A stretch of 64,000 nt of DNA from Cymbomonas tetramitiformis (lineage: Eukaryota > Chlorophyta > Pyramimonadophyceae > Pyramimonadales > Pyramimonadaceae). Of this stretch, positions 1 through 64,000 are shown piece by piece (position 1 is the stretch's first letter; each line of letters starts with the position of its first letter). The position numbers were made by a program, and so were the translations under genes. The stretch is taken from NCBI GenBank assembly GCA_001247695.2, contig LGRX02027129.1, positions 1-64,000 on the forward strand, read 5' to 3'. Under the pieces are notes generated by a model that ran no database searches, was not told the origin of the DNA, and saw nothing but the letters and a program-made list of their open reading frames with translations.

Positions 1-82
1 CTGTCATGCTGTCACCACTGTCATGCGTGTCACCAGCTGAACAAACCCGGCGCGGTACCATGAGAAGCCGGCGTTTGTTACA
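1..82 (-). repeat. 5' edge of the 3' LTR of the large element
   Basis: Identical to 15518-15599. On the element strand it starts TGTAACAAACGCC. The sequence next to it on the internal side (83 onward) differs from the sequence next to 15599, which defines the LTR edge at 82. No obvious polypurine tract precedes it. Confidence 0.85.
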
Positions 83-337
83 GCTGTCGCAAACGCGTGC
101 ATATGATGGCACAAACATTCTCGGAATCGAACGAACTTGACACTCGCGACTGGTCATAAGCATCATTAATATTCACTGGTGCCGGTGACTGTTCGAGCAA
201 TTCTCAACACAGCATAAGATCGTAGAGCTACAAAATTTTTAAAATTCTGATACCCTGATATCGAACGCTGAACTCTTACATGCAAGCCCAGATTCCAACA
301 TCCCCCATCTGTAGCTGCTGCGTGCAGTAGCACAGAC

Positions 338-916
338 TCAAATGTGGGCTTGTTCAGCATACTGGGTCGTATCACCATCTGCCATGAACTTGCCCAAACT
401 GAAAGTGAACATACCAATGCCTTCACCTTCTCCGCCCTGTAACATTCTGGCTCTGACCAGCGGATTCTTGAACACCAAGACCCACATACACCTGCGGCCA
501 ATAGGTCCATGTTCCAGATGCCCAATCACATGCAAGCGTCCTGTCTGACTCAATCGTCTGAAGTACGCAGCCCTGCTCTCAGTCATGTCTGTCAAGTAAT
601 AATATGGAACGTGGACACATGCCACCACACGACTGGCCATTACTGCCAACGGAAACGCGATATCCAGCGCTGCGAACCAAGGCGAAGTCACCACTGCGTC
701 ACAGAAACCATACTTCTCCTTCCATATACGATAGTTACCTGGCTGAAGTGCGTCATGCGCCTCAGACCAACCCAACTGAGAGTTCCAGTCATTGTTCATG
801 AATTTCAACTGCGGCCATTGCTCCACCATCACCTCACTGATGACCCCAGTGCCTGCCCATGGGTCCCACACGCCATCGACGGACTTCCAGTCCACCTCTG
901 TCGCCAAACGCCTCAC
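338..916 (-). CDS. Methyltransferase-like domain at the 3' end of the retrotransposon pol
   Basis: A 192-residue class I SAM-dependent methyltransferase-like domain. Residues 18-24 read DPWAGTG, a motif I SAM-binding loop, and residues 77-81 read TSPWF, which fits the (D/N/S)PP(Y/F/W) motif IV of amino-methylating DNA/RNA enzymes (N6-adenine or N4-cytosine), with W in place of the second P. The frame is the same as the integrase ORF and is separated from it only by the TAG codon at 917-919; the apparent start at 916 is GTG. It is therefore probably the C-terminal domain of the integrase polyprotein, reached by readthrough or interrupted by a point mutation. The substrate cannot be told from sequence, and RNA or protein remain possible. 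Confidence 0.55.
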   Translation of the reverse strand: MRRLATEVDWKSVDGVWDPWAGTGVISEVMVEQWPQLKFMNNDWNSQLGWSEAHDALQPGNYRIWKEKYGFCDAVVTSPWFAALDIAFPLAVMASRVVACVHVPYYYLTDMTESRAAYFRRLSQTGRLHVIGHLEHGPIGRRCMWVLVFKNPLVRARMLQGGEGEGIGMFTFSLGKFMADGDTTQYAEQAHI

Positions 917-3181
917 CTAAGAGGGCACTGTGATGACCAGTTCAAGCCCCCACTGCAGCGCGCTAGCTTCTCTCACCTGAGCCTTAGTCATGTGTCTCAG
1001 CTCTCCTCGTCTTTCAACTTCTTCTTCAGCCAACGCAGGCACAAGAGGTGCATCCCTCAGATGCCTTGCCATGGCCTTCTGTTCCCGATATTTCTTGCTC
1101 AGCACCGTGCGATGCCCCTCATTCCAATGCCCTGGCATGAAGATCTGCACAGCCTCAGAGAGCTTGTCCTGTCTTCCCCAATCAATCTGATCTGGCATGC
1201 CCAAGAACATGTCCTCCTCTTTCAACAGCATCTCCCTTGATGAGATGGCATGCCAAGGCTGAGACGTGTCTCCCTTCACCATCCGACGGGGACCCACGTC
1301 TGCTGGCAACAGGCGCATCTCCGCAGACAGCTTCTCATTCAATTGCTGCTCCTTCATGCCCAGTCTGTCCTCTAGGGCACCAGAGCTCTCATCTTTCTGG
1401 GTCTGCACCTCAGCGTTGGCGGCTTGCATCCCCGTGCCTGAGCACCTGGGACATAGCCACTCGCCTTCTGGTACTCCATCCAGTGCTGGGGTCAGACACC
1501 ACAAGTGGTACCCCCTGTTGCATGCGTCGCACAACAGCATCTCTGCTTCCCCATCAGTCTTCCTGCAAACTTCACATGCTAGGTGCTTACTGGGAACGGC
1601 TGCACTGCAGTCATACTGATCCTTCACCTGTAGGTGACATGGCGCGATGCTCTGCACGGTGCTCTTCTCTCTTAACTTGGTGGCGTCCTCAAGTACCACC
1701 ACACCATCTCGCTGTATCTTGACCAGCTTCAGAATGGCAGATTTGGTCGCGACTTCCATGCCGCTGCGAGGCTTCTGCCTGATGTAGACGAAATCGCCGA
1801 CCTTAAACTGGTGTGGACTAGGCTCATAGCCCCCACCTCTTCTCCCTTCATAATGTAATGTATCACGATGCTGTGCGACCTCCAGGCTGCAACCAGCGTG
1901 TACCATCAGTCGCCTCACCACCTGTGCTCTCTGGTGGAGGTCCTTGACTCTGGCATCCTTCTCATCTTCGACCTCAGCACCAAAATCTATGCTGGGCGCC
2001 CGTTTCAGATCAGGCGGCACTACTGCCTCTTGAGCAAACAACATGGTGAACGGCGCCACCCCCGTGGACTCCTGGCGTGCTGCATTATAGCTCAGCACTA
2101 GTGGCCAGAGCTGCTCATCCCACTCATAATCGAGACCCTTCTCCAAGGCAAGCTTCTTAAAGCAGAACTTCATAGTGCGTACCACTCTCTCGGTCAGCCC
2201 ATTGCCTTCTGGTGAGTCTGGCGAGGTGACTCGCCGGTCAATCAGGCAGTCTCTGCACAGCTGCTTGAACTCGCCTTCAAACTCCTTTCCTCCATCCACC
2301 AAGCATTCTGCCGGCGCACCAAACACAGCCAGTACATGACTGCGAAATGCCGCTGTGATGGTGCTCGCCTCCTTGTCAGGAATGGGCACGCAGATTATGA
2401 ACCTGGTATAGTGCTCGGTCATGATGAGCACTCGGTTGTTGCCAGACTTGGTCTCTCTCCTCGAAGGCCATGCCAAATCCAGCGACCAGCGATACATGAA
2501 CGACACAATCTCAAGGGGGGATAAACATGCCTCCTCTCTCGCATAATGAGTCTTCACACGCTGACAGGTCTCACACTGGGTGACCACAGCCTCCACGTCT
2601 TTCTTCAGATCGGCCCACCAATGGCGCTGCCACAAAAGATGCTGCGTACGTCTTATGCCCCAATGTCCAGTTCTGGAGTGGTATTCCTTTACCAACGCGA
2701 GACGGTCAGCAGGCTTAGGTATTCTCACCTCCTTGCCCGACATGGTGACCATGTAGATCTCATCCGTGGCCTCGTCCCATCGATGTCGTGCTGCTCGCCT
2801 CCTTACTCGACGAACTTCCTCTTCTGGCAACCTCACTCTACCATTGGACTTCAACCATCTAAGGCACCATGCATCATCGTGTACGTCTCGATGCTTGTCA
2901 CGGTCTGACTGCTGCTCAGCCACGCTGGCCATCAGGTCCTCGAATCTGGTGGTGCACGCCAACCTGGGGAGCCTCATCTCTGACTCTTTGGCAGGCGGAC
3001 TCCAGGCAGGCACATCCACGCGCGCTGCTGGGGTTGCGCCCTCCTTCACGAAGTGGTTCTCATGCCTCTGACGATACTGCGCCATGGTGTAGAGCTGCCA
3101 CTCTTCTTCTTCTTCTTCTTGGTTCCAGCCTTCTGTCGCTGGGCTCCAATTCCTTCTGCGCCTTTCTGCCCTTGCGAGCAC
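917..3181 (-). CDS. Integrase with C-terminal PHD finger
   Basis: A 754-residue retroviral-type integrase. It has the HHCC zinc-binding domain (H168, H173, C203, C206) and a DDE core (D235 in SLDLAW, D296 in LVDGGKEF, E331 in NGLTERVV). A basic linker with an SH3-like segment follows at about 470-520, then a C4HC3 PHD finger at about 533-585 (first Cys C536, LLCDACNRGYHLWC core). PHD fingers commonly read histone H3 tails, so it may direct integration to chromatin, as chromodomains do in chromoviruses. The N-terminus overlaps the methyltransferase ORF by 136 bp in another frame, and the overlap contains a GAA run coding for E in this frame and K in the other, so slippage or an indel there probably joins the two. 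It ends at TAG just before the second methyltransferase-like domain. Confidence 0.88.
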   Translation of the reverse strand: MLARAERRRRNWSPATEGWNQEEEEEEWQLYTMAQYRQRHENHFVKEGATPAARVDVPAWSPPAKESEMRLPRLACTTRFEDLMASVAEQQSDRDKHRDVHDDAWCLRWLKSNGRVRLPEEEVRRVRRRAARHRWDEATDEIYMVTMSGKEVRIPKPADRLALVKEYHSRTGHWGIRRTQHLLWQRHWWADLKKDVEAVVTQCETCQRVKTHYAREEACLSPLEIVSFMYRWSLDLAWPSRRETKSGNNRVLIMTEHYTRFIICVPIPDKEASTITAAFRSHVLAVFGAPAECLVDGGKEFEGEFKQLCRDCLIDRRVTSPDSPEGNGLTERVVRTMKFCFKKLALEKGLDYEWDEQLWPLVLSYNAARQESTGVAPFTMLFAQEAVVPPDLKRAPSIDFGAEVEDEKDARVKDLHQRAQVVRRLMVHAGCSLEVAQHRDTLHYEGRRGGGYEPSPHQFKVGDFVYIRQKPRSGMEVATKSAILKLVKIQRDGVVVLEDATKLREKSTVQSIAPCHLQVKDQYDCSAAVPSKHLACEVCRKTDGEAEMLLCDACNRGYHLWCLTPALDGVPEGEWLCPRCSGTGMQAANAEVQTQKDESSGALEDRLGMKEQQLNEKLSAEMRLLPADVGPRRMVKGDTSQPWHAISSREMLLKEEDMFLGMPDQIDWGRQDKLSEAVQIFMPGHWNEGHRTVLSKKYREQKAMARHLRDAPLVPALAEEEVERRGELRHMTKAQVREASALQWGLELVITVPS

Positions 3182-4839
3182 ATTATCCGCAGCTTCTCCT
3201 CCCAGTCGCGATGGGTCATAGTCTTCGCCACCTGCTGGGTGTACGCGTTCGAACTCTCAACCCATTCCGCCAGCAAAGCTTGCCTCTGCTGAAGGTCCGA
3301 CCTCTCGTGGTCTGCCCAGTTGTTGTCTACAGCGATGGGCTGTCCTGGGGAATTTTCCGCCTCTGGGGATTCCTTGCTGTGAGGGAGCCCCTTCCTGCTT
3401 GCTTCTGCGACCGCCATCAGCAGCTCCATTGCCCTGCGATCCATGGCCAGGCCCAGAATGCTTGCCAATTCTACGTCGTTCAGGCCATCGGCCATGCGTA
3501 GCTCACTTGCGCTGTAGCCCATGGCTCGCGCCTTCTCTTCGAGGTTCACTTCTCGAGATTCTTCCTCGGCGTCTTCATCGTCCTGGTTGCGCACCACGGT
3601 GCCCATCCTCGCTCTTCTGAACGCTCTTGACCCTTGCGTCGCCATGATGGTGGGTAGTGCCCTCAATGGTTCTCCCACCACGTTCACCACGTAGTGAGGC
3701 GCGCGGTCTGTCCTTATCACTGGCCTGGGATGCCAGCCCTTGCATATGATTGACGATACGATTCGTCCTTCTGGTCTCACCACCTTGCTCATGACGGAGC
3801 GAAACTGGTGGCTCTGGAACAAGTTGCTCCAATACGCTCGCAATCGATGTGCGTAAGCGCCTGCTTGTGCTGCATCAAAGGACACTGGTCGACCAATGAC
3901 GCTGGCAATGTACGGGAACACCTCGTCCCTGATCTTGGTTCCAGGTCTGTGTGACAACGGAGAAACATTTTCCAGGATATAGCCTGGAGGCCTCTGCCGC
4001 TGCAGCTGCTGGAGTGTGGACAGAAGCCTGACCACTTCATAAAATAATTTGCTGTGCCTGCCATCCAGGCCTGTGAGTGTTCCAGCAGGGGAGATATCCT
4101 GACATGGGAACCCACATACCATGACCCACTGGCGTCCTTGAAGAGCTCCTGCTCGTATGAAGTCGGCACTGGTGGTCTCGCGCAGATCCTGGGGTAGAGC
4201 CCCAAACTCTATTGCATGGGGCGAGATGAGGTCAGGGTATCGTCTTAGCAACGCCGTGCACCTGGCCCTGGCAACTGTCCGACTGCTCGGGGATATGTCC
4301 TGATACAGGTAGCGATCCACCTTCATCCCACTGCGGAGCAACATTTCTAGCCCAGCACATAGGCCTCCACATGGCTCGTAGCACACCACGCCTTCCTGCC
4401 GAGCTTGCGAGAAGAACCAACTGCCCAGCACCCTGGTGTCCACCTTCTCGGGCTTCAGGATGCGCTCACCTTCAAAGTACTCATTGCTGTACACAGCAGG
4501 GCTTCCCTCGCCGTGCGTACCTCGCGTCGGCCTGACCAGGCTCAACGCCTTCCAAGCTGCTCTGGCTAGCCTTCCAGAGTCGGTCACCAGCTCAGGTAAG
4601 TCAGTGTCGAACATGTCCCCATGATTGCATTCTAATTCCTCGTGGTAGTGCAAGTCGAACAAACGATGCACTGGTCCTGTGCCCAGCTGCTCCATGGCAG
4701 CCATCCTGCAGTAGTTGGCAACCTGCACCTCTGGCGTGGCCTCTTCCCCTGGGAAGGTATCCCCAGCCAACATAAAGCACAAGTGGTCACCGAAGTCCTT
4801 CGTGTGAACTTCCCCCACGCCTGCGTGTAACGCAGTCAC
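3046..4839 (-). CDS. C5-cytosine DNA methyltransferase within the retrotransposon
   Basis: A 597-residue protein with the ordered motifs of C5-cytosine methyltransferases: motif I at about 155-165 (EPCGGLCAGLEML), the motif IV PCQ loop with nucleophile C246 (GFPCQDISPAG), motif VI ENV at 290-292, and a motif VIII-like HRLR at 331-334. PCQ with ENV fits the DNMT1/DNMT2/bacterial type rather than DNMT3/DRM, whose loop is usually PCN; the clade needs a tree. The apparent start is GTG, but the frame stays open upstream toward the end of the RT-RNase H ORF, so it is probably a polyprotein domain reached by frameshift. The last ~45 residues run through the K-coding GAA run that overlaps integrase. 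The likely role is methylation of the element's own DNA or of target DNA. Such captures are known in charophyte and dinoflagellate retrotransposons. Confidence 0.88.
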   Translation of the reverse strand: MTALHAGVGEVHTKDFGDHLCFMLAGDTFPGEEATPEVQVANYCRMAAMEQLGTGPVHRLFDLHYHEELECNHGDMFDTDLPELVTDSGRLARAAWKALSLVRPTRGTHGEGSPAVYSNEYFEGERILKPEKVDTRVLGSWFFSQARQEGVVCYEPCGGLCAGLEMLLRSGMKVDRYLYQDISPSSRTVARARCTALLRRYPDLISPHAIEFGALPQDLRETTSADFIRAGALQGRQWVMVCGFPCQDISPAGTLTGLDGRHSKLFYEVVRLLSTLQQLQRQRPPGYILENVSPLSHRPGTKIRDEVFPYIASVIGRPVSFDAAQAGAYAHRLRAYWSNLFQSHQFRSVMSKVVRPEGRIVSSIICKGWHPRPVIRTDRAPHYVVNVVGEPLRALPTIMATQGSRAFRRARMGTVVRNQDDEDAEEESREVNLEEKARAMGYSASELRMADGLNDVELASILGLAMDRRAMELLMAVAEASRKGLPHSKESPEAENSPGQPIAVDNNWADHERSDLQQRQALLAEWVESSNAYTQQVAKTMTHRDWEEKLRIMCSQGQKGAEGIGAQRQKAGTKKKKKKSGSSTPWRSIVRGMRTTS

Positions 4840-4867
4840 CTTCTCCCTCTCATGCCTCGCTCCAGTC

Positions 4868-7531
4868 TCATCCGTCGTGGACGGCAGTCGGTGGGTAGCG
4901 AGACGGCACGTCAGCGTTGCTGTTCTTGGCGCCTGGACGATACTTCACAGTGAAGTCGAACTCCTGCAAACTGATTGCCCAGCGTAGGTGTTGCCCTTGG
5001 AGATCGGCCTTCTCCATCAGGGTGGTGAGCGGTGAGTGGTCGGTCACCAAAGTGAAGTGGACTCCATGCAAGTACTGCCTCAGTGTGCGCACTGCCCATA
5101 CCACTGCGAGCATCTCCCCTTTGAAGCTGGCGTACTGTCTCTCCGTTTTACTCAGGGATCGGCTGATTGCCATACAAATGTACTCCTTCCCATCATCGTC
5201 CTTCTGGCCCAGCACTGCGCCAATGCCATAGGTGCTCCAATCGGTGTACAATATGAGGGGTCTGTCATAATCGATAGGCCTCAGGCACCTCCCAGAACAG
5301 AGAGCATCCTTAAGTTCTTGAAGTGCTCGGTCTTGCTCCTTCCCCCAGGCTGCCTTGATGTCAGTGACCTCCTTTTTGAGCAGGTCATTGAGAGGGCGGG
5401 CCATCTCAGAGTAGTTTGGCCCCCCTGGCTCACCCACCAAGCCCTTATAGTAGTTCATCATGCCCAAGATCGAGCGGAGCCCAGTCTTGTCCTGAGGGCT
5501 TGGAAGCTCCTGGATGGCCTTGCATTTGGCTTCTTGCGCGCCAATGGAGTTGTGACCAATGCGATAGCCCAGAAAGTCCACCGTGGCTGCACCAAAGGTA
5601 CTCTTGCCTGCATGCAAACGGATGCCAGCGTCCCCCAAGGTGCGAAGTACGTCCTCAACGTCCTTCAAATGCTGCTCAGGCGTGGAATCCGTGTAGACCA
5701 CTACGTCATCGACGTACGCCACCGTGCAATGCTGCAAGTGCCGTAATTCGTAGTCCATGATTCTTACGAACGCAGAAGTAGCTCCAGCTGCACCAAAAGG
5801 CATCGAGGTGTATTGGTACAACTGATTCTTCCACCAAAACGCCGTCTTGCTCCTGTCCTCTTCCGTGGCCATGGGAATCTGGTGGAAAGCTTTGGTGGCA
5901 TCCAGCGTGGTCTTGAACTTAGCCTTCGCCACCTTCTGGTAGAGCTCCTCTGGTCGGTGCGGCAGCGTATTGTCTTTGAGGGAGTGCCGATTGACACCCC
6001 TGAGGTCCACGCAGAACCTCGTCTGGGTCCACAGGCCAGTCTCGTGATCTTTCTTGCCAGCTACGACCACGTTGCTCGCATGCCTGCAATGCTTGGCTGC
6101 TGGCTCTATAAAGCCATACTCCAAAAGTTCCTTGCAATGAATATCGATGATTTCCTGCTCGCCCGGACTGTACTTCCTGGGTCTCTGGTAGGCGGCCTTG
6201 GATTCGTCTACGAAAGGAATGGAGAACGTGTTGTGCTCCGCCTTGCCCTTGTAGCCTGTCAGATCGTGAGGACTGTTGGCAAAGGTGGTCTTGCACCTGC
6301 GAAGAACATTCCGCATTTCCTCCCAGTGCTCCTCCTTGAAGTCAGGATGTCCTCCAAACGTGGCATTGAGCTCAGTGTCGAGCCACGCTGCCTCGTCCTT
6401 GGTCACTATCGTGTCACCCAGAGGTTGAAGCTCGTCCAGCACGGTGTACGGCAAGACCTCATCCTGCTCCGCGACATTGGCCACCCAGCCCGGCTCCCAT
6501 TGCCTTGAGGATTGCTGAGCCTCCCAAGAAGTGCAGGGGGACGAACCCCAGGCGCTGCGTGTGGGTGACGTGACATCATACGTAGGCGCACACTCGGTCA
6601 TCTTGCCAGCGACCCACAAGATTCCGCACAAAAGCAGAAAAAATCGCAAAATTCGATTGAAATGCGCTGCGGCTACCGGCGAGTTCGAAGCGAAGAAGCA
6701 CGCCATGATTCTCCACCCCCCGTGCGCCAAGCGAGTACTCCCACCAGCAGCGGTGAAGACCACGACTGCAAGGACAAGCGCCATGTAGGCGGCTTGTGCG
6801 ACGCGGTGAAGGCGGAGATTGCGTCGGAGCTGTGTCCAGCGTGCCGCGAAGCGAGGCTTGTCCAATCTGGCGGGCAAAGCGGGCAGGCGCACGCGGCCCA
6901 ACAAGAAGACTTGGGACAAGCGCAGGGTCGGAACAGTCCATCCACGGCCATGTTGAACGTGACCTGCGTCCAGCGGGCAGCGCACGCGACAGGAGTCGTG
7001 GCACGCCACGTCCTCAGCGTAAATGTCGGCACAAACCCAAAGCCAGGCGAGGACCACGAAGAGGAGGGCGATTGCACACCGTGACCAGCACGCCAAGGAA
7101 ACGACCACCACCCGAAGGGGCATCACCATCCAATCCCCCGCACGCACACGGTGCACGCCAGCATAGATGCCTGCGGCGCGCACGATAAGGAGCCCAACGT
7201 ACCAAACGTAGGCGAGAGCCCATAAGACCCAGACGTCGTAAGATGCACGAAGGGGATAACGTTGAGCAGTCGACCACCATACGGGCAGCTGGCGCAAAAA
7301 TGAGGCCACGAAACGCCTCCACCAAACTTGAAAGGGGCACCACGACAAGTGCCAAGCTATTGCCTCCCACATTGCCCATACGGCGACCATGGGAACGGGA
7401 CCGCGTCCCAGCCACCACCAAACCACTGCACTGCCTGCAAACGAGATACACGCTCGCAGGACACCTGGCCTCAAGTGGACCGCCCGTGCAGGCGGCCCAC
7501 GGCCACAGCGTTGGTCGTTCACCAGGGCCAC
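4868..7531 (-). CDS. Multi-membrane segment fused to reverse transcriptase/RNase H
   Basis: An 887-residue ORF. Residues 1 to about 330 hold at least five strongly hydrophobic segments rich in W, V, L and A, with basic stretches between, that look like transmembrane helices. A linker follows, then reverse transcriptase (FCVDLRGVNRHS motif; catalytic YVDD at 606-609) and RNase H (YTDWSTYG at about 760; LVTDHSPL later). The ORF overlaps the preceding protease ORF by 13 bp. A membrane region between protease and RT is not a standard Ty3/gypsy arrangement; env-like genes normally lie after integrase. It may anchor the polyprotein to membrane, or be a GC-rich frame that happens to code hydrophobic residues. 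RT and RNase H are certain; the membrane domain is a reading of composition. Confidence 0.88.
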   Translation of the reverse strand: MALVNDQRCGRGPPARAVHLRPGVLRACISFAGSAVVWWWLGRGPVPMVAVWAMWEAIAWHLSWCPFQVWWRRFVASFLRQLPVWWSTAQRYPLRASYDVWVLWALAYVWYVGLLIVRAAGIYAGVHRVRAGDWMVMPLRVVVVSLACWSRCAIALLFVVLAWLWVCADIYAEDVACHDSCRVRCPLDAGHVQHGRGWTVPTLRLSQVFLLGRVRLPALPARLDKPRFAARWTQLRRNLRLHRVAQAAYMALVLAVVVFTAAGGSTRLAHGGWRIMACFFASNSPVAAAHFNRILRFFLLLCGILWVAGKMTECAPTYDVTSPTRSAWGSSPCTSWEAQQSSRQWEPGWVANVAEQDEVLPYTVLDELQPLGDTIVTKDEAAWLDTELNATFGGHPDFKEEHWEEMRNVLRRCKTTFANSPHDLTGYKGKAEHNTFSIPFVDESKAAYQRPRKYSPGEQEIIDIHCKELLEYGFIEPAAKHCRHASNVVVAGKKDHETGLWTQTRFCVDLRGVNRHSLKDNTLPHRPEELYQKVAKAKFKTTLDATKAFHQIPMATEEDRSKTAFWWKNQLYQYTSMPFGAAGATSAFVRIMDYELRHLQHCTVAYVDDVVVYTDSTPEQHLKDVEDVLRTLGDAGIRLHAGKSTFGAATVDFLGYRIGHNSIGAQEAKCKAIQELPSPQDKTGLRSILGMMNYYKGLVGEPGGPNYSEMARPLNDLLKKEVTDIKAAWGKEQDRALQELKDALCSGRCLRPIDYDRPLILYTDWSTYGIGAVLGQKDDDGKEYICMAISRSLSKTERQYASFKGEMLAVVWAVRTLRQYLHGVHFTLVTDHSPLTTLMEKADLQGQHLRWAISLQEFDFTVKYRPGAKNSNADVPSRYPPTAVHDG

Positions 7532-10500
7532 CCGCCCGCTGCGCCCGGGGAGCCCTGCTGAAAATGCGTCTGTCTCTGCGCCTCACGCTGTTCGTCCGTA
7601 TGGCGTTCGAACGCCTGCATCTCTGCGCTGCATATCGAAGCAGCTGGAGAAGGAGGACACCGCGATGTGAGATCGGCTGGCATCCTGGACGCTCTTGGTG
7701 CATGAACGACATGGGTAGCAGCCCCATGGCGATTGACAGAAGGGGCAGACGAGCGCGCAGCACCGCCCGCACCCGGCTGATGACGTGCAGGGGGGTCTCG
7801 AACCTCGTGCACATTCCTTCGCAAGGCCGTATCCATGTGTTCGGGTCTCTCGGCCACGTGAGCCTGACGGGCGGGCGGTGGCGGCGGCGGCGGCGGCGGC
7901 GGCGGAAGACGCAGCGCCTCCAAGGCCCCCAGGGCTGGCATCAACCACGGCGCGGCCGATTCCCTGGTTCCCCATTGCAAGCACGTGAACTTCCGGTCGT
8001 CCCGCTCGAAATACTCATTCGTGAACTCAGCGTGCCAAGGAAGACACCGCTCGTCCTCCAGGAAGATGTAGTACACGGTTGTGGCATTTGGGTGCGCCAT
8101 GCAGCGCAGCACGTGTGCCGCCCCAATCTCGACGTAGCGACACAGCGAGCACGCGACGTTCCTCCCATGACCCCCCGGCAACCTGTGCCCTGAGTCACGG
8201 TGCGACAAATCAGCCCAGGCTGAAATCATGGCCTCCAGGAGGCTGGAAGACGTAGTCTGTCCCCCAAGAGGGAGACGCCAGCCATTGTTCCCGCACGCGA
8301 TGGTCTTGTTATGCTTCTTCTCAACTTTGCTGGTGATGCCCGGATGTTTCCGCAGCCTGAGACCCCGCTCCTTGTTGCACACGCCAAGCTGGTACATGAC
8401 GCGCTGGCTTCTGCACCGATCATAGAACGTTATGCCAAACCGTATCATAAAGACAGTGAGGTTGCGGCGATCCTTCAAGGCTTTCACCTCCTCCACGGAC
8501 AGAAATTGGCACACTGAACTAACGGATGCGGTGGCCATTCGTGTAGCGTCCCAATCTGACTCTGCCGGAGATGGAGGCACCCTCCCAGGGGCCCGAGGCA
8601 GGCGACCTGCCCGCGGCGGACTCGGAGGCGTAGGAGGTGGGCCCCCCGAAGAAATTGATGGGGCATCACGCGGGACACGGATTGAGTCCGCCCACGAGCC
8701 AATATTGGTCCAGGCAGGCGATGCAGAGGGCGACCTCCCGCGAGGAGGGCTGCTGTCAGGATCTGACGAAACCAAGTCCTCGGTCCCATGGCTGCTGGAC
8801 GAAGGCGACGGAGTACGGCAGTACGCGATGTGCGCTAAGCGCGGTGGCGAATGGTCACTGGACCTGGCCCGAGACGGCCCCGCGACAGCTTGAGACGGTC
8901 GTGCAGTCTGCGACGAGCGAGGTGGCGAGTGGCTGCTGGACCTGGCTCGAGATGGCCCTGCGACAGCCCGGGATGGTCCTGCTCCTGCGGCAGGAGCAGG
9001 TGGCTGCGCAGGGGCTCGCTTCGTGAGCCTGAAGTTGACCATGTTGTTGGGCGGTGGCGGCCTACGCTCCGCATCTGCATCGAGTGCATCACGGCCCTGC
9101 TGCCTGGTGTTGGCTGCCTTGAGCATTTTCCTCATCTCCCCCAGGCGCACGTACTCCTGAGCAGCGGCATTCTGGGAGAACACCCTACCAGTTCCCCCAA
9201 GACCATCCCCCACCGGGTAGTACTTGGTGCTCGAACCCAGAGATATGAGCTCCAGAGGTGGCGCTACGTTGCCATATAGATCGTACTGTTGGAGGAAGCC
9301 AATCGAGAGGGACTCTATGTCCACCGGGCGAAGGTACCTGAGCAGCTGGTACGTCCAGACACCAGCGCTCTCGTACCAATGAGGGAGCTGAAGCTCGTTC
9401 AGCAACTCCTCACTGTTGTACACGCGTGCATGATCCAGCGTGCAGCGCATCAGCTCGAGGTGCTGCGTGGCTGCGCTCGGTTGTACACAGAGGACACGCT
9501 CCTTCAGATCCCACATGAGGGTGCCAGCGACCTCACCACTGGGGTACGTGAACAACTCCTGGAGCGTGTGCTGCAGTCGCTGGATTGAGTTGAGGCTGTC
9601 GAGCGCTCTGCCTTGCTCCCTGGGCTTGACGACGTCTTGCTTGTTGGCAGGGGATGGCACGTGTGTCATATAGCTCCCCTTGAGCACCCAACGGTCCTTA
9701 TCCTCATCGTGATCCAACTTCTGGTCCACATACAGCCAGTTAGGGGGCATCAGCTGGTCCACCATCACCCACTTCTGCTCGAGGCAGCGGACGAACTCCA
9801 CGCAGACATGCTCCTGGGAAGGTTTGGCTGGCATGTCCTCAGGAAGATCTTGAAGGATGCGGCAAAGACGCGCAACATGGTGCCGGTCCAGGTACAGTCT
9901 CTGATCCGCCCAGTTGTGGTCAAGACGAACGTCCAGAGGCGGACGAACCCCAGTCACCTGGCCATCGGTGACCCACTTCGCGCGTCCACCCACCCAGGGG
10001 TTTGGTGCTGCGTAAAGTTGTGCAAGCATGCGCTCCGACACTGCCAGCTCGGCGGGCGCCAGTAACGCCAGGTGGCTCCTTCGACCTCCTTCAAGTGAAC
10101 ATGTGTGAACGCGAGACCTCGCCTCGATCTCTGCGCGTGTGGCGACTCGGGGTCTAGGGGGCGCAGCAGATGGCCCTGACGAAGGCAGTGGTGACCCCAC
10201 CGATGACTCATAGCCGTCATGGATGTGCTCAGACCGAATCCCAGAGGCAGCAAACCTCTCCTTCCTCGTGCTCAGGGGTGGGCACCCTAGCCATTCGCAC
10301 TCCGTCTCCTGCCCAAAGATCTCCGATTGCAAACACACCACTGGGTCCATCCTCCTGGGCTGGTGAGGATGCTTGGGTGTTGTCATGTCGACCAGCGGAA
10401 GAACCACCTGAGCATCCATGCCCAAAATCGTCGGCGCATGCGACACGGCCACGCAACTTCCCAACTTGATGTCGATCATCAGGGAATTCTTCAACGGCCC

Positions 10501-11685
10501 AGTGCCTATCAGCAGGTCCCAAGAGTTCTCGGCCTCGAAGGTCACGAAGGCGTACAACCGGTGAAGCGTCATGTGCGGCGTGCCCGCAGCCAGAATGACG
10601 TCCACGTAGCAGTAATGGGTGAACTTCGTGGGACTGTTGTCACACCTGGTGACCTTGGCGCCGGTGCTGGCTTCATAAATTGTGAGGCCCAGCCGCCTTA
10701 CAACAGCGATAGAGATGATGTTGCAGTTAGCGCCGGTGTCCATGAGGATCGCCCGGTATAGCATAAGCTCACCACCAGATGACACCAACGCCAGCCCCTC
10801 ATACAGGGTAGCATTCCGCAACTTGCAGATGGGCTGCACCTGAGCCATCAATAACACCTGCTCGTCGGTCAGGTGCTGCGTCATCTTTGCCCTCAGTGCG
10901 TCGTAGGCGAAGGTCTTGATGGTGCCAGCTCGTACATGTCCATGGTCACTGAAGTCAACCACCCCCAGGTCGTCCACGCAGGCAGCGGCTGCACATCGAG
11001 CGGCGGCGCTGTCGACCACACCGTTGGGCATCTCGTCCAATGGCACCTCCTCGATCGCGCGGTGTCCTGCACCATCTGCCTCCCTTCTTACCCCTTGCGT
11101 CGCTGTGGCGTGCGTGTCCTCCAGCTCATGCTCGTTGACCTCGGTGGGTTGCTCGGTTGCATCATTCGGACCCTTGCCCATGAGCTCCTCCAGCGCCAAA
11201 AGGTTCTCGATGTCCTTCGGGAGGTCGATGGCGTTCTGGGATATCAGGATGGCAGCAATCTGCGAGCAGGCGCGCACGGAGCTGCGAAGATTGGATGCCA
11301 ACAGGTGGAACTTCCTGCTGAGTACGTTGGGAGGAACGGCTCTAGGCACCTGAGCGGCCCTGTCGAACTCCTCCGGCGTCTTGACCTGGAAGCCCCGCAT
11401 CTGCTGAGTGCTGCCCAAGGCGACAGCGGCGCTGGCCTGGAGACTCGGTGCGTGACCGATGTCAACACCATGACCACCTTCCAGCTCACCCCCAGCAGGG
11501 CAGTCCTGCTCATCCTCCTCGTATTCAGCCTGTTGGGTGAAGTGGGAGTCGTACTCAGTCTCCGCATCACTGACCTCTGACCGGGCCTGTGCATCGGCGA
11601 CCTTGTCATCCTTTGGAGGTGACCCTGCCTGGAGACCTGTCAATTCTGCGGCGAGTTTCTCTTTAACCTCGGCACTGGCAGCCAC
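7519..11685 (-). CDS. Retropepsin-like protease with long unknown C-terminal region
   Basis: A 1,388-residue ORF. An aspartic protease active site (LMDTGANCN, Asp316) sits about a quarter of the way in, as in retroviral PR domains. Residues beyond about 900 are rich in Ser, Pro and Arg with repeated PSRARSS-type segments. The C-terminal ~300 residues form an unrecognised domain with clustered Cys and His (CSLC, HVLRCMAH, ERCLPWHAEF) and a polyproline run coded by a GGC/GGT microsatellite near 7880. The first 46 bp overlap Gag in another frame, so it is probably translated by frameshift as Gag-Pro. The final 13 bp overlap the RT ORF. The function of everything except the protease is unknown. 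Confidence 0.75.
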   Translation of the reverse strand: MAASAEVKEKLAAELTGLQAGSPPKDDKVADAQARSEVSDAETEYDSHFTQQAEYEEDEQDCPAGGELEGGHGVDIGHAPSLQASAAVALGSTQQMRGFQVKTPEEFDRAAQVPRAVPPNVLSRKFHLLASNLRSSVRACSQIAAILISQNAIDLPKDIENLLALEELMGKGPNDATEQPTEVNEHELEDTHATATQGVRREADGAGHRAIEEVPLDEMPNGVVDSAAARCAAAACVDDLGVVDFSDHGHVRAGTIKTFAYDALRAKMTQHLTDEQVLLMAQVQPICKLRNATLYEGLALVSSGGELMLYRAILMDTGANCNIISIAVVRRLGLTIYEASTGAKVTRCDNSPTKFTHYCYVDVILAAGTPHMTLHRLYAFVTFEAENSWDLLIGTGPLKNSLMIDIKLGSCVAVSHAPTILGMDAQVVLPLVDMTTPKHPHQPRRMDPVVCLQSEIFGQETECEWLGCPPLSTRKERFAASGIRSEHIHDGYESSVGSPLPSSGPSAAPPRPRVATRAEIEARSRVHTCSLEGGRRSHLALLAPAELAVSERMLAQLYAAPNPWVGGRAKWVTDGQVTGVRPPLDVRLDHNWADQRLYLDRHHVARLCRILQDLPEDMPAKPSQEHVCVEFVRCLEQKWVMVDQLMPPNWLYVDQKLDHDEDKDRWVLKGSYMTHVPSPANKQDVVKPREQGRALDSLNSIQRLQHTLQELFTYPSGEVAGTLMWDLKERVLCVQPSAATQHLELMRCTLDHARVYNSEELLNELQLPHWYESAGVWTYQLLRYLRPVDIESLSIGFLQQYDLYGNVAPPLELISLGSSTKYYPVGDGLGGTGRVFSQNAAAQEYVRLGEMRKMLKAANTRQQGRDALDADAERRPPPPNNMVNFRLTKRAPAQPPAPAAGAGPSRAVAGPSRARSSSHSPPRSSQTARPSQAVAGPSRARSSDHSPPRLAHIAYCRTPSPSSSSHGTEDLVSSDPDSSPPRGRSPSASPAWTNIGSWADSIRVPRDAPSISSGGPPPTPPSPPRAGRLPRAPGRVPPSPAESDWDATRMATASVSSVCQFLSVEEVKALKDRRNLTVFMIRFGITFYDRCRSQRVMYQLGVCNKERGLRLRKHPGITSKVEKKHNKTIACGNNGWRLPLGGQTTSSSLLEAMISAWADLSHRDSGHRLPGGHGRNVACSLCRYVEIGAAHVLRCMAHPNATTVYYIFLEDERCLPWHAEFTNEYFERDDRKFTCLQWGTRESAAPWLMPALGALEALRLPPPPPPPPPPPARQAHVAERPEHMDTALRRNVHEVRDPPARHQPGAGGAARSSAPSVNRHGAATHVVHAPRASRMPADLTSRCPPSPAASICSAEMQAFERHTDEQREAQRQTHFQQGSPGAAGGWPW

Positions 11686-13310
11686 TTGCTGCTGCTGCTG
11701 CTGCTGCTGCTGCTGTGCAGCGGCTGCTTCTGCTTGGCCTCAGGGAGCTTAAGCCACTCCTTGGTGGTGATCCCCATCTTGTGCTTATCAAAGCGGTGTG
11801 CGATGTTGTAGGCACGCATCTGGGCATTCTTGACCTCGTCCGGCCACTTGGAGTTCTGCCTGTCCTTATGGAAGTTGGGCGGCACCCGGGCCTCACGACA
11901 CCCCGTGTAGCAGCGCTCTGGAGAGTGGGGCAGGCGCGTGAAGCACCAGTCACACTGGAACTTCTTTGAAGCATCAGGTGGTGGCACCTTGCTGTAAGAA
12001 GGCTTCTGACGCTCGGCATTGTTCGCTTCCCTCGCAGGTTTCTTGGCGTCGTCGCCACCATGCTGTGCTTGTTCCTTCTTCTTGGGGTCCCTGCGTCTGT
12101 CCCCAGTCTTGGAGGCAGAACCCGAGCGCCTCATGGCTGACACTAGTGCAGCCAGGTCAAGCCCCATCTGCCTGGCCTCGTAGCAGGAGTACACGCAGTT
12201 GAGCCTACGAACCAGCTCCTGCTGCAGTGTGAGAGCCCAAGCCTCCGCATCGTTCTTCAGCTTGTCCTGCACCTCCACGATCACCTCCAGGTCCTCCCAT
12301 GTGACCTTGTTGGGGGCAGGATGGCTGACACGCAGCTGCTCGGACACGCGATCTCGGTATTCTTTGATGCGCAGGCCCTTGATGCATTCCTCGATGTCCT
12401 GCCTGACGACGGAGTCCTCCACCCTCTTGCCGGTGTTGAGTGCTGCCTCCCTGCGACGACAGCTCTTCACGTAGGCGAGGCCGTCCTGCTCGTTGGTCTG
12501 CGGCTTGGCGATCAAGAGATCCTCCTTCTCTTTGGTGCCCTTCATCAAGAATTTAGCTTCGAGCTCTGCAACGAAAGCCCTCAAGGCCCAAAAGTAGTGA
12601 GAATCTTCAGTGCCATCTGGCCCCGTGAGGCCCTTCGTGGAGGTTCCCTCGCCTGCCCACTCATCAGACTCCTCGCCATCCTCATCACCATCCTCGAACA
12701 CCTTACAAACTGCCCAGGTTGATCCTGGCGCCAGCTCATGAAAAGGAGGCTGCGCACAACGCACAGATCCCTGGTAGGCGTCTCTCATGGTAAGATCCTT
12801 CAGGACATGACAAGCGTGTGAAGCCATGACGCCATCCTTCAGGTAGGCAGCGCACCACCAGTCATACGCGACTGAGGTGGAATGATCGTCCCCTGCTAGA
12901 AACGAGGGTATGCTATCCCACAATGGTCTGAAGTCTGGCCTGGACTCAGCGAAGGCCTTCTTCTGCTGCTGACTGAGCGCATGGAAAGATGCTGACTTCG
13001 TGTGCCTACGCTTCTTGGCCTCAAAAGCCCGCTGCACTTTTGCTACCATGTCCACAAAACGCCTGATGAAGAGCGCTCTGTCCTCATTCTTACCACCAGT
13101 GTACTGGAGTTTGACGTCTTCCTTGTCAAGTGAGTGGCTCTCCCTGTCATAGTAATCCATCTCGTCTACGTCGTCAAGCGCAAAGAGAAACTGGTTTGCA
13201 GGCGCTGAGGCTGCTACTGCTGCTGCGAGTGCTGTTGCTGCGAGCGCTGTTGCTGCTGGTGATGGCGGTGCGGAGGGAGTGGTTTCTGAGCCCGACCCCT
13301 CTGCGCTCAT
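11640..13310 (-). CDS. Gag-like structural protein of the large element
   Basis: A 556-residue ORF placed first after the leader. An Ala-rich N-terminus leads into a mainly helical central region and acidic stretches. Near residue 470 there is a CX2C...H...C...C cluster (CDWCFTRLPHSPERCYTGC) that can bind zinc like a Gag nucleocapsid finger, though it is not the usual CX2CX4HX4C knuckle. The C-terminus is a Gln/Ser-coding CTG run. The start at 13310 is an ATG and the upstream sequence is the repeat leader. The Gag assignment rests on position and the zinc cluster, not on a recognised capsid fold. Confidence 0.65.
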   Translation of the reverse strand: MSAEGSGSETTPSAPPSPAATALAATALAAAVAASAPANQFLFALDDVDEMDYYDRESHSLDKEDVKLQYTGGKNEDRALFIRRFVDMVAKVQRAFEAKKRRHTKSASFHALSQQQKKAFAESRPDFRPLWDSIPSFLAGDDHSTSVAYDWWCAAYLKDGVMASHACHVLKDLTMRDAYQGSVRCAQPPFHELAPGSTWAVCKVFEDGDEDGEESDEWAGEGTSTKGLTGPDGTEDSHYFWALRAFVAELEAKFLMKGTKEKEDLLIAKPQTNEQDGLAYVKSCRRREAALNTGKRVEDSVVRQDIEECIKGLRIKEYRDRVSEQLRVSHPAPNKVTWEDLEVIVEVQDKLKNDAEAWALTLQQELVRRLNCVYSCYEARQMGLDLAALVSAMRRSGSASKTGDRRRDPKKKEQAQHGGDDAKKPAREANNAERQKPSYSKVPPPDASKKFQCDWCFTRLPHSPERCYTGCREARVPPNFHKDRQNSKWPDEVKNAQMRAYNIAHRFDKHKMGITTKEWLKLPEAKQKQPLHSSSSSSSSSKWLPVPRLKRNSPQN

Positions 13311-13520
13311 ATATTCCGTGTCAAGGTCCTGACTGACCCGCTCTCGCGCCAGCCGTCGTGCCTCACGTTCTCTGGACTGGACAGAGGCAGCGCTTGGCTC
13401 TGCTTCGCCCTCCGTGGTAAAGTACTGTGTTAATGCTCAGCCAATGGGACCAAGGAAGAGTCCCCTCTCTCAGCGCAAAGCTCGTTCACCAGTAGACTGG
13501 AGGCTTGATTCAGACTGGCT

Positions 13521-14970
13521 TAGGCCAGTGCAGTGAGTGCTCCTGGATTCACCTTGCTGAACAAGCGAAAGAACGAAACGCGTGCGGCCAGCGAACGCCT
13601 AAAGGTCCAGCACTGTGCTTCAGCGCTCTGAATCAGCAGCAGATGCAGAATATTCGTGCGAGGAAGAGTTAAAGCTGGGCCAGTGTGCTGAGCACTTCTG
13701 GATTAGCTGGGCCAGAGTTCATCAGGAGCACAGTGAAAGTGAGGGCAACTCCACGACACCAAGAATAGCACTGATACGCAGCGGTGTGAGCTAGGCCAGT
13801 GTGCTGAGCACCCCTGGATTCACAACACCACTGCTAATCAAGGGCACCATGGCTGGCATAGAAGCTCACTCCCCAGTCCAGTAAGCAAGTACAAGGTCGC
13901 TGGCAGAGTTGGGAGCTAAGCCAGTGTGCTGAGCACCCCTGGATTCGCAGCACCACTGCTGATTCAGAAGGTGGCCTGTGACATGAGGGCCTCACCGGCT
14001 GACCAATACCGTAGAAAAGATAGAAGAATTCTCCAACACATTATGATAAAGCACTAGAAGGTCACTCCAGTAGTAAGCAGCACTCCAGGCTGGTAAAGTA
14101 ATTAACTCTGAATCCACCAGGTAACTGTGTCACACCAGGGAATATCGCTTAAAAGACCACTCAGTTGTCGCCTTCAGGGCTGATGCTGCTGCCAGTCCTC
14201 TGGCAAGCTTTTCCCTGCTTCAGGCTTAGGCCAGTACACCAGGGGTGTCCCTGGATTAACCGTCAGACAAGGTGGAGCTGCCCAAGAAACCGTAAGTTGC
14301 AGTTCCAGACATAGAGCAGTGACTCACTGCTGATCCACTTCTTTGCTGGTAAGTAAAAGCAGATGTCGCCGCTAATTAGCTCCTAGGCCAAGCACACCTG
14401 CCTTTCAGCTAGGCCAGTACACCAGGGGTGTCCCTGGATTCACTTCAGACAAGGTGGCCAGCTGGAGAACCCACTGGAAGGTAGTTCATCAAGGTGCACA
14501 TTAGCTGTTGATCCACTCTTAGCCGGTAAGTCAAGGCAGATGCCGCTGCTGATTAGCTCCCAGGTAACACACACTTGCTTTTCAGTTAAGCCAGTGCACC
14601 AGGGGTGCCCCTGGATTCACTTCAAACAAGGTGGCCAGCTGAAGGAACCACTGAGAGGTGCTCATCCAGGTGTACATTCACTGCTGATTGACTCTGTCGC
14701 CGCCGCCGCCCAAGCTCATGCCGTGCTGATTAGCTCAAAACTGAAGGACACCTGTCAGCAGCTAGGCCAGTGCACCAGGGGTGCCCCTGGATTCACTGCA
14801 GAACAAGGTGTTGAGGATATCACCGGGTAGAAGGAGGCCGCTCATGACTAGTGAATTCAAAGCTGATCCTTCGCCGCCGTCGCTGGTAGCTCTTTCAGTG
14901 CAAGTACCACCAAGTTCAGGGAAGAAAAAGGGTCCGCCAGTGCACCGTGGGTGCCCCTGGAGTCGCCTGA
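13521..14970 (-). repeat. Tandem hairpin repeats in the retrotransposon leader
   Basis: Nine copies of a motif of the form GGCCAGTGCACCAGGGGTGC followed by CCCTGGATTCAC occur near 13523, 13677, 13790, 13919, 14228, 14410, 14589, 14764 and 14934. The last five are spaced 182, 179, 175 and 174 bp, so the unit is about 178 bp. Each can fold: CCAGGGG pairs with CCCCTGG across TG in the later copies, and GTGCT pairs with AGCAC in the earlier ones. They lie between the 5' LTR and Gag, where packaging, dimerisation or ribosome-shunt signals sit in retroelements. Confidence 0.75.
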
Positions 14971-15517
14971 CTTCCGAATCCGCTCTTTCAACTGCTGCTG
15001 ACTTCTCGCCAAAGGGCCTTTACTTCCGGATTAACACTGAAATAAAAAGCCGCTCCGCGCAGGACATTATTGTTTTGAAAAAGTATGAAAACAGCAGTGA
15101 AATGTATCCGTCAAAATTGATATTATATCACAAAATACGAATTATTGTGTACAAAAGCTGTGAGCAGAACTGTCTTAGCACTCTAGCACTGGCACGCGAA
15201 CAGCCACCTAGTACTTGCGAGGGCAAAACAATAATGAGTCCACTAGCCTGACCTCCGGTCAGAGCCTACTTATATCTCAATGCTCTGTCACATTTCCCAA
15301 AACTGTAACGGGTTCTAGCCCTTAAATCTTCATCTGGCCAATGGAAAGTCATTATTCCATGCCAGCTCTAACAATGTTACCGTTCACCGCATTCTGACTG
15401 ACACGTCAGCGGCAAAGGAGTCACTGCCATCTTCGTCTTATCATTCCCTGGTCATTTGATGGTGACCATATCTTCTCTGACAAGTCTGCATCTCACAGAT
15501 GGTCATCTTCGCAAAGC

Positions 15518-15599
15518 CTGTCATGCTGTCACCACTGTCATGCGTGTCACCAGCTGAACAAACCCGGCGCGGTACCATGAGAAGCCGGCGTTTGTTACA
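15518..15599 (-). repeat. Outer edge of the 5' LTR of the large element
   Basis: Direct repeat partner of 1-82 with no mismatch. The LTR continues below 15518 by an unknown length because the matching part of the other LTR is off the window. Confidence 0.85.
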
Positions 15600-16003
15600 C
15601 GCATGTTCGGTGTGATTACCAACACAGTTTTCACGTTCAAGCTCGTGTTGTACAAAATGCTTGAAGACTACGTTGGCTTGAGCGACGCGGCGAGACGATT
15701 CGGAGCTAATTCGTACATGGGTTGCTTGAAGTGCTGGATATGGGGTACCGAGAAATCTAAATCCAGTCTAACGATAATCATATATTCCTCACTACACCAA
15801 GGAAAGCAACCAGGTAAACACGCAAACCCTGCCTTCGTTTGTCCCCTTTCTTTTTTCGGCCGTACGTACGGAGTATGTGTGCCCGCCCTGTGGACACCCC
15901 ACGGACAGCTCGTGGGTTTTCCGCTTATATTATGTGGAAAAGAACACCCTGTCCAGGCGTGTAGACTTCGGCATCCACACGCACGGACGACGTATCCCAG
16001 CTC
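15600..16003. other. Short unassigned stretch beside the large element
   Basis: An open frame on the plus strand starts at 15603 but resembles nothing I know, and composition does not support a gene. It carries a TACGTACG palindrome near 15860. It separates the LTR edge from the foldback element. Confidence 0.4.
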
Positions 16004-16011
16004 GTTCCGTA

Positions 16012-17678
16012 GATAAAGCCTATCGGACACCAGGTGGGAAGGATGTCATGGCCTGATCGCGTCATGGTGACCTGAAATCGCGACCTGACCTCATCAAGGC
16101 GTGACACAAGCGTTGCCACGCTCGTGTCGCCGGCGATTTCTGGCGAAATCGCTTCCTCACGCCACGTCAGTCGTCACGCGTTGTCGCTCGCGGGAAAACT
16201 GTTACCTCACGGAAATTCATATGTCGCTTTGTACAAAATCTGTCGCTTTCTACAGTTTTCCCATGTACTTAAATATGGAATTTACCACAGGTCCCATGCC
16301 ATCTTCACTGAAAACGTGAAAAGTCCATTCTATATTTTAAAGCATATAATTATATTATTGTATTATTGTTTAAAGCATATAATCGTATAATCATATAATT
16401 ATATAAAGAAATTACGGAATCTAATATATTTACTGTACGTCATAATATACACAAGTATTATATTTATATTTGTATTTATAACATACTGTCTGGTATGGAG
16501 ACGAGGGCGATATGGTGGGGGGAAGGTGGGGAGGGGGGGGAGGTTGGATATGTCGATAGCCGCGCAGGGGGTGGGGGAGGAGCCGGACGGATCCATGGAC
16601 ATAAAAGTCGGGTATTGACGCCCGATATTGTTTTATCGATTAATCGCAGAAATCGTGCCTATCGATTTTATTCCGTTGCCGAAATAATAATAAAAACATC
16701 CTCCACCCGCCCGCCCCCCATAGTTGATTTATTTATCCCCCACATTAATAAAATAAATCAAATCTTATTAAATACGGTCTCATAAATTAAATCAACTATG
16801 GGGGGCGGGCGGGTGGAGGATGTTTTTATTATTATTTCGGCAACGGAATAAAATCGATAGGCACGATTTCTGCGATTAATCGATAAAACAATACGGGTGC
16901 TCCACGGAAAATAAGGATCCCCGAAAATAAGAATTTTATAGGATGTTGGGGCCGTCGGATGGTCCTTAACACTGGCTTAATAACCGAATTTCGAATATAT
17001 GAACCGTCCATTTGCCCGATTTAATTACTCCGTCCAGCACCTTATATTCGGTGGAGCACCCGTATCGGGCGTCAATACCCGACTTTTATGTCCATGGATC
17101 CGTCCGGCTCCTCCCCCACCCCCTGCGCGGCTATCGACATATCCAACCTCCCCCCCCTCCCCACCTTCCCCCCACCATATCGCCCTCGTCTCCATACCAG
17201 ACAGTATGTTATAAATACAAATATAAATATAATACTTGTGTATATTATGACGTACAGTAAATATATTAGATTCCGTAATTTCTTTATATAATTATATGAT
17301 TATACGATTATATGCTTTAAACAATAATACAATAATATAATTATATGCTTTAAAATATAGAATGGACTTTTCACGTTTTCAGTGAAGATGGCATGGGACC
17401 TGTGGTAAATTCCATATTTAAGTACATGGGAAAACTGTAGAAAACGACAGATTTTGTACAAAGCGACATATGAATTTCCGTGAGGTAACAGTTTTCCCGC
17501 GAGCGACAACGCGTGACGACTGACGTGGCGTGAGGAAGCGATTTCGCCAGAAATCGCCGGCGACACGAGCGTGGCAACGCTTGTGTCACGCCTTGATGAG
17601 GTCAGGTCGCGATTTCAGGTCACCATGACGCGATCAGGCCATGACATCCTTCCCACCTGGTGTCCGATAGGCTTTATC
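16012..17678. mobile_element. Foldback DNA element with ~720-bp inverted arms and 8-bp TSD
   Basis: Nearly the whole interval is a palindrome. The left arm (16012 to ~16731) matches the reverse complement of the right arm (~16788 to 17678) once a 171-bp insertion in the right arm is allowed for. The ends begin GATAAAGCCTATCGG on both strands. GTTCCGTA directly precedes the left end (16004-16011) and directly follows the right end (17679-17686), an 8-bp target-site duplication typical of hAT-like insertion. Small mirrored ORFs on each arm are only copies of one another. No transposase is visible, so the element is non-autonomous. Confidence 0.85.
16894..17062. mobile_element. 169-bp MITE nested in the foldback element
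   Basis: The terminal inverted repeats start CGGGTGCTCCACGGAAAATA and end in its near complement. TA flanks both sides (16892-16893 and 17063-17064). The left arm of the foldback element gives the empty site: removing 169 bp plus one TA restores exact arm pairing. A TA duplication fits Tc1/mariner or pogo-type transposition. Confidence 0.85.
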
Positions 17679-17739
17679 GTTCCGTACGCATGATGATGTA
17701 TGCGCTCGTATTCGCATGATGATGAACAAACCATCACCA

Positions 17740-17797
17740 TGCCAGGTCAGCTTTTCGACGAACCGTCGCGACGTTTCGTCGAATTGCTGACCTGGCA
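17740..17797. repeat. 58-bp near-perfect palindrome
   Basis: TGCCAGGTCAGC, TTCGACGAA and CGTCGCGACG are followed by the mirrored TTCGTCGAA and GCTGACCTGGCA. It lies just outside the foldback element and is not part of its arms. It would extrude as a strong hairpin. Confidence 0.8.
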
Positions 17798-18044
17798 CTT
17801 TTTCAATACATCTCCAATACGCCATTTCAATACGCCTGAAATCGCTAACGTATTGGAGTGAGCCCTCCCGTATTGAAGTAGTATTGAACAGATCGAAGGA
17901 TTTTCGGGGAAATAATTTTGGAATTTTAAGTTTTAGGAGAATCTGCACCCCTCGTTCGTGAATCGAACGGCCGAAATCGTAACTCAAGAAGTACCCCCAA
18001 AATGCTCAAGAAGTCCCCCCGAAATGACCCCAAATATGGATCGG

Positions 18045-18123
18045 AAAAAACCTTCAGTCGGACTCGAACCCATCACCTCAGGCATGTGAGAGCGGCGGCC
18101 AACCACTAGACCATTACGATGGA
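18045..18123 (-). tRNA. tRNA-like Pol III unit, probably degenerate
   Basis: The minus strand has an A-box-like TGGTCTAGTGGTTGG, a B box GGTTCGAGTCC at canonical tRNA spacing, and a T6 terminator right after the body. The acceptor ends do not pair and the T-stem is imperfect; the best anticodon stem leaves a 6-nt loop. It is more likely a tRNA pseudogene or SINE head than a working tRNA, and no isotype can be assigned. Confidence 0.35.
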
Positions 18124-18774
18124 ATTGATCACCTATGCGTTGTAGTCATACTAATAATTAAAACTCGATAAGTCGATTATCTCGGATGCAATGTCACTGA
18201 GAGTCTGAGACATCGCATCGTCATCGTCGTCGTCATCGTCGATCGTGCTCGCATGACGAGTCGATCCGATGTGACTTCTGAACGGTAGGGAAAGTTTTTG
18301 AGCACTTCGATTTTTCTGAACGGTAAAGTTCAAACTCACGTTATTTCACTCTTCACAGTTCGCCGTCAGCAGTGTTGCAGCAGCCTCGCCAGTGAGTTGC
18401 GTGCTGTGATATTTTAAATTCTCACAGGTTGCAATATGGCACTGGTTTGCAGTGCATGTTTTGGTTATGCGTGTGTATTATTTTGTGTGTGCTTCGCGCG
18501 CTCATACTTGGCATGCGTGAAACTTTGACTAGGAGTGAACGGGAAATTCCCGCGAGTCCTTTGCACTCGAAATAGTTGGTTCAAATCTAACTCACTCCAC
18601 ATCCCCCTGTTACTTTCCTTTGCTTCTTTCGTTGACGACTGCTAATGTCCTTCTTCTTTACTAAACGTTAGTTGGTTGGTTTCGTTTTTCAGATCCGCTG
18701 AAAACGTTCGCGTGGCGAAGTCATATTAGATTTTCATCTCGCGTTCATATTCGCATTTATTTGAGGTTGCTCGG

Positions 18775-19122
18775 TTGTTAATTATGTTTTCAATAAAGGT
18801 TTATTTTGTGCTTTCCCGCTTTTTACTAAGTGTTGGCTCTTTACTTTCCTTTTCAGATTGGCTGTTTTCGAGGAGGGCGAAATGGAGGAAATCGACCGCC
18901 TCGAGTACAACGTCAACTTCAAGCATCCCTTCAAACATTCTAGGTTGATACGTCCTTTATGTTTTCAATAGAATATTCTTTTGTGCATTTCCGCTTTTTT
19001 ACTAAGTGTTGGCTCTTTACTTTCCATTTTAGATCGGTTGTTTTGGAGCAAAGCGAGATGGAGAAAATCGACCGCCTCGAGTACAACGTCAACTTCAAGC
19101 ATCCCGTCAAGCGTTCTAGATG
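18775..19122 (+). repeat. Tandemly duplicated exon-like unit
   Basis: Two ~180-bp copies, each with a CTTTACTTTCC pyrimidine tract ending in AG, then a short open segment, then a GTTGATACG- or TGA-type end. The open segments (about 18860-18944 and 19035-19122) read VFEEGEMEEIDRLEYNVNF and VLEQSEMEKIDRLEYNVNF in the same frame, with continuing similarity and a stop in the second copy. Conservation of the reading despite flanking change, plus splice-like edges, suggests a small duplicated coding exon of an unrecognised gene. The protein family is unknown to me. Confidence 0.4.
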
Positions 19123-19410
19123 AATACATTGATTTTAGGTTGGCATCTTGTAAATAGAAAGTGCACGAGTAGAACATTATTTTGTGTATTGGTATGATAA
19201 AATTTGATAGTCCCATTCGTATTCCTTTGTGCCTAGCTAGATACATGTTAATCGTAGTAAAGATGCTCGAGTGTTCCCTACTATTCTTATTTTGTTTATC
19301 TCGCATAGCATACGCATAGTGGATACATAGTGAACACACTGCATGTTGCAAATGTGCAATATGTATGCTATAGGTCTATAATATATATCCAACATAGGCA
19401 ACTTTTATTT

Positions 19411-19850
19411 CAATACATATGCAATAGGTCCGCAATATATATACAACATATTGAATTTGCATGTTCAATACGTATGCAATAGGTCCGCAGTATGTATCCA
19501 ACATACTGAATGTTCCGTTTCAATACATATGCAATAGGTCCGCAATATATATACAACATATTGAATTTGCATGTTCAATACGTATGCAATAGGTCCGCAG
19601 TATGTATCCAACATACTGAATGTTCCGTTTCAATACATATTCAATAGGTCCACAATATATATACAACATATTGAATTTACATGTTCAATACGTATGCAAT
19701 AGGTCCGCAGTATGTATCCAACATACTGAATGTTCCGTTTCAATACATATTCAATAGGTCCGCAATATATATACAACATATTGAATTTACATGTTCAATA
19801 CGTATGCAGTAGGTCCGCAGTGTGTATCCAACATATTGAATGTTGACTTA
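19411..19850. repeat. 110-bp satellite array built from two alternating 55-bp monomers
   Basis: Four units start at 19411, 19521, 19631 and 19741, exactly 110 bp apart. Each unit is two related 55-bp monomers, A (CAATACATATGCAATAGGTC...) and B (CAATACGTATGCAATAGGTC...), so A and B alternate eight times, which is a higher-order repeat. Degenerate copies extend on both sides (about 19350 and to about 20110). Confidence 0.9.
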
Positions 19851-20120
19851 CAATATGTATACAATATGTGGGCAATATGTCTGCAACATGCCTTCATAGT
19901 GTTTGCGACATGCATGGTGCATGTCTCCAACCCTATACTACACATATGTTGAAGGCATATTGAAATAACTCTCTGCATCAGAACTTCAATATGTCTCCAA
20001 TACATGAGGGCTCACTGCAATACTATGTTGAACACATGTTGGAGCGCTTGCAGGCATATTGCACACATATTGTAACATTTTGTATTGTATTGAACATGTA
20101 TTGTCAATACGCGTGCAATA

Positions 20121-21212
20121 TGGCTACTGCCCGGTGGTCTGGTACTGTCACAAGTACCAAACTGTATGCTTAATTATGGGCACTAGAGCGGGTGTATGAG
20201 TCCCATGAAGAATTTAAAAAATCATTTAAGACCCTTTTAAATTATTGTTGATGCTGAAACTTACTCTCATCAACTTTAGGTATGTGTATGCGCGGCGTGC
20301 TTTTGGGGGATGTAATGCCATAAAATTTATTAAAATTTCTGGTACTGCCACAAGTACCAATCACGCGGTGACTTGAAAGGGCACGCTAGGTGGCCATGGG
20401 GTGGCATGCATGATGTCACATTTCATTATTGGGATATGTTCTAAGTGGTTTTTATGTGTTGTGCCATTTGAATGTCTTTAACGCTAGTATTGGGATTCAA
20501 TAACACCCAAGGGCATGATAAATTGGCCTCTTAGCATTTTTGGTGCAATATTCGGAGCGGTTTCGTACGTAAGTTCCATGTGTAGAATCCAAGTTTGGCA
20601 ACTTCTCATGCATGTAAATGTCTCGAAAAATGAATATGTGGGTTTACTTTGATGTCCTATCCATTCAGGATAGGACATAATATACTTATTTCATAATATA
20701 CTTATTTCATAGTTTTAGTGCCACGACTAGGCTAAAGAATCGACGATATCCCCCATACTTAAGGAATATTAAGTTGGGTCATTTGATGGAGGTTGGATTT
20801 TTAGCATGTCGCAATTTCAGCAAATGATAGTATGCCAACCAACCCATGATCACATCCATCATTGGCCATACTATACATCTTCAATTTGAGTCATCGCTGC
20901 GCTGATTTGAATCGCAAATCTGTTCGAATAAAAAATCGAAAGAAGCACCATGATTTCGAAGACAAGGGGGACACCACTTTGCAGCACAAAACTCCACATT
21001 GGTGGCAACATGCATCCATTGGGAGGGCTACACGTGACCTATGGACCAATGGGGCATAAGGCGACTCAGTTTGGGTCATAAAGGTAATGATATATCATGG
21101 ATAGCACAACCAGGATGGAGACGGACATCGAAAAAAGTTCTAGCGTTTTGGTACTTGTGACAGTACCAGATTCGATTCTGGTACTATGACTAGTACCACT
21201 GGGCAGTAGCCA
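20121..21212. mobile_element. Non-autonomous TIR DNA transposon, 1.09 kb
   Basis: The ends read TGGCTACTGCCC on both strands and the inverted repeat continues for about 46 bp (GGTACTGTCACAAGTACC) apart from a ~25-bp insertion in the right copy. AATA lies immediately outside both ends (20117-20120 and 21213-21216) as a possible 4-bp target duplication. The interior has no convincing gene. A third copy of the TIR motif lies inside at about 20341. Confidence 0.65.
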
Positions 21213-21362
21213 AATATGCCTGCAATATGTGTTCAATACGATGTATTGCACGCGTCCAGAAACGTAGGGTCTGTGAGGAAGACGTGAGACTGACATGGTT
21301 CATGGTGAGCGGGGTAGCGAGGGTGGTGGCGGTGGTGCTCTGGTGGGCGACGTTGGTGGTGG

Positions 21363-21783
21363 NNNNNNNNNNNNNNNNNNNNNNNNNNNNNNNNNNNNNN
21401 NNNNNNNNNNNNNNNNNNNNNNNNNNNNNNNNNNNNNNNNNNNNNNNNNNNNNNNNNNNNNNNNNNNNNNNNNNNNNNNNNNNNNNNNNNNNNNNNNNNN
21501 NNNNNNNNNNNNNNNNNNNNNNNNNNNNNNNNNNNNNNNNNNNNNNNNNNNNNNNNNNNNNNNNNNNNNNNNNNNNNNNNNNNNNNNNNNNNNNNNNNNN
21601 NNNNNNNNNNNNNNNNNNNNNNNNNNNNNNNNNNNNNNNNNNNNNNNNNNNNNNNNNNNNNNNNNNNNNNNNNNNNNNNNNNNNNNNNNNNNNNNNNNNN
21701 NNNNNNNNNNNNNNNNNNNNNNNNNNNNNNNNNNNNNNNNNNNNNNNNNNNNNNNNNNNNNNNNNNNNNNNNNNNNNNNNNNN
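21363..21783. other. Assembly gap of 421 N
   Basis: Run of N flanked by GGTGGTG-rich low-complexity sequence on both sides, so it probably spans a collapsed simple repeat. Reading frames crossing it are meaningless. Confidence 1.
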
Positions 21784-21860
21784 GGTGGGGGTGATGGCGG
21801 TGACACTGTCGCGTGTTTATCTGTGCTGACTGCTGTTACGCGATCAAAATCCTGAAATTT

Positions 21861-22170
21861 TCAGGAGTGGTTGCGTTCCCCTGTTACGTGGTAAGCGCTT
21901 TTGGCCACTGTTACGCGGCTGGCTTCTGTTCTGACCACTATTACGCGATCTGACCACTGTTACGCGATCGGAGCCTGAAACTTTCAGGAGTGGTTGCGTT
22001 CCACTGTTACGTGGAACTCTCTCTGGCCACTTTTACGCGGCTGGCTTCTGTTCTGACCACTGTTACGCGATCTGACCACTGTTACGCGGTCGAAGCCTGA
22101 AATTTTCAGGAGTGGTTGCGTTCCACTGTTACGTGGAACTCTCTCTGGCCACTGTTACGCGGCTGGGGCA
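21861..22170. repeat. ~123-bp tandem repeat, about 2.5 copies
   Basis: Units begin TCAGGAGTGGTTGCGTTCC at 21861, 21984 and 22106 and contain repeated ACTGTTACGCG words. No coding potential. Confidence 0.85.
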
Positions 22171-22229
22171 TGGGGGGGAAATAGCTACATTCAGGGTGGA
22201 CGGGTTGTGAAGCAAGACGCGTGTGACCT

Positions 22230-23230
22230 CTCTGCTGCCGCGCGTCACAAGGTGGTGCGTGCGCTCCAGGCGAATCAAGCGTTTGAGTTGATACGCGCGT
22301 TTCAGGTGATGCGCGCATTTCAGGCGAACGCGTCCTTTCGGGCGAACGCGCCTTTCCGGGCGCAGGGCGGAACGCGCATTGCGGGCGACACAGGTGTTTC
22401 GGGCAGACGCGCATTGCAGCGAAACGAGCACTCAATGTGATATGCACATTTCGGGCGAAGCGCGCCTTTCAAGCAAAAATACGCATTTCCGATGACATAC
22501 GCGTTTCAGGCGCTATGCGCATTCCTGGCGTCGTGCGCGCTTCGGGTGACACGAGCACTTCCAGTGACACATGCGCCCTACTGATACGCACGCTGTAAGC
22601 GATGTGCAAGCTTCGGGCGATAGATGCAACTCGGACTGCGTAAGCTGCGCCTTTCAGGTGATGCGCATTGGCCCGGCGCTGTGCGACATTCAGGCGATGC
22701 TCGCCATTCCGGTGAGGCATGCGTGTCGTCGATACGCTCGTTCCAGGCGCACTGTGAACTTCGGGTGGCGTTGCGCGAAACAAGCGGTGCGTGCGTCGCG
22801 GGCGATGCACGTGTTTCAGGCAATAGGCGCATTGCAGCAAATCGAGCATTTCAGGCGATGCGCACATTTCGTGCGAAGTGCGCCTTTCGGGCGAACATGC
22901 CTTTCAGGCGACACGCGCCATCCTGGTGATGCGCGCCATTCTTCTGGTGATGTGCGCCGTCTGGGCGAAACGCGCCTTTCAGCCGGTGTGCGTCGTTCAG
23001 GCGGTGCGCGCCATTCAGGCGAGTCGAGCGTTTCGGGCGATACACGTGTTTCAGGCGACAGGCGCATTGCAGCGAATCGAGCATTTCAGGCGATGCGCCC
23101 ATTTCGTGCGAACGCGCCTTTCGGACAGAGCGCGCCTTTCAGGCGGAACGCGCCTTTCGGGCCGCACGCGCCTTTCAGGCCGCACGCGCCTTTCGGGCCG
23201 CACGCGCCTTTCAGGTCGCACGCGCCTTCG
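22230..23230. repeat. 1-kb degenerate GC-rich minisatellite
   Basis: Dozens of diverged short units built on GCGCNTTTCRGGCGA. The most regular end (23115-23225) is an 18-bp unit alternating TTTCAGG and TTTCGGG. Open frames on both strands follow from the repeat and are not genes. Confidence 0.85.
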
Positions 23231-23239
23231 TCAGGCTTT

Positions 23240-23860
23240 TCAGGTGAGGGCAGGAGTCAGGAGTCAGGGAAATTGAGACAAGGGGAGTATAAGAGTGAGT
23301 AGTAGGGAAGAGCGCGCTTGCGGAGCCGGCAGGTCGCTGCTGCCGGTGGGCTGCGAGCTTGAGGGTGACGTGCGTCTGTTGTGGGCTGCTACCCACCAGT
23401 GAAGTTGTTTTCGCGGACCTGTACACCAAGCCATACAGAGCCTCCCTCAACCCGAAAAAGCAAGGAAAGGAGCACAGCCGCTTTGGCCCGGAGGCATGGC
23501 TGGAAGGGCCGAAAGCAGGTGTCGCAGTTGGCATGGCACTGACTGAAAAGGTCGCAGAGCTGCGCAAAGCTGGCGTCGCAGGCGCCATGGCTGCGAAGCA
23601 CTGTACCCGCGCTGAAGAGTCACCACAGAAGCACACTCAACAAAAGTTGCTGACCCAATCTGCTACAAAGTTTGAAAAACCATGTCAGGCACGCACAAGC
23701 TGGCCTGAAGTGCACTGAGCCTATGGCTGCCGTGTCACTTCGCGCGCGAGCCTGGTGCCATCACATAGGAGTTCACGCACAAGTGACAACAAAGGAGATC
23801 CGAGGAATATTTCAAAACCAACGAAGAGGTTCGGCACCCTGTTAGGTGACACCGTTCCAG
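23240..23860. other. Unassigned spacer
   Basis: An open plus-strand frame (23359-23718) has no recognisable domain. It may be a remnant of a mobile element, but I cannot support a gene. Confidence 0.3.
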
Positions 23861-23869
23861 CAGAACAAA

Positions 23870-24545
23870 ACAACACTTTGCAATTGGGCATTCACTGCGG
23901 CTCGCGTGTCGTGCGCCCGGGTCGCGGCACGAGCGGCTCCTGCGGTGAATGCCCCCAACCTGCCACAAGGCCTAGTTGGTGCCAAGCACGAGTTCGCGTC
24001 GAAAATTATGAAAGAAACTGCGGGCAAAGGCGTGCTTCGAGCACACGCATGGCAAAAAGGCATGGGTCAGGTGTCCAGACCCGAGCTGGCGCGTCGCCAC
24101 CCATGAATTCCCCCAACCTGTCATACAGGCCCGTCGGGGAATTCAACGCTGCCAACGCCCGCACGGATCGAATTCACAAAGACAAACACAATACAAACTG
24201 AGGAAACAACATGCGTTCGGCTGCAATGTTGTCAAAAGGGTGCAGTCAGGTGTCTGGACTCAAGCTGGCGCGCCGTCAGCCGTGAATTCCCACAACCTGT
24301 CACACAGGTCCGTTCGGGGAATTCAACGTTGCCACAGCCTGCGCAGGTCGAATTCACAAAGGTAGACATCATACAAACTGTGGGAAAAACATGGGTTCGG
24401 CTACAACCTCGTCAAACAGCAAAAGTCAGGTGTCACGGCTCGCGTCAGCGCGGCTACGGTTGTGCATTCCCAAACGCCGGTCACATACGCCGGTTTGAGC
24501 ATATTCAGCAAGCAAGCCCTGCGGGGTTCGAATTCGCAAAGTAAA
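23870..24545. repeat. ~180-bp tandem repeat, four diverged units
   Basis: Each unit contains CAACCTGTCACACAGG-, GGGGAATTCAACG- and GAATTCACAAAG-type blocks. The last block recurs at about 24169, 24351 and 24529, spacing 182 and 178 bp, close to nucleosome length. Confidence 0.75.
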
Positions 24546-24559
24546 TGGTGCGAAATATG

Positions 24560-25970
24560 GCACAAAAAGGCCGGGCGCATCGTGCACACACGTGAACACT
24601 GCTGAGAGTGCCTGTAACGGTTCGCCGTCGCGGGTGTGAATTATGATAAACGCAGCTTCGGGCTGTCTCGCCGCTACGCGCTCAACGGGGAAAATGCCCC
24701 TCTGTGAGAATTCGCGAGCGTGTTCTGAATTCGCGAACGTTTTCGGACAGCTGCGGATCTCCAGCGCTGCGGAACGGCAATATGCGGGTCTATTGCTGTG
24801 TCACGTAAAACATGCCAGGCGGCAACGCGCTTCTGCCGCGCCGGCTCGTGGATTCGCAAAACGGGCGCGGGTCTAACTTGTACTCGCGGACTGTAGATTC
24901 AGGCTCAGATGGAAGCATGAAAAGCAGAAAGGCAAACGAGCAACACAAGGGGGCAATTCACAGATAAAACAAGCACCCCGGCACGACTTCGCATATGCAT
25001 CAGAGTGGCGTGCCGGCACTCTGGGGATCCGAACCAGACTCTTACAAACTGCTAGTGACAAAGCTCTCATGTGGATTCGAAGCATATGTATGCGTATATC
25101 GCATTTAATACTAGGCCACAAGAGGCAAATATCACTGTCCCGCAGAATGGTTTTGAAAGGTTCGGATCTGACTTTTCGAAAGCAGGAGCTAGCTAAATAC
25201 TCAAGCGAGCATAGTGGAAGTCCGTGAATGCCATTGTCGTTTCGGGTGCCCTGTGACCATTGGTTCTCAGTGACAGCGGCGTTTGGTGTCCGCGCGCGCT
25301 TGCGTTTGCCCTGTCATGCATCGCCGAGACGTCATGTGTGGTCATGTCGTGATGTCACTTCGCGTGATGTCGTGCTTGACGCTCCGCGGTGCTCGCGGAT
25401 CGGCACGGGCTGGTCGCGGCGACGTCGATGTAGCGCTTGGCGAGGCGTCGTGCATGATTTATACTGGGAGGGAGATCTGAGCTGGAGGGTGAACGTGATA
25501 TGCTCCGGGCGCTCGAGCGGACAATGAACTGGGGTAGGACCGTGACTGAGGGGGGAATGACATTTACTGAAAAAGGGGGTCATGGTTGGGGCGTTTGCTG
25601 ACGGCTGAGACGGGCGCGATGGGGGCAAGTGCGGTGGGGTCTGACATGGGCTGCGGTAGCGTGACTAAATATGGGGGGTCCGACAGGCCTTTCAGGGGTG
25701 CCCGAGGGACCCCTTCTAAGCGTGTTTGTTGTTGTGACAAGGGGACGGCTTCGGCAATCTCTTCCTCAGACAATTCAAGACCTGAAACACAAGAAGAACA
25801 GCCCGCAGTTCATTACAAATTAGGGTTTCGTCCCCAAGAGTTTACATTAAGGTTGGGCATTCCACCTCAACCGCTAAGCATTCCGCAAAGCAAACTGTCT
25901 ACGCCATCGTGACGTTACATTCACAACATCCAGACACGGTCTGCGCCTCTGCCATAAGGGGCGTAACCGG
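24560..25970. other. Gene-free spacer
   Basis: A small inverted repeat sits near 24978-25018 (CGGCACG...CGTGCCGG). I see no gene, RNA or complete element. Confidence 0.4.
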
Positions 25971-25974
25971 TTGA

Positions 25975-26130
25975 CCTGAGGTCCAACTGGTTGGAAGTGA
26001 TTAGTGCGAATTGATTTACTGGTTGGGGTTAGTTAGTTAATAAAAATGAAATTGATTTGCTGGTTAGTAAGAATTAATTCCGATTTTTGTACTGGTTAAC
26101 TGGTGGTATAACTGGTTACTGCCGATTTTG
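25975..26130. repeat. TTACTGGTTAGT-rich repeat, first copy
   Basis: Shares long blocks (TTAGTGCGAATTGATTTACT, GTTAGTTAGTTAA, CTGGTTAGTAA) with 28530-28700. The two direct copies flank the chromodomain-BED gene. Confidence 0.6.
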
Positions 26131-26360
26131 AGTATGGGCCATACAATTGCATTAAATGCAATTTATTCGAGGTCAGACTCGACCCATACATATATGTATG
26201 CATATACATGATGCACCACATATGAAAGTTACTCCTGATTATGATGTCCTCACTCATGGCGAGCATATACGAAACGTTAATAATGAAAATCCCAGCGTAC
26301 TATTACCAATTACCGCACATTTTACACTAATTTTCTCCACCGGCCAGGCCATCAACTTTA

Positions 26361-26495
26361 CGAGGAACGTTACTAGCAACTATTCTTCCTGTCTTGGGAG
26401 GTTGTTGCGTTCACCACATCTCACATCGTCGTGAGGAACGTTACTAGCAACTATTCTCCCTGTCTTGGGAGTTTGTTGCGTTCACCACATCTCAC
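26361..26495. repeat. ~71-bp tandem duplication
   Basis: Two adjacent copies beginning GAGGAACGTTACTAGCAACT and ending CACCACATCTCAC, differing at a few positions. Confidence 0.85.
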
Positions 26496-26949
26496 TTAAT
26501 AATCTGGCTTATGCGGAATGCTCTCATGGGTACATGGGAACAACACTAGGATATAAGATATAGCTCGAGACCCTGCTCGAGATATTGCTCGAGACACTTA
26601 TTCTATTGCACACCGCACAAATGTAAGGGCAATATGAATGTAAATATGTAATATCACAATATTGTTTACATGCTTTCGTGACAACATTGTAACACAATCA
26701 AACACTACTATGGGTTCACATAATCTACGAACCTGTTCAGATGCTACAGTATGCTCCACAGTGTTGGAGGTGCGGTGTGCGGTCGGCGGTGTGCAATCTA
26801 CAAGATGCCCAATTCATGTGTGCATGCAACGCGGTGCCCTCCAACGTGGGTAACTGGTGCAGTTGTGATCTGTGCAAACCCGATAGTCCCGAAAAGCAAC
26901 AAACCATAATATGCTTGTAAAACACTACGTATGAGAAACGCGAGCAAGA
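26496..26949. other. Spacer downstream of the hAT-like gene
   Basis: Holds repeated CTCGAGA words near 26562-26600 but no gene. The missing transposase C-terminus is not found here. Confidence 0.4.
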
Positions 26950-28152
26950 TCACAAAATATCAAGGGAACACGCAAATATCAAGGTTTCCGATCCACATTG
27001 TTGTGAACTATCACTGAAAGTGAGCTCACGTTTATGTGACATGCGAGTGATCTCCTTCTTCACCTTCGTGTGGCCAGGGGGCTGGTAGGCCCCACGAGTC
27101 GCATCCCGCCACGTCCATCGATACTCCTCGTCCTCCAACAAGGCCACATGCCGTTTTTTCTTCGCGACCCAAAAACTCAACTTCTCGTCGATGTCCGCCT
27201 TGCGAGTTTCAGACCAAACACTTCCCTCCTTTCCTGTCAGCGTGTTAGATTGGTTGGGCCCACGTGAAACCTCCGAAAGTGACACGACCTTCTCCTCCTT
27301 CTCCTGTCGAATTCTAGCGTCGACCTCCTTCCAGACCTGGTTGTGCATGTACAAACAATGGCTCTGTAATCCACTAGGGCAGGCGCTCCTAGCGATAGTT
27401 CCCCCACACTCCTTCGTGGGATCATCCTTTGATGGCAGCGTACAAAACACATGGGTGGTGTTGGCCACACCCTCCCTGAAATAAGCCCACCAGGGGGAGG
27501 TGCGCTTGGACTTCTTGTTTTTCAACTGCGCCTCTTGTCGTTGGCGTTCAGCCTCAATCTCAGCTTCCCTCGCAAGCGCTGCCGTTGACTCGGGCGCATC
27601 CCGCGCAGCTTGCTGTTTCTTGGCCACCGCAGCCGCTGCCTCTTCATTCTTGTCGAGTTGCTCCTGGTCAAATCTGCTGATGTACTCCTCCGCACCTACA
27701 ACCATGTTCCAAACACGCAAAGGCGTTCAGTAAGATGACACAAAATAACGAACGACTTTGTTGCAGCATCCCTCTCCCAAATTCATTTTCCCACTATCAT
27801 CGATACGCAATAGAAGAACGCAACGCGCGAGCACAGGCATATTTGGAAACCCTAAATTGTTGAGTTCCTTGCTGCGCGCACCTGCAAGGTGCTCGATCGG
27901 CTCCCAAGTGTCATCCTTTGCGCCATACCCTTTCCAACGCACCAACCACTCACGGCGGCCTTTGGTCCACCGCATGGCGATGATATCCTCAATAAAGTAC
28001 TCCTCCAAGCCGCTAGCGCTGTCCGCCAAATGCTTGCGGGTTCGCTGAATCCCGCCCTTCTTACCGTCCACGACAGCTGAAACCTCCGCGCTCCCACCTC
28101 TAGGACCGCCCTTGGAAGTTTCAGACGTCAACTTTTTCTTCATACGTCCCAT
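26950..28152 (-). CDS. Chromodomain-BED-hAT transposase-like protein, 3'-truncated
   Basis: Two exons, 28152-27882 and 27695-26950, joined by a 186-bp GT-AG intron at phase 1; the join restores a full chromodomain end (EHLAG|AEEYISRF) and gives 338 residues from an ATG. A chromodomain spans about 47-100 (LVRWKGYG, DDTWEP). An acidic coiled segment follows, then a BED-like zinc finger with C175, C187, H203 and H208 and an enlarged Cys loop. Residues ~265-320 (FWVAKKKRHVALLEDEEYRW onward) match the start of hAT transposases. The catalytic DDE and dimerisation regions are missing, so it is a truncated transposase or a domesticated chromatin factor. Chromodomains bind methylated histone tails; their joining to a hAT enzyme is unusual. 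Confidence 0.75.
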
Positions 28153-28529
28153 CCTTAACCTTCGGTTCCAGCACAGCGTATACCTTTCTGTACAGCGGAC
28201 TGCTGTTTACAACGGAACGGTCACTCGACTGGCCAGAAACCATTCATATCAGATATCTTGGCTCGTGTGAAGACAATTCAACATCGGAGTGTCACACGCG
28301 TGAGCATCAGGATGTCGGATGTCGTCTCGCGCTCCGACAATACAGTATCGTTTCGGCAGTCTCAAGTCTGCGCTGCGTCTCGAGTCCGTCGGAAAATCGA
28401 AAATTCCAAATTCGAAATTGCAAATTCGTCATTTTCAGATTTTTCGCCCACGTGGACCCAGGGGGGGTGATTAACTGGCAATTAATAAATTTTTTTTTTT
28501 GGGGGGGTCAGCTCGTTACTGCCACTAAG

Positions 28530-28700
28530 TAGTTAATTCGATAATAAAATTGATTTACTAGCTACAAACGGTTAGTGCGAATTGATTTACTAGCTAGGGT
28601 CAGTTAGTTAGTTAAAAAAAAATGATTTACTGGTTAGTAACAACAACTGGTAGTAACTGGGTCTAACTAGTTAAGTGGCCTAACTGGTTACTGTGGTTAC
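28530..28700. repeat. TTACTGGTTAGT-rich repeat, second copy
   Basis: Direct-orientation partner of 25975-26130. It could be the terminal part of a larger element containing the transposase-like gene, or an unrelated dispersed repeat. Confidence 0.6.
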
Positions 28701-29490
28701 TCTGCCACGGCCTCTACCAGCCGAGCGTGGCTGCGGGCATTGGTTTTGGTGGTGTCCCCACTCATTACAATTCCAACATTGCAGTTGGCTGCCACGTCCA
28801 GCCTGACTGGGTGGAGGGGGCGGAGGTGCCCCAGGAGCAGCAGGACGAGTCGCAACGAAGGCACCTCGGCCCAGGCCCTTGGTCCGCCCTTTGGCAGCCG
28901 CGGCTTGCACAACGTGAAGCTTTTTTATAGAACAGGAGATATATGGCAATATATTGACTGTCACTGAGCGGAAAAAGGCAGTCGTGTCAAGCTGGTGAAG
29001 TCTAAAGTTGATAATAACAAATGTTGAGTAGACTTTAGGGTTCGGGAGCCGGTGACACAGTGACACGGACAGCACTGCAAGTGACAGCCAGGCGAGGGGT
29101 GACAGAAAGGTGCACCACTGCTCCCCCCTATGGGGGGATAGTTGGCATCTCCGTCACTTTTCCGCCTTCACTTCTTTCTCAGCTTTTCTCATTAACTTTT
29201 CGTCCTGTTCATCCTCTGCGTATGATTTTCGTTCGAGTTTCTCGCACATCTTCCAACCAACTTCCCGTCCCTTGTTTGAAACAAACGCCAAAATCTTCGC
29301 GCGAGCTTTGGCGCGTGCGACGCCTTTCACTGCAGTCTCGGAGAGAAATTCCAGGGCCAAGGTGACGGATTCAGGCAGCTCCACACCTTCTAACTGCTTC
29401 TTGGCATCAACGAGCGCCAACTGAGAAGCAGAGTGCGCCACGAAGTGGTGTTGGGTCTCGAGGTACTGCTTACGCGGTCCTTTGTCCTTT

Positions 29491-29753
29491 TCTGGAATAT
29501 CCAAGTTCACAGATAATAGTGTGTGCTGTGAAACTGATATAGATAAAACTCTCCTAATAAATAAACCCTAAGCTAGATATACCCCGAACGGTGACAGAGT
29601 CGGAACGGCTACGGTCCTAGCTACCTGTGACACCTTGGTGTGTCACAGTACGGGCTTACGGTCAGTCACAGGTCCAGTGTTGGCTACCTAGTAATCTGTC
29701 ATAGGGGCCTGCACCGGGACTCCCGGTCAGGGCTGCCTACACAGATTTCAGCA
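29491..29753 (-). repeat. 3' LTR of the gag-only element
   Basis: 263 bp, near-identical to 32772-33034, starting TGCTGAAATC on the element strand. Confidence 0.92.
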
Positions 29754-30072
29754 CACCACCCCAGCACTGTGGGTGGTGACTGACAGGCAAGTCCGAGATA
29801 CCAAATAAGTTAGGGCAGGAGCTAGGGTGACAAGCCTAACTGCTATACCAACTGTGCAATTCTGATACACAAATGGAAACCCTCTAGCCGGCACAAGTGC
29901 AGAAACATACAGGCATACAGGTCCTGCTAAACTACTGAAAGGCACGGTGCCAGCAAGTCAGATTAACGGATATAAGGAGTCAAAGTAAAAACCAATTGAA
30001 GACCATGTTGAGGCCAAAGCACATCTCAGCACACCACCAGAAGGTGGTGCACTGCCAGAACCAGGAATAAAA

Positions 30073-32619
30073 CTACTCGGGGTCAAAGATTAGAGGAGCA
30101 CCGTCACCACATTGATCACCGCAGCAGCCCGCAGCACTGCCCTCCAGCGGGTCAGGCGGCAGTAGCACTGCCGCAGCACCCAGGGAGTGCAGCACCGCAT
30201 CCAGTGTGACGGGGTCCAGCTCGGAGATACCAGAGTAGATGCACAAGTCCCCCCTGCACAGCACAGGCTGCGGAGCAGCCTGACCCGATACCTGCACAGA
30301 TCCGACGTCATTGGCCGCCGTGTAGGCGGCGGTCCCCACTCCCATGATAGAAATCAAGAGAATAAAGGAGAGCATAAAAGGCATTCCCCACAAGCCAGCG
30401 TGGGCAGGGAATCCCCACGGAGGCTTTCCACAGCCGTAGCTGCGGGGAGCACCGGCATGCCAGTCACCCAGAGCACCACCAGAGCTAGGTGCCTGGGTCG
30501 CAGGTGTAGATGAGAGATTTGCCGAGACGTCTGAAGCCCGTGGTTTTACCGTGAATGTGCCGTCGGCAAGGTCTTCATAGTCGTCGGTGTTGTAACCCGT
30601 GAGGTCAATGGGTTGGACGGCGGCGTGGTTGACAGTCTGAACGAACCCAGCAAATTCACCGTCCGTGTCCGCCGTGGCGGTCAACTTCGCCGATTGCAGT
30701 AGCTCGGGTGCGGCATCCTTCCCCTGGAAGACAGGCATAGCAGGGGCCGGCACGGCGGACGCCGATGCCGCCGCACCACCTGCCGGAACCTGCTCCTCCG
30801 GTGCGGCCACCGTTGCGGCGGACTCACACACCAGAGCCGAAGCCTCCTGTCCAATGTTGGCAGGAGGCGGGAAGGAGGCATGGGTGTAGTGCACCTGCGG
30901 ATTGGCCGCGGAGTGAACCTCCGCAGCAAGATCGTCGAGTCGTTGGAGAATGGAGTCCCCCTCGGAAGTCGGCTGTTGCTCCACGGTGAACCCGTAGGCG
31001 GAGACGTCAATGCCGCCCACCGCACCCGCAGAAAGCACCGCAGGAGGCCCGTACGCAGCCGCAGCACGTGCGAAGGCTTCCGCCCCATCATCCGCAGCGT
31101 GCTGGAACACCGCACACATTGCCAGAGCGTGCACCCCGTCCGCATCCTCCTCGTCGATAGGGATGCAGAATGCCGCCGCAGAGTTGGGCGGGTGCTGACG
31201 GCCACCCAACGGGCAGTCGCGGTAAAAGTGATAGTGCTCACCTTTGCCCGCCTTTTTGCATTTTCCGCAGAATGGCTTCGCCCGCTGCTCATCGCGGTCG
31301 AATCCCACTGGCGGGGCCTTGTGGGTGCCCACACGGAAACCCCGCGGATGTGGGGACTTCTGCTGTTGCTGTTTCTGCTGAACCCTCTCCCGCTGCTGCC
31401 GCACCACCGGAGCGGTCTCACCGTGCTGCCGCTGCACCAGCTCTTTCAGCTCCGTAATCTTCTGCAGCAGCGAGTCATATTCGCTGCTGGACAGATGCGC
31501 GGAGATTCCGCCCGCACCAGAAGCCGTCTTGCCCCCATCCGTCTGCGCCCAAGACTGATAAATCTCGACAACCAAGGAACGAAGAGAAGCAAGGGACACG
31601 TGGGACAGGTCAGCAGCCATGGGATAGCGGACCTTCACCGCCGCGTAAAACACGGGGTCGAGGCGGGTGTAGAGGGATAATTTTCGTGTTGCCTCGGTCG
31701 GAGTCCAGTCTGAAGTCCTGTTATCCCGCACCAAACGCTGCTCCTTAGCCAAAATCGGCTGCGGGTCAACGTTCGCGGGATAACGTAAGGCCGCATGCTC
31801 CTCCTGCTGCGATTCCCGCAGCGCCACCGGTACAGAGCCCTTGATGATGTCGACAAGAGCACGCCGTCCATCTCGGTCAGCCGAGGAGTCAGTGCCAGTC
31901 AGCCAGACATACGCGTTGCTGTGCTTCTCCACCACGAGAGCCAGAACGTCGTACAGCAGCCCATTAACCCTGCCGACTACGGGCACCAGAGGGTCCTCGA
32001 GGTCGAAGGCCCGCAGCTCCAAACCAGCAGACTGAAACTCTGTGCGCAGCTGCACCACCAGGTCGGACAGGAGGCCAGAGTCGTCCGTACCGCGAAAATG
32101 GTGCTTCTTGTCGCCAAGAATATCCTCACGGATACTCTTGGCCCAAGCCCGATGCAAGCGCGCCTTGTAAATCTCGTCGACCAACTTGGACTGCTCCTGC
32201 AAATAACGCCTGACGGCCACGTCCGCGTCCACGTTCGATGCAGGGTTGGGAGTGGGAACCACAGGTGTAGCAGCCGTTGGAGTGTTCCGCACCTCGTCAA
32301 GTAGCCTTAGAGAGGCATCAATGTCGCTGTCCCTCGTAAGGGACTTCTTAGATCTTGTCGTCATTCCCATTTTCAGATAAGCCTGAGGGGAGGCGGCACG
32401 CTGTAACACGTTTGGGTAGGGTCGCGGAGAAAATGTGACGTCACAGACACGGAAAGAGCGGTCGGGCCATGCTAGCGAGGGGCGAAGGAAGATGTCGTCG
32501 AAGTCAAAGGTGCCAAGGTCACCAGCCCAAAATACGGTAGCAGGCAGGATCAGAGCGAGCAGAAAACCGTGGATAATGGACATTGCGACGACGAAACCCA
32601 ATCCAAGCCGGCACCCCAT
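30073..32619 (-). CDS. Gag-like protein with zinc knuckle and two hydrophobic segments
   Basis: An 848-residue ORF filling the gag-only LTR element. The N-terminus has a hydrophobic stretch (FVVAMSIIHGFLLALILPAT). A helical middle part resembles capsid, with a Gln-rich linker and then a variant zinc knuckle CX2C...H...C (CGKCKKAGKGEHYHFYRDC) at about residue 470. The C-terminal third is Ala/Pro-rich and ends with a second hydrophobic helix (MPFMLSFILLISIMGVG) and a Cys-rich tail. An internal start (MGMTTRSKK at about residue 83) would omit the first hydrophobic segment and could be the true Gag start. No enzymes are encoded. Confidence 0.75.
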   Translation of the reverse strand: MGCRLGLGFVVAMSIIHGFLLALILPATVFWAGDLGTFDFDDIFLRPSLAWPDRSFRVCDVTFSPRPYPNVLQRAASPQAYLKMGMTTRSKKSLTRDSDIDASLRLLDEVRNTPTAATPVVPTPNPASNVDADVAVRRYLQEQSKLVDEIYKARLHRAWAKSIREDILGDKKHHFRGTDDSGLLSDLVVQLRTEFQSAGLELRAFDLEDPLVPVVGRVNGLLYDVLALVVEKHSNAYVWLTGTDSSADRDGRRALVDIIKGSVPVALRESQQEEHAALRYPANVDPQPILAKEQRLVRDNRTSDWTPTEATRKLSLYTRLDPVFYAAVKVRYPMAADLSHVSLASLRSLVVEIYQSWAQTDGGKTASGAGGISAHLSSSEYDSLLQKITELKELVQRQHGETAPVVRQQRERVQQKQQQQKSPHPRGFRVGTHKAPPVGFDRDEQRAKPFCGKCKKAGKGEHYHFYRDCPLGGRQHPPNSAAAFCIPIDEEDADGVHALAMCAVFQHAADDGAEAFARAAAAYGPPAVLSAGAVGGIDVSAYGFTVEQQPTSEGDSILQRLDDLAAEVHSAANPQVHYTHASFPPPANIGQEASALVCESAATVAAPEEQVPAGGAAASASAVPAPAMPVFQGKDAAPELLQSAKLTATADTDGEFAGFVQTVNHAAVQPIDLTGYNTDDYEDLADGTFTVKPRASDVSANLSSTPATQAPSSGGALGDWHAGAPRSYGCGKPPWGFPAHAGLWGMPFMLSFILLISIMGVGTAAYTAANDVGSVQVSGQAAPQPVLCRGDLCIYSGISELDPVTLDAVLHSLGAAAVLLPPDPLEGSAAGCCGDQCGDGAPLIFDPE

Positions 32620-32750
32620 AGCTGCGGCCCAAAGTCGCTCACCGCAAGCCGCTCATCTCATAATCTCTACTAATGCCCAAACGCGCAAATGCGCACCACC
32701 TCTCCGAGCGGCCGTTTAGCCAATCATGGCCAAACTAGCAAGTGGAATAA

Positions 32751-32770
32751 AGCGTGGATGGCCCATAACC
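32751..32770 (-). other. Half-tRNA primer binding site
   Basis: Reads GGTTATGGGCC and then a diverged ATCCACGCT on the element strand, one base after the LTR. This is the complement of the initiator tRNA-Met anticodon stem, the primer type known from Drosophila copia. Confidence 0.8.
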
Positions 32771-32771
32771 T

Positions 32772-33034
32772 TCTGGAATATCCAAGTTCACAGATAATAG
32801 TGTGTGCTGTGAAACTGATATAGATAAAACTCTCCTAATAAATAAACCCTAAGCTAGATATACCCCGAACGGTGACAGAGTCGGAACGGCTACGGTCCTA
32901 GCTACCTGTGACACCTTGGTGTGTCACAGTACGGGCTTACGGTCAGTCACAGGTCCAGTGTTGGCTACCTAGTAATCTGTCATAGGGGCCTGCACCGGGA
33001 CTCCCGGTCAGGGCTGCCTACACAGATTTCAGCA
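32772..33034 (-). repeat. 5' LTR of the gag-only element
   Basis: Partner of 29491-29753. Its inner end is directly followed by the primer site. Confidence 0.92.
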
Positions 33035-33300
33035 TCCTTTCCGTCGGAGTCATTACGGGTAAGCTCGAGCCTGTCGGATCCACGCAGCTGCGAAAGGTCA
33101 ACAGCAACCTCCCACGGGCGCTTACGGTCACCAGAACGAGCCACCTGAGAAAGCCCCTTGAGCTCAGCAAGGCGCGCCGTCGCTCTCTCCATCTGCCTCA
33201 TCAACTTCTGCTGAGGTTGCGTGAGATCCTCGCCATCCTGAAACGCAGCGAAGGCGTTTGCGTACGCCGGCTGCGCGTGCAAATCATCTATACGCCTCTG

Positions 33301-33724
33301 CGGGGCACAAAACTGGGTCGGTGTACCACTCCATAATCAATATACGATATACTGTACTACTGAAAATATATACGCTGAAAAAATTACGATGTCAAAGTCC
33401 ACACAATCACAATAACACGGCAAGAAGCCTTCTCAGTACCGAAGCTGGCCTCTTAGGCCTCCGACTGATCAGAAAACCCCAGTTTTCAGATCTGCTCCGT
33501 ATGACAGTCATACTGCCTATCATACTACACTGATCAGAAAACCATCAGTTTTTGGGGGTTTCGGACACATGAAAAAAGGGCATTTTACAGAGAAATTATT
33601 GTTTCAAAGTCCCTAGAAAACACCCTAAACATGATATTCGAGGTTCGGCAAATTTTTGACAGCAAGAGGAAGGGGTGCCTAAAACCATATTTTTTTACCC
33701 AAGGTCCAAAAGTCAAGTACATAA
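33301..33724. other. AT-rich spacer
   Basis: Contains two TGATCAGAAAACC words near 33468 and 33532. No gene seen. Confidence 0.4.
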
Positions 33725-33842
33725 TTACCGAATATACCGAATATACCGAAATACCAAAACATACCGAATATACCGAAATATGCCGAAACATAAATATACC
33801 GAAATACCGAATATACCGAATATACCGTAATACCGAAAATAC
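33725..33842. repeat. Microsatellite based on ATACCGAAT
   Basis: Nine-base unit ATACCGAAT with interruptions, about 12 copies. Confidence 0.9.
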
Positions 33843-34069
33843 CCAAAAGTACGCGCACCCTACCCTTAACGTGTCACTGTAAATACAAAAACCAAAAACC
33901 GGTAACTACTAATAAAACTTGAAACAAGCTAACATAACACGTGGAAGGGCACAAGCCACAGACTGATCTGCATTACTCATCGAATCGTCGTGGTCATCGT
34001 AGTCGTGGTGACACTAGCATTTTTTTAATTTTTCTGATCAAAATATCGGTGACACTGTGTCACTGACCT

Positions 34070-34187
34070 AACGAATTTCGTGAACATTCGAGATTTCGAG
34101 TAGACCAGTCGAGTAAGATCTCTCTCTACCCGTGACACTAAACTCGGACTGGCCTGCTCGAAATCTCGAATGTTCACGAAATTCGTT
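34070..34187. repeat. Inverted repeat with 31-bp perfect arms
   Basis: The arm at 34070-34100 (AACGAATTTCGTGAACATTC...) is the exact reverse complement of 34157-34187, around a 56-bp loop. It may be a small foldback or MITE; no clear target duplication. Confidence 0.85.
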
Positions 34188-34716
34188 ACTGTTAACTGTA
34201 GGTAACTGTAGGTGTTATTTCTCGAACAAGTATATACTATGTGCTATAGTATATACTCATACTGACTAAACATATAACATAAACACAGATAAACACACAC
34301 GTGACACGATAAAACTTGACGATAACACGTGAAAGTTTTTGCGAAATGTCGGTTCGGTGTTATTCCTCACTGAGGATGACTTGCTGATTGGGCATCAAAT
34401 TTCTTGCTGACTGGGCATCGAGTTTGCATCCAAGCCCTATGGAACTTGACACATGGGTAGAATGACCTAGTCGGAACCCAACTTTCATGATAACTTGCCT
34501 AGTCGGCAGACACCGCCAGATGGAGGTGGATATGGTACTTGTATTTATATGCATCTATTAGGTTAAACCTCTATCTGAAGATATCTTTGACCCGACACCA
34601 CCTGAAGATATCTTCTTTGAGATTGAAACAACGTCTCCATTATTTTGAAAAGCTCAGGAGTCAGGACAACTGGGACCTTTACGAAACGGTTTAGAGGTTT
34701 TTCAGATCTGAACTTC

Positions 34717-37700
34717 ATGAAAATGGTTGTCGGTTTGAAGAAACGAACTCGCACAGACTATAAATACGAAGAACAAGCCCTCCAAGATATCGATATCTTA
34801 TCGCTTTGCTTGAGGAACATCGATGATTCGCGTGAGCTGTGCAGGTGCTCGTTGGTATCATGGACGTGGTGGCAGGCCCTCAACAACTGTGGTTATTTGT
34901 GGCAAAGTGTCAAAGTTATGCGTTGGAATCCGATTTTTCCCTTTCAGTCCACTGGAATTCTCAAGAATAATGCGGACTTTATTCAAAACATCACCCTCCA
35001 TTTAGGCGATGACCGCTTCACAACACATAACATTCCAAGGCTGATGATGTCGCTGTCCAAGCACTTCAGAAATTTGCGCTTGGTTACGTTGGACAGTCCG
35101 ATAGGATGGACGCAAATCGGCAACTTGAACAGACTGTCACTCGATGCTCCCCACAAGGCCCTCAAACTCGAAGCTCCTCTTGGGGTGTTGGCAAGCGAGA
35201 TGGATACTATCCATACTCGAGAACAGTGGGACCGCCTTCATAAGTTTTTGACCGACTCTCATTCGTGTCAACAGTTTGAGCCGAAGGGCCTCCGTTTAAG
35301 TATCGGGCGCGTCCCGACGGCGAGGGGTGATTTGAAGAAAAATGTTCTGCGAGGTATTGGACAACTTTTGTGCAAGAACAGCGCTGTGTTATGTCGCATC
35401 GATCTGCGAGGTTTGTCCCCGCGAAACTGAGCTTAAAGTTGAGTGCTGTGTGTGTGTGTGTCTTCGGTGTGAAAAGTAGGTAGTTGAGGCTGCTGTGGTG
35501 AGGGAGAAAGTCTAAGCTGCTGTGGTGACCCATCGAGGCCAGGCGGCTGTGGTGACCCATGGAGGCCAGGCGGCTGTGGTGACCCATGGAGGCCAGGCGG
35601 CTGTGGTGACCCATGGAGGCCAGGCGGCTGTGGTGACCCATGGAGGCCAGGCGGCTGTGGTGACGGAGACGGGGCTAGCCGGCTGTGCGGGCCCATCGAG
35701 GCGAGCTGCTGTGGTGACGGGGCGGGGCTGCTGCGGGGACCGAGTGGAGCTCGCTTTATTGGTGACCAATTGGTGCTGGGCGGCTGTGTTGCCGGAGCGG
35801 GGCTGGGCGGCAGTAGTGCCCGAGCGGAGCGGGGCTTGGTGACGGAGCGTGACTAGGCTGCTGTGGCGACTGCGCCAGTGAGGCTGCGTTGAATGTCCAG
35901 CGTGGCTACGCAGCTTTGGTGTCTAGCTGAGGCATGGCTGCTGTGGCTGCTGCTATGCAGATCGAGCGAGCTTGTGTTGGGTTGGCTGACTGCACAACCT
36001 TACAGAGAAGCTGGAGCTGCTTTTTGTTGTGCAGGTCAGCACCTTGGACCTGAAGGACTGAGGTGGTTGGTGGAGGACCTTCGAGAGCCCTGGAATCAAG
36101 AGTTGTATTCCATTAATTTGACAGGTGCATATCACGGCGCCTGCTCCTATCTAGAGGAATAAATAGCTACGCGCTTCGCTCCTTTTGATTTGGCCTAATT
36201 CTTCACGAGGTGGATGACGGTGTGTGTTGATGCCAATGCAGACAACGGTATTTGTGGAATCTATGGCGACTCTTCTGGCAGTCTGGGGGAGGTGTCCAGT
36301 GCTTACGACGCGAGCGGTCTCGAAGCTTTGTTGCGTGCGCTCGTGGATAATGGTCGCCTCAAGTCCTTGGACCTGTCACGTACGCCCTCTGTACACGGTT
36401 TTGCTTGAACAAATGCTTTTGTACTGTGAAGTTGTGCTGAATGGAGGAAGGCGCTGGACAATGCAGGAAATGTTTTAGACGTACGGAAACAATGTGTCGA
36501 AGGAATGGCGAAGTCGAATGGCATACAGATGCTGAGCAAGGCGATTAGTGGAGTCCACTGCCCATTGACGACGCTACGCTTGGATGATACCCGCCTGGCT
36601 GGCAGATGTAGTAAACAAGAACGCGAGGATACGCAGGCCCTTGCGTGCCTGGCACAGGCTCTGAAGACGAACACCTCCCTCACCGACCTGTGCCTTTGTG
36701 GAAACTTCATCGGTGCAGAGGGTGCAGCAGCCCTGGCCTCCGGGCTTGAAGAAAACAGCACGTTGACATCCGTTGATATCTCAGGTCAGATTTCGAGACC
36801 AGTTCCGGTCGCACACCGTATATATTGTCAAAGCTGTGGAGCGTGAAGTTTACTTTGCGAAACGAAAGTGTGCTACGCCCTGCGGCATGCGTAAATTTGT
36901 GTTCCGAGCTAAACTGGGATCACTCGCTGTTTCCCGGAGTGATCCTGGTCGAGGAAACAGTATCCGGGGACTTGTACTCACGGTGTTGAAGTGTGGATGT
37001 GTTCTTGCAGATAATACCTTGGGATTTGATGGAGCAAAATCTTTGTCAGAAGCTGTCATGCCAAGATCAGGTCGGAAATCTGCGATCAAAGTGCTCACCT
37101 GCGATGTGAAGCTCCCTATCGAACGTATCCTGAAGGGCGAAATTGCGGAAATGGATCTCGGTGGTGAGGGAGGCCTACGCATCGAAGCACTCGTGCTCCT
37201 GCAGACCGCTTTGCAGCGCAATAGCGCGCTGTCGGTGGAAGAAGGAAACCTCAGATTTACCCGCCTTAACGTCTTTACAAACGACACAGCCGTCAGTCTC
37301 GATGATGACTTCTTGACTGAATTTAGGGAAGCGATCAACAGGCTTCGACCGAATAGCAGTGACGTCTCTAATGGGCGAAGAGGCTTGGAATTATTTTGCA
37401 ACGTTCCCCTGGACTCCGAGCAGCAACGGACCTCTGAAAAGCCCGACTTTCTGGATCTCCAAGACAAACGACTTGGGGTCTTCGGAGCCTCTTTTTTGGC
37501 CTTCCTGCTTCAAGAGAGCGGAAACGGGCCCTCCAGAGCCCCAGTGATCGGCGGACATTCGATCCGCTTCCTCAACGTCCTCGGCTGCGGCGTCGGAATG
37601 GATGGAGCGCGCCTGTTGAAAAGTGCTCTGGAGAAATCTGAGACGTTGATGACCCTTTGTGGGCTCAGCCCTGGCGAAAAAGAAGTGAAGAAATCAAACC

Positions 37701-38089
37701 AGAATCTAAAGCCATGGGATGCAATTCTTCTGGCCGCAGATCTGACAGTGGGGAAATGCAGCAGCTCCCTGGTGACACTGCGCCTCGATTCCAGTGTCTC
37801 GAGTTTGAATGTGCTCGAAAAGTCGGTGCCTAGTTGGCATACTGGCAACCATGGCAGCTGTAGGTCATTGGATGACTCCATGAAGGTAAATTGTGGTCCA
37901 GACTGGAGAGTTGGAAGGCGCAGTGCCGGCGGAACGGTGTTTCTCCAGAGGGAAGATACCTCAGGACCCGATGCTTTGCTCGTGGCACTTAAGAAAATTG
38001 ATACCTTCGAGACGCTGTTCTTGCTTGACTGGACCTGGAGCCAGAGCCCGAGCATTCTACTGCCAGGACATTTCAAACATAGCAAATAA
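34717..38089 (+). CDS. F-box / leucine-rich-repeat protein
   Basis: Five exons: 34717-35410, 36035-36124, 36242-36379, 36467-36784 and 37011-38089. All introns are GT-AG and phase 1, and together give an uninterrupted 772-residue frame from the ATG at 34717. Residues ~25-75 form an F-box-like helix set (DIDILSLCLRNIDDSRELCR, then W and LWQSV), which would bind Skp1 in an SCF ubiquitin ligase. From about residue 230 there are ribonuclease-inhibitor-type LRRs, for example SLTDLCLCGNFIGAEGAAAL. Exons 2 and 3 carry about one repeat each and every junction falls on the same repeat position (the L.L.G turn), the usual sign of growth by exon duplication. Intron 1 contains a minisatellite. This is probably a host gene; the substrate is unknown and the last exon is diverged. 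Confidence 0.8.
35521..35662. repeat. 27-bp minisatellite in intron 1 of the F-box gene
   Basis: Five consecutive copies of a unit including GACCCATGGAGGCCAGGCGG. Weaker GCTGTGGTGAC variants continue to about 35960, filling much of the intron. Confidence 0.9.
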
Positions 38090-40430
38090 TTTTTAGTGTA
38101 GTACCACGGTGGTTGGGGCAGGATTTACGATATTCTAAATGTAATACTGCGTATGTAAATATATAATATGTAAATTAGTATGTATATGTAATATGTGTTG
38201 CCATAGGATCTTATCACCTAGCAGTATACTAGCAGTAGATAGCACCGTAGCTTAATAGAAGTAAATAGCACCGTATACAGTTCATATCATCTAAATTGAT
38301 TGATACTCTTGCTCGAACAAACATAATCAATTGCGATAGGACTAACTGAACAAACATATTCAATCGATAAGACTTGTCTGAAATCAAAATCAATTGATGC
38401 TGTACGCTTGTTTTGAAAATGAGAATCAACTGATTAGGCTTCTCCTTCCAACATCACTATGTCAACAAGTGCGGTATCGTGCCCATGCCGTGCCCTGATC
38501 CAGCGGAGCTTCTACCATTCAGCCAGCAGTCCATTAGAGGTCTCTTTGCCATCTCATCAACGTGTCTCCCTGCATGAGTTTTTATCACGCATCCCCCTGT
38601 CCTCAAACCAGGTCATTTTGTTGCACGCCTGGTCACGTTTCTGTCGTTTCCGCGGAAGATGTTTTTTTCGCAGGTCCGCCAAACAGAATGTTTCTCTATA
38701 AACGCTGAACGCTATCGGTTCCCTTAAAGGGGCAAATGGCGATTTCACAAAAAAAGGAGGAGAGACGACACGAGATCGTCATCGGAACACTGTCAAGGCT
38801 GCGCCAAAATTTTCTGTCGAACATTTTGATCTTAGGGTTGTCGCAAGCCCTTGGAAGATGCGGCACTCCTCCGTCGGTCGACTGTCTGTCGACCGACCGA
38901 TCGGACGATTAACCGATTGACAAATCCGTCAAAATTCGGATGCCAATGGATTCGGATGGTTGGAAATGCGAAACATATATATAATGGAGCAATTTACATT
39001 TGCAGCGAGACAGTCAGAAATCGCACAGGCTTGGGGTTTTCAGTCAGAGTAAGCCATCAGGAATAGAAATACCGGGGTTTAAGTATCGGTGCAGATTGGC
39101 ATGTTGCAGATCAAAGTGCCACACCGAGGGTTGACATTGCATACTGCAAAGATACTGACTGCCACACGTGCCACAGAGTCATCTCCAAGGTTGTCAATCA
39201 GGCATACTCAGAATCGGATCAGATCAGATCGGATCATATCAGAATAAGAACAGAATCAGGTAAACATCAGGTAGATGAGAACGTACGAATAGCCAACCCG
39301 TCGTATTTTTTTGGTTGAAATGGCACGTATCGATGCAACCCACGATTTAATCGATAAGTTATTAGTATTTGTCGATAAGGGAAAATATTATTCCAGGAGC
39401 AAATGTGACTAGTTTCCGGAACAAGTATCTTTAGGTACTTCTTTTGGATAAACATTGATTTTCCCTGGAGCAAGTTTTACTTGTTCCGTAAATAAGTTAA
39501 AGAAATACTATTTATACGCAGCGAAAAAGTGTTCATAAAGGACGATTTTTGTTGTTGTTGTTTATTGCTAAAAAATATCATTTCGCAAATCCAACCGCTA
39601 GATATGTCCATTGTGGTCAGATGTTAATAGCTACCGGTTGAATTTACATAACAATATTCATCACATGCAATATTATGAAGTGTTAAGTCGTGAACATGGC
39701 CTTCCTACACACTGCAGTTTATTAAAAGTATTTGCCTACGCGCAGACTAGCATTAACTCATTTGTCTACGCGCAGACTACGATATTCGGCATTTGCCTAT
39801 GCGCATACTCGATGTACTAGGGTACATCACGAGTCAGTACAAAAGAGACAGACGTGTCAGAGTGACGAGTAACAGAAACGATGCCAGTCACCAACCGGAA
39901 ATTATGACAGTCACCAGCATGACCGAATGACAGAGGTGACTGGCAGAATTAACAAAGGTGACCGACAGAAGTGACTGACTCAAATGTGACATTTGAATAT
40001 CTGCACCTACAGCAGGTCAGACTTGAGAGAATTGGTGGGAAACCATTTAGGATTCGATCGGTCGAACATAACTGGAGGGAATCGAGGAGGACCTCAGTTA
40101 TACAGTCACATCAGCAAATCTATGAGTATTCAAATTAGAGACTTGGGAGGTGACAGTCAGAGATATTTAAGTACTGATGACAGATCCCAGCTGATTGGTT
40201 GTTGCAGTCAGCAAATGACTGAACACATGAAGTGACATGGTAAGGACGAGTTACCTTAAGTAGAGAGTTGTGCAAGCTCTCGGGGTTGAGTTTAAATTTG
40301 TTGTACGTTGCAGCCACCTCTGTGGCTGCTAAGTAACTTGACCAAAAGCGCAATTAAAAAAAAATACCGAATCCGATAACACCCCTGTGATCTTAGTATT
40401 ACATCGGAGATGCTTTCCATGCATTTCCTG
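38090..40430. other. Intergenic stretch without genes
   Basis: AT-rich, with a GATCAGATCGGATCATATCAG simple repeat near 39210 and scattered GTGACTGRCAG words at 39870-40000. No ORF with recognisable content on either strand. Confidence 0.4.
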
Positions 40431-40439
40431 TAAATGTCT

Positions 40440-41010
40440 GCTTACACCGGAGTGAGCCTTGTCTAGTCTCACCCCCGAACACTCGACTTAACCCAAGAAA
40501 TAAACTCGTCTTTTCGCCAAAACTGATCGCACACCTTATACTTCGGGGACGCGTAAAATATGTACATCTGAGAAATATTTCTGCCCGGATGGGTGCGCTA
40601 TAACGCACGGTAACCTCTGGAAACCTTTGACTGTTTTGGGTTTGGGTTATTAATTCAAACCCAGACCCATAAATCTGTCATAGAAATAAACTCTTCGTTT
40701 CGCCCACAACTCATCTCAGTGCTTGTACTTCTAGAAAGTAAATGATATATATATTATCAATATTCCTTCAAGGTCTCGGGCGTTAGAACGCACGAGAACC
40801 TCTGAAACCTTTGGTTGTTTTGGGTCGTGGGTACATTCAAAGTTTTCAAACCCAAACCCTAAACGCGTCTCAAAGATCGCCATCCATTTTGCGGATACTT
40901 CGCTCCATGTCTTATGCTTTGGAGGGTGCACTCATATTTCGGTTGGAAATATTAGTGCAAAGTCTCGTGCGCTAGAACGCACGAGAACCCCTACGCAGCT
41001 ACTAATTTTC
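40440..41010. repeat. ~188-bp tandem repeat, three diverged units
   Basis: The block GCGCTAGAACGCACGAGAACC with CTCTGAAACCTTTG recurs at about 40592, 40780 and 40969, spacing ~188 bp. A TTCAAACCCARACCC block follows each of the first two. Confidence 0.75.
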
Positions 41011-42831
41011 ATGGCTTGCGTTTGAAAGATACAACGACCTCTCAGTTTAGTTTGCAGTCGCGACTGCAAACTGAGCGTGATGCGGCAGCCGGGATTGGCT
41101 CATCAATCAAGAGCTCAACATATATGTGTTCGTGTTAGGAATAAATATGTATCAGTCACGAACGCTGAAATTTTCTGGTGTAATTCAGTTACTAACAGCG
41201 TGGGATAATTCCCTGCAGTCAAGCGGGAAGCACTTATTCTTACATACTTAAGAGCACTTATGAAAGCACTGCCGTGCGTGCTACCGGACGCCGACCGACA
41301 GCGACAGACAGCAACACCGACACCGGCATCGACAGTCACGCCGAAAGATGAGAACACGGCGACCCCATCGCGCTTGGAATACTTTGTTAAGTTTTCGTTT
41401 CTCTGTGACAAAAACAGAGATATATATGTATGTAATAAATATATATATATATATCACGGTGGTAACAGAACAAGCACAGGCGGTGGTCCGGTCAAGCTAA
41501 ACTGAATAAGATAAAATAGTTGAAATGTTTTATCGCAGTGAGCGAAGGTCGGACGGATGTCGGATGCAGGATGACAAGGTGACAAGGTGACAGGGCCACT
41601 CAGGGCGAGGGGTGAACAAAGGAGGGACTGTACCCCCCCATACAGTGGGGGAAATTCAGTACTCCCGTGACTCTGATGGCAGGCGATGCCATGTTGGCAT
41701 GTCGCAGGTCAGGTAGATCTTCATAAAAAAATCCCGAATCCGACTGTCGGAAAACGATCTATCACATGTCGTAAAAACGATGCCATCCTGTAATCGATCA
41801 GTACTGGGCACTTTCTAGCGCCGCCTGTTTTTAAGCGGGGTCAGAATCTAATGGTCGTTTGTCACATGCCGAGAAGCTATTCCCAAATAATTGTAAGTCG
41901 TTATATTCCCCGGGTGACTACTTTTCTATGCAAACCCCTCGAGTCCGCCATTCGACTAAAATATGAGATACGAGATTCACTACCCACCCCGGCTTAGTGC
42001 TACGACATGTGCACCCGACCCTGGAGACCCCAAAGCGGACGATACCGCTGCTGTGGCGACCTCCAGGAAATATTTTCGAGATCAACAGGCTTTGGTCGAG
42101 GAAATACAGAAAGATGTGCGACATCGAGCTAGGAGGAAGGCCCTGCGTGCGTGAGACCGTCTTGGGCGGTAAGGGCGTACGGTACGCTTCACCGCCACCA
42201 AGGACGTAGACAAACGAACTCGGGCGATTCGTTGTCAATTTGAAGCAGTAGGGCTACGTTGGGAGGGCTACGTTGGGAGGGCTATGTACGGTCGAGAGGA
42301 CTACGTTGGTTGGGAGGGCATCTGCCAGGATCGCACAGACCAGTCGAACCAGGACCCCCGGAGATTGGGCTCGAGGGCGAGCCCACGCAGCCCATACAAG
42401 AAGACATGGGCGGACCCCATGTGGAACTACACTTCAGCGTACCGCGCCAGAGGTGCGGTGGACTTCGTCGTGGAAAGGACTCAGGAGAGCAAGGGGGCGG
42501 CCGGCACAAAGGCTGAGCAAGTCAGCAGGCCGGTGAACAAGCCGTTCAGGATCCCAAAACTGAGCGATACAGTCAGGCTTACCCAGTTGGCGGTTATCAT
42601 CGCAGAGCAGTAATCTCAGCGACAGCCTTTCGGAGACGTGCACCAGGACGAGCTTTGCATGACGTGGCGCAAGAGTAAGTATACCTGTGAGCTTTGAGAT
42701 GGGGGACATGCATCGAGTGATAAACCGAGCCAGGTCCTGCATCTGGGAGGAAACTGCGGTGGAGTTACACATGCAGTCGTGATGCATATGCAAGTTGGTC
42801 AGAGTACCTAAACCCGCGGGAGCGATTGAGC
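41011..42831. other. Degraded repeat territory
   Basis: Contains a TTTGCAGTCGCGACTGCAAA palindrome (41050-41069). At 41580-41660 there is a segment resembling 29060-29150 (CCCTCGCC, then CCCC-rich) that may be an old LTR end. The open plus-strand frame at 42284-42613 is unrecognised. No intact gene. Confidence 0.4.
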
Positions 42832-42995
42832 CTGGTGAAGGAGTACCATGAGAGGACAAGCCACTGGGGGCTCAGGCGTACGCTGCACTTGGAAGCCCAT
42901 CGGCGCATTGGTGATATGCCATGAAGGATGACTGTTACAAGGTGGTCAAACAGTGCGCCATATGTGGAAGGTTGGAGACCAGTTATACTCGCACG
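42832..42995 (+). pseudogene. Integrase zinc-finger fragment related to the large retrotransposon
   Basis: Reads LVKEYHERTSHWGLRRTLHL, then after one frameshift KDDCYKVVKQCAICGRLETS. It aligns along its length with residues 163-213 of the integrase at 917-3181 (LVKEYHSRTGHWGIRRTQHL; CETCQRVKTHY), including the HHCC ligands. It is an old, diverged copy of the same family on the opposite strand. Confidence 0.75.
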
Positions 42996-43369
42996 TTCAC
43001 GCTCTCCCGGAAGGGGCTAGGGGGAGTCGGTCAGGGGATGGAGAGAGGGGTCCCCACTGCGCCTCCCCCAAAACTGCCTCCCCCCAAAACTGCCTCCCCC
43101 CGGTCTATACCCACCTTCCCTTTCCTCCGCCTTCCATATCTTCCTTCCTTGCTACGTCTTCCATGCCCCCTTCAGTTCCGAATTCACGGATTGTAAGCAC
43201 CATTCATGTTTGCATCGGGTCTTATACCCGGTTGATATGGCAGATGAAAACCACATCGGACTTGACTGGATCCCTTATAAGACTCTGGAAATCATTTAAA
43301 CAACTAGCCCTCCTTCGGGGGGAGGGGGTTTCGCCCCCTCCACGACGTGTCTGAACAGATCGATTCGCG

Positions 43370-43640
43370 ATGTTCGATCTGAAATCGAAAATACGAAATG
43401 CAAAATCTAAAATCGAACATGGATCGGGAATCGAATATGCAAAATCTGGAAATCTGAACGAATCGAACATGGATCGGAAATCGAAAATGCAAAATGCAAA
43501 ATCTGGAAATCTCAAATAATTATTATCAGATTAATGTCATAGAAAATGAAGTAGAAATGCAGAATCGAAAATTGGGAATGTAGAATCGACAAATCGAAGA
43601 TGAAAATTCTGAAAATTCTGAAAATTCTGAGCGTACGTTG
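43370..43640. repeat. AT-rich simple-repeat cluster
   Basis: Repeated ATCGAAAATGCAAAATCTGG-type words and GAAAATTCT triplication. No gene. Confidence 0.7.
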
Positions 43641-43819
43641 CTGCTCCCATAGGTCACGCGTGTTCTCGAAATTATCGATATAAATATAACTTCGATACAA
43701 CATAAGTGAAAATAGGTGAGGAGGGTATGCAAAAATGGAATGACGAACGATCGGGGGTGTCAATCTAAAAGGGGACCCCCCGAGGGGCTACGTCCCCCTT
43801 GTGCCCTTCCAATCGCACG

Positions 43820-44320
43820 ATTTGATACGATGCGATGCGATGCGATGCGATGCGATGCGACGCGACTCGACTCGACGCGATGCTACGCGTTGCGACGCGA
43901 CTCGACGCGATGCGACGCGATTAAATCGAAATAGCGCGGGGGTGTCTCGGGGGTGCGCGCGGGGTGGCGGAGGGTCTCGATCCGTCCGATGAGACTAACG
44001 GAGTCACGCTTTTGATGGTGTTTGCGTTAATATGATGAGACGGACGGTCGGACGGACACTTTCGATGCTGTTCGGCTTTATATGCGATGCTGATGCGATG
44101 GTTGATGCGACGCGACGCGACGCGATGCGATGTGACGCGAATTAAATCGAAATAGCGCGGGGGTGTCTCGGGGGTGCGCGTGGGGTTAGCGGAGGGGTCT
44201 CGATCTGAATCCGATTCAGATCGATCTGAATCGAACCTTGATTGATCAAGATCAACGGGTCCGATCTTGATACGATGGGACGGACCAACGGACGGACGCT
44301 TTTGACGGTGTTTGCGTTAT
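43820..44320. repeat. GCGAT(G/C) microsatellites inside a duplicated ~220-bp unit
   Basis: Two copies of a unit with (GATGC)n or (GACGC)n, then ATTAAATCGAAATAGCGCGG and a GACGGACG...GGTGTTTGCGTTA end, at about 43840-44030 and 44090-44320. Confidence 0.75.
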
Positions 44321-44745
44321 TATTAAACAAAAAGTAGGCACGCACTTCCCGGAATTTGCAAACCGAAACTTCCCGTATTCGAGATACACAGATTTTCTTG
44401 TCACAAATGAATTTCCTTAAATCGGAGCACACGGCGACTACTAATTGAACTAGCATACTACTAAGCATCCTTTCAGTCATCAAAATTCGATACACAGGCA
44501 GTTGGCACGTCAAGCCCAGAGGACTAGAGTTCGCTGGGCTTCAACATTAGACACAATAAATCTCAATCAGTCCACTTTATTGATCCCACTTACATTGATG
44601 GTTCATTAATCTTGCTCCTCCCGAATGCAATTCAGAATGATCATCTGATCCACACAGTTCATACAACTAATGGCACCAACTGTAGGTGGCCCATAAAACA
44701 TTGATAAATATGTAAAAATACAGGAGTGTAGTGCAGCTCAGCACA

Positions 44746-44751
44746 TTTATT
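44746..44751 (-). terminator. Candidate poly(A) signal for the crotonase-PKS gene
   Basis: AATAAA on the minus strand about 290 bp after the stop codon. A second lies at 44576-44581. Position is plausible but unproven. Confidence 0.3.
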
Positions 44752-45040
44752 TGTAACTGCTAAGCTACATTCATGTTCAATTTGAGATGTAAGGTTTTAT
44801 GTGAACGTCACAACAATATGCTGTGCTTAATACTTAACAGAGCACCACAGCAATTAATCCTTTTCCCCTTCTGGTCTTGTACCTCCACTTTCCAGAGCTC
44901 TTTCAGCATTGCTGCTGCCTGCTTTTAGATGCTTTCATCAACTTTTGCACCGCACCGCAGTATATCATTAAAAAGGTTTTGCGACTCTCTAGAGCAGTCC
45001 AATAAAAAGGCAGGTTCCCTTCTGTCCTGGCATAGACTCC

Positions 45041-48000
45041 TCAAACGGTTTGCAGCTCTGTAGGTGGTGGAAGCATGTCAGCATTTGCTCGCCACAAGGC
45101 ACATTCCATTCCTGCGCCGGGGCCCATGGTCACAAAGACACCATAGTCGCCCCTCTTGACTGTGCTCTCTTTCTGTAACCTCTCAAACGCTAAGAGGAAG
45201 GCACCAGATGACACGTTACCGTAGTCCCTCAAAGTAGAAACTGTGTGACGAACATCATGTTTTGTGATGCCGACTGAATACACCATTGAGTCCAGCACTT
45301 TTTTACCACCACTGTGAACCACCCAGTGCGTGATGTCCTTCTTGGTCATGCCAAATCGATCAAACAACTTGTTCAGCATGAGTGGCATGTGTTCACCGAT
45401 GGCATATGGCACATCAGATGTCAAGAAGAAGCTAAACTTGGTTGTGATCTCATCCCACTCCAAGTAGAGGGTATCCAAAGATTTGGGGATGATGTAGCTC
45501 TCATATCCCAGGACGTTGCAGTTAATGCGCCCGGCAGGAAGAGGCGGCGGAATTCTTCCCATACGAGGCTCTTCATCACATCGCACCACAGCAGCAGTGC
45601 ATCCATCGCCAAACAAGCTATTGGTGACAGCAATAGACATTTGTTGGGTGGGGTCCACATTATGCTGCCAAACATACTCTGCGGAGCAGATTTCAATGGA
45701 GCACATGACAGCGTTTTGACCAGGATTTGCAAGAGCCCAGTTGCTGGCAGCCTGCAGAATGTTCAATCCAGCATGACATCCCATTCCTACAATATCTGCG
45801 CGCTGGATGTGTGGGCTCAGGCCCATGCATTCCACCAGGTGGCAACTCAATGTAGGAATGAGGAAACCGGTGGAAGTTGCAATTGTCAAAAACTTGATGT
45901 CTGCACGTGTAATCCCAGCGCGAGCAAGTGCTTGATCAATTGCACGTTCTCCCAGGATCTTTGCCCAGCGCAGGTGCTTGTCTAGTAGATATTTTTGGGT
46001 AACAGCTTCGCCGCTCTGCTCCTTGTCAATGTCGGCAAGGTGACGAGTCACAATGTGTGAAGCTGTAAACAGGCTTCGCAATCGTTTGTCATGGATATTC
46101 AATAAGTCAGCCACCTCATGCTGTGTGTACTTGAACTCCTCAGGCACTGCTGTGCCGGTTCCAACAATGGAAGGCATGGGCCGATGCTTGACCTGCAAAT
46201 AGTCACAGTGCGGTCAGCTGAAAAGGCAGACATACAAAAAACATCCACCTTAGGAGTGCTGAGAGCTTTGTCAAAGCACTGTCAAGCCTTAAGGAGGCAT
46301 ATGACTTGGAATTCAAAAGTATCAAAGATGACAACCCTTGATTCAACTGTTTTATACAAAGACGTAATCAACCGTGAATGTGAATTTCATCAATGGAACT
46401 CACCTGGTAAAGCACACCTTCACTGATACGCTCCAGCAGCAAGTTGCCGTCACTTGTTCCACTGCCGAAGTCAATCACCTTCTTAGCGAGCTCCAGTGCG
46501 ATTGCCGGGCGTTTGAGCATCTTCCCTGCAAGCTCCTTTGCGTAGCCAACAGGATCACTCTCGGCATAATATTGGGCGACGCCCCAATCAACTGCTCTCT
46601 GCGCATTGATGACGTCCCCGCACATGATGATCTGCTTCGCACGTGCACCTCCAGTAAGGGCCGTGAGCCGTGTGCAGCCTCCAGCGGACGGGATGAGGCC
46701 GAGAGCGGTCTCTGGGAAGAAGCACTTGCATCCCTTCCCAACGACACGGACGTCGCACGCAAGGGCCCATTCCAGTCCACCACCACAGGCAGCTCCTTCG
46801 ATCACAGCGATGGAAACAAATCCAGCCTGCATGACACAGTTGGGCTTACGTGAGAATGGCACAACAACATCTCATGCATGCAGTGAGTGGGGAGTAACTG
46901 TAAACGTCGTAGCACAGAAATGATGAGAGCAATACCTGAGCAAGCTTATCAAATACTGCCTGCGACTCAAGATGAAGAGCATCTGCAGCAGATGGGTTTG
47001 AAATGCGCTCTTTGTCCGCTCCAGCACAGAAAAACCGCGGATCTGAGGATTTGATGATCACGACTCGTGCCGTTTCCTCCAACTTGACGATCAACTCGGA
47101 CAAGCGAGCAAGCATCTTTCCGTCATATGCGTTAGCCTGTCACCACAAGCTCTTCAACCATAAAGACCGTGGGATAGCAGTGACCAGACTCACCAGTAAT
47201 ACGACCCTTGCTCTGGGCACGTCGCAACACATGTTTGCTTACTCAAAATTTGTACAAAGTACAAAGACTAGCAGTACCTTGTTTGCTCGGTTGATGGTGA
47301 GCGTGGCCACAGGACCGTCAACCTCGAAAATCAGGGTGGAATCATCCAGCTTTTCAGAGCTGTACCCAGCCGCTGCCGCATCGGCGTAGATGGTGGTCAA
47401 GTTCTTCGGCCAGTCTCCCTGTGGCATCTCGCGGAGACGTTGCCTAATAATACCAGCGGACTTGAAACCTTTCACAGTCTCCTTGATGCAGTCAGCCTTC
47501 GCCAACTCCACCAAGGCCTCTTTCGAAGCCAACTGCAAGAGCAAAGGAAATACGTAAAGGTCCTGGTGCTTTTTCCTGACAAGGGTCAAATGTAATACAG
47601 GTCGTTGCAGGTGCAAGGCAGATTTTAACATATGAAAACAACACTTTGGTCTCTCATCTCGAGGCAATAAGGATCTAAGCGAGCAGGAAACTTTTGCAAA
47701 GCTGGTCAGGAAGCCTCCAGGATGATGTAAGACTAGCCGCAAGTGCAAACGGACATATACACACACCTTGGCGGAGGCAAAGTTGTATGCGAGGATGCCG
47801 TCAGTATCCAGAGATTTGCCAAGCAAAAGCAGCTCCTGCAGCTTGCCCATACGGACCGAGCGAACGGCTTCCAAAACCATGGCACTCGGAATTTTGCCCT
47901 CTTGCACTTCAGTCACCTGGTGAAGGAGATCGGGTCACATTTTAGGGGCAAAGCATGGGAGCAGAAATAACTGGCAAGCAAGGCCCGAAAAGAAATGCAC

Positions 48001-51000
48001 ACATCACATCTGTATATAAATACACATACATATATATACATGAGGAAGTACATGTATATTCGCTTGCACACACACAGCGGTCAAACAGAATAACAACAGG
48101 CCACTGCTGGTGGGCATACCTGCAGTTCGGTTCCATCCAGCACGCAAGGCGTGGAGCAGGCGAGGGCAATCGCAAGCCCGTTGCCGTTGACCTTGCCGTG
48201 CAACAACATATACGTTGGCACGTTGAGTTGGAAAATCCACAAAAGGAACTCATCCCACATGTCCATCAGCTCCTCATCAGCGTCTTCGGGGAACTCCAAG
48301 TCACACCCGCCACTGTGTCCAAGGAAGCACAGAGCATTCGCCGCCAGGTTGGAAGTCTCTTCCTTCAACTCCTGAGGACCACAAGATGACCTGTCAGCGT
48401 CTAAGTAGCAAATACAAACAACATATTTTGCAGCTCCGTGAGATCAGCGTGGTCCTCCTTCTCCTCTAAGGTTTTGTCTTATGGGAGTGCTCGAGTGACG
48501 ACTAGATGTTTCATGGTTGCACCCCTCCCCTTTTGCTCCTTGTTGGAATCGCGAAACGAGGAAGACGAAAACTGTACCTTGAGCAAAGCCTTCGTGATGA
48601 CAGGCTGGAGCAAAGTTACAGCCAACACGCCGGACTTGTAGGCAATATCCACGAGGCTTCCACCCTCTGCTGGGACTGGCGCTTTTCCGGAAATCCCGAG
48701 CTTGGTTCGGACTTTCTTGCACATCTTTATCAGACTAGCGAAGTCCAGGCTCCACAGTTCGTCCAGTAGACGACGCGTGTCCAGCAGCGCGGCGGTATTC
48801 ATAGAGCCAACCAGCGCGTTTACCTGCAAGGTAGTTGCCTCTCCCGTCATATCTGTCCTACGGATGACAGAAACCTTTGTTCTACGCAGTGGTGCTATTG
48901 AGACAATGAAGAGCTAGCTAAGTATCACGTTGCTGTGAGGGCGGCATTGGGCACACCTCATCCACTTTCAGATTTTGGGTGAACCCGATATCCGATAGCT
49001 TCGAAGAGGATGTGGAGGACATGAGCATAGTGTTGGCGTTCATAGGGGAAACATGCTTGCTCAACTGGAAGGTCATCACGCCGGGAAGCGTATGACGTGT
49101 TGGGAAAGAAGTGACCACTTCGCCCGCTGAGATACGGAAGTCGCAGGCGATTGAAAGCTGGAGAGCTTCTGTACTCGGGGAACCCGGGCCCTGGAGCACG
49201 GCCATGGTCACCATAGGCAGAGCCTGAATGAAATCCACAACGCGCTCCCAACGCAGAAACCACTGGATTACGGCGCGCTGTTTCTCTTGATGCGTGAGGC
49301 CGCCGTTAGACATGGAATCGATTAGCTCTGAGGGCACCAGGATGTTCTCCATCGCCATCTCGGTGGGAGCGATGCCCTGCAGAATATGACATCCGACCCT
49401 CCGTTAAGTGACTGGAGAACGTAACTTGGCAGCCATACAAAAAACTGAAAAGAAAAAACATAATACCAGGCCTACAAGCAAAAACCCCGGCTCCGCATCT
49501 GGCAATAACCCTGACCGTCACCTTCATGAGCAAGCGGGCCTATGCTGCGAGACGATCACAACTGAACAAGAGCAATAGTGAAAAATTGCGACAGGCTCAA
49601 GGCAAATTCAGCTATTTTTGTAGGCTCGTGGTGCAAAGAAAAGGACCCAGTGGGAGACGTCGGCATTCAAAGGAGCTTTCAAAAGATCGCATGGGCGCAC
49701 ACGTGCTCGGGTCAGCAGAGACGGTTAAAGCGTGCAAGTACATAGCACTGCTCTCAAGCAAAAGCGAAGAGACTGTAGCTCACCGGCATGTAAATCGCAG
49801 CGAGCTTGGGAAGCGCGCTGCACACCCAAGAAACAAAGCCAAAACTAAGCGACTCGACACAGCCTGCGCAGGCTCGAGAAGGTGGTGAAACAAGTCCTTC
49901 GACGCAAATAGTAACTTTCTTCAAGCGTTCCTTCCGTCTCACAACTACGTAAGCTAAGAAGGATCGTCAAACACGGTTACAGGCCAAGTTGAGGAGGCGG
50001 GTGTAGTGTGCTCAGAATATTATGTTTACGGTATGTTGTCTTAACGGAACAAAACAGTCGCCTGTCCCAAAGACACACGCTCCCTGTCCTAAACAAAGCG
50101 TGGGGAGGGGCCAACCAACCTGCCGGCGTCCTTAATCGCCGTGAGCATATGGTCGAAGCCTCCGAGGAGTTCGCGGGAAGGAACATCACGGATATGGGGG
50201 GCAAGATTGATCTCGAGGATTTTCCCTGGAGTGATCTTGATTGCGTCTTCCACACTCAAAATTGTGCGTGGCACGGTAACGTTATCCCAGGAGGTCGCGT
50301 GTTGCACGCACAAAGCGTTACACGCTGCGGCATGACCCTTCAGCTCAATCCTCTCGACAATGCAGCACCCGTGCACGAGACGGCGTTGCAGTCCCAAGAC
50401 TTGTGCCTTGGGAATCACCAGATCCTGTTTACAACAGAGGCCTTGTTTGAGTCGCGAACATAGACAAACAAGACTTGAAGATACAACTTTCTACAGCTTT
50501 TCGTTGCTCAACTTTATACGTTTCTCTTTTGCTTAAAGCATATTCAGCGCCAAGTAGCTCTAACGTTAGTGGCCTGTGCGTAACCTGACCTTTATGAATT
50601 CAGTCGTCGCGGTGGAGAGGTCGCCTTTAATTTCCGCAAAGAACCCCGAGCTTTTCATTTCCTCAAACTCCATGCAGGAAACGTATCCCAGGGCCTTTTG
50701 AGCAAGCACCAGCCCGACGTGCATGGAAAGAGGGGACATCGAGCACAGAGGTACGACTCCAGAGCCACCAAATCTGAGTATGCACGAAGGAAAGCCTGGT
50801 CAATGTCTTTTAACTAGACACGGAGCGGGTTCAGAGTAGCATTCAACTTTGTTGTGTATGTACACACATGTTGCTAGCGCATAACTTTAAGCGTCGGCTG
50901 TGTGTGCAGCAGCTAGGGATCAAAGGAATGCGGAAACTGACGGCAAGTAGTGCAGCACTCACACCAAAGCTATTTGAAGAGGTCAGGGCGAAGCTGCGTT

Positions 51001-51931
51001 GCGAGTGTATTACTGATACAATATCCCTATGAAAAGCATAAATATCACGCTGAGATATTAATCTACGGGCACTACAGTCGTTCTTTGCTTTTCTCGCCTC
51101 GTGAATCGGTAAGTCGGCGGCACCTGACCGAGACAAACCTCAACACGGCCAGGCGACCAAAAGAAATCCTTACCCGCAGAACCGCGTCGAATAGACAGTG
51201 AATATCAAGTCAAAATAGAGTATTCGGTTGTTAAAAAAACGGTATAACTTTTTGCGGTGTTGCGCAGGGTTACACAAGAAGATGCTGCTTGAAGCTGACT
51301 TGTGGAAGAGCTGGTGCAGCACGCGCAAGTGACGGGCTGCAAACCTACCTGGCAGTGAACTTGGCAGCTGGTGTAGCAAGACGGTAGTCAGAGGAAAGAC
51401 CCATGGCGAGACCCAACTGAGTGCGCAAAATCAGTTACTTTCGTCAGTGACCGCGCGAACGGCAAGGCATGCGCTGATTAACATCGTCAGCGTGCTGTGA
51501 ACGATAAAGCATGGGTATCACAAATCCTGTAAAAGAAAACGTAGGTTTTATGTGCAGGAACTTTTCCTGAGGACACGCTTCTCCTGAGTGCAAGTGACTG
51601 AACGCATGTATCAGTAGAAATGTACCTCGTGAAACTCTCCATCAAAGCAAGTGACGAACAGTAGGCGAATTTCTCTGAGCTGCCCGACCAATTTTTCCCA
51701 GCGAGCCAAAAGTCCCTCCTCGGACTGAAGCAATTCGTCTCCCAGTCCAAACAGGGGCACATCCGGGGAAACGCTTTTGATAAGCAAAGTTGTCACTTGT
51801 TCGCCTTGAGCTTTTGCGATATCTGGAACCTTCCGGACCACAGAGGACAAGCAAGCCACTGCTTCAGAGAAAGTATTCAGCTTTGGGATGATACATATCA
51901 CTTGAGCTCCCTCGTGAAACACATTCGCCAT
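45041..51931 (-). CDS. Four-crotonase / type III polyketide synthase fusion protein
   Basis: Thirteen exons: 51931-51626, 51416-51349, 50773-50590, 50424-50120, 49817-49784, 49376-48957, 48833-48579, 48371-48120, 47916-47767, 47532-47278, 47136-46936, 46826-46404 and 46192-45041. All introns are GT-AG, and the 4,005-nt join stays open for 1,334 residues. Crotonase-like segments cover about 1-190, 225-430, 525-655 and 715-945. The fourth keeps the oxyanion loop GAACGGG (821-827) and both catalytic Glu (E829, E849). In the second the equivalents are Q372 and T392, and the first and third also lack them. Residues 952-1334 are a type III PKS with triad C1090 (GMGCHAG), H1244 and N1277. The closest known set is bacterial DpgA (PKS) with DpgB and DpgD (crotonases), which make 3,5-dihydroxyphenylacetyl-CoA from malonyl-CoA; the product here is unknown. 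The ATG at 51931 is the first in frame before domain 1. The exon 5 acceptor was chosen because it alone gives a sensible joined frame. Confidence 0.88.
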
Positions 51932-53023
51932 GGTACTAAGACTTGTCAAGAACCCTGGGTCGGGGGAAGCTTGAAATTTAGCGCTGGCGAGGTCTACAAA
52001 GGCAATAGAGCATCATGCGAGCGGTTACGAAAGCTTGCAGCGAGTGAACACTTCCAGTTTCGTCATCTAGCATACGTCATCTTGCCGTATGTATTACTAA
52101 CCGTCGATTCACATGCTTTATTTGATCCCTTGTGATTCCTTACATTACTGCAGCTTTCTCATGGAGCATATCGACCACGTCAAATGCGATCGTGGCGTAC
52201 ATCTAACAGTTGAGGACTTAGCGCTTCGATTTTATAACAGTTCTTTTAGGTTTACGTTTCTCATTCTCTGAACTCCGATGCCATACGACGATTGCTCCAC
52301 GTATGAAAATTCATACAGGTGGCAGGCAAAAGTCGAGGCTGCTCATATCGAACAGTTGTCAAACAGAGTTCGGACGCGAGTTGTGTTGAGGAGTTGAGCC
52401 CGGAATGTTTGGTCTCTTATGTAGAGTTATGTAGCTCTAGCGAATCAAAAATGGCCACCACTGCGGCACCACGAGAACATAAATCTCTCAATCTGCTCTG
52501 TGCCCTGTGTCAGCCGCTCATGTTTGACTTGAGGTTGCGTTTACGTTTTCTGGCTCCTTCGCTTGGTTGGCCAATAGCAATACACTATTAGAATTACATA
52601 CTATGCAGTCCAGTGGACACCGTGGACACTCTCACAAGTCAGAGCCTCCGGACGCGGCGATTTTCTCCCGAATTTATCGATTTTTTATTTTATGTGGTGT
52701 CCGGAGGGAAGGAGTTACGAGCTTTCCATTGCTTTCTGTCGAGAATCGCGCGATCGGCCGCGCAGCGGCCGAAGCTCGTAACCTGAATGCTGAAACCTCT
52801 GGCTTGCAAGAGAGAAGCAGTGAGGAGTGACACCGCACCGTATCATTGCATTCCGTTTCCGATTCTCGATTTATAGGCCGCAACCCCATTTTGCATTTTG
52901 ATACCGGAGAGCTCTTCGGTATAAAAATAGTAGCGGTGCTGCGGTAGCCGAGTATCGCTGTATCGTAACATTACGTATTCAATAAAATACCAGAGGCTTT
53001 TGAAACATCATCATCAATAGAGC
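51932..53023. other. Upstream region of the crotonase-PKS gene
   Basis: No coding content seen on either strand. It should contain the promoter, but I see no convincing TATA box at a defined distance. A TACCGGAGAGCTCTTCGGTA near-palindrome lies at 52902-52921. Confidence 0.4.
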
Positions 53024-53560
53024 TATGATCGGGATATGACCGATGACATATGTGTCATACATGTCATACGTGTCATACATGTCATGTCATATCATATCAT
53101 GTCATGTCATGTCATGTCATGTCATATGTTATAATGACATACAGTCGTCGAGTATTGTCAATACGGTCGACTATGGCATGTACAGTCATAATATCTATCA
53201 TCCACTCACCATGAGTGACATTTGTCATCGAGAGGCCGAGTACGGCAGCTCGATGATGAAGCAAGACAAGTTCTTGAAGAACAAACTGTTCTGAGAGGAC
53301 GCGTCTTCGCTTCGACGAGCATGAATTGAACAACATGCGGGTATCAACAGGCTAATTCGACCAACCGATATTGTTAGTTCACCCAATGCCCTCGGGTTCA
53401 CAACCCGATGGTGGTAACGCTTATGAAGCGTGAGGGCATCGGGTATATGAGGAGCATTGCGCTCAAGCAGACTACTGGACACCAGAGACTGCACTCATTC
53501 CCCACCAAATATTGATGCGCGTTGCTACAGTTCAATAGCAGCCGCATAGTCTGAAAGGTT
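53024..53560 (+). repeat. Diverged LTR-like copy of the chromovirus family
   Basis: Opposite-strand relative of 59979-60493 and 63039-63559. It shares GATATGACCGATGACATATG, a (CATGT)n tract, TCGACTATG and the CCCTCGGGTTCACAACCCGATG block. No coding region is attached, so it looks like a solo LTR. Confidence 0.6.
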
Positions 53561-54018
53561 GGATATCAACCTTGACAGTGGTTATTCTCCGTCCACGCGA
53601 CGAACGAGGACATACAAGTGTGTGCAACAGTAGATATATTGTATATAGATTGTCGTACTGTGTGTGTGACAGGTTCGCGCATACATACCGGCGACAGCGC
53701 TCGCACATATACGATCATCTACAAGCGAATAATAGCATTCGTTGCAATATCGTCAGCAAACGGAGTGCGCGAGGAATCATCATCGCGAACGCATTCGCAA
53801 CTGATAGCATTCGTCGCACTAACATCGTCAGCAAATAATCAGCGACAAGGTGTGCGCACTGCGTACGGATCGCACATACATGTTGTCACCATTTCGCAGG
53901 GTTGGTACGATATGCGACATACGGACGCGCGACGAAAAATCATCATCAATATGTGTGATTCGCATCAGCTTCGGCAGGACGCACGGAGTTTTGTTATACG
54001 CGCGATGGCATTCATATA
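53561..54018. other. Spacer with diverged duplicated words
   Basis: GCATTCGTYGCA and CGTCAGCAAA recur near 53730-53760 and 53808-53836. No gene. Confidence 0.4.
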
Positions 54019-54357
54019 CAGTAATACCTCACCTTTAAGAGAATCGACGATAAGAGACCAGCCAGCGGTTTTTTTCTTTTTTTTTGGGGGGGGTCGCGTT
54101 TTTTACGATGACCCTGAGCCTTTTCAAATCGTTAAGAGAATGGGTCCAAATAAGAGAACGGGAGCTGGCTAGATGAGGAAATATGGTTGGGAAACCATGT
54201 TAAACCATGTATTAAATATGGTATGGTCGCAAATAAGGAACAAACCTGGCTATCGCTGACCTTATTGGATCGCGCTTCGTTAAGCGCCGCTGGCGTGTTG
54301 GGGGGGGGAGGGGTTCACTTTTTTTCCGATGAGGCTGGCTGACCGCATATCCCTGTT
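54019..54357. mobile_element. Left end of a pogo-like element, truncated
   Basis: CAGTAATACCTCACCTTTAA preceded by TA resembles the terminal inverted repeat of the MITE at 58234-58401 (CAGTAAACGCTC / CAGTAATCACTC). The matching right end is not found before the gap. Confidence 0.4.
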
Positions 54358-54377
54358 NNNNNNNNNNNNNNNNNNNN
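54358..54377. other. Assembly gap of 20 N
   Basis: Run of N; reading frames across it are unreliable. Confidence 1.
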
Positions 54378-54590
54378 GTACCATGCGACATACACCGGCG
54401 ACAGCGATGTTCGCTATCCGCACTAATCGTTCAGTGCAGCGCACGCACATGATAATTTCGTTATTTGCAGATGATTTGCAAAAATCTCTCATCGACGCGC
54501 ACGTACGATGATTTAGTTCTTCAGGCGATGCGCACCTGCTATGATTTCATCATGTGCAGGGGACGCGCGATAGAGGGCGCATAATTCGTG

Positions 54591-54705
54591 ATGCATCTAC
54601 ATGCAGCGCGTCATACAATATGTGTTGCGCGCGCACGCATGATCCATGATGCATCAACATGCAGCGCGTCATACAATATGTGTTACGCGCGCACATAGCA
54701 TGCAA
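54591..54705. repeat. 60-bp tandem duplication
   Basis: Two copies beginning ATGCATCTACATGCAGCGCG and ATGCATCAACATGCAGCGCG, 60 bp apart. Confidence 0.85.
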
Positions 54706-54709
54706 ACAT

Positions 54710-55803
54710 GATGTTCGTTCAAATACTGGCAGATGTACATACAATATTTGCAGTCGGATATAACATCAGATGAGCATTGATGCTGCGCAGTCATATGTGT
54801 ATTGTACCAATTAGCAGTATACACACATATGCTGTAAAATAATAGTGTGCACTATCATTTCACACACTTACAACATGCAGCATACACTATACATGCAGCA
54901 TGCGGCATGCAGTATACACCATGCAGCACAATTCCACTATTATAACACATGTTGACAGTAAGTGATAAGTTAATACACTTATACCACTGACCACAAGTCA
55001 TCATTATTAACACACACTACAACTTTCCATATTATACTGCGACATGTGCACCATTTACACTGTTATAATTATCAGTTTGATCACAAATGTTTGGCATACA
55101 TGCGCACATATGCATATCCAACTTGATCACGATAACAGTTGGCATACATATGCATATATTGACAGTGTATCATGGAAGTCGTGCAAGATTAAAAAGTAAG
55201 GACTTATCTTGAAATCACCATGTAGTTCCGTTGATCGATTTGGTGACTGTCTGTCCGCGCCTAACCGACCATAGGTTTGTACCCTATGGAACCGGGGGTT
55301 GATCAAGCGCAATACAACTGTGTTACACTGTAAATATGCACATCTTACATACATACTAGATGTTGCATCAATATACCATATAGCATACCTGCTGTGCAAG
55401 TATAGACTATAAATGAATCCACTTGGTATAAGGTGCCAATCTTGATCATAAAGACAGTAATTAGCTCAGTCATTCCTGACGTAGGATTTGGGATGGCTGA
55501 CGGTTCTACTGTTGATCAAAGATGGAATACTCACCGGAGCCATTTGTGAAATATATCAATCAACTCGTCATTCATCATGATGAGATATGCAGGATTACAA
55601 CTTATTAACCAAATTGATATGCATCATGCTAGCCACATATTGTCCAGTGGTATACAGATTATCTGGTATGATAAATCACTATCAATTTGCTTAAAAGTGT
55701 ACTAAATCAGCAAGTACCTGCACAATGCACAATCACTGACACTATATTGACATTCACTGATTCAGTAAGTGAAATGATCAACTATAATATCAACCACGTG
55801 TAT
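54710..55803. other. AT-rich intergenic sequence
   Basis: Repeated CATGCAGCATACAC words around 54880-54920. No gene on either strand. Confidence 0.4.
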
Positions 55804-55994
55804 TGCTGGATGTGACACACCGTGTGTCACTTCCTGTTATCTGTACTAGTACTCCGTACAGTACGGGTGTCACAGGTTTAGGGTTTCCGGCATAAAGCCG
55901 AGACTATCTTATGTTTATTGACTCTTATGCAAACACCGAAAGTGAAAGCATTCTGACTGTGACCCGATATATACCCGTAGCTATATATCTCACA

Positions 55995-56019
55995 GGTTAT
56001 GGGCCCACCACGCTTCCAC
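55995..56019 (+). other. Half-tRNA primer binding site of the TRIM
   Basis: Immediately follows the 5' LTR; complementary to the anticodon stem and D-arm side of eukaryotic initiator tRNA-Met. Confidence 0.85.
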
Positions 56020-56026
56020 TCTGTTC

Positions 56027-56323
56027 ATGTGTGTGAGCATGGCTTTGCTCGACACCGTCACCGCCTCTGCACTTTGTGGCGCGGAGATTGCTCCACGGGC
56101 GGTGGTGTCCGGGCAGTACTTCAATTATCAGAATTGCGCAATGGACTTCTTCCGTGACTCCGCCTTTCTGGACTCTGGACCCGCTGACCCCGACGACAAC
56201 TTCAATCTGGACTCTGGTTCTTTGGACTTTGACACTTTTGACATCTTCAATCTGGACTTTGAGATTGACAACGGCAACTTCTACAGTGAACTCTGCTTTG
56301 TGGACCACTTTCAAAGTGGCTAG
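56027..56323 (+). CDS. Small acidic ORF inside the TRIM
   Basis: 98 codons with a strongly acidic, aromatic C-terminal half (repeated LDSG and FDxFNLDFEID). Internal TTGACTTTGA-type repeats produce it, so it may be only a repeat effect. It resembles no protein I know; an acidic activator-like peptide is conceivable but unsupported. Confidence 0.25.
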   Translation: MCVSMALLDTVTASALCGAEIAPRAVVSGQYFNYQNCAMDFFRDSAFLDSGPADPDDNFNLDSGSLDFDTFDIFNLDFEIDNGNFYSELCFVDHFQSG

Positions 56324-56729
56324 AGTTGCTGTGACTGCTAGTAGCCCTGCTAGATCAGCTTCAAGGCCAAGATGCCTCCCTGTGTGCACGGCTAGCTAGA
56401 GATTTGGGACCGCCCTGGCCAAGAGCACACAGCACAGGCCCCCTCTAGAATTGTTTCCACCGCTTGAGATGGTGTGTTTTCTAACTGCAACAACCCTGCT
56501 CCACCCTAACTCTTCTTCCGTAATAGTCCAGGGTGGTGTGCTGGATGTGACACACCGTGTGTCACTTCCTGTTATCTGTACTAGTACTCCGTACAGTACG
56601 GGTGTCACAGGTTTAGGGTTTCCGGCATAAAGCCGAGACTATCTTATGTTTATTGACTCTTATGCAAACACCGAAAGTGAAAGCATTCTGACTGTAACCC
56701 GATATATACCCGTAGCTATATATCTCACA

Positions 56730-58114
56730 TGTATGATAATGTAGATACCATCCAACAAACACATGTGCGTCTTGGATGTCAGTGATGGCGATAGTTATGG
56801 TAAACAGGATAAAACCACATGCCGTAGGGTTGGATGGAGAATATCTCCAGACCCGAAGGTAGTATACGGTGTTCATAATGCAGCTGGTAACTGCTGAACA
56901 CTGTCCATACCTTTACTATCGCTGGAGCAACACCAACTTCTACATTGCATTCTGACAATTGATACATTTCTGATCAGTTCAAATGCATGTAACTCTCTCA
57001 GATCAGTAACCATATTGACAGTTGATAGAGGTTATTATAGACACTGCTCTGATTCATTTATCAAGCTTTGTTCTAATTTACTTGGAATCTGAAGATATCA
57101 CTTTGATACTCTTTCAGTGCACCGCCATATCCCATATGCCCAAGTAGATGATAGGTTACTGACAAGTTATCACTTAAGTGACTGCACTTAAAGTTGATAC
57201 ACTATATATATATATCATTAGGGTTTGGTCTGATTTGTCATGGGTTTCAATCAGCAAAACCCAATGTACCAAATATTGACCATACATATATCTTCACATA
57301 CAGACATGAAAAATGACAAATTCCATTTCATGTATACAGGTGAGATATATTACAGAGGTGTAACAGCCGTATACATTATAGTATACACCTAGTGCTCACA
57401 TACTCACTGACTTATAAGTCAAAAAGTGGTGAAAATGGGTAAAAATCTCACACGTATGATTTCAAAATGAAAATTCGGGTCTGATTTTTTTTGCTGATCC
57501 AATTTTTTACCTATCAATGGTTTATGCCAAAATATTTCAGCACTTGTAACACCATGTAACACCCTAATAATCACGTGCAAAAACTAGGGGGTGTAACGTA
57601 CCTATCAAGTATCACGTGGTAAACAGTGACATGCTGAATGCAGTTTTGCTTCATTCCTTCAGGAAATGTTCATACTGCTTAAATTTAATATAATTAGGTG
57701 TTACTGATACCATGTAACACCCTAAGGTCACTGTAGGTGATGAGGGGCACAGTAACCCTACACACCCTAAAATGCCATTAAATAATGGTGAACCACACTA
57801 TATTTGGCATTTTGGTTATGCTGAAATCAGCACATTCATGACCAATATATCGGGCAACAACCCAATAACTGTAGGGCAACAACCCAATAAATGTACAGCT
57901 GCTTCCTATGAGAATTGCATGCTGCTTAATGAGGTAATAGGCACTTGACAACTGCCTATGGAATTCACACTTCCTTGAGGGGGGAAGAAGGTGGAACCAT
58001 ATATATACTTCACCTCATTATATCAATGTACAAATATAATACATGTACAATATATATATATCACACACACACACATCATTTTGAAGGTTTTGTTGGTGTG
58101 GTGTTTTATTTTAG
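56730..58114. other. AT-rich region before the gag remnant
   Basis: Several GTAACACCCTAA words (57545-57725) and a CGGGCAACAACCCAATAA duplication near 57850-57890. It probably includes the leader or LTR of the element whose gag follows, but no LTR pair is visible in the window. Confidence 0.4.
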
Positions 58115-58233
58115 ATGGCAGAAGAACCAGCTATACCAGCTATCGATATTGATCCTAATAACTGGTACTTTGACATTCTGGGTTCTTATGATCATTTCAG
58201 CAGATTCAAAATACCTTCATGGTTAAAGGGTTA

Positions 58234-58401
58234 CAGTAAACGCTCGATTTTAAGAAAACAGGAATTTTAGGTAAGTCTAGCAACTTTCTTATTTATATAG
58301 AGATCTTAAATATGGAGTGTTATGTATTAAATATTGTGAAGAAATTAAAAAAGCTGGCTACTTTCTTATTGGCGGGTTTTCTTATTACTGAGTGATTACT
58401 G
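58234..58401. mobile_element. 168-bp pogo/Tigger-type MITE inside gag
   Basis: Termini CAGTAAACGCTC and the complement of CAGTAATCACTC, flanked by TA on both sides (58232-58233, 58402-58403). Removing it and one TA restores the gag reading GGT TAT GCT GAC. Confidence 0.85.
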
Positions 58402-58762
58402 TATGCTGACACTCAGACCCGGTATGATCAGATAGGATATTTCGATGCCATTAGTCGGTACAGAGATCCAGAGACTGAGCCTAAGGAACCAGATGAGGAT
58501 TACTCAAAGGATAATCCCCCGCCTGCATTTACAGATCCAGATATTGGTCAGGCCACCGCAGCATTAATTCCAGCCACAATTGTCCCGAAGGTGAAAATGA
58601 ATGCACCGAAGGAGTACAAAGTCGGACAGGATGCGGAGGTTTGGATGGAGACAGTAGACAGATATTTTCAGCTTACATATCCGCAGGTGCATCAGATAAG
58701 GATCTCACCACAGTCTTCCTCACGTTCATTCAGAATAATGACAGACACTACTTTCATGTCGT

Positions 58763-59072
58763 TCATGAGGAACGTAATTATTTCCCCCAACAGTCGCGGC
58801 GGAACCAGCCGCGTGCCCCGCGGGTCCAGCGGGGTACCGACAACGGCAGATTGGGGGGAAAACATAGCGTTCCTTCGTGTGTCACTCCTCGGCGTCTACG
58901 TGGCACGGTGGGGATCCAGTACTCTGTACGGCACCAGAATCGCCATCAATAGCCAGAGTAGCTCAACGGCAGAGCGCTCGTCCGGTATGCGAGAGGTCAC
59001 GGGCTCGATCCCGGCCTGGCTCACCCCTTTTCGGGCTTCTGGACTAGCGGTACAGTTTCTGTTTCCCCATGA
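58763..59072 (+). repeat. 5' LTR of the tRNA-bearing TRIM
   Basis: 310 bp; pairs with 59152-59460 with only a few differences. Confidence 0.93.
58952..59023 (+). tRNA. tRNA-like Pol III module in the 5' LTR
   Basis: Seventy-two bases with canonical tRNA spacing: D-stem GCTC/GAGC pairs fully, anticodon stem CTCGT/GCGAG has four Watson-Crick pairs plus T-G, and the loop is CCGGTAT (triplet GGT, unusual C33). The T-stem ACGGG/CCGGC has mismatches. The acceptor pairs only one base out of register (AGCCAG/CTGGCT). A box TAGCTCAACGG, B box GGCTCGATCCC and a downstream TTTT are present. It is likely a tRNA-derived promoter rather than a working tRNA. Confidence 0.6.
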
Positions 59073-59102
59073 GGTTATGGGCCCACCACGCTTCCACTGC
59101 GC
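59073..59102 (+). other. Half-tRNA primer binding site, 30-nt match
   Basis: Starts at the first base after the LTR. It is complementary to the initiator tRNA-Met from the anticodon stem back through the D arm, a copia-type internal primer. Confidence 0.88.
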
Positions 59103-59151
59103 ATCGCAGTTGTGTGGTTGTGCCACGTAGACACTTCAGAGTGAGGTTGTG

Positions 59152-59460
59152 TCATGAGGAACGTAATTACTTCCCCCAACAGTCGCGGCGGAACCAGCCG
59201 CGTGCCCCGCGGGTCCAGCGGGGTACCGACAACGGCAGATTGGGGGAAAACATAGCGTTCCTTCGTGTGTCACTCCTCGGTGTCTACGTGGCACGGTGGG
59301 GATCCAGTACTCTGTACGGCACCAGAATCGCCATCAATAGCCAGAGTAGCTCAACGGCAGAGCGCTCGTCCGGTATGCGAGAGGTCACGGGCTCGATCCC
59401 AGCCTGGCTCACCCCTTTTCGGGCTTCTGGACTAGCGGTACAGTTTATGTTTCCCCATGA
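59152..59460 (+). repeat. 3' LTR of the tRNA-bearing TRIM
   Basis: 309 bp; lacks one G of the GGGGGG run present in the 5' LTR and differs at a few other sites. Confidence 0.93.
59340..59411 (+). tRNA. tRNA-like Pol III module in the 3' LTR
   Basis: Second copy, identical to 58952-59023 apart from one G-to-A change in the T-stem. Transcription from here would run out of the element into the flank. Confidence 0.6.
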
Positions 59461-59978
59461 GTCGTGGCTAAAACACCAGATGCCACGTATGAAGATGTCA
59501 AGAATACATTCCTCAGGCAGTTCGGAAATCCCCACAGAGCGGTCAGTTGCCAAAAAGCATCTAATGGCACTGCAGCAAGGTAACCAGACTTTTTCAGATT
59601 ACTTACGCACATTCACATCACTCGCTTCTCTAGCATCAGTTGATTTGGATGATGTCTTGATCAAGGACAGATTCGTCAGTAACATGGAGTCAGACCTTCG
59701 GAAACAGTTTCATCTCAGATTTTTGACAGAGGATGAAAGGAATAACCTGTCGTGGACACAGACCACACAGGTTCTGCTCGATTCGAATTATGTAGTTCAT
59801 TCGAAGCAGGCAGAGACCCTTCACTATAGGGGACAGAAGGAACAGTCAGGAGGCCCAGTCAGGAAAGATAAGGACAAGGGCCGTGGCAATACGCCATATG
59901 ACAAAGCCAACCAGAATCGAGGCAACCTGATAGGGCTTCGCTTGGAAGCGAATAGATATGATACAAGCGAGGTTATTA

Positions 59979-60493
59979 TGGAACGATAATAACTCACGCA
60001 GCGTAAGTGCGGGTGATGAGTGCAGTGCTTCGTCCGAAGTGACTGCTGTAGCTCAATGCTACCTCATTATACGCAATGCCCTGCATCTCATAGATGCCAC
60101 CGCAATCGGGTTGTGAACCCAAGGCATTGGTTGAACAATCAGTATCGGCTGAACGAATAAGCCATATGATACTCACATGTTTGTTCAGAACATGCTTGAA
60201 GCGAAGATGAGTTTTCTCCGAACCATTCGGTTCTTCAAGGTCCCATCTTGCTTTGCCATCTCGAGTCCAGAATACTGGCCTCTCGATGACAGGTGTCACT
60301 CAAGTCTCACCTTGAGTAAATGACAAATGATATGACTGTACATGTCATAGTCGACCGTACTAGCGACTGTCTGTCATTATAATATATGACATGCCTCGAC
60401 ATGACATGACATGGTATGACATGTCTGACAGGTATGACACGTATGACATGTATGACATGTATGACACATGTGTCATCGGTCATAACCCTGACA
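59979..60493 (-). repeat. 3' LTR of the first chromovirus copy
   Basis: Begins TGTCAGGG on the element strand, directly after the purine tract AAGAGGGGAGATC, and ends near TTCCA. Contains a (TGTCA)-type microsatellite. Matches 63039-63559 with many differences. Confidence 0.75.
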
Positions 60494-60679
60494 GATCTCC
60501 CCTCTTAAGAGAGTTGTGACCTCACAACGGGCATACCTTTGTATATGTCTTTGATGTCTTTGTTGTTGTTGTTGCTGCTGTTGGTACCAGTCTTCTTACA
60601 CCGATGTGAGGCGTCCCTCATGGTGTTTTAGGATATTGGGGGGAACTGAGTCCACTTTAAACCCTCACCTTAGGCATTT

Positions 60680-60835
60680 AGCCTTACAGTTCTTAGGATG
60701 TAGCCCCCATGAATTGCGTATCGTATTGCAGAGTGACGTTTCAAGGTTCCATGAATTGCGTATCGTGATTCAGAGTGACGATTCAAGGTTCCATGAATTG
60801 CGTATCGTGATTCAGAGTGACGATTCAAGGTATCC
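60680..60835. repeat. 42-bp tandem repeat in the chromovirus 3' region
   Basis: CATGAATTGCGTATCGTRTT followed by CAGAGTGACG and TTCAAGGTTC occurs three times in a row. The second chromovirus copy (63785-63915) has a shorter, diverged version. Confidence 0.85.
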
Positions 60836-60909
60836 GAGGTTTACGTTACGGATATATTTGCGCTTGCCGTCGATGCTTTTGCGAACGATGATCGACGATT
60901 AACGATCGA

Positions 60910-61563
60910 TTCTCGGCCTTATATATACAACTGGTCGACGAAAACCCTTGGGTACATGTTTCCACAGTTATATATATATATAGTGCACCCAACCCTTCCT
61001 CCCCTCCTGAAGCTACTATGGAGGTTCATAGGTGGTCATGGGGAGCCCGATTTTTGGGGCTTGTTTTAATGCAAACGGAGTGGCCCTGCTTAACGGGATT
61101 GGACTTATAATCCTTTACCCGGTCTGCTCAACTCCTCAATATTTGGTCCGGTACGCGCGCTTTGAGGAACATCTGTCGATTCAGAGTGGATTCGACACGT
61201 ACTAATGTGAGATTTGTTTTAGTTATGTGTGTCAAGCATAACTCAGGATCACAACTCCGTCTACCTCAGTCAATGTCTCCGGTAGCTTCGGATGACTGGC
61301 CACAAGATCCGAATGACAAACCACGGTATGGCAAAGGTAGCATTTAGCAGTTTTTATTTATCCACAGATATGATATCTCGCATGTGTGCGTATCTGTGCA
61401 AGGGTATGATTTTGTACAAGGCTCACTACACCTTTAGCAAGGAAGGATCAATTTCCCGCTTCTATGCAACATAATGATAAAACATTAAGAGCAAGGTATA
61501 TAGATGATCGACATGTATTAGTATATATTACAAGAAGTAAGGGCATCAGGCTTAATATAATGT
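60910..61563 (-). other. 3' untranslated part of the first chromovirus copy
   Basis: Non-coding sequence between the integrase stop and the repeated 3' block; AT-rich. No other gene seen. Confidence 0.4.
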
Positions 61564-63000
61564 TTAGCCTTCATAGGCAGCTATCATGTCTGCTGCATTG
61601 GTCAGCTCTGTGGCTTTGACCCAGGTGCCATGCTCAGGGCCATAGCCTGCATATCGCACTAAATAGTACTTGACACCTCTAATGATCTTATCTGAGAGTA
61701 TGTGTGATATCTCAAACAGTGGTTGCCCTTCTTCGGTGATCATCTGTGGCAGAGGCAAAGGTGCTTGGATCGAGTCGTTATACAGCTCTATTCTGGATAC
61801 AGGCTGTACCGGATGGATACGGATATCGAGATCTCCGAAATCTAACTCGTATGCACGTCCATGGCTTAGCACTTTGGATATGGTAAACGGCCCAATATAT
61901 GGTTGCTTAAAGTGTCTGCCTGCCTCTGTCAAACCAGTCCATTGGATAAACTCGGTCCGTAAAAGAACTTTCTGCCCTACTGCATATTGCCGAGGCATGT
62001 GAGTCTTATTGAATCTGGCTTGGCTAATTTCTGCTGCTCGGGAAATGTTGTCTACCGCGTTGGCATGTACAGCCGAGTACTGGTCAAAATGATCTCGAAT
62101 AGCATTCTGTATTGGAACAGGAGCTTCTGGCGGAATATGATTGCCAGGTCATGAGGCGAAAGTGGCTGCGCCATCGAGTCGAGATAAAATGGTGAATAAC
62201 CAGTAGTTGCAGAAACTGTGTTGTTAATTGCAAACTCCACCAGAGGCAACTTGTCCTCCCACGAATTGGTTGAAGTATCATTGCAACAACACCTGTGGAG
62301 AAAAATACTATCTAATCAGTTTATAAACCAGAGGATGGTGAATCATGCATCAACAAATTGAAAAATACCTGAGGATGTCCTCAATGAAGGCATGGCTCCT
62401 CTCATTGCTTGCATTCGACTGTGGATGGTGTGAAGACGTCATAGACAATCTCGTACCAGCAGATTTCCACAGTGTTTGCCAGAATGTAGAGGTAAATATG
62501 GGGTCTCGATCTGAGATGATGTTCCTCGGAAGACCATACCCATGGAGCTTGAAGATATGCTGCATATATATCGAAGCAGTATGCTGAGCAGTCCAGGTCA
62601 TGCTGAAGGGAATGAGATGACAGCGATGAGAGAATTGGCACATTACCACAAAAATACTGTCGTGCCCATTAGTGGTGATAGGCAGGTCAGTAATCCAGTC
62701 AAGAGATACATCAAGCCATTTTGTCTTAGGCACACAATATCGTATATGTGACTGACCATAGGGTTTGTGTCTCCTCGTTTTCTGGCGTTGACACACGGGG
62801 CACTCCCGAATGTACTGGATGGCTGCCCTCGTCATTCCTGGCCAATAATATCGGCTACGCAATAGATGAAGCATGCGATTTTTGCCTACATGACCAGAAA
62901 TAGTGGCTGAGTGGCACTCATGAAAAAGAATGTGGCGAAGCTGTGTGATCTCACCGTCATCTGTAGGGACCTTGGCTATTAGGGCTGAATAAGCGAGCCC
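61564..63000 (-). pseudogene. Chromovirus integrase with chromodomain and one intron
   Basis: The zinc-binding HHCC part starts near 63000 (HECHSATISGHVG; CPVCQRQK). The DDE core has DVSLDWITDLP, IISDRDPIF and SNERSHAF. A 76-bp GT-AG intron (62368-62293) splits the core end; removing it joins EDILR to CCCNDTSTNSWEDKLPLVEF, the expected integrase continuation. Near 62150 a frameshift breaks the frame. The C-terminal part (61998-61564) has the GPF-type segment YIGPFTISKVL and ends in a chromodomain (LVRYAGYGPEHGTW). The chromodomain would bind methylated histone H3 during integration. The frameshift makes this copy inactive. Confidence 0.85.
62293..62368 (-). other. 76-bp spliceosomal-type intron in integrase
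   Basis: The donor CAG|GTATTTTT and acceptor TTTTTCTCCACAG|GTG flank it, and the coding frame is restored by its removal. It contains in-frame stops. Introns inside a retroelement coding region are unusual because the element copies through RNA. Confidence 0.7.
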
Positions 63001-63038
63001 TCAGTATATCATACAAAATAATAGTAAACGCTGTGTTA

Positions 63039-64000
63039 TGGGACGGTAACACACGCGTAAGATAATAGCGGGGATGAGTGCAGACTTCTGTGAGAAGATG
63101 CTGCCTCTAGCACAACGCTAGCTCATCTAAATACCATATGTCTCCCATCGCATAGATGGTGCCGCCATTGGGTTGTGAACCCGAGACATTGGTTGAACGA
63201 CCAGTATCGTCAGAACGAATAATACGTTCGCCCCACAATACTGCGCATGCTTGTTCCGCACATGCTTGAAGCGAAGATGATTTCTTGTTTGTTACTTCAA
63301 GATGTATCTTGCTTTGCCATCTTCGAGTTCGACATACGAACTCTCGATGACAGGTGTCATTCAAGTCTTTCCTTGAATAATGACAGATGATGTGACTTAT
63401 CATCTGACGACATGTACAGTCATAGTCGACCGTACTGACGACTGTCTGTCATTATAATATATGACATGACTCGACATGACATGACATGGTATGACATGTC
63501 TGACAGGTATGACACGTATGACATGTATGACACATATGTCATCGGTCATGACCCTGACAGATCTCCCCTCTTAAAAGAGTTGTGACCTCACAACGGGCAT
63601 ACCTTTGTATATGTCTTTGATGTCATTGTTGTTGTTGCTTCTGCTGGTACCAGTCTTCTTACACCGATTTGAGGCGTCCCTCATGGTGTTTTTAGGTTAT
63701 TGGGGGGAACTGGGTCCACTTTAGTCCCTCACCTTGGCATGATGCCTTATAGGCTAATGCCTTACAGTTCTTAGGATGTAGCCCCCTTTGAATTGCGTAT
63801 CGTATTTCAGAGTGACGTTTCAAGGTTCAATGAATTGCGTTTCGTGATACAAATTGACGCTGGATTACTGATTGATCCACACGTATCGTGCGTCAGAGTG
63901 ACGATTCAAAGTATCCGAGGTGTACGTTACGGATTATTGCGCTAGCCGTCGTCGCTTTTGCGAACGATGATCCCACGATTCAACGATTTATAATCGAACG
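63039..64000 (-). mobile_element. 3' end of a second chromovirus copy
   Basis: LTR at 63559-63039, beginning TGTCAGGG after the purine tract AAAAGAGGGGAGATC, preceded (64000-63560) by the same 3' block as in the first copy. The element continues beyond the window. It abuts the truncated integrase of the first copy, in the same orientation. Confidence 0.75.

Follow-up and report, generated by a model that had tools for sequence, protein, structure and literature searches.

A chlorophyte gene joining crotonase domains to a DpgA-clade type III polyketide synthase, a probable single-chain resorcinol synthase

The closest described systems are bacterial. The type III polyketide synthase (PKS) DpgA converts four malonyl-CoA to (3,5-dihydroxyphenyl)acetyl-CoA, DpgB and DpgD increase its efficiency, and DpgC is the dioxygenase of the step after it (sections of PMC5132015, with sections of PMC3849588 in agreement). 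In the cases described in those sections, this chemistry serves bacterial natural products. According to a plant-wide survey, type III PKS signatures in Chlorophyta have abnormal lengths and probably do not represent complete, functional enzymes (PMC8133574); the relevant passage does not name Cymbomonas. Transcripts of Pyramimonas parkeae contain three type III PKS homologues, placed with land-plant CHS/STS in the relevant part of PMC7284882, and other type III PKSs therefore occur in the same order as the alga studied here. For Cymbomonas itself, a section of PMC7073580 gives cluster counts and does not name products.

We analyzed a window of 64,000 nucleotides from Cymbomonas tetramitiformis, a prasinophyte (Chlorophyta, Pyramimonadophyceae). 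On its minus strand, a gene at 45041..51931 runs from start to stop codon as a spliced frame of 13 exons and 12 introns, encoding 1,331 residues before the stop. This translation equals the deposited hypothetical protein CYMTET_40793 (P0121) residue for residue, and the gene is real. All 12 introns are GT-AG, measure 109-575 bp and join in frame, with phases 0, 2, 0, 2 and then 0 for the rest. An initial annotation had given the same coordinates, exon number and phases, and these hold; it had also counted 1,334 residues, which the spliced frame corrects, and implied a charophyte host, an origin ruled out by identity with the Cymbomonas protein. The encoded chain begins with three degenerate crotonases (c1-c3), continues with a crotonase whose active site is intact (c4) and ends in a type III PKS carried on a single exon. 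Pfam, queried with a 1,327-aa model that omits one micro-exon (whole and in pieces; its crotonase pieces were also the NCBIfam query), matched ECH_1 in three stretches (E 7e-43) as well as the two chalcone synthase halves. A phase-0 variant of the exon model served as query for one homologue search. The Cymbomonas genome paper used transcriptome data for BRAKER2 gene models on an assembly of 914.3 Mb in 35,945 scaffolds (sections of PMC10675990); the genome analyzed here comprises 851.7 Mb in 25,745 contigs, so the CYMTET_40793 model cannot be traced with certainty to that annotation. Around the gene, no biosynthetic neighbors were recognized in 18 of the 75 frames of at least 130 residues outside it or in 4 frames of 64-84 kb, in a scan that reads uninterrupted frames and would let many-intron genes escape detection. 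Neighboring frames with Pfam matches over cut-off resemble retroelements.

The entire PKS (aa 949-1331) and the stop codon lie in exon 13 (45041..46192, minus strand), as established by NCBIfam, trees and residues. Against the NCBIfam DpgA model NF042429, alignable across 360 residues, the domain scores 389.1 bits (E 1.5e-116). Three other type III PKSs reach 84-129 bits on the same model, and relatives of the algal domain score 378 (P0004), 371 (P0007, partial), 351 (P0009, partial), 359 (P0019, partial) and 262 (P0188). The N-terminal part of P0188 has a crotonase profile probability of at most 30%. Because the algal PKS falls short of the equivalog cut-off of 425 while P0010 attains 534, the same product as DpgA is not assured. 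Residue alignment finds Cys1087 (45776-45778), His1241 (45314-45316) and Asn1274 (45215-45217), all on the minus strand, which we take to be the catalytic residues of a type III PKS; the triad is complete. The motifs HSGGKKV and NSLFGDG are common to the algal PKS and the dpgA rows and do not occur in the outgroup rows shown. Directly after the catalytic Cys the algal domain has His, where most DpgA-type proteins have Asn: among 191 motif-carrying DpgA-type proteins (of 232), 167 have Asn and 24 have His, and five of these 24 (P0099, P0119, P0148, P0168 and P0172) lie outside the eukaryote-type clade. Proteins are called "eukaryote-type" here because they share a clade with Cymbomonas and, in some cases, because their predicted frames seem to read through introns.

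Two trees locate this domain. The first comprised 67 rows taken from 142 prepared, with single-domain homologues numbered P0021 and above included only if the number was divisible by four and homologues of at least 430 residues omitted unless cut to the PKS part. Here, the algal PKS and 11 other eukaryote-type rows formed one clade (12/12; support 100/99), beside which stood 40 other DpgA-type rows, bacterial wherever an organism name was given, including four dpgA genes (three annotated and one called here from an unannotated record). The DpgA clade as a whole was separated with support of 100/100 from 15 other type III PKS rows, including three enzymes of plant type and three paralogue rows from the Cymbomonas genome itself. 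In the second, a mixture-model tree of 55 chosen rows, the eukaryote-type clade held 19 rows (100/99) and fell within DpgA diversity, although the deep DpgA forks were weak (bootstrap 83-84). Among the outgroup rows, several sit on long branches and seven consist of PDB chain pieces. Across the two trees, the DpgA clade was set apart from CHS, RppA, PhlD and PKS18 types at 100/100 and 100/99, and the stem of the eukaryote-type clade was long (0.37 and 0.77 changes per column). A CHS-like PKS is ruled out by both trees, which place the domain within the DpgA clade. The initial annotation had suspected a PKS outside the chalcone synthase family and proposed a PKS tree as the check; its separation from the 15 other rows bears this out.

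The crotonase next to the PKS, c4 (about aa 722-948), is the best preserved of the four. In the spliced model it starts in exon 10 (47278..47532, aa 656-740), which also holds the c3/c4 linker; exon 11 (46936..47136, aa 741-807) carries the aligned motif FFCAGAD, and exon 12 (46404..46826, aa 808-948) contributes the core, including Glu826 and Glu846, as well as ERISEGVLYQ, the conserved joint at the C-terminus. The phase-0 intron 12 (46193..46403) marks the c4/PKS boundary; all are on the minus strand. The domain thus retains CAGAD, GGG, Glu826 and Glu846, as expected of an enoyl-CoA hydratase, and we presume these to be the active-site glutamates and oxyanion motifs. Its hhalign score is far higher for bacterial enoyl-CoA hydratases (ECH, 460) than for DpgD (151), DpgC (102, despite a profile probability of 98%) or DpgB (89). 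In a crotonase tree it groups with other eukaryote-type c4 domains and the bacterial ECH proteins P0215, P0219, P0222 and P0228. DpgD (NF042430) was absent from the best 25 of 72 NCBIfam families for Cymbomonas c4, and the c4 of the relative P0122 scored 128 bits against it, below the cut-off of 400. Four ordinary hydratases of the Cymbomonas genome have better DpgD matches than c4, so any likeness of c4 to DpgD would be one of role. The sub-cut-off score, the different tree lineage and the closer ordinary hydratases rule out a true DpgD, and c4 instead belongs to a bacterial enoyl-CoA hydratase lineage distinct from it.

Upstream on the minus strand, the spliced model assigns c1 to exon 1 (51626..51931, start ATG and N-terminal part, aa 1-102), exon 2 (51349..51416, core, aa 103-124), exon 3 (50590..50773, aa 125-186) and exon 4 (50120..50424, aa 187-287), which also begins c2. 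The second domain continues through a 34-bp micro-exon that is present in the deposited protein (exon 5, 49784..49817, aa 288-299) into its core in exon 6 (48957..49376, aa 300-439), where the NCBIfam DpgB match has E 7e-7, below cut-off. Exon 7 (48578..48823, aa 440-521) forms the c2/c3 linker, and c3 occupies exon 8 (48120..48371, aa 522-605), delimited by the spliced model, Pfam and profile comparison, and exon 9 (47767..47916, aa 606-655). Pfam alone gave only sub-threshold matches for c1 and c3 and none for c2 when cut out. Among hhalign profiles of DpgB, DpgC, DpgD and bacterial ECH, DpgB was best for c1 (74) and c2 (86), while c3 matched weakly throughout (bacterial ECH 57, DpgD 50, DpgB 42); 30 column shuffles each of c1, c2 and c3 against DpgB scored 21 at most. 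The DpgB match of c1 and c2 is not exclusive, because c4 matches DpgB equally strongly. On the NCBIfam model NF042431 (cut-off 140), the pieces with c1, c2 and c3 scored 28, 29 and 20 bits. In the relative P0136 cut into domains, DpgB was the best NCBIfam match for c1 (36 bits) and c2 (45 bits), both under that cut-off, and c3 had no NCBIfam match at E 0.01. Uncut P0136 shows three DpgB stretches, which could be taken for c1, c2 and c3, but since the separated domains match DpgB in c1 and c2 alone, we dropped c3 as a third DpgB.

The active-site positions of these domains are eroded. The first and second glutamate sites are filled by Ala and Phe in c1, by Gln and Thr in c2 and by Ala and Glu in c3. 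In four bacterial DpgBs, Asp fills the first site, and the second is occupied by Asp, Val, Trp or Val. The single Glu retained in c3 is at the second site in Cymbomonas and at the first in P0122 and P0136. Gln occupies the first site in c2 (3/3 rows) and in DpgC (4/4). Best identities are 22%, 33% and 24% for c1, c2 and c3 vs. 55% for c4. With DpgB as best profile and no catalytic glutamates, c1 and c2 look like DpgB-like pseudo-crotonases; c3 does not and fits no Dpg partner well. NCBIfam DpgC (NF042432) gave no match at E 0.01 in any of the four crotonase pieces, for c4 within the best-scoring 25 of 72 families, and DpgC profile probabilities were 0.08% (c1), 1.3% (c2) and 4.8% (c3); neither comparison found a DpgC within the chain. 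The four crotonase domains described initially can thus all be recognized, c4 strongly, c1 and c2 through the DpgB profile and c3 less securely.

The fusion is conserved beyond Cymbomonas, as metagenomic relatives share its domain order and one of them runs uninterrupted from c1 into the PKS. This protein, P0136 (1,305 aa, 32 member sequences), has all four crotonases, c1-c4, in one uninterrupted frame that ends within the PKS, after its first part. P0122 (1,126 aa, also metagenomic) extends from c2 through the end of the PKS; P0003 and P0133 comprise c4-PKS, and P0002, P0005 and P0006 have the end of c4 and the PKS. In four others (P0123, P0134, P0135 and P0137), a full or partial c4 precedes a PKS that is incomplete or leaves the frame. 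A structure model of P0122 was too poor to be informative (mean pLDDT 44, pTM 0.33). In the crotonase tree, each of the three degenerate Cymbomonas crotonases joins the corresponding domain of its relatives (c1 97/88, c2 92/83 and c3 99/96, with long branches in the c1 and c3 joins), so the c1-c3 tandem seems to predate the split of these lineages. Of 15 eukaryote-type proteins tested, 14 have the pattern ER-x-x-[EA]-x-x-LY at the c4/PKS joint, the one miss being P0006, whose sequence has a T within it. Because the same pattern forms the C-terminus of bacterial ECH proteins (4/4 tested), the fusion resembles an ECH gene joined by its end to the start of a dpgA gene. Most likely, the gene descended from bacterial ECH and dpgA genes that an algal ancestor acquired and fused; both the transfer and the order of fusion are inferred. 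Two peptide patterns gave 4 matches in viral contigs, none of them a relative, and carriage by giant viruses is without support. A scan of prokaryote genomes returned a sole match of 26 residues in a Thorarchaeota MAG, which we set aside.

Taken together, these features suggest that the gene probably encodes a single-chain Dpg-type resorcinol synthase of bacterial Dpg-type origin, turning malonyl-CoA into 3,5-dihydroxyphenylacetyl-CoA or a close resorcinol. The C-terminal DpgA-type domain would condense malonyl-CoA units on Cys1087 with His1241 and Asn1274; if it behaves like DpgA in starter and reaction, four units would be used. The tetraketide would then be cyclised, with dehydration and aromatisation helped in cis by the crotonase domains. 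Among these, c4 is predicted from its residues to be a catalytically intact enoyl-CoA hydratase within the chain, and c1 and c2 (DpgB-like) and c3 (a further degenerate crotonase) may act as a scaffold or product-shaping part. From this anatomy, we infer that one chain would perform the DpgA step with built-in helpers and without the DpgC step. It would most likely yield 3,5-dihydroxyphenylacetyl-CoA or a closely related resorcinol thioester; with no DpgC domain in the chain, dihydroxyphenylglyoxylate is not expected. Still, the sub-cut-off PKS, the His next to Cys, the non-DpgD c4 and the c3 that is not DpgB-best argue against this reading, as do the non-exclusive DpgB match of c1 and c2, the Gln that c2 shares with DpgC and the lack of recognizable biosynthetic neighbors in the frames scanned.

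Several of these departures could mean that the fused enzyme performs other chemistry, in which a different starter or cyclisation yields another aromatic or a pyrone and c4 hydrates or dehydrates that intermediate. This reading draws on the PKS score below the DpgA equivalog cut-off, the changed residue adjoining the nucleophile, the non-DpgD lineage of c4 and the long stem of the eukaryote-type clade; yet the PKS aligns to the DpgA model over its 360 residues and has the motifs common to dpgA rows, and DpgB-like c1 and c2 are retained in the same chain. We regard it as unlikely, though by no means negligible. It is improbable that the functional unit is c4-PKS alone, with c1-c3 decayed or purely structural. 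Loss of both glutamates in c1 and c2, a single one kept in c3 and the fast divergence of all three relative to c4 point that way, but the three domains pair with counterparts in distant relatives, at the supports and with the long branches noted above, and DpgB too lacks the glutamates and nevertheless boosts DpgA activity (section of PMC5132015).

A very improbable explanation is that gene prediction merged two or more adjacent crotonase and PKS genes. The PKS is confined to its own exon and has an ATG close to its start, as a merger would have it. However, P0003, P0122, P0133 and P0136 read across the joint without leaving frame, its sequence is conserved, and the annotation in PMC10675990, made on an assembly of differing figures, drew on transcriptome hints for its gene models as a set. 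The claim of a single gene thus stands, as the spliced model equals the deposited protein and relatives read through the c4/PKS joint. The resorcinol synthase reading could also be cast more boldly, as a new eukaryotic class of type III PKS in which the poly-beta-keto chain of a DpgA-type ketosynthase is guided by an active hydratase and by three degenerate crotonase modules, perhaps an intrachain crotonase-type trimer. We hold this version to be doubtful. If true, marine algae would gain a flavonoid-independent route to resorcinol metabolites, with a product possibly unlike DHPA-CoA.

Among the matches listed in our literature search, titles and abstract openings contained no eukaryotic DpgA or crotonase-type III PKS fusion, with subscription literature largely outside this scope. 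CYMTET_40793 shows how an unusually long chlorophyte type III PKS can be intact in sequence, and it presents a DpgA-clade enzyme in a chlorophyte, covalently joined with DpgB-like helpers. A ratio fixed by the chain could allow the stoichiometry and role of DpgB-type crotonases to be tested. The initial annotation had likened the gene to a fused Dpg cassette, which would be a new architecture. The DpgA-clade PKS and the DpgB-best c1 and c2 agree with such a cassette, but c3 is not DpgB-best and c4 is not nearest DpgD; a eukaryotic fusion ending in the PKS is likewise present, but metagenomic relatives share it and it is not unique to Cymbomonas.

Other enzymes offer partial parallels. Steely of Dictyostelium is a eukaryotic multidomain protein with a type I FAS-like module and a C-terminal type III PKS. 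Its PKS (PDB 2h84, among the homologue matches) is not in the DpgA clade in our trees, unlike that of the algal chain. The metagenomic protein P0124 is another natural DpgA fusion with the PKS C-terminal, as in the algal chain, but its partner is a dihydroxyphenylglycine transaminase and its PKS groups with annotated bacterial dpgA rows. VemA-D and Ken2-7 (venemycin and kendomycin) are DpgA-B-C-D homologues used outside glycopeptides and, unlike the algal chain, are separate bacterial proteins that include DpgC (section of PMC5132015). The DpgA/DpgB/DpgD proteins of glycopeptide clusters are also separate, as initially stated; dpgA, dpgB and dpgC are distinct genes in three annotated records, as is dpgD in the one stretch showing it. 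The algal version is by contrast one eukaryotic polypeptide, with two DpgB-like domains, an unclassified c3, a c4 of another ECH lineage and no DpgC domain, and it scores below the curated DpgA, DpgB and DpgD cut-offs. Like the bacterial system, it has a DpgA-clade PKS with Cys-His-Asn intact, DpgB-like crotonases (c1 and c2) without catalytic glutamates and one crotonase with a complete active site.

Two metagenomic proteins among the PKS homologues also carried additional sequence. In P0124 (871 aa), a single frame encoded a dihydroxyphenylglycine transaminase fused to DpgA. P0188 (821 aa) was a further DpgA-clade PKS whose long N-terminal region may consist of two very degenerate crotonases; this protein is fast evolving.

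On either side of the crotonase-PKS gene, retroelement pol frames were found on the minus strand at positions 920-7582 and 61567-63000 of the window, and also on the minus strand of another stretch (L027:1475-7891). Pol frames of the window and L027 gave extra matches to PHD, chromo, C5 DNA methylase, and Dam-like domains, with the C5 DNA methylase match above the cut-off in the window but under it in L027. Retroelements containing DNA methyltransferases are already known from some algae.

Elsewhere in the Cymbomonas genome, divergent type III PKS-like frames of 470-476 aa ran without interruption on contigs G000:C2907, C8540, and C1224 (L011, L012), and the C2907 frame fell outside the DpgA clade in the type III PKS tree. 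A single open frame of 4,875 aa occupied about 17.8-32.4 kb of the minus strand of G000:C25413 (L009/L010), comprising six 791-aa repeats that each contain a pair of type III PKS-like domains, and ending in a hydrophobic segment. This frame either encodes a polyprotein in which 12 thiolase-fold domains stand in tandem, or is an artefact of assembly. In the same tree, it grouped weakly (87/36) with Steely1, a Dictyostelium type I FAS/type III PKS fusion.
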